In this document: positions 1-31,289 of the stretch, in pieces
How positions within the stretch are numbered: position 1 is the first letter of the stretch
How the letters are laid out: each line of letters starts with the position of its first letter
Assembly: GCA_018398765.1 (NCBI GenBank)
Contig: JAHBMJ010001414.1
Location: forward strand, 1 to 31,289
DNA length: 31,289 nt
Origin: Chromera velia
Taxonomy: Eukaryota > Sar > Chromeraceae
Reading direction: 5' to 3'
Translations under genes and position numbers: made by a program
Notes under the pieces: generated by a model
Told to the model about the DNA's origin: nothing
Databases searched by the model: none
What the model saw: only the letters and a program-made list of their open reading frames with translations

Positions 1-540
1 AAGTGTGTCCCCCCCCCCCCTCCTGCCTCGAGGTTCCACATGCAGCCTGCTGACAGCTGCTTCGAATCGCATCCGCAAATTCTGAAAGCACCCCTCATGT
101 CTACCCCCCCCGCTCACGTCCCCGCCCTCCCGCCGACCTCCTCGACGTGCAGCTCAAACGAGCCAATTCCGAGCTGCACATCTCTCGAGGCCTACCCCCC
201 CCCGGAGCGTCCCGTCGTTCCACCCCCGACTCGGCACGCCCCCCAGACGGTGTCGCCTCTCTCGGGGGTGTCGACCGACGAAGGGGAGCCTTCGATGACG
301 GTCGAGACCGTCCTCGAGCACTGGGGCCCCGGGCCTCAGACCCAGCAAGCGCCGCCGCCTGCAGCCGCGGGTGCCGGACCCGCTCACCACCAGCAACAGC
401 AGGAGTTTCTGTTCCCCCGCGGGGCAGGTCTCTGGGGGTCAGCCGCCGCCGCCGCCCCCTGTGGAGTGTGGGGGAACACCGCCACGATGGTGGTTACAGA
501 GGCTCGGGATTCGGAGTCGGTCGACCCTTTTCTTGCTTGA
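1..540 (+). CDS. 3' end of an unidentified Q/A/P-rich protein (partial)
   Basis: The frame is open from the first base to a TGA at 538-540, so the gene begins outside the window. The visible 179 codons encode a low-complexity tail. It has many Pro-rich stretches, a HHQQQQ run (about codons 130-136), an AAAAA run shortly after, and ends TEARDSESVDPFLA. I chose this frame over the overlapping +3 frame because CAG and GCC runs read here as poly-Q and poly-A, the usual pattern for disordered tails in this kind of genome. The competing frame gives a long Arg-rich peptide that reads like a shadow. The sequence after the stop turns strongly purine-rich, as it does after the zinc-finger gene at 18120. 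No domain is recognised and no function is proposed. An ATG at 40 exists, but nothing marks it as the true start. Confidence 0.45.
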   Translation, partial: KCVPPPPPASRFHMQPADSCFESHPQILKAPLMSTPPAHVPALPPTSSTCSSNEPIPSCTSLEAYPPPERPVVPPPTRHAPQTVSPLSGVSTDEGEPSMTVETVLEHWGPGPQTQQAPPPAAAGAGPAHHQQQQEFLFPRGAGLWGSAAAAAPCGVWGNTATMVVTEARDSESVDPFLA

Positions 541-3500
541 AGAAAAACAGAGAGAGGGGAGGGGGGAAGGGGTGGAAGAGGCGTGCTTTTTGCTTTTGCC
601 TAGCATATCTACGCGTCCATATCAAACTTTGCTTTTTGCTTTTGAATGAAAGAGGCCGAGGGGAAAAAAGAGAGACCGACCGAGATGACGACATGATGAC
701 AAGATGGATACACCGAGAGAGCAGATGAAAACAAAGCAGAGCAGGAAAGAAAAGGGCAGACGGACCACGAGAGTCTCGTGCTCGTCGCAAAAGAAAGGAA
801 GAGGGAAAGAAAGGATGGGGGGACTTTTGCCAACAGTTGAAAGCTTGCTTTTCTCTTCTTCTGGTGAGACGTCCCTTCTATTCTTTCTTTTGTTCTCCAG
901 AAAGTCTGCATGACCCGCGTGCGCGTCCTTACATCAGCCTGCAAACGCGTTAGTGCTGATAGTTCGGATCTCTGCATGCCTGCCTGCTTGTCAAATTTGT
1001 CGGCAATTTGGTCGATTTTTGGAAGCGTAGGAGGAGAGGTAGGGGGGGGGCGGGCGTGGGACAGAGAGTGTGCATGCATGTTGTGTTCTTTGCACAGGTA
1101 ATGCATTTCCCTCTTTTCTTCAGCACCTCCCTCCTCCTTCTCTCTTCGGTGCACCACGTCTTGTCTCTCTTTCCGTCGCTTCTTTCTGGCATGCAGACAG
1201 CAGTGTTTCTCTGTCTGGAGAATCGGCCTATCGGCATTGTGTGGGCAAACTGAAAGAAAAGAAAAGAAAGTGGAGAAATTTACGTTGATGATCATTTCTT
1301 CGTTCTTGTTCCTTCGTCTGGTTCCCCTTCCTCTTTCTCAATCCCCCTCAATCAATCAATCTTTTCTGTCCTTTCCTCTCCTCTCCTCTCCTCTCCTCTC
1401 TGTAGGATCACTGTCTGTCTGTCTGGTGGTCTCTGTCTCTGTAAACTTGACTGATGTATGAGACAGTGTTCTGCCTGTCCATCTGTGTAAGCCAGGGAAA
1501 GGGAGCGAGCGACGAGACCTCAGGCCTCTTCTCTCACCGTCCTCTCTCCCCTGATTTCGTCTGTCTGTCCATCCTGCTTCTTCTTGTGTGCTTATGTTCC
1601 CGTTTGAAGCTTCTAGCCTTTTCAATGTCTGTTGCCTAATTGATTTGTGACTCCACTGCACTCCACTCCAAAACAACCTTTCCATGATTCATGAGACGAC
1701 TTCGCTCGTTGACCCTACGCGCCATGATCGGACCCACGTCAGACAAAGAAAGAAAGTTACAAGCAAAGAAGCAACAATCAAGCTTACCTTCCTCTTTTAT
1801 CGACAACATGAACCAAACCGGAACAAAAAGAAAAGAAAAGCGAGAGGAAAATGAGTGACCACTTTCCTTCTTTCTTTGCTCTGACAAGGTCGTGGCTTGT
1901 CTTGCTTTATCCTTCCTGTATGTGCTTCTTCCTCTTTCCGGTCTCTCCTCTCTATCCCCCTTCCCCCCTTCTCTCTCCCCCGTCAGCCGCTCTTTCTATT
2001 TCGTTCTTCATCTCTAAGTTCACTCAATCATGAGAACGCTCTTTCTTCCGTCTTCATTTCTTCACTCAATCATGAGCGCGATCTTTTTGCCTTTCATCTC
2101 CTCACTCATTCATGACTTAATTTGTGGGTCGGACTATATGCCAACCAACGGACCAAGAAAGAAAAACGAACCGCCGTTCCACACATCAGTGGATGGAAGG
2201 AACAGGTGAAGTCCAAGAAGTGGACTCACCAGCGGATGTAAAACGAATGAACGAATGGGTGGGTGTTTTAAAGGACAGCTGAATGGGTGATCGAGTGAAG
2301 TGAATGAGAGAGTGAGCAATAGAATGCATGAATGAAAAAGCACGTACTCACTGTAAGGCATGAAACTCCATTTCTTCGTTGCTGATCGCGTCGTTCGATC
2401 GTTCCATCCTCTTTTTTCCTTCCTTCCTTTTTTTCTTGCCTGCTAGCATCTGCTTGACAGATGCATTCATTCTCTCTCTCCTCCTTTCGTTTACTCTCAT
2501 TCTCTCTTCTTGCCTCTAAATGTCATTTCTTATTTCGCGACTCGGACCAGACGGACAAACGAGGAGGGAGGGTGTCAGTCAGAGAAGTGCAAGGCACAAC
2601 CTCTTCATGTCCCCGCCGGCATGGGAGGGACTTGGGGGTTGGTTGCATGGGGGGAAGGGAGGGGGGGGAGAAAGCCTTCCTGCAGGAATGCAAACAATGA
2701 CACCAACCGACGTGAAACTCTTTGTTTTCATGCAAGCATGTCTTCCCTTCGTTTTTGGTTTCTTCTTTCTTTCTGTCTGTCTGCCTGTCCTTGGGAGGAC
2801 CTGACCCACCCGACGAAGGGACTCTACTCTTCTCCACTCCACTCTGTCCTAGATCCTGTCTTTCTCTCCTCCTCCTCCTCCTGTAGCTCTTCTCTTGTGG
2901 GTGGATGGATTTATGCAGGCGTGAGAACGAAGACCATTTCTTGACCTTGCTTCTTGCTTCTTCCTCTGTCGACATCCATCCAGCTTTTCTTTTTCTTTTC
3001 TTCCTTCCTCCCTTCCTTTCTTCCTTTCTTTGTTTCTTTCTTGCTTTCTTTTTCTTCTGTTCAGTCCGTCTGTCTGTCTTGTCGGTCCGTCCCTGGTCGT
3101 CATTCTTATCGGAGATGAGATCAAGACTTAGGGGACGAGAACAGATGAAAGAAGGACTCTCGCTCTTATCCATTCACCCGGTGATCCACCTTTGCCCTCT
3201 TTGTTTGTTTAATTCTTCTTCCCTTCTTTCCTTCCTTTCTGGCGGGGGGGGCGCTCAACCATCGATGGAGGCCCTGCCGCCCGTCTTCTCTTCTTCTTCT
3301 TCTTGCATGGATTTTTGTATGCGTTTTGCTTGTTTGCTTGGCTGAGTGATTGATTGGGCGATGCGGTCGTGGTGCACGTGTGTGTGTGCGCCTGCTGCAT
3401 CAAAATCCGCAGCCAGCTGTTCATGGTCACATAGCAGCTGTATAACAAACAAACAGTCCTCTCTTTCTTTCTTTCTACTTTCCTGTTCCCCTGCCTGGTC

Positions 3501-6500
3501 TTCATATCATCTTCTCTGCATAGTTCGTATCAGTCGTTGATTTGAAAAGAAGAAAGAAGGCTGTCAGCTCTCTCTCCCTCGGTCTCAGAAGAAGAGAGAG
3601 AAAAAGGAAGAAATCGGGCACTGTCGGCGGGGATTTTTTCTCCACCAATTTGCCCGCTCTCCTTGCAAAATACAACGAATGCAATGCGAGAGGAGCAAGT
3701 CGCAAGCCATGCGCTCCGAAGATGAAGAACAGAAAAGAAGAGAGACGAGGAGGAGTGTTTTCCCTTCATTCGCTCGTTCTTTCGTCTCTCTCTGTCTTCC
3801 TGCATACCGACAGACTGTCTCTGCCTGTCTGTCTGTTCAGCAAAACGTCTTCCGCCGGTCCGACCTGCGTCCTGGTTGTAGGCCGGGTGGGACGTTTCGG
3901 TCGGTCGGTTGGGGGACAGGACGGCACGCAGGTAGAGAGAAAGGAGAAACGAAGAGAGGTAGTGGTAAACATGCTTGCCAAGCGTGCTTTTTTCAAGTAA
4001 GCGGAAAGATGTGTGCAGGCATTCTTCGTCGCAAGAAAAAAAAAAATCGGATGAACAAAAGCGCAAAGGATCATTTCTGCCCTTCTGTCCTCTTGTTTTC
4101 GCTTGAGTCCAAGCGTCGCATCGAGGATCGAAAAGACAGCAGAAAGAGTTCCGTGATTCCTGCGAGACGAGACGGAGAAAACCGGTAACAAAGAGATGAA
4201 TGAAGCTGATCCGCGAATAAAAACTGACGGTTGGATGGCTGGAACAGGCTGGCAGCAAGAACGAACGAGATTTTCTCAAATCAACAAACACAAGAAGCGG
4301 AGCCGCAGAAAGAAAACAAACTCTGTTTTTTGCCAAGCAAGCTCTCTCTCTCTCACACACACCTTATTTCTGTCCCCCCGAATGCGACCGCAAGCACGCC
4401 GAAGGAAGGAAGCTTTGTGCATGTTCAGGTTGATGCATCGCATGCCCACAAGGGAGGGGCAAAAGAAGCTAGGGCAGCCTGGGCAAGGGAGGTAGACACA
4501 GTAAGAAGACGACATGACATAACATTGAACATGGACAACAAAGCATGGATGAATGAACATGTGTGCGGAAGGAAGAAGGTGACAGCTCATTCAGGACTTC
4601 ATGACAAGAAGTGCTGCCTGTCTCCTGAATGAAAGTGCACCGCCTTCCTTCTCCATCCATCCATCATGGTACTCAGTACTTAAAAGAGAAAGAAAGAAAG
4701 AGAGAAGTTGCGTCTGTCCTCATCCGACTGTTTCCTTCCCCTTCCCGGAGTCGCCAACACAGTTTCACAAAGTGAGCTGTCACATGCAGTCCCTCTCTTT
4801 TTGTGAGCGCCTGCATGCGTGGTGGCGCTACACGATCCATCGAGTCGTGGGTGGGTGGACCTTCGAGTAAAACCGTCCAGCAGTTCAACCGGAAGAGAAG
4901 AGAAGAGAAACAAGAACGCATGGCAGGGTGAAGGAAACAGAAAAGAATACGGCCACGGTGAAGACAAAACGGAAGGAAAACGATGGCATGACATTTATGA
5001 GGAAGCAGAGGACAACATGACTGGAACAGAAAACGATTAGCAGGATAGAGACACAATCGTTCGTTCCTTTCCATCCATTCTTTTCGTAGTGAGGCGTCGG
5101 AGGGAGCCCCAGCTGGTTTTCTTCTTTTCTTCCACCTTGCTTGTACGTTTTATCCGCTCAGAATTTTTATCCTCCATGCACCCGAACGTTCGCCTGATCG
5201 ATCGATCGATCCATCCTTCTTCCTTCGTTTTTGTCCCTCCCTCTCCTGCACGCATCAGATGTGACGGAGAGAGTTTGAGAAGAGAAAAGGGGGGTAGCTA
5301 GCTAATATATCTTCTCTTGATCCTTTCACATTGGGGCGCAAGAGAGACTACCGATAGAAAGATGGAAGGAAACCCTTTGCTTTTTTGCTTGATTGATGCG
5401 TGATGCGTTCGTTTCGATCGTTTCTTCTTTTCTTGATCTATTCTATTCGTGCATGCTTTCATTCGTTCGTTCGTGTCTGATTGCATCAGCCCTCCAGCTG
5501 TTCATGGACACATCAGCAGATGCATGTAAAAAAGGCATGCCTTTCTTTCCCGCATCCTTCAATGTGAGTCCGCTCCTTCGTTCGTTCACTGTCTCACTCG
5601 TCTTCATATCTTGCATAGGAGTAGCCGATTTGAAGGGGGTCAGGTCAGCAGAGTCTCTCTCAATTTTCAGAACTAAAGAAAGGTTTCCTTTCTTTCTTTT
5701 TTGCATCCATTTCCAGCAACCCCGCTTTCCAAAATGCGTCGAAAGCCGAGGAGCGAACCGGTCCTTCTTTGCCTGCTTCCTAGCTTCTTTCCATGCTGTC
5801 AGACTGATGGATGAGACAGGTGCATGATCCCCCCTCCAAATCGAAGGACGGATGCTCTCTTCGTATGCATACTTGCCGCGCCTCGCTCGATATTATTCGG
5901 ACAAAAGCGAGATACGGCTGGCGAAGCAACACACGCACACACACATAGAGGTGTTTCACGAAGACAGATGCACCGCGCCGCATGGGGGCCACCATCATGA
6001 GCAAGACTGCTGTTTTGCTGAATGGGACCCTGACTGTCAGCTCGAATCCAGACAGGAAAATGGACCCGAGGCAGACAGTCATACAAGTCAGACAGGCAGG
6101 ATCGAACTCACAGGACGAAAAAAGACAAAACATAGACGACAAAGCAATTTAAGCAAAAAAAAAACACATAGACCGTATGATAGACGACAAAGCAAGCTGC
6201 ATGGCCGGATCGAACGTGCATGCGTCGATGATCGCCGTCACCACAGTCGGTGTTCCTTCTTGCGTGTCGGTCGGTCACAGGCGCGAGGAAAGAAATCCGA
6301 CGGTCATCCATGGAAGTCAGAATTCAACTCAGGAGCTATAAGCTATAGCTCAAAAGTGCAAAGTTAAACGAAAGCTAACTTCCTGCGAAGTTCCTTGTCG
6401 TCTTGAAAGCAAAGAAAGTGCATGCATGGTAAAGGCTGCAAAGAAAGCATAGGCTTTCTTCAGATAGCCATGTACTTTCGCACAAGATTGACTTCAAGCC

Positions 6501-6768
6501 TGAATTCAAGGACTTGTTGAAGTCTTGTTCAATGTTTGTATATTACAGAAGACTAGTATACATATAACGTAGCATGTAGCATTATACTGCTGTTAGGTAC
6601 GTGATCATCCATAGCGTTAATCAGCTTTAATCAATTAGTGATAAGTACTATGTAACTTTAAGTGCGTGAGGTATTAAATTCAATTAAATAATTTAAATTC
6701 TAGATCGTATTCAATCACTTAATGGAATAATTGAATATATTCCAATTATATAACTTCAATATAAGCCT
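541..6768. other. Gene-poor low-complexity stretch
   Basis: I find no coding region that I can support here. Short open frames occur on both strands, but they are Ser/Leu/Phe/Lys/Arg-rich translations of CT- or GA-rich sequence and contain no recognisable domain. Blocks of strand bias alternate: purine-rich on + at about 540-830, pyrimidine-rich on + at about 1090-3500, purine-rich again at about 4150-5050. Microsatellites include CCTCT units near 1377-1400, CTC units near 2869-2883, TTC units near 3283-3303 and GATC units near 5197-5212. From about 6380 the composition becomes AT-rich, leading into the foldback element. The stretch could be intergenic or hold long introns of a gene whose small exons I cannot recognise. 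Confidence 0.5.
2010..2116. repeat. Three imperfect tandem repeats of about 41 bp
   Basis: The motif CACTCAATCATGAG occurs at 2021-2034 and again at 2063-2076. A diverged copy, CACTCATTCATGAC, lies at 2103-2116. The spacing is 42 and 40 bp, and the CT-rich spacer with TCTTCAT is also similar between units. This is a short minisatellite inside the low-complexity stretch, and no function is evident. Confidence 0.7.
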
Positions 6769-7034
6769 TATAAAATGGATAGTCGAAATGGCTGGTGATG
6801 GCCAGTCAACTGTCCATTTTTACTGGCCATTTTTGAAAGTCAACCAACCATTTTTAAAATGGCCAGTGGTATGTATCTCAAGATTTCTAGCAAGATCTAT
6901 ATGGCATATGGAGCTAAAAATTAGTGTACAAAGCAGGCTCAAAATGCTTAGAAGGAAACACTAGCTTTTAAAAGCTTATTCCAAGTATTTTTTACTCTGA
7001 CACAAAATAGTCAGTTGAAAAAAAATGGCCACTA

Positions 7035-7269
7035 AACCCCCTTGACACTCCAGGAAACTTAAAATGCCGCGCCGTAGGCGCGGCCAGACTTGAAACGCCT
7101 GTGCCGTAGGCGCGGCTTAACTTGAAGGTAGCATGCTGAAGGCACGGCCAAAATAAAGTACAGTTGAAATTTTTTATGGAAGGCGCAGACAGTCTTGAAA
7201 GAACCACGTTGCAAACGCGGCCAGCATTAAAAAATCTATTTCAAGACAGACTGGAGTATCAGGGGGGTT
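7035..7269. mobile_element. Nested MITE with 19-bp TIRs and apparent 8-bp target duplication
   Basis: The left terminus AACCCCCTTGACACTCCAG (7035-7053) matches the reverse complement of the right terminus CTGGAGTATCAGGGGGGTT (7251-7269) at 17 of 19 positions. GGCCACTA lies immediately outside both ends (7027-7034 and 7270-7277), as an 8-bp target duplication should. An 8-bp duplication is typical of hAT-like transposons, but the termini are not diagnostic. One caution is that GGCCACT-like words are common in the host foldback element. The interior holds about five degenerate units of some 35 bp. The element is non-coding and interrupts the foldback element, so it is the younger insertion. Confidence 0.72.
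7054..7226 (+). repeat. Degenerate ~35-bp tandem units inside the nested MITE
   Basis: Successive units share a CTTGAA word followed by a GC-rich block of the form GCCGTAGGCGCGGCCAG. The blocks end near 7086, 7118, 7150, 7192 and 7224, and later units are increasingly diverged. The best-kept GC block (GCCGCGCCGTAGGCGCGGC, 7066-7084) is itself a near-palindrome, so each unit could form a small hairpin. Confidence 0.55.
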
Positions 7270-8022
7270 GGCCACTATAAAAATTGTCATGGGCCAAAAA
7301 AATGGCCACTCAACTAGCCTTTTTTTGAAAATGGCCAGTGGCCATTTTGGAAGGTCAACTAGCCATTTTCAAAATGGCCAATGATATGTATCTCAAGATC
7401 TGTGTGGCGTATGGAGCAAAAATTGGTAAATACTGAACAGAGCAGGCTTAAAGTGCCTAGAAGGAAACACTAGCTTTTAAAGGCTTATTCTAAGTATTTT
7501 TCACTCTGACATAAAATGGCTAGTGAGGTTGATTTCCAAAAAAAATGGTTACGAGCCAAAATTTATACTTAATAAGTTTCGGCCACTGACCTTCTTTTTT
7601 TTTAGAAATCGACCTCACTAGCCATTTTGTGTCAGAATGAAAAATACTTGGAATAAGCTTTTAAAAGCTAGTGTTTCCTTCTAAGCATTTTGAGCCTGCT
7701 TTGCACACCAATTTTTAGCTTCATATGCTATATAGATCTTGAGATACATATCACTAGCCATTTTGAAAATGGCTAGTTGACTTTCAAAAATAGCCAGTAA
7801 AAATGGACAGTTGACTAGCCATCACTAGCCATTTCGACTATTCATTTTATAGGGAGTGACTAAAGTTATTAAACACCTTTGAGTCTTAAAACTTTACCAG
7901 GAACTATAACAATTGCTACTACTATTATTACTAGTAATTGCTACAATCACAGCTAGATAGCCCAGAGATGGGTCCATCGGTATAAATTAGCCTGAGTAGT
8001 ACACTAACTATAATTAACAAGG

Positions 8023-9000
8023 TTGAATACCTTAAAACAGTGCAAACTGTTCCCTAGCAGTGGATCTACTTCAATGTCTGCCTCTAGCCTAGGTCTGCAT
8101 GTCCACAGAAGAAGGGCTGCATTTCGGGTGGGAAAGAGAAACTTGGAAGTAAACAGGGGGAAGTTCTTAACAAAAGGAGGCAGAGGGACCCGATTAATAG
8201 AAAGGAAATACATGGTTTGCTTTGACCTGCTTGACATTCAAGCAGTCGAAAATGAAATCCATGTGCTGACTGAATGCCCTCTGCATGATGGAGAGAGGGC
8301 AGACTGCTTGCAAGCTTTGATGACACGTTGGAGTTTGGTGAAATAGAGAGAGGAGAGAGCTGCAAATAGCAGCAGATGGAAAGTGGGTAGTAAAAGGAAG
8401 GTGGACAAGATCGTTCTATTCTCTTTTCTTTTAAATGAGGCCAATAAGAATGTTGATATCTTTCTGAAAGACGCCATGATGAAAAAACAGGTAGTGAGAG
8501 AATAAAAAAGAAAAAAGGGAGACAATTTGAGTCAAGCTTTAGGAAGAGAGTCAGATAGGCTGCATCAGGAAACTTGGAAAAGTGAGAAAGAAAGAGAGAG
8601 AAGAATTAATTAAAGAGTATGAAAGGGTGTGGAGTGATACAAAGGAAGCAAAAGAGGAGGGGAAAAGGAGGAGGATGGGATGTTGGGAGGTTTTAGAACT
8701 CGTTTCGAGCCGTTCATCTGCAATTCTGGGATCGTTCCCTTTCAAACCCTGCTTTGAAATGGAGTGAGCCCTCTCGCATACACACGCAGGTGATTAACTG
8801 TTCAATGTGATCCGTTTGCGGCACAGGCTAGACCTGTGTGGGCCGGCCAGGGAGGTCTGATGCGTCTAGGCGCTTTCCCTGGAAGCCGTACGTCGGACAT
8901 TCGGCATTGGGGCGGGAGGCCAATCCTCCGGACATTAATCTTAATCCTAATCCTAATGATTCATTAATCCTAATCCTAATCCTCATGATTCTTAATATCA
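8023..9000 (+). mobile_element. Decayed LINE-like retroposon 3' end, copy A
   Basis: Frame 8023-8346 ends with ENEIHVLTECPLHDGERADC. This matches the H-x5-C half of the zinc knuckle found at the C terminus of many LINE reverse transcriptases, where the pattern is C-x2-C...H-x4/5-C-P...R. A second piece in another frame near 8401-8505 reads LFSFLLNEANKNVDIFL, and a third near 8582-8767 contains ELIKEYERVWSDTKEA. The same three blocks appear in the same order in copy B at 9532-10000, so both derive from one protein family. The frame changes between blocks mark this copy as a pseudogene. A GC-rich 3' region follows and ends in an AATCCT-type repeat (about 8934-9000). No reverse-transcriptase core is present, as in 5'-truncated copies. 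Confidence 0.6.
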
Positions 9001-9031
9001 TTCATATAATTATTAATTAGGCGCTGGGTAT

Positions 9032-9032
<1 letters not shown>

Positions 9033-9066
<34 letters not shown>
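9033..9066. repeat. AT-rich dinucleotide repeat
   Basis: An impure TATA/CATATA dinucleotide run between LINE-like copies A and B. It lies close to the simple-sequence tail of copy A and may have grown from it. Confidence 0.8.
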
Positions 9067-9099
9067 AAATGAATCATTAACTCGGAAACATAGGTAGTC

Positions 9100-10278
9100 A
9101 ATGAGAGAGTGGACGAGATAGAGAGATGGCTGCTAAAGAGAACAAAAAATAAGCTAGACAAGAAAAAGAGAGAGGTGTTTGTACATAGAATAGAAAGAAA
9201 CATAAGAGAGAAGAGCAGTCAGGAGAAGGCAGAACTGACAAGAGTGATGATGGCTAATATGCACAGAAAGGTCTCAAACGGAAACCGTCTCCACCTTTCT
9301 TTGTTTCAAGATAGAGCAGGTAGAAAGGTTGACTCGACAATGACATAGAAAATAAACAGAGAGAGAATAGGGAGAGCCCTTTTTTGCTATACGAGAGTGG
9401 TGCTGCGATCGGAACACAGGAGGAGAGCAGCATGAAGGGTGGGAGACAGGGCTCTAGACAGGGCTGTGGCTGCGACTCAAAGAAAAATTCTGGTAAGGGG
9501 GGGAGAGAAGGTGCCGTTCTAGAAAAGGACGTGCCAGTTCTGTCGAGGGTGGTTGGGAATCGAGGTGGTGGAAGACAAAATCCATCTGGTGACAGAATGT
9601 CCTGTTTTTGACAGAGAAAGAGCAGAGATGTTCAGAAAGATAGAAGAGAAATGGGACAGTAAGATGGAAGAAAGAGCTAGAAAGGCAGCCACAGAAAGAG
9701 AAGGGCTCAACAGAAAAGAGGGAAAAAGAGACAACTCGACGCTTTTCTGCTTTCTGTTGAATGAATGTCATGCCGGAGTGGATAAGTTTTTGGGATGGGC
9801 GTCATTCAGATGGAGGGTGTTTGAGGAGTGTCCAGGATGGTACAGACACATAGAGGGAGACGCTCTGGCGGCCAGACATGCAGGAATCACCAGAAGGCAG
9901 CGGGCGATCGAGAGACTAACAAAAGAATATGAGGAGACAATTGATAACTTAGAGACGACCGAAGGAGCGTTAGGGTGGGGAAAGAGGGAGCCGCAGAAGA
10001 AGATTGATAAAGCAAATAAAAAGAGCGAGGAAGCCCAAATTGCATACCGTTTCAGATCGATTTTCAGGCCGGAAAGCCAACACAGATCCAGAGCCGTGGC
10101 TCGAACAACGAACAATCATGCAGCAGCGGCCAGCGCAACAGACTCTAGCGGGCCCCGAAGGCGGGGTCTGATACCTCAGCTTAGGCTGGAGAACGCCCCG
10201 CTTTGCTAGCTCTGGCGACAGATAGACATAGCGGGAAGGCTCTAGGGCGGAACATATCAATCAATCAATCAATCAATC
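9100..10278 (+). mobile_element. Decayed LINE-like retroposon 3' end, copy B
   Basis: This is the best preserved of the three copies. From 9532 the frame reads CQFCRGWLGIEVVEDKIHLV followed by TECPVFDRER, a full C-x2-C...H-x5-C knuckle as seen at the C terminus of LINE polyproteins. It then runs on to about 10206 through STLFCFLLNECHAGVDKFL and RLTKEYEETIDNLETTEG, matching copy A. A stop at 9520-9522 lies just upstream, and the preceding Lys/Arg-rich sequence (9109-9345) is in another frame, so the copy is broken. Its 3' region shares a GGGCC...GGTCTGAT block with copy A (copy A near 8838-8860, copy B near 10149-10172) and ends in a CAAT repeat at 10257-10278. The clade cannot be decided without the missing polymerase core. 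Confidence 0.65.
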
Positions 10279-10650
10279 GATGTTGGCCATCTCCTTCTCT
10301 TAAGAGCAGTGATCAACCGGGAAGTTGATCAATGGATTGATGGTTGTCTAGAAAGGGCCGCTTCACGGGGGACGGTTTTGCAGTTTGGCAGAGGCGTCAG
10401 ACCGAATGTGTTCCTAGATATGTTCCAAACGTCTTATCCTACTGCCCAACGTTCGTCTCTCCTCTTCCTTTCCTCTACTTTTCCCTCATCCCTTTCGTCC
10501 TCCCGTTTTGTTTCCCTCCCTCGCACTGTGATCTGGTCCTCAGGCCCTTTTTCAGCCTCGCTGTATATGTTGCTCGGTAGTCGCTCCCATGCACCGTACA
10601 GAAGGCTGGAAGACGCGGTTTGACCTGCATGCAGGGGCAAAGCAGACGAC

Positions 10651-11300
10651 TAGGCAGACGATCTGCTGCATCGACTGACTGAATACACAGAAACAAGAGC
10701 AGATCGAGAGGCTCTGAATGCAATTATAACCGAAATTGAAGCCAAATTAGACAGAGCCCAAGAAAGAGAGAGAAAGTGGTTGCTATCGAAAGACTCCACC
10801 CCTCTAAAACATGCCACGCAAAGCGAATTGTTGGCACTAATGAAGGTCACCCTGGTACTCAGACACTCACCCATACCGGCCCTGCGACTCTTGCGAAACA
10901 TCTGTCTGCGCCCTCCATCGTAAGGCCTGCGATTCGATGCATGTGATGGTTACTTACCCCTCTTCCCGTCTCACTTTTTGAATGTTCTTTTTCTATCTCC
11001 CAAGTACATCTCCTGTCCCCCCTCTCCACCGGTCTTCCTGTCTGCCTCTACTGCCTGAGAGTCTCTGTTGCAGTCGTCGCACTCCTCCCATAGAAGGGAA
11101 ACGACATCAGCGATTGAGAAAGCATCTTCTAGATGCAGGGTGCCAGTGTTTAGAGTTGCAAGAATGAAGCCCCCTCCCGTTGTATGATGCAGGTCTGGTA
11201 AAGGGGCAATAAAGCATTGTCCTAGACTTATGTATTGCATGATGGCCTATAGACCAATTAATAATAATGATAATAATTGATTGATGATGATGATGATTGA
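10651..11300 (+). mobile_element. Probable third LINE-like fragment, copy C
   Basis: An ATG-less frame from just after a TAG at 10648-10650 to a TAA at 10921-10923 encodes a charged helical peptide including REALNAIITEIEAKLDRAQE and ERERKWLLSKDSTPLKHATQ. It resembles the coiled, Lys/Glu-rich C-terminal portions of copies A and B in character only. I did not find the zinc knuckle. The stretch then runs through non-coding sequence into an imperfect TAATAA/GATGAT tail (about 11258-11300), the kind of simple-repeat end seen on copies A and B. The link to the LINE family rests on position, orientation and tail, so it is weaker than for the other two. Confidence 0.4.
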
Positions 11301-11562
11301 GGGTTAAATCCTAGATTCAGCGACATATAAATATAATTTAAAGATTGTTTCAAAAGTTCGAATTAACGGTTCAAACCTGGTCTGTTACCTGGAGTCTAAC
11401 CGACTATGACACTATAGATCTGACGGCCGGCGTAGCTGGCTAGCTACTAGTATATATAAATTAGTTAAGGTCATAAATCGGCCCCAAACAATCTGTTTCA
11501 CCTCAATACGTCAAATACCTGAACTGCTTTTGTAACTGTTTATATGTCTAGAATAACACCAA
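11301..11562. other. AT-rich stretch downstream of the peptidase gene
   Basis: Nothing coding is seen. The segment would contain the 3' untranslated region and polyadenylation site of the minus-strand peptidase gene, and no clear AATAAA signal can be assigned on that strand. It includes a short TATATA run near 11451. Confidence 0.5.
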
Positions 11563-14500
11563 TCAACTAGGAATGACTCGGTCCCACGGGATTTCGCTTG
11601 TCATCGCGAGGAGGTTCCCGAATACGCGATCGGCCTCGTCCCGCAGAGCAGAGTGCTGGAATTCGTTGGAGACCCACCTGCATGCATGCATGTTTTCGTA
11701 GAAAACATATCTTCCTCTCTCTCTCTCTCTATGTGTGTGTATGTGTGTGTGTGTGAGAGAGAGAGAGAGAAAGAGGGACGGACGGACGGACTGACGGACT
11801 ATATCGTCTTTTCTTTCCCTTTTTCTCTTTCTTCATTCTCTTCTGTTTTTTTTTTCTTTCTTCGGACAGCCAGACAGACGGACAGACAGAGAGACAGACA
11901 AGACAAGACAAGACAGCCACACAGACTATGTGTTTCTTCTTCTTCTCCCTCCTTTTCTTCATGAACACAACAGACAAAAATAAAGAAAGAACAAAGACAA
12001 AAGAACAGCACCAACAATCAAACAGCGTGGGCAGGGGGCCCGAAAGGTGAGAGTTAAGCGCGCCCTGCTTCTCCACCTCCCGACAGACGGACAGACAGAC
12101 AGAGAGACAGACGGACAGACAGACGGACGTTGCACATGCTCCCGGAGGCCCGAGTAGGCTGGCGGTCTCCTCGCTGAACTCCCTCTCCACGAAGACATCG
12201 TCGTAAGAGATGAGGGCCGCAGTGGCAACAGAGCAGGCGCCGTTGCGAAGTTTGTCGATGTCATACAGATGAGGCCAGTCTGTCTTCTTTGCAAGAAGTT
12301 TGGCTGCCTCTCCTACCTGCATGTCAGCCGGAAGGAAGGAAGGAAGGAAGAAAGAAAGAAAGAAAGAAAAGAAAGAAAAGAAAGATAAAAGAAAGTTAAA
12401 AGAAAGATAAAAGAAAAGAAAGAAAGAAAGAAAGAAAGATCAGAGTTGACGAAGGAGATTTTCGAGCGGTGGGCACAAGTTTGGAAATTGGACAAGTGAA
12501 ACAATGAAGCCAAAACAAAGGGGAACCAACTCCGAGAAAAGCATGGAAAGAGACGCAGCATCTGAATGAAGAAATGGCAGATCGCGCACACACGCACCCG
12601 CACCCGCACACACACAGACACGCACAGAGACACACACAGATACATACACAGAGACACACGGCCGCAGAAACACACTCACACTCACACACAAAGACACACA
12701 GACACAGTCGCAATGAGAATGAACACTCGGACTCGGCTCGGTTTATGAAAAAAGAATGTTATTGAGAAGCACAGAGAGCGACCAAGTTTTTCTTTGCTCA
12801 CAGAAAGATCAGAAGGCAAGCAGGAATGCAGGTACGAAGGCAGACACGAAAGCAGGCGGAGGGACAGGCATGCGAAGTTCGTTGTCTTTTTGAATATTCA
12901 CGTGAGTTTGGTCCCCTCCCCCCCCAACCCTCTTGTAATCTGTTTGCCCCCCAAGACAGACAGACAGACGGACATTTCCTCCTAGTCGTTTGTACCCCTG
13001 TATCATCCACTCATGCACGGTCTCTCCAGTGAAGGGAACTGGGGTTCCATTCGCCACACACGACCGTGCATCAAAGGCAGAAGCAAACTCGGACTGTTGA
13101 CGCACGCGCTCAGCAGCCCAGTTAGAAGGGCTCCGCATCGGACCGTCACAATAGATAGACTCATGAAGCAGAAAGTAGAGCGGTCTCTTTTCAAACACTC
13201 CCGTGATGTCCTCAACCGCCTTCAGAAACTCTGTAGAGAGACGCCTGTCCGTGGTGTACCCGGCGCAGGGCCCCTTCACCCACGGATCTTCTATCAGCCA
13301 GTGCAGCTCCTCCATTCCCGAGTAGGATCCCAACAGCATACCCAGCTGTTGGAACCGCTCGGGTGTCAAAAGCCCCCCCCCTTGAAGCCGCACTCCCTCA
13401 TTTTCCGCGAGGTGCTGCACAATTGCGCGGACCTTCGCCACGTCGTTCGGGTACCTTGCGTAGTATCTCGCGGACCTCACCTGCATCCCATGCACGAAAG
13501 AAGATAAAAGACAAACTCACGAAGCGAGTCAAGGGAGAAAGAAAAGGGAGTCAGGTTCGCATTCAGGCGGAAGGAAGGCGAACTTTGCGAATCAGATGTA
13601 AAACTTTGTTGTGGACTTGCGCAAATTCATTCATTAACTGACTGACCTTCATGCGTCGATACGTGGCTGTGTAGACTTCATCGATTCCCCTGAGGACGGG
13701 CGCAAGGCCGCACGTGAAGAGGACTCGCTCGAGGGACTTTGGGAAGAAGGAGAGGTAGGAAAGGTTACAGAAACCCCCGAAACTCTGGCCCAGCAGGGTC
13801 CATTTGTTTTTTGGAAACAGAAACTGCCGAATTGCCTCTGCGTCCCTCACAATGTTGTCAGCTCGGAAGTGGCTCAGGTGTTCTGAACGGGCACACACGC
13901 GCATGGATGGATGTGGCCATGCATGGATACGAACACGAAGAGAAACGGTGATCATGTACAGCTTTCTCACTCCCTTGCTCACTGCCTCGTTCGCTCCATG
14001 CATTAAACACCACCCCCTCCAGCATACACAGCGAGAGTGAAAGAGACAGACAGGGCCAAGAGGGAACAGCCCGGAAAGCACGTAGACCACCGCGAGGAAC
14101 AGTTGCATTCAAATCCTTTTGATCGATTGGACGGTCATCAAGAGTCCTGCTCGACATTGAAAAGCAGAGAACATGAACGGATAAAGGCATGCATTTTCCT
14201 TTGGAGTCGAGGAAGCAAAAATTCTGAGAGCAGAAACAATTAACCCCCGTCACACAGCCACACACACGCAATCCAGCCCCCCACACCACCCCCACCGCCG
14301 AAGGCATGTACCTACCTGCGATTGCTTCAGGACTGCCAAGAGTTTCGAGCACATCCAAAGACGCTGGTGAGGACCTCCCTGTACCCCGCTGGTCGAGGAG
14401 ACAAATGCGAAAGTCATTCAGGGCAGTTTTCGTCCAGGCTCCTACCGGGTTACTCGGCCGGGGTGACGGCATTCCTGCGAGAAAAAGAAAAGAGGTAGCC

Positions 14501-14968
14501 CATGCAGGAATGAAATCAGCTGAGTAAGCTGCCGTCTCCCTCGATGAACCCGGTTTCCATAAGACCCGCCCCACTCCCATACATCCTCGCTTCTGCACAC
14601 AACCTTACGACACCCATTCAGCCCATAGAACAGTAAAAATCATTTATTAACAGATAAGTGGAAGCCTCACCTGGCCCTCCTTGAAAGTAGAGGAGACAGG
14701 GTGTCTCTGGGTTGCTGATGCTCTTTCGCACGAGCTCTCGCATGAAAATATGGATTTTTCTTCCATCTTCTGGTTTGTTGTAGTCCAGAGGGACTTCAAA
14801 GATTCGCTCAGTCACCTTGACCCCCCCATGCATCGAGGATTCTTCTACGCTGATCAATTTGATGGGCAAGCTCTGGGCTGGTGGTGCAGTCATTGTGAAC
14901 GCAGAAGTGAACTGAGCTAGAAAAGAAAGGAGACAGAATACGAATACCGGAACGCAACTCGAAGTCAT
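11563..14968 (-). CDS. Prolyl iminopeptidase-like alpha/beta hydrolase (family S33), 6 exons
   Basis: Joining 14968-14671, 14474-14316, 13882-13647, 13480-12974, 12316-12129 and 11677-11563 gives 1,503 nt, or 500 residues, with every GT-AG phase compatible. Family S33 enzymes release N-terminal proline from peptides. Visible motifs are QGGPG (96-100, oxyanion region), DQRGTGRS (127-134), the nucleophile elbow GQSFGG with Ser186, SYDDVF (437-442, likely acid Asp439 or Asp440) and WVSNEFQH (464-471, likely catalytic His471). HFRADNIVRDAEAIR, VYTATYRR and DWPHLYD also fit the long bacterial/plant-type branch. The chosen ATG gives a hydrophobic leader (residues 1-23) ending TSA, then Phe24, which resembles the signal-peptide/+1 Phe rule for complex plastids. 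Starting at Met26 would give a cytosolic form. The frame is also open upstream to 15229. The domain call is firm; the localisation is inference. Confidence 0.9.
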
Positions 14969-15661
14969 TTGTAGTTGTCTCCAACCCGTCGAAGTCCACG
15001 AAGAACACCAATTACGATAATGTATCACTGCAGCTAGTGACACAAATCTGCCATGCAGAGGGCGGATTTGAGAGGTTTGAAAGTCATGAGCAAGCAAAAG
15101 AGAGAGAAGCCAACCAATTAAGAACTTAGAACTTAGGAGACGGAGTCTTACCGTCACGGAGACGGTCCGGCGCAGGAAAGAAGCACGCTCGATCCGCGCC
15201 GAATCCGCGCGGACGGAATTAACTTCCAACCTGATTGGGTGTGGTTACACTGTGGTATGGTGTGAACGATACGTCACTTGAAGGTCAACTTTTGGAAGAC
15301 GCCCCTCCAAGCAGAGCGTCAGGTTGAAGGTTGAGAATTGGCAAGAACGCGACCTGTCGCGACTCCATCTTGGCGCTGTCGGTCGACCTGCGATGCATGG
15401 GCGTGCTTAAGTTTTTCATGTGTGAGTGTGGAGATCGAGGAGGATTGATTTTGAGGGGAAAGTCTCAAAGAAGTTCAGCAGGTCACGGCGAGCCAGGTTG
15501 TCTTAGAAAGGCTCGGAAAGAGAGAGTAGTTGGGCTTTCATTTCTTAATGCAGCTTCTCAATCTAGCTCGCGCGGCAGGAGCTTTTGAAAAGAAACTGAA
15601 ATCTGCAAAGCACCCAGCGGCGAAACCACTATATAACTCCCATTCTCGCTTCTTCCACACA
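14969..15661. promoter_or_regulatory. Divergent intergenic region between peptidase and zinc-finger genes
   Basis: This region of 693 bp separates the two start codons and should hold both 5' untranslated regions and promoters. The only motif I would point to is TATATAA at 15630-15636, 26 bp before the zinc-finger ATG. If it acted as a TATA box, the transcript would have almost no leader, so it may be fortuitous. An in-frame ATG at 15548 would extend the zinc-finger protein by 38 residues. The peptidase frame is likewise open to 15229. Either extension would shorten the non-coding part. Confidence 0.45.
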
Positions 15662-18120
15662 ATGGAAGAAGAGAACGACTACACGTTCCTGCAGAAGACC
15701 AGGATCTGCAGGCACTTTTTTGTTGGCAAGTGTACGTCAGTGCATGGGGAGGATTGGCAAGCTCTTTGCAGGATTTAAATGTTTTCAGGTTTCAGTGAGG
15801 TAACTGTTCTCCTAACGTCTCTCTTCCTTTCCTTGAAAATCAATGTGGCCGGTGTGCGTGTGCCTCTGAGATCGATTTCTTTTGCTTGCTGTTCTCTGTG
15901 AATAGTTCCAGGCCTGATCTGAGCTCCGTTCAATCGAATGGAGTCCGTGCTTCACACCTCGCAAGTTTTGAGCTTTTGCTTTTCATACTTCCCACTCTGC
16001 CTCTCTTTCTTCTCTTTTGAATGGAATTGTTGACGCACGCAAAAGTGAACTCTATGCCTGTTTGTCGGTGTGCCTTGAGCTCCTTCAGGTCGCATGGGCT
16101 CCTCTTGCCGGTTCGCCCACAACGCCACTGAGTTGAAACAGAATCCTGATCTGACCAATACATCTCTGTGCTTCGCCATTGCCAAGGTAGGCACGTCACA
16201 GTAGAACTAAATACATTGAGACGTGTGTATGAAGAATAGCAGTGGCATGCAGACTGATCGAGGGAAGCGGAGTTCGCTTACTTGACTCATCGGACGGAAC
16301 ACAGAAGTCTGTTACCTACTTTTGTTGTAGGCCTCCTTACGTTTTGTTGTATATCATGCTTCCGTTCTGCTCTCTTTTGCTCACAACGAATGGAGGCGTA
16401 GTGAAGACGCGGTCTTTTCTGGACGTTCATGTCTTCTCAGTTCGTTTCCTTTCCTTTCGTCCAGTTTTCATTCTTTCCCTATCCTTTGTCGTGTGTGCAC
16501 TGCCTGCCTTCTTGTGCGTGAGCGACTTATTCGACTCCGTCTGACTAGATATCTTTCTCCCTTCTTTTGCGTTTCATCAGGGCGTCCCCTGCAAGAAAGG
16601 AAGCCAGTGCACGTACGCGCACTCCGAATTCGGTCAGTCAGGCAGGCAGTCGGCCTTTTCTTTGTCTTCACGCCTTCTCCTCTTCGTCTGGGTTTCTCTT
16701 CGCAGCATGCAGCTTGTAATGTGCTTCTCCTTTCGGGGCTCGCTGGTTCACATGAACTTTTTTTTTCTGGCAGGGGACACACAGATGTTGCGTTCGTACC
16801 CGTCATGAGCTTTCTTCCGTTGGCTGCTAGTAAAGAGTGTCTGTCAGTCACCTGCCAGATTGCAGCAATATTCCTGGCGGTGAAGATCAATCGGGGTGCG
16901 TGTGTCTGATTTTGCCCCCACTTTTCTCCTAGAGCGTTTCCTTTTCACCGTGGGTGCATGCAATTGTTGTTTGTTTCGTTTTTGCAGAGCTGAAGGCGGC
17001 TCACGAGAGGCTTGGTCAGACGAACCCGGATCTCCTCAAAAGGAACGAGCGCATTACTGCCGAGAGGGAAGGAAGAGGGGATCGATGTTGCGATTCGAAT
17101 TGTAACAGTAGCAGTTCGGTGGGGAACCATGAGGAAAGGCAGAAGAAAACAAACGCGGTGGGAGAGAAGGAGAAACGCGGTATCTCTCCCACTTCCCTTC
17201 CTTCCTCCTCGTCTGACCCTGCCTATGCCGCAGGTACAGGCACTTCCAGAGCTTGGAGCTCTTCTCCCGATCCTCCCGCAGCGGGGGCACAGACAAGCGT
17301 GGTTGCATTTGTTGGCTCTGCCTGTGTTTCCTCGGGAAAGGAGATGGAGATGGGTCAAGAGAGGAGGGGTCAGGTCTTTCAACAGCAACAGCAGCAGGAG
17401 AAAAAAGACAAAGAGAGACCTGAACTGCCTCCGTATCCGACTCGATTCCCCCCTTCTGCCCCAGAAATCTCCGCCGCCGGCCATGCAAGTTGGGGGTTTA
17501 CCAACGGACTGAAAACCCGGTTCCCTCAGCCGCCGCAGGAGTTTCCTCACTCATCCGGTGTGTCACAGACTGAAAAGGGAAATGTCCTCAACGGATACCC
17601 CATTTCATCAGTCCAGCAGAAGACAGCGGGGCCACAGTGGTCTCCAGAGGCAGTCGTCGACCCTCCCCTGCAGCAGCAGCCTCCTTCACAGCCACAGCCA
17701 GAAAAGCGAAGAAGCATGGTTTCTTCTGTACCTCGTGCCGTAGTCGGCCCGAGAAACGGGTCTCTGTCTCTGTCTCGCAACACCAACGGCTTTCTGCCGA
17801 GTCCCGCCAAGTCCGTGCCCTTGGATGAAGTGGACTGCCATCAGGAGGCTTGTTGGCAGCAGACCGGGACAAAGACAGGTAGATGGTACCCCGACGATGA
17901 TGAGATCATCGTGGAAGGCCACGCACCAGGCTGCATTCCTCCTTCCTTCCATCATTCCTCTCTTCCCCCCGGCTGGCAACAGTTGATCGGTCCGATTCTC
18001 ACTGCTCCTCCTGGGGTAGACCTGGACAGCAGAAACGCTGACAAGGTCGGAGCTGTTCTGTATGCTGTGTTTGCAGAGCAGCAAAAGAGGATGAGAATGG
18101 AGAGAGAGATGACCGTCTAA
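15662..18120 (+). CDS. Tandem CCCH zinc-finger protein, 4 exons
   Basis: Exons 15662-15731, 16089-16186, 16581-16632 and 16988-18120 join to 1,353 nt (450 residues) with consistent phases. Finger 1 is Cys16, Cys24, Cys30, His34 (C-x7-C-x5-C-x3-H) and finger 2 is Cys51, Cys60, Cys66, His70 (C-x8-C-x5-C-x3-H). Each is followed by an acidic/hydrophobic ELK motif (NATELK, SEFELK). Intron 1 splits the codon of Cys24, and intron 2 falls inside finger 2. Such paired fingers generally bind RNA and act in mRNA stability or translation (family knowledge). The rest (about 74-450) is a disordered Ser/Pro/Gln-rich tail with QQQQQ runs. It ends in a more ordered segment (SLPPGWQQLIGPILTAPPGV, then a charged helix, about 403-450). 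The chosen ATG has A at -3 and G at +4. A longer start at 15548 is possible. The precise target is unknown. Confidence 0.9.
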
Positions 18121-18607
18121 AGGAAGGAACGGGTACGCCCGGGTGCCGAAGAAGGAAGGTGTGCATGCACGGAGAGTGAGGAAGGGAGGGTAGATCAAGA
18201 GAATGAACAGGAGAAGGTGAGATGACATTTTGAGTGAGAGGATTGCTGATCTCTTCTTTCTTTTCGATCGAATTTTCTCTCTCATTTCGATTATCGAGTC
18301 ACCGTGACGGAACGAAAGAGGACAGCACTGAATAAATGAGAAAGGTGAAGAAGAAGAAGAATAAGAACAGAAATGGATGGATGGGAGGATCTTGGTGGGC
18401 GGTCGAAAGGGAAATTGACGTCAAGAAAGTGCTGCAATGGTTTTAAGGGCTGCAGCGTTCTGATGGATTGGCCATTCAAATGAATTTCATCCATCCATTT
18501 CAATAAAGAAGATTCAGCAAATCGAGAAATAAAAGCAAGCCAACAAAGTCAAGCCTCGATGTTGCTTGTTTCTCGCTGTTCGTCTTTCTGAATGAATTAA
18601 TGAAGAA

Positions 18608-18641
18608 ATGCATGCATGCATGCAGCATGCATGCATGCATG
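18608..18641. repeat. GCAT palindromic microsatellite
   Basis: Two blocks of CATG repeats are separated by an AGCATG junction, giving a nearly self-complementary run rich in TGCATGCA. Similar shorter runs occur at 11679-11692 and 19189-19204. Confidence 0.8.
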
Positions 18642-18880
18642 ACTGGAAGAAAACAATTAAGAAATCAATCGACCATGATGAATGTCTGTCTTTCTGTCTT
18701 TCTGTCTTAATGAGTCTCTTTTTGAATGAAGGAGTTGGTGACTAAAAATGAACTAACCCTTCCTTGCTTGCTTTGATGATAGATGCATGTACCCAAATGG
18801 TAGGCCTTCGACGTGTGTTTGGTTTAAGAAAGAGGCCGGCCTTCGAGGAAAGTGTCGGCGTGCGAAAAAAGAAGGAACAC

Positions 18881-18941
18881 GAAAGGCTGCACAGCACTGA
18901 AAAGGCTGCACAGGCAGGTTTTCAGTGCTGTGCAGCCTTTC
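18881..18941. repeat. Perfect 23-bp inverted repeat with 15-nt loop
   Basis: Positions 18881-18903 are exactly the reverse complement of 18919-18941, with no mismatch, separated by the loop GGCTGCACAGGCAGG. The loop repeats the GGCTGCACAG word of the left arm, and AGTGCTG of the right arm recurs just after it (18941-18950), so the structure seems to have arisen by local duplication and inversion of a short GGCTGCACAG-containing unit. An RNA from either strand would form a strong hairpin of small-RNA-precursor size. Whether it is transcribed cannot be told. Confidence 0.85.
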
Positions 18942-20865
18942 AGTGCTGCAGTTCAGCTCTGAGGCAGAAAAGAACAGAACAGGACAGCGAGGGAGCTAGA
19001 GCCATTCGCTCTTGCCCGACAAACTCCGAAGGAGAAGAAGATGGGTGGACATGAGAGTCTAGAAGGACAGCCAGAAGGTCAGCACAGCCTCTCTCTTTCT
19101 CTGTCTGTCTCTCTGCCTGCTTGCGTGTGCGTGCCTTTGTGTGTGTTCTTCTGAATGTGGCAGTGATTGACTATGGTTGAACAGCATGAATGCATGCATG
19201 CATGTATGTATCTGATTTAAGCATCCCATGAGGCACCGTTTTCGCAGAGAATCTTTGCCGTGAAAATCGGTGATGCATGGGTGTGCAAACAGAGAGAGCG
19301 AGAGATCAGAAAAGAAGAAAACAGAAGGAAGGCATGCGGTCCGTGCGCGTCAAGGCCTGCTTGGAAAAGACAAGAAGATGAAGGGAAACAATCGAACAAA
19401 CTGAGAAGAGACAGAAGTATCAAAAGAAAGAAAGAAAGAAAAAAAGAAAGTATCGGTGAGACGCACAAACAGAGACAGGCAGCAATCGAAAAAGCCGAAT
19501 TTGCAGGGAGCCGCGGTAAATGTATTTAAAGCCGGCCGCGCGCCTCTTTCTGTAGATTTTCTGCTTGCTGGTTGCGTGTTTGATTTAAGTCGGCTGTCTC
19601 TATTGTTGAATCTTTCCGACCTCTTCTCTTTCGATCTGGCTCTTCTCCTTGTTGTTCCGGTTCTTCTTGCTTGAAGACAGACAGACAGACGAACGAACAA
19701 ACAAACAAACCATTTTCTTCTCTCTCTCTCTGTCCACTCCGGACCTTGATCAGATTGCTTTGCATGTAATTCTTTCTATCTATCTGTGTATGGATGGATG
19801 CACGGAGGTGTGGACCAGGTGAGGTAGGAGGTCTTGGAGAGAAATCCTGTTTCGAAATCAGTCGCCCGTCTCGTGATCCAAAGGTTTGTTTGTTTTCCAA
19901 GTGTAAACAACAAATCTTGCACCTCTCTCCTCTCTCACTCAGAGTCGGCGCGCACGCACATTTCAACTCCGCCTATTTTTTCGAATTAACGGATTAATTG
20001 CATCATGATCGATCGATCGAGTGATTCTTCTTTATACCTGACTGGATTGGATTTGTTGGGAACTTAATGAATGAATGAATGAATGAATGTGCATGGTTGA
20101 TTTTGTTGTTGGAGTGATTTCTTATACGCCTCGCGAAAGTGCTGAGCATTCGTCGAAAGAGAATTTGCGTTCAGCTTGAAAACCACTTCTTTCTCTCTTT
20201 CATCATCATACTTCGTCTCTCTGAGACTCTTTTGCTGTGAAGCGAGTGCTTCAAGTCTGAGACGGCATAGCAAACGGAAGTGAAAATAATGAGCGAGCGC
20301 ACGAATCCACGTGGCCATGATGGAAAGAAAAAAGGGGTGGAAAAAGGCCAGAGGGAAGGAGGAGAGAAAGGTAAGGAGGAAGCAACAAGGAAGGCACGCA
20401 GGAAAGCCGGAAGGCAGGAAACGATGGGAGCGTGCGCGAATTTGTTTTGCTTTCCGTACCCTTCCTGTAGGTGGTTGTTTGCATCCTTGCAGGAGGCATG
20501 CAGTGAGAGGCAGGGGGCGAATGGAAACCCACACGGTTTGTTCGGTCCTTCACCTTCGCCTGTCTCCGCTCCCTTCTCTTTCCTCTCGCTTTCCCTCTCT
20601 GGGAGACAGAGAGCGGCATCAGATGAGCAGAGAAGAGAGAGAACCCACCGGCTAAAGAGACTCGAAAGAAATCAGTGTAACTCTCTGTAACGATCAACGC
20701 AAACAAGAAAGGAAAAGTCAGTGACGAACAGAGGAGAGACAAGAGGGAGACAAGGGAGAGGTGGAGCGCTCTCCGTAAGGAGATCGCATGGAGCAAATGG
20801 GCCTGGGTGGCTGGCATTTTGTTTTTCCCTTTTCTTCGCAAGCCTATGTCCATTCTGGTATTTTT

Positions 20866-21040
20866 TCTCTTGAATGGAGTTGAAAAGGAAGGGAAAGGAA
20901 CGGCGAGCAATTTTTTTTTTTGCATGCAATTCTCTCGAATGGAGTTGAAAAGGAAGGGAAAGGAACGGCATTTTTTTTTTTTTTAAAGGAAATTTTCTTG
21001 AATGGATTTGAAAAAGAAGGGAAAGGAACGGCGAGAGAGC
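20866..21040. repeat. Minisatellite, about 2.6 units of ~65 bp
   Basis: The core TTGAAAAGGAAGGGAAAGGA occurs in two units and, slightly changed, in a third (starting near 20880, 20945 and 21009). Each core is preceded by TCTYGAATGGA-like sequence, and the first two are followed by ACGGC and a run of T. The period is about 65 bp. Open frames through it on the minus strand merely translate the repeat. Confidence 0.8.
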
Positions 21041-24000
21041 AATTTGGAACGTCGGCACGCAGGGTGTTCTCCCTCCCTCCCTCCAGGCGCCCCCCCCGGC
21101 GGTGTGTGGTGGACGTCAAAGGAAGGAAGGAAGAAAGGAAGCATGAAGAAGCAGTGGGGAGTTGAGAGTGGGGGGTGGTCTTTGCTCATCGACTGAACGA
21201 CAAACTGACCGAGCTAGCTCTGCTTCTTCCGATCGGATAACACACAGAGGCCACCTCGAGCGTCTGCCAAGGGCAGGGAAGGGAAGGGAAGGGAAGCCAG
21301 AGAGAAAGTTGTGCCTGCCTGCCTGCTTGCTTGCTTGCTTGCTTGCCTGTGTTCGTCACTGGACTCTTCTTTTCTTCTTTTTTTTTCTTTTCTTTCTTTC
21401 TTAATCCTCGAGGTTGCCGGCCCTCTTGCATGACTTTTGCATTTCATGCGCGCGTGTGTGTGTGTGTGTGTGTGTGTGTGAACTCTTTTTTTATTCTTGG
21501 GTCAATTTGAGCGTGGCTTCGATCATTGATTGTTAGGTTCGATCATTAATCGTCATGCTCATGTGTGCCCATCCTTCCTCGTCCTCCCTCCCACTCCCCC
21601 TTTCTTTCCTCTTCTTGTTTTTTTCTTTCTGAATTGTCCCACCGCCCTTTCTTCATTCGCTTTCAGTGCGTCCATCCATTTATCGTTGCGTGTTGTATGA
21701 AGGGAAAGGTGGGGAGCAGCGGGGGAGGGTGGGTGAAAAGAAGCAAGGAGTAGAGAGTGAGTTGGTGGATGAATGAGTCGATGAATGCCCGACTGTCACA
21801 AGAAATTGCTGGCTGTAATATTTCCTCTCTTCTTCCGCCAGGCTAAGCGCTTGTTCACAGGTATTTCTCAACCACCGCTTTACACGACAAAATAAAATCC
21901 GCTTTCTTTACGTGAACGTCTTTTCAGTTCCGGTGCTCTCCGTTCTGTTTTGAAATGCCGGCAATCGGACCTCGACAGGGGAGGAGGGTCAGGTAGATGA
22001 AGGACCATTCAGCAGTCGCTTTCGTTAATTCTGTCTTTCTTGTCTCAATTCGATCATCGTTTGTCTGCGGCAGACCAACATGCTGGTCGGTTTCACCACT
22101 TGCCTGTCCCTGTGCGCGAGGACTACTCTAGCCAAGTAAGCGCGGCAGAGGGGGTGAGTGGAAAGAAGAGCCGGCCGGGGGAGGGAGGGAGGGCACCCAA
22201 AGCTGTGCTGAGCTCCCCGGGGGGTCTTTTAGGAGTGCAAGTGCTGGTTGTACCCTTGTAAAGTTTGCATGTTGCATGAATCGCAGTGACCCCTTCCGAG
22301 CCAAAAAACCGCCCCACGTGATTCAAGTCGGGCAGCGTCCTTCCACCTTTTTGTCTCTGTTGCTGCCTCTGTCTCTGTCTCTGTTTTTGCCTTCCCGAAC
22401 GGCGGCGGGCCAGCTGGGTATGTAGATGAGAGGAGTCAGGCAGAGGCAGACACTCCTGCTTGGCTGAGTTTGATTTCATTCCATTCCTTTTTTTCTTAAT
22501 TGCTTGTTGGCCAGGGAGGGATTCCCGTCCTCTTTCTCTCTATCTCAGATCCGTTCAGAGATTTCAGATGGAGGGAAGGGCGGGGGGGCGGGGGGGACTT
22601 GAATGGGATCTGGAAGGGGAGCAAACAGCCGAAGGGAAGGATGGAAGGAAGGAGAGCGAATGAAGGAAGACGACGTGCAGGTCAGTTGAGGGAGCTTCGA
22701 ATGTGGGGATGTGCAAGCCTCTCCCCCGCAGCGTGTGTCTCTGTATCTCTCTCCCTGAGTGAGGGAGAACTGAAGTGAAGCAGCCAACAGGAAGGATGCT
22801 GTGAGACAAGAGGGCGAAAGGTGACGTGCATGCCCGCTCTGCGGGAGGTTGTTTGTCTGTAATTCTTAAGTGATCGATAGAGGAAGAGCAGGAGAAAGCA
22901 AAAGGACGGACTGGCAGACGGATAGAAAGGAAGACGGATAGATAGGGTTTGCGGCTCACGGGGGGGTCTCTGCGGAGTATCTTCATGCAGCCACGATTTT
23001 TTTCATTTCGATGTCGGTGGCAGCAATTTCGTACTCAGTCGTTCGCGTGTGCGCGCGTGTGCGCTCACGCTTTTTGGTTTTTTCTGCCATTTCTTCTGTT
23101 CTTTCGACTAAATTTCTTTTTTATGGTGTCTCCGTTGTATCGTTGGCATCAAGGACACTTTTTTTAGTGAATTTTCTTTCCTCCTTCCTTCCACTCCCTT
23201 CCGTTCCGTTTACTGTCCCTTTGTCCTCCTTTATGGGCAGTACATAGCTGCGCCTGCCCGACGGCTTGCTGTGCTGTTCGCTGGTCGACGTCCTTGGCTT
23301 ACCTGTATTACAGCAGGGCCCCCTCAACAATCAACGATTTAAGTGGTTTGTTTGGAAGGGGGCCGGGAAAGCAGCAGGTTGAATTTCCCTCAGACGGTAT
23401 GCAGGTCTGCGGAATTAATCGGTGTCTGTTCAGATACGTCGTGTTGTCGTTTCTCGGAGTTAGTTCCCTTTTCTTCTTTTTCTGTTCTTTCTTTTGGCCC
23501 CTCTTTAGGAGAGGAGACGCACCAGACAGGGAGGCAGGGGGGAGAGGGAGGAGATGAGGGAGATTTCTTTCTGAGACGGACATCTGCGGAGGAGAACACG
23601 TCGCTTTCTCCTCGTCTCGCACGTCCCAGCGTCTGAAAAAAGGAGAGATAAGAAAAAAGAGGAGAGGAAAGAGAAAGAAAACGCGGGTGAGCGGCCGATG
23701 GACGAAAGAAGAGGTCATGCAAAGAGAATGAAACAAACAAACCAATCGCCATTTGAAGACGGAGGTAGAGGAAAATCGGGAGATCGAGGGATCGTTGTGC
23801 GTGTGTGTGGCAATTTTGTTGTAGGCCTGGGGTGTCACACAAGAACGCACTGCGTCACGAGGTAGGGTTGTGCCTCGAGGAGCAGCGTATGCGCCGATTT
23901 CGCCCGCTTGCTTGCATCCATCCCTCTTTCTCTCTTCCTGTCTGTCTTGGCCTTTTGACACCCTATCCAAAGAGCGGTTTGTATCGGCACGGCGCATGAA

Positions 24001-24082
24001 GGAGAGGAATACACAGAGATACAGACAGAACCGAGATGACCTGAATTGAGAGGATGGGAGAGACGCAGTGTGCTCGGACACA

Positions 24083-24294
24083 GGCTGGGCGGATTTCTGG
24101 TGTGTGTGCGCGGGAGCGTGTGTGTGTGTAGGCTGGGCGGATTTCTGGTGTGTGTGCGCGGGAGCGTGTGTGTGTGTGTGTAGGCTGGGCGGATTTCTGG
24201 TGTGTGCGCGCGGGAGCGTGTGTGTGTGTAGGCTGGGCGGATTTCTGGTGTGTGTGCGCGGGAGCATGTGTGTGTGTAGGCTGGGCGGATTTCT

Positions 24295-24332
<38 letters not shown>
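24083..24332. repeat. Minisatellite of five 48-52-bp units running into a GT tract
   Basis: Units begin with GGCTGGGCGGATTTCTGGTG at 24083, 24131, 24183, 24231 and 24279, so the period is 48, 52, 48 and 48 bp. Each of the first four units ends in a GT stretch whose length explains the size variation. The last runs into a GT tract of about 35 bp. Sequence identity between units is very high, so the array is recent or kept homogeneous. Both strands are open across it, giving Cys/Val- or Thr/His-rich peptides that I regard as spurious. Confidence 0.9.
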
Positions 24333-24336
<4 letters not shown>

Positions 24337-25458
24337 CTCTCATCGGAAATTCACGGTCTTCCTGTTGTTCCGATGGCTTTAAAATGATCAGCTTGACCGG
24401 CTTTGTGAAAAGGCGCTTCATGCATGCACTGAATTTGTTCTGTTTTTTTTTCTTGAAGTCTTTTGAATGAGGTGCTCAATGTGTCTGTCTGTCTTTACGT
24501 GGTTTACGAGACTTGGCACCGGTGGTAAATTGTCTAAAGTACAGGTCGATCGAAGACCCGCCTGCAGTCTGCTTGGGTTGGCCTCCTGCCATTGGTGCTT
24601 CAAGGTCCTTTCTTGTCAAATCGATCTATGTGGTCGAGGCTTCTATTCAAATTTTGTGGAGTCGAGACCCGCTTCTGCATTGTACACCGATGCATGCATG
24701 TAAAAATCAATAAATAAAGGAGAGGACGAGCCCGGTCTGCTTTTTCGAGCGCGATATCAACGAAAAAGAGGGACGTCAGAGATGTCGCAACCCTCTGAAT
24801 AGACAATGCGTGACTCGCCGTGTGAGTCATGATAACGTGCAAAATGAGCGTTCAGGAGAGTAAATCGGCTTGACTCGATATGCATGCGTCAGATTGGAGA
24901 CAGAAAAAACAGAGAGAGAGGGATTATTATCCGAGTATACGTGGGCACGAAAGCCGCATCAAAAAAGCTTTCTTTGGTTGCTGCTGCTGCCTGCAGTCAG
25001 TTTGCAGTCAATTCTGACAGTTTCCTTAGCTGTGTTTACATTGTATGTTTACGTCCTTCTAGACGTCCTTGCGTGCGGTCGGACTCAATTGTGGTTCGTA
25101 TAAAAGTGATTACGTCCCTTCCCCCAGCCCTTCCTAGCCCTTCCCAAATGCAGTGACTGATGGAAAACTAAACGGAAAAGTGAAGGATTTTCTAAATGGT
25201 TTTTGGCTGTACGTACGTGCGTATCGTTCGATGCAGAGTTGGAAAAGGCTAGGGAAAAGGAGACCATGCAGGATCACTGGCACTTAATCCATTCGTTTTA
25301 ATCCACTTTGTCCCTCAACAAGTTAACAACAATTAACTAGCTCAATAATCCGAACTGTTAGTGAATCGCATCATTTTTTGTATGAAAACAAGTGATCATC
25401 ACTGGCATGTCTTAGTAATGATCGTATTGCCGGATTGACAACATTACTGTGGTGTAGA

Positions 25459-25498
<40 letters not shown>

Positions 25499-25808
25499 GA
25501 TGACAGTGATCATGACACACCATGTATAATGTATGTTGTACAAAGAAAATTCTAGAAAAAAATGAAGAAAAGTTTGGAAAGCTAGTATTAATATATAGGG
25601 TGGGCAGCACTGGGGCTGGCATTATAAATCTATGAAGTGTCTTTGCATAAGCGGTAAACCACTCTTGGGTTACTTCCCTAGCAACTTCCAATCATTTAGC
25701 CAGGGGCTATAGCTAGGTCAGTATTCGAGTTACTTAGTTCAAATTACTGTTCAATTCAGGTGTAAACTCACTGTATGCATTGTACAGAGTGAAATTATCA
25801 ACACTATA

Positions 25809-26262
25809 CGCATGCCAGGGGCGAGTGGGGTGCTTTTTGCCCCCCTTTTGCATAGGAGACCGGCGTTTTTCCGCAAAAAACTCGTTCTCATAATTGGTAA
25901 GGAGTTAGAAGCTGAAACTTTGTGTAAAAAGACGTTGTAGCGATAGAAAAAGAACTATAGAACAGATTTTTTATATCATTTCTAGAAACATAGGCTGCCA
26001 TACAAATTTTATGAGTTTTATACTGTTTTTCTTACTATTGAAAACCGTTAAAAAATGGCCCCAAAATCAAAAAATTTGTATGGCAGCCTATGTTTCTAGA
26101 AATGATATAAAAAATCTGTTCCATGGTACTTTTACTCTCGTTACAACGTCTTTTTACACAAAGTTTCAGCTTCTAACTCCTTACCAATTATGAAAACGAG
26201 TTTTTTGCGAAAATGCACCGCTTTGGGGGGGTAAAAAGCACCCTACTCACCCCCGGCATACG
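25809..26262. mobile_element. Palindromic MITE-like DNA element flanked by TA
   Basis: The left end CGCATGCCAGGGGCGAGT and the reverse complement of the right end CGTATGCCGGGGGTGAGT differ at only a few positions, and both are bordered by TA (25807-25808 and 26263-26264). The inverted similarity continues through GGGTGCTTTTT, AATTGGTAAGGAGTTAGAAG and the segment around ATATCATTTCTAGAAACATA almost to the centre. The arms are therefore about 200 bp with a loop of roughly 50-60 bp. No protein is encoded. The flanking TA would fit a Tc1/mariner-type TA target duplication. If the ends are instead placed at CAGGGG, an imperfect GCATRC flank remains, so the superfamily is uncertain. Confidence 0.75.
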
Positions 26263-27143
26263 TAGTAAGCCAGATTCATTCAAGTTATTAGTAAGTTGTA
26301 TTGTTGGGGCTAGTGTCCGGGGTGTTTGCCGGTTTGTGCATGATGCAGACATCTTTCTAAAGATTTCAATTGATGTTTTGCATGTAGCTGCGATTTATTC
26401 GTTGGTGCGGTCAGCTCTTAGCACCGTGTAATAGCACACAATCTGCGTTTACCCTCTTTAGTCTTTTTCCAAGTCTTTTCCCCGCTAGAGCTCAGGCTTC
26501 CTCAGAGCTCTTCTCTCCTGTCGCGTGGCTGACTGGTGGCACTCTCTCTCAATCAGTGTCAGTGACTCGGACAATCATAAAACATACCATCCCTATTGTT
26601 ATATTGTGTGCTATGTAGATCTTAGCTAAAATTTTTGTAGGTTTTAGCAAAATAATATTTAATTTTAGAATATAAAACTAGATGAATTCATTCATTCATT
26701 CATTCATTCATTCATTCATTCATTCATAAAACTAGATATAAAATCAGATTCTAGACTAGATCCTAGATAATATCATACGAGTATTAGACTTAGATACTAT
26801 TAGTCCACAAGATAATGCCAAGATTTCAAGCTTAGACCCCATAAAATTCGTTAAGATCTAGGCCAAAGCCTGAGCTAAAATGATGATTTATTTACTAAAA
26901 TCCTATAAAATCATGGCCTAAGAACTTGTAAAATCCTAGCTTCCTGAAGGGTATATAACTTATTAAATATTTCTTTATATTTCTTTACTTAATTATATTG
27001 TTTCAGAATATTTCTCCATTATTACGTAGATGCAGGTTTGATAGCTATAGGCCAGCAGTTAGGATGCATTTATTAGAGAATATTGCCGTTACAATACTCA
27101 TCATGAAAAATAAGAGTCAGACTTTGCAGAGCAGTATCTCACG
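26263..27143. other. AT-rich stretch without recognised gene
   Basis: No coding region is supported. The segment is AT-rich with many CTAGAT and TAAAAT words around 26650-26900 and contains an ATTC microsatellite. It should include the 3' untranslated region of the minus-strand adenylation-carrier-ankyrin gene, whose stop is at 27144-27146. Confidence 0.5.
26685..26727. repeat. ATTC tetranucleotide repeat
   Basis: About ten ATTC units are bordered on both sides by ATAAAACTAGAT (26671-26682 and again from 26726). The microsatellite therefore sits between two copies of the same 12-bp word, as if it had been inserted or expanded within a small duplication. Confidence 0.85.
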
Positions 27144-30100
27144 TCATCGCGTTCTGTGAGCATGATTCTCAAAGACTGAGAGCATTTCAGCGCCAAGTCG
27201 GCGCTCGTCCTTGGCTGTCAGGCGAGCATCAGCTTGCAGTGCAGTTGCGTCTCCGATTTCGCTCTTTACATCGTTTGCCGTCGTTTTTTCCTCTCCCTTT
27301 CTTGCGAATTCAATTTTGCTTTCATCCTCTTGCCAACTTTCTTCCACTTGCTCCTTTTCCCTTTCTTGCCCACCGTCTTGTGTGACAAATGATTGAGCGA
27401 CAGGTGAGACGAGGCCTGAAAATCTGCCTTCGACCGACGTGCCCTCTTCACTGGGGGGGGGAGGGAGGGACCTCCCGGAGATGGACAGCCGTCTCGCGAC
27501 CTCAATGGGCCTCTCTATTCTCAGACTCGTCTGGTGGCGCGCCTTCCCCTCGGGAAGCGCGAGAGGGTCCGGGTCGGCGCCGCACTTTAACAGCGCTGCG
27601 AGCGCTTGTGGCTGGCAGTTGACTACGGCCCAATGCACCGGGGTCCTTCCCCACCTGTCACGCCAGTCTAGAGTTCGTAAACGAGAAACACCGTCGGAGG
27701 ATGAACTCTCTCCCCTTGCTTCGGCCTCTCCCTTACGTGATGCTGAAATTGTGGCGTGTGTGAGTCGGTATGGGGGGCTTGCCTTCATCCATGAGGCACA
27801 GATCAATTCGACGGACTCTGCGCTCCCCCCCCTGGCAGCTGCGTGAACGACCGTGTGCTCGGATTCGTCACGAATGGCAAGGACGAATTTCTTGCGGTTG
27901 GAACGGACACCGGGACCCATAGGGAGAGGCCCCGGCATGCCTTCTCTCTCGGCGCACTCTGCTGCAAGGAGGGCCCGGACACAGGCGGTGCCTTTGGGTC
28001 CGGCGGCGGCTGCCAGGTGAAGCGGCGTCGCCCTTCTGGCGTCACAAAGGGATGGGCTGGCCCCGGAAAGCAGCAACAGCAGACAACACAAAGAATGGCC
28101 ACCCAAACAGGCCAGGTGGAGGGGAGAGGGACTGGCGGCACGACGCTGATCGTTTGAAGGGGAGGGTTGGGAATCCAGAGGGAAGAGGGCGTCTAGCTTC
28201 TTGGAGAGATCATCATCTGAATCAGCACGCAGCAGCGACCTCCCCCACTTTTCGCCCCTGAGGGAAAGGAGCAGAGCAAGCGAGAGAAAATCCCCCTTTC
28301 CGCATACAGAACGGAGGAGGGAAAAGAAAAGATCCGCAGTCGCGTCTCCTCTGTTTTTTTTTTCTGGAGTCTCTGTTGTTGTTTCTCTTGCTGCTGGTGC
28401 GGGGGCTTTGGATTCGTCCTCTCCGTCTCTGCTGGCCTCTTTCCCTTTCCCTTTCTCCTTTTCTTCCAAGGAGACACTCTCTGTAGAATTTTCTTCTAGG
28501 CCTTGGGAAGAGGTGGGCGGAGTATTCCGTCCTGAATGTTTTTTTTTCGTTTCTTTCTCTCTACCTCCCTTTTCTTCTCTGTCTACTGCCTCGCCTGTTT
28601 CGTCCCCTTCTTCGTTCTCTCTCAACTGAGGCGGTCTGAGTTTGATTTTATTTTTTTCAAGGAACAGAGAAAACAATGACAGAGAGGCAAGCTCAACCAG
28701 AGCCTGGGGCGACAGGGGACCAGAAAATTCCCCAAACTCCCCCCCTGCTTCCCTGGGTGGAAAGTCTCGTCCCGCCGCCCACCCCCTAAGTCTTCGGACG
28801 ACTCTCAATGCGGTCATGGAATCCCCCCCCAACTGATCAAAATGGTCCTCCCTCTTTATCATCCCCCGACCACACACAAGCTTCATCGTCTCATCAAACT
28901 TCTTTCGGCTGTCCACACTTCCTTCCGGTACCAGGCCTACGTAAAGGGCCCAACAGACTGCCACAATTTTTTCCGTCTCAGTCCAATCCCCCCCCGCGTC
29001 CCCCCCTTCGCTTGCCGTCTCTTCCAATTCCCTTTCCTGTCGGGCCAATTCAGCAAACATGCGCGTTGCCGAGGGCCTATCGACCTTTCCACTGATAGTC
29101 TTCGGGAGGTCCGCATTTGCCACCACCACACGCTGGGGTCTAAGGTGTGTGGGTAGGAGACGGGCGCACATAAAAAGAAGTGCCTTGCCTAGACATGCAG
29201 GGAGATGCCTATTGGTGGTAGCTGGCAGCTGAACAGACGACGGCGAAGATGTCAAGTGTGACGTTCCACTGCCCCCCTCTCTCATTTGACTTATATTCTC
29301 TGACGACAATACAGGAGCCTCTCTCGTTCTCTCCCTTGCATCATCATCATCATCATCATCTACACGACGAAGGCAACACAACATCCCCAACTGCCCCCCC
29401 CTTCCCCTCCCCAAAGACACCACATCAGTCTTCTCGACCCCAACCGGATCCTGTGGAGAAGGCTGAGAAGCCGCTACTCCCCCACCCGTCTCCACCAGCA
29501 CCGCAGCCACTCCTCCAACTTCAAATAAACTTGCATGACGGATCCCTAGCTGATCACACCACTCCCTCACACGCTGGTCCCTCAAAATCCCTTCTGCCTC
29601 TTGGAACATCGAACAACACGACGCCTCCACCTCTGACAATTCGACCCTCTGCCCTCTCACTTTCACCTGATCACCATTTACACCCCCACCCCGCCCGATT
29701 AACCACAGTTCGCCACTTGTCTCGTCAACCCACCCCAAATCTCCCGTCCTGTACGCCCTCACATATTGCCCCCTACCACATGCACCGTTCAATGACCTCC
29801 CCACCGCCCCACCACAACCTCCAATATCCAAGCTCACAAACGCACGCCTAGTTTCAGAAGGCAACCCAACGTACCCAAGGCCCACCTGAGGACCCCACAA
29901 GATCACTTCCCCCACGGTCCCAAAAGGCAAAAGTTCGCACACCCCAGATCCTTCCTCACTCTCTCCCCCCGACTCCTCCCTCACTGTCCCTACCCCCACA
30001 CTCTCTAGTGGGAGACCACAACACGAGGCCGAGCTAAATTTGCCTAGAGGCGGCCCTGATCCCGTTTCCCCCCCCGGCATACCGTCTCGTCTTAATGGAA

Positions 30101-31289
30101 TGCCTCTCTCGCATGTCTGCACTTCCAGCGCGGTTTGATATACCGCACACTCAGTCACACCGTAAACGTTCCAAAGCCGGGTCCTGGACCCTGAAAAGAC
30201 TTCGACAATGTCGAGCCCCATCTTCTCCCCTCCTAGTGCGACATCCTGCAATGAAAACAAAACAGGACACCCACTCTTCTTACCCCCCTCCCCTAGTCCC
30301 CCCCCGCTTCCGTATTGCAATGTACGCCAAAGGGTGGGAGTCGTTGTGAGGTGTGTCACGTTGAGGTCTTTCAGCATGCTGCTAAGCCCTCCGAGCACGG
30401 ATGGGTAGGACGGAGGCAGCAAAAGGCAAGAGCTCCTCCCCGAACGGCGACAAACACCCAACCACGCTTGTGCAACGTCACCTAACGAAGGATCAAAACT
30501 GGGCGGAGAAACGCAGAGAAACCGGCCTCCCTCTCTTTCTCTTTCTCTCTCTCTCTCTCTTTCCGTCTCTGTCACCTCCCCCCCTCTCTCAACGATCGAA
30601 CCGCCCGACCGCCCTTTCATCTCCACGCACAGTCTCCAGGCGGCTCGACCGACCGTCGCCACCCCCTGCCGTGCACTTCTCTCTGCAGCGTAGGATGCAA
30701 CAGCGTTGTGGCCGACCAGACACCCCTTCGGCATCCCTGTGGAGCCGCTGGTGAAGAAAACATGACTCGGCCTGTCGACTCTCACCGCCTCTGCTGTGCA
30801 CCTCAGCACAGGAGGAGGAAGAGACGGAGAGGCAGAGGCGGAATGATCCACGGAGGAAAGAGCCGACAAGAAAGTCTCATCCATCTCTTCAAAAAACAAC
30901 GACTCTCCCTCAATCACACGACAGTCGGGAAAACGAAAATTCCGTCCCATCAATCTCGCCCCCTCACCGCCTGTCACCAAAACACACGCGCGAACATTTT
31001 CCAAAAGAGACGCAAGACGAGACGGAGACTCACGTGGGTCGGCAGAAGCACAGACCCACCCAGAGATCCAACAGGTGAGCAGACTCAAAGCCTGTGTTGC
31101 CCCTGTATCAGACGACACAGCAAGCACATAAAAGGGAACACCCTCAGATGCCTCAGCATCTTTCTCTTCAGAGGAATCTCTTTTCCTTGTCCCCCCCTCT
31201 CCCGCCTGATTTCCCGCAAACATCAAGTCAAGAAGAGAACAAACTTCGCTTTTTCTTTCTTTTCCAATTCCCCCCCCCCCCCCCCCCCC
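27144..31289 (-). CDS. NRPS-like adenylation-carrier protein with C-terminal ankyrin repeats (5' partial)
   Basis: One intron-free frame runs from the right edge to a TGA at 27144-27146. Residues are counted from the TTG codon at 31226; the next codon is ATG. The adenylation motifs appear in order: TSGSTGMPKG (159-168), FDPS (about 244-247), NVYGVTE (353-359, Asn353 at 30168-30170), GEVILWGPQVGLGYVG (about 439-454), YRTGD (492-496), QVKVRGQRVELSEVEA (about 520-535) and KTISGKVDR with Lys714. A carrier domain follows with LGGDSM, the phosphopantetheine Ser803 at 28818-28820. After a charged linker, at least four ankyrin-type repeats span about 1033-1230 (SPLHLACLGGH, TPLHLAAAAG, TVVHAAARGG, TPVHWAVVN). 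Such proteins activate an acid as an adenylate and load it on the carrier thiol. The FD aspartate favours an amino acid (inference). An Arg-Glu run near 220-232 and an Asp run near 623-630 come from microsatellites. The N-terminal part of the adenylation domain is probably outside the window. Confidence 0.88.
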   Translation of the reverse strand, partial: GGGGGGGIGKERKSEVCSLLDLMFAGNQAGEGGTRKRDSSEEKDAEASEGVPFYVLAVSSDTGATQALSLLTCWISGWVCASADPRESPSRLASLLENVRACVLVTGGEGARLMGRNFRFPDCRVIEGESLFFEEMDETFLSALSSVDHSASASPSLPPPVLRCTAEAVRVDRPSHVFFTSGSTGMPKGCLVGHNAVASYAAERSARQGVATVGRAAWRLCVEMKGRSGGSIVERGGEVTETEREREREREREGGRFLCVSPPSFDPSLGDVAQAWLGVCRRSGRSSCLLLPPSYPSVLGGLSSMLKDLNVTHLTTTPTLWRTLQYGSGGGLGEGGKKSGCPVLFSLQDVALGGEKMGLDIVEVFSGSRTRLWNVYGVTECAVYQTALEVQTCERGIPLRRDGMPGGETGSGPPLGKFSSASCCGLPLESVGVGTVREESGGESEEGSGVCELLPFGTVGEVILWGPQVGLGYVGLPSETRRAFVSLDIGGCGGAVGRSLNGACGRGQYVRAYRTGDLGWVDETSGELWLIGRGGGVNGDQVKVRGQRVELSEVEASCCSMFQEAEGILRDQRVREWCDQLGIRHASLFEVGGVAAVLVETGGGVAASQPSPQDPVGVEKTDVVSLGRGRGGQLGMLCCLRRVDDDDDDDARERTREAPVLSSENISQMREGGSGTSHLTSSPSSVQLPATTNRHLPACLGKALLFMCARLLPTHLRPQRVVVANADLPKTISGKVDRPSATRMFAELARQERELEETASEGGDAGGDWTETEKIVAVCWALYVGLVPEGSVDSRKKFDETMKLVCGRGMIKREDHFDQLGGDSMTALRVVRRLRGWAAGRDFPPREAGGEFGEFSGPLSPQALVELASLSLFSLFLEKNKIKLRPPQLRENEEGDETGEAVDREEKGGREKETKKKHSGRNTPPTSSQGLEENSTESVSLEEKEKGKGKEASRDGEDESKAPAPAARETTTETPEKKNRGDATADLFFSLLRSVCGKGDFLSLALLLSLRGEKWGRSLLRADSDDDLSKKLDALFPLDSQPSPSNDQRRAASPSPLHLACLGGHSLCCLLLLLSGASPSLCDARRATPLHLAAAAGPKGTACVRALLAAECAEREGMPGPLPMGPGVRSNRKKFVLAIRDESEHTVVHAAARGGSAESVELICASWMKASPPYRLTHATISASRKGEAEARGESSSSDGVSRLRTLDWRDRWGRTPVHWAVVNCQPQALAALLKCGADPDPLALPEGKARHQTSLRIERPIEVARRLSISGRSLPPPPSEEGTSVEGRFSGLVSPVAQSFVTQDGGQEREKEQVEESWQEDESKIEFARKGEEKTTANDVKSEIGDATALQADARLTAKDERRLGAEMLSVFENHAHRTR
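31270..31289. repeat. Poly-C run at the window end
   Basis: Twenty consecutive C residues close the window. They keep the minus-strand frame open as poly-Gly but are unlikely to be coding. A long homopolymer at a sequence edge is a common place for an assembly to break. Confidence 0.85.

What the first reader, a model, noticed from the sequence alone, without database searches (positions are those of the whole stretch)
27144..31289. Adenylation-carrier-ankyrin architecture in one intron-free frame
The frame shows a complete set of amino-acid-adenylation motifs, a carrier serine (Ser803) and then ankyrin repeats, with no condensation, reductase or thioesterase domain. Known single-module relatives end differently: AASDH (beta-alanine-activating enzyme) carries a PQQ-type propeller, alpha-aminoadipate reductase a reductase, and Ebony an amine-selecting domain. 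Ankyrin repeats usually bind proteins, so the loaded acyl group might be delivered to a partner protein or acceptor enzyme. That role is inference. The protein may define a lineage-specific way of using an activated amino acid.
Basis: partly seen in the sequence, partly recalled or inferred. Interest (0 to 1): 0.75.

Follow-up and report, generated by a model that had tools for sequence, protein, structure and literature searches.

The report
Amino-acid-loading enzyme with ankyrin tail
This gene fragment encodes an enzyme that probably activates an amino acid, hangs it on a built-in carrier arm and finds its partners through an ankyrin-repeat tail, a combination of a kind already reported in single-celled algae called dinoflagellates.

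Summary
One minus-strand frame, open for 1,381 codons to the window edge (27144-31289), encodes an NRPS-type adenylation domain, a carrier domain with its serine, a charged linker and about four ankyrin repeats. The frame far exceeds chance, and its catalytic residues agree with 65 aligned bacterial adenylation-carrier units. There is no in-frame Met from residue 826 to 1117, so a separate ankyrin gene read from its own ATG is unlikely.

Two corrections. The motif set is not complete: A1 is missing, and the 5' end of the gene lies beyond the window. So "no condensation domain" is shown only for the part in hand.

Ankyrin fusions of single NRPS/PKS domains are already reported from dinoflagellates (PMC6361889, PMC7159223), where free-standing adenylation domains are proposed to act in trans (PMC7557087). 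The best reading is a trans-acting amino-acid loading module with an ankyrin docking tail; substrate and partner are unknown. No eukaryotic reference tree could be built, the host was not identified, and the whole-genome search did not complete. New member of a known kind.

The parts
27144..31289 (-). Open frame, 1,381 codons plus stop, truncated at its 5' end by the window edge
29055..31133 (-). Adenylation domain (frame residues about 53-745), motifs A2-A10, A1 missing, 12 inserts of 9-50 residues counted from the A2 motif to the carrier
   Evidence: Pfam AMP-binding E 4.7e-23; TIGR01733 145.6 bits, below its whole-protein cut-off of 317.4; PDB adenylation domains; alignments
30726..30755 (-). 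A3 motif FTSGSTGMPK
30486..30497 (-). A4 motif FDPS (Asp235-type residue, frame 266)
30150..30170 (-). A5 motif NVYGVTE
29736..29750 (-). A7 motif RTGDL
29625..29654 (-). End of A8 motif, GQRVELSEVE, preceded by a 4-residue insert in the GRxDxQVK hinge loop
29076..29093 (-). A10 motif SGKVDR with the catalytic lysine (frame 735)
28626..28988 (-). Carrier (thiolation) domain, frame about 768-888
   Evidence: 29.4 bits vs best of 2000 shuffles 4.3; Pfam PP-binding 16.9 bits, below its cut-off of 20.8; no significant PDB match on its own
28818..28832 (-).
28350..28625 (-). Charged low-complexity linker (frame 889-980), no Met
27549..28349 (-). Ankyrin region: four repeats with TPLHxA-type starts at frame about 1055, 1088, 1146, 1215, preceded by a cap-like stretch (by eye)
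   Evidence: Pfam Ank_2 E 5.3e-17; PDB ankyrin proteins; motif count
27144..27548 (-). C-terminal charged tail and stop codon
31206..31289 (-). Possible end of an intron (pyrimidine-rich stretch, AG at 31206-31207), suggesting that the true N-terminus with A1 lies off the window
   Evidence: read by eye; inference

Best explanation
It is a single-module, NRPS-type loading enzyme with an ankyrin docking tail. The adenylation domain makes an aminoacyl-AMP and moves the aminoacyl group to the phosphopantetheine arm on Ser824 of its own carrier domain (inferred from intact motifs). The ankyrin repeats hold the loaded enzyme on a partner, most likely an NRPS or PKS component elsewhere in the cell that takes the aminoacyl group in trans (inferred from the dinoflagellate parallel). 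Shown: domain order and conserved catalytic residues. Inferred: activity, trans delivery, partner. Unknown: substrate.
For: Glu380 (A5), Asp517 (A7), Lys735 (A10) and Asp266 (position 235) are shared with 65 of 65 aligned bacterial domains, and none of these four was a selection criterion. Carrier 29.4 bits vs at most 4.3 in 2000 shuffles. Ankyrin repeats well above cut-off. No Met in frame between residues 825 and 1118, which lies past the first ankyrin repeat. At the off-frame stop rate of the whole frame, insert 3, linker and tail would each stay open with P 0.004, 0.006 and 0.006. Codon usage: the true frame is the best of the three same-strand frames in 5 of 6 segments. Precedent: ankyrin fusions of NRPS/PKS single domains (PMC6361889 sections 6, 9, 11 read), ankyrin trans-ATs (PMC7159223 passages), trans-acting A domains (PMC7557087 passages).
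Against: The 5' end is missing, so further catalytic domains may precede motif A2. Pfam PP-binding is below its cut-off, and the carrier alone has no significant PDB match. Inserts 1 and 2 stay open by chance with P 0.114 and 0.105, and the linker holds only 4 off-frame stops, so at its own local rate its openness has a chance of about 0.13 (my arithmetic). Over all six frames, the codon score of the true frame is the best in only 2 of 6 segments (insert 3, linker); a frame of the other strand is higher in the ankyrin region (0.15 vs 0.06), inserts 1 and 2 and the tail. No other synthase part was found in the rest of the window; the only Pfam match above cut-off is an alpha/beta hydrolase. No homologue with this order was found: tblastn with the ankyrin part hit 0 of 81 loci (prokaryotic pieces of 3.4-12.9 kb, no positive control).
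Confidence: 0.5

Rival explanations
1. It is the C-terminal end of a longer NRPS or PKS-NRPS whose upstream domains lie beyond the window; the ankyrin repeats are simply its tail.
For: A1 is missing and the frame runs off the window; a splice-acceptor-like stretch lies at about 31206 (by eye).
Against: Nothing positive: Pfam shows no condensation or other synthase domain in the part in hand. Single-module enzymes without condensation domain do exist in eukaryotes (Ebony, ACSF4-U26; PMC10531068 passages).
Confidence: 0.2
2. It is a beta-alanine-activating or similar single-module enzyme (AASDH/ACSF4-U26-like) in which ankyrin repeats stand where the PQQ propeller would be; it modifies a protein or a small amine.
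For: FDPS and the stretches TPTLWR, LGGE and NVYGVTE resemble human AASDH as recalled (alignment, 29% over 198 residues; a lead only). PMC10531068 describes ACSF4-U26 as beta-alanine-activating (passage).
Against: The recalled AASDH piece ranked 39 of 63 reported phmmer matches (66 sequences searched), 27.3 bits against 43.8 for the best bacterial domain; blastp 45.8 against 81.6 bits. The frame keeps canonical A6-A8. No PQQ repeats by Pfam.
Confidence: 0.15
3. Two genes or a gene-model artefact: the ankyrin part is expressed separately, or the linker holds an intron leading elsewhere.
For: No transcript data; the base-composition skew changes between 28 and 30 kb; the linker is poor in stops in the other frames too.
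Against: One frame; no in-frame Met between 825 and 1118; in the linker the codon score favours the true frame over the other five (0.19 vs at most 0.15). An exon spliced in from elsewhere, or a non-ATG start, is not excluded.
Confidence: 0.08
4. A decaying copy without activity.
For: Many inserts (12 of 9-50 residues) and a missing A1.
Against: No internal stop in 1,381 codons, and the catalytic residues examined are kept.
Confidence: 0.05

Closest known systems
Single NRPS/PKS domains fused to ankyrin, HEAT or PPR repeats in Symbiodiniaceae dinoflagellates (PMC6361889)
   Same: NRPS-type domain without an assembly line in view, ankyrin repeats in the same protein
   Different: The exact order adenylation-carrier-ankyrin is not spelled out in the sections read; sequence relationship not tested
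Ankyrin-bearing trans-acyltransferases of Gambierdiscus (PMC7159223)
   Same: A loading activity joined to ankyrin repeats, thought to mediate protein contacts
   Different: An acyltransferase of polyketide synthesis; repeats lie upstream of the enzyme domain, not downstream
AASDH / ACSF4-U26, beta-alanine-activating enzyme
   Same: Single adenylation-carrier module without condensation domain
   Different: C-terminal PQQ-type propeller (recalled, also in the finding's text); A6-A8 differ from this frame in the recalled sequence
Bacterial epsilon-poly-L-lysine synthase (PDB 7wew)
   Same: Adenylation domain matched
   Different: Similarity weak (E 2.2e-7, 0.12); its C-terminal part is different (recalled)

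Membership tests
NRPS-type amino-acid adenylation domain | Motifs A2-A10 with catalytic Lys (A10), Asp (A7), Glu (A5) | tested here: met
NRPS-type amino-acid adenylation domain | Motif A1 | tested here: inconclusive
   No counterpart in the part inside the window; the gene runs on beyond the window edge
NRPS-type amino-acid adenylation domain | Asp at position 235 (binds the amino group; numbering recalled) | tested here: met
   Asp266, same in 65 of 65 aligned domains
Carrier (thiolation) domain | GGxS serine in a carrier-like context | tested here: met
   29.4 bits vs best of 2000 shuffles 4.3; but Pfam PP-binding below its cut-off and no significant PDB match
Ankyrin repeat protein | At least two repeats scoring above cut-off | tested here: met
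   Ank_2 62.6 bits vs 27.3 and Ank 49 vs 21.1, three stretches each; PDB
AASDH / beta-alanine-activating enzyme | PQQ-type propeller after the carrier | tested here: not met
   No such Pfam match at E up to 1; ankyrin repeats instead
AASDH / beta-alanine-activating enzyme | Adenylation domain grouping with AASDH in a tree | not testable with these tools
   No eukaryotic reference sequences on hand; only a recalled fragment was compared
Alpha-aminoadipate reductase (Lys2) | Reductase domain after the carrier | tested here: not met
   TIGR03443 matches with 22.1 bits (cut-off 1030.1), best stretch frame 508-557; no reductase match in Pfam
Ebony | C-terminal amine-selecting domain | tested here: inconclusive
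   In the C-terminal part Pfam names only ankyrin families, and the 60 of 298 PDB rows shown are ankyrin or ankyrin-bearing proteins; no Ebony sequence was compared directly
Dinoflagellate ankyrin-fused trans-acting NRPS/PKS domains | Shared ancestry with dinoflagellate A domains | not testable with these tools
   No dinoflagellate sequences on hand

The most novel reading that the evidence does not exclude
An ankyrin-guided aminoacylation enzyme that hands its activated amino acid to a specific protein (a post-translational aminoacyl modification) rather than to a peptide synthase, with a pocket code (DPGTAGVVYK) not assigned here to any substrate.
Probability: 0.1. Interest if true: 0.7.

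Novelty: new member of a known kind. Interest (0 to 1): 0.32.

Why it matters
It would add an adenylation-carrier-ankyrin protein to a theme reported for dinoflagellates: synthase domains that stand alone and carry repeat domains for protein contacts. If the host is an alveolate outside the dinoflagellates (not tested), the theme would be older or wider than reported. The ankyrin tail gives a direct handle for finding the partner.

Tried and rejected
Whole-genome search for paralogues and for the missing 5' end (genome search, one and the same request) did not complete in 13 tries. The scan of viral contigs (317 stretches matched a pattern) and the first scan of genome contigs (138 stretches) gave no relative. 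65 of the 80 were used in the alignment; 15, and L001, were left out, the 15 because the script did not find an A3 motif and a carrier GGxS at the expected spacing with enough sequence upstream. So conservation of the A3 lysine and of the carrier serine in that set is by construction, and that of the A8 lysine partly so (search pattern).

The inserts were read from one alignment only. The ankyrin motif count (4 observed; of 5000 shuffles 8 had at least one and 0 had two or more) used a pattern written after seeing the repeats. The AlphaFold model of the ankyrin region from a single sequence was too poor to use (mean pLDDT 38). The pocket code was compared only with the 65 bacterial domains (best 6 of 10, L064). 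The promoter and terminator scan found no more than shuffles give (1 vs mean 0.6; 3 vs mean 3.4) and is made for bacteria. tblastn: 2 of 50,697 phage records, both annotated entF; 45 of 72,556 plasmid records, 8 rows shown, 5 annotated as NRPS and 3 without annotation. Paper searches: nothing; listings not opened (1 paper; 4; 1), one of 3 and 8 of 9; the 3 were all opened in part.
Full report
What was checked. The minus-strand frame at 27144-31289 is open for 1,381 codons, ends in a stop and runs off the window. It is not chance: in 300 Markov sequences of the same length and local composition the longest open run in any of six frames was at most 390 codons, mean 224. The window contains no N and has a C run near its start and at its end, so it may be a whole contig; that is inference.

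Domains. Pfam finds AMP-binding (E 4.7e-23, above cut-off), Ank_2 (E 5.3e-17, above cut-off) and PP-binding (16.9 bits, below the cut-off of 20.8). NCBIfam's amino-acid adenylation model TIGR01733 scores 145.6 bits, under its whole-protein cut-off of 317.4; 42 families matched, 25 were shown. The 60 PDB sequences that match the adenylation-carrier part are mostly NRPS adenylation domains, with D-alanine ligases and others, best E 7.9e-12. The A4-A5 stretch alone matches the fungal siderophore synthetase SidN best, weakly (E 0.0059, 11 matches at E up to 10). The ankyrin part matches 298 sequences at E up to 0.001, the 60 shown being ankyrins, designed ankyrin proteins and other ankyrin-bearing proteins.

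Motifs. A2-A10 and the carrier LGGDS are readable (the motif scheme is recalled). An alignment with 65 bacterial and archaeal adenylation-carrier units (of 80 fetched loci) shows the query lacking A1, having 12 inserts of 9-50 residues, and sharing the functional residues. Identity to the query is 20-32%. Glu380 (A5), Asp517 (A7), Lys735 (A10) and Asp266 (position 235) agree in 65 of 65. The A3 lysine and the carrier serine also agree, but the 65 were chosen for those motifs. The pocket code read from the alignment is DPGTAGVVYK; the PheA numbering behind it is recalled. Pro at position 236 occurs in 1 of the 65, and the best bacterial code agrees at 6 of 10 positions. I claim no substrate beyond 'an amino acid or similar amine-bearing acid'.

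Carrier. A profile from the aligned bacterial carriers gives the query 29.4 bits; the best of 2000 shuffles of the same stretch has 4.3. Against this, Pfam puts the carrier below its cut-off, and a PDB search with that stretch alone gives nothing significant (best 0.19 to an unrelated protein, NRPS carriers at 0.27-0.74). I take it as a real but divergent carrier.

One gene or two. Met occurs at frame residue 825 and then not before 1118. The first two ankyrin repeats start at about 1055 and 1088, so a separate ankyrin gene starting at its own in-frame ATG would lose the first repeat and most of the second. At the off-frame stop rate of the whole frame (0.042 per codon) the third insert, the linker of 120 codons and the tail would stay open with probabilities of 0.004, 0.006 and 0.006; inserts 1 and 2 alone prove nothing (0.114 and 0.105). 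The linker, however, has only 4 off-frame stops of its own, so at its local rate the chance is about 0.13 (my arithmetic). A codon-usage score puts the true frame first among the three same-strand frames in 5 of 6 segments, but first among all six frames only in insert 3 and the linker; in the ankyrin region a frame of the other strand scores 0.15 against 0.06. Transcript data are needed to settle it.

The 5' end. The frame begins in a 20-base G run, and a pyrimidine-rich stretch ending in AG lies at about 31206 (by eye). Together with the missing A1 this suggests an upstream exon outside the window. Hence the claim that no condensation domain exists cannot be made for the whole gene.

Surroundings. 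A neighbouring gene on the same strand at about 12.8-15.2 kb matches an Arabidopsis protein (AT3g61540, PDB 8jgn) in three separate frames that follow each other along the chain (15-61 with E 0.00028, 112-193 with E 3.6e-21, 197-350 with E 1.4e-29). It is probably split by introns, unlike the frame of the finding. A six-frame Pfam survey of 1-27143 at E up to 0.01 found only that hydrolase (21.2 bits there, below cut-off; 27.3 bits, above the cut-off of 25.8, when its frame was scanned alone). Scans of single frames at E up to 0.1 also gave 10 weak matches in two other frames, all below cut-off. No Rfam family or tRNA was found. No other synthase part was found nearby.

How it most likely works. 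The intact adenylation and carrier motifs imply activation of an amino acid and loading onto the enzyme's own arm. Ankyrin repeats bind proteins (established for the fold). The likely purpose is delivery in trans to a partner. Confidence 0.5; the chief rivals are a larger synthase cut by the window edge (0.2) and an AASDH-like role (0.15).

What is known. PMC6361889 (sections 6, 9 and 11 and passages read) reports free-standing A domains in Symbiodiniaceae and says that single, probably trans-acting NRPS or PKS domains are often fused to HEAT, ankyrin and PPR repeats. [quoted passage not shown] PMC7557087 (passages) proposes that trans-acting AT and NRPS domains, with free-standing A domains among them, serve dinoflagellate synthesis. 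PMC10531068 (passages) describes Ebony and ACSF4-U26. My searches for adenylation domain, ankyrin and Chromera, Chromera velia and nonribosomal peptide and the Pfam domain names with ankyrin (one listing, not opened) gave no paper that I saw to describe this architecture, in an open-access library only. The finding is therefore a new member of a known kind, not a new principle.

Noticed in passing
window 12812-15229, - strand: An alpha/beta hydrolase (peptidase-like) gene, probably split by introns, matching Arabidopsis AT3g61540 (PDB 8jgn) in three consecutive pieces.
   Followed up: partly
window 9553-10209, + strand: A 218-aa frame whose start resembles the C-terminal part of retroelement reverse transcriptases (by eye, recalled; Pfam gave only two weak matches below cut-off).
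   Followed up: no
window 24082-24325: Tandem array of a 48-base unit, 5 copies, 91% matches, within frames of repeated histidine-threonine-rich peptides.
   Followed up: no
window 29001-30000 versus 27001-28000: The adenylation part is strongly G-rich on its coding strand (+ strand GC skew -0.41 at 29-30 kb, -0.23 at 30-31 kb), the ankyrin part is not (-0.03 at 27-28 kb, -0.11 at 28-29 kb), as if the two halves had different compositional histories.
   Followed up: partly
L001: A record labelled Acinetobacter phage MD-2021a carries an annotated entF-like NRPS, greB and a tRNA, so this stretch looks like bacterial chromosome rather than phage.
   Followed up: no
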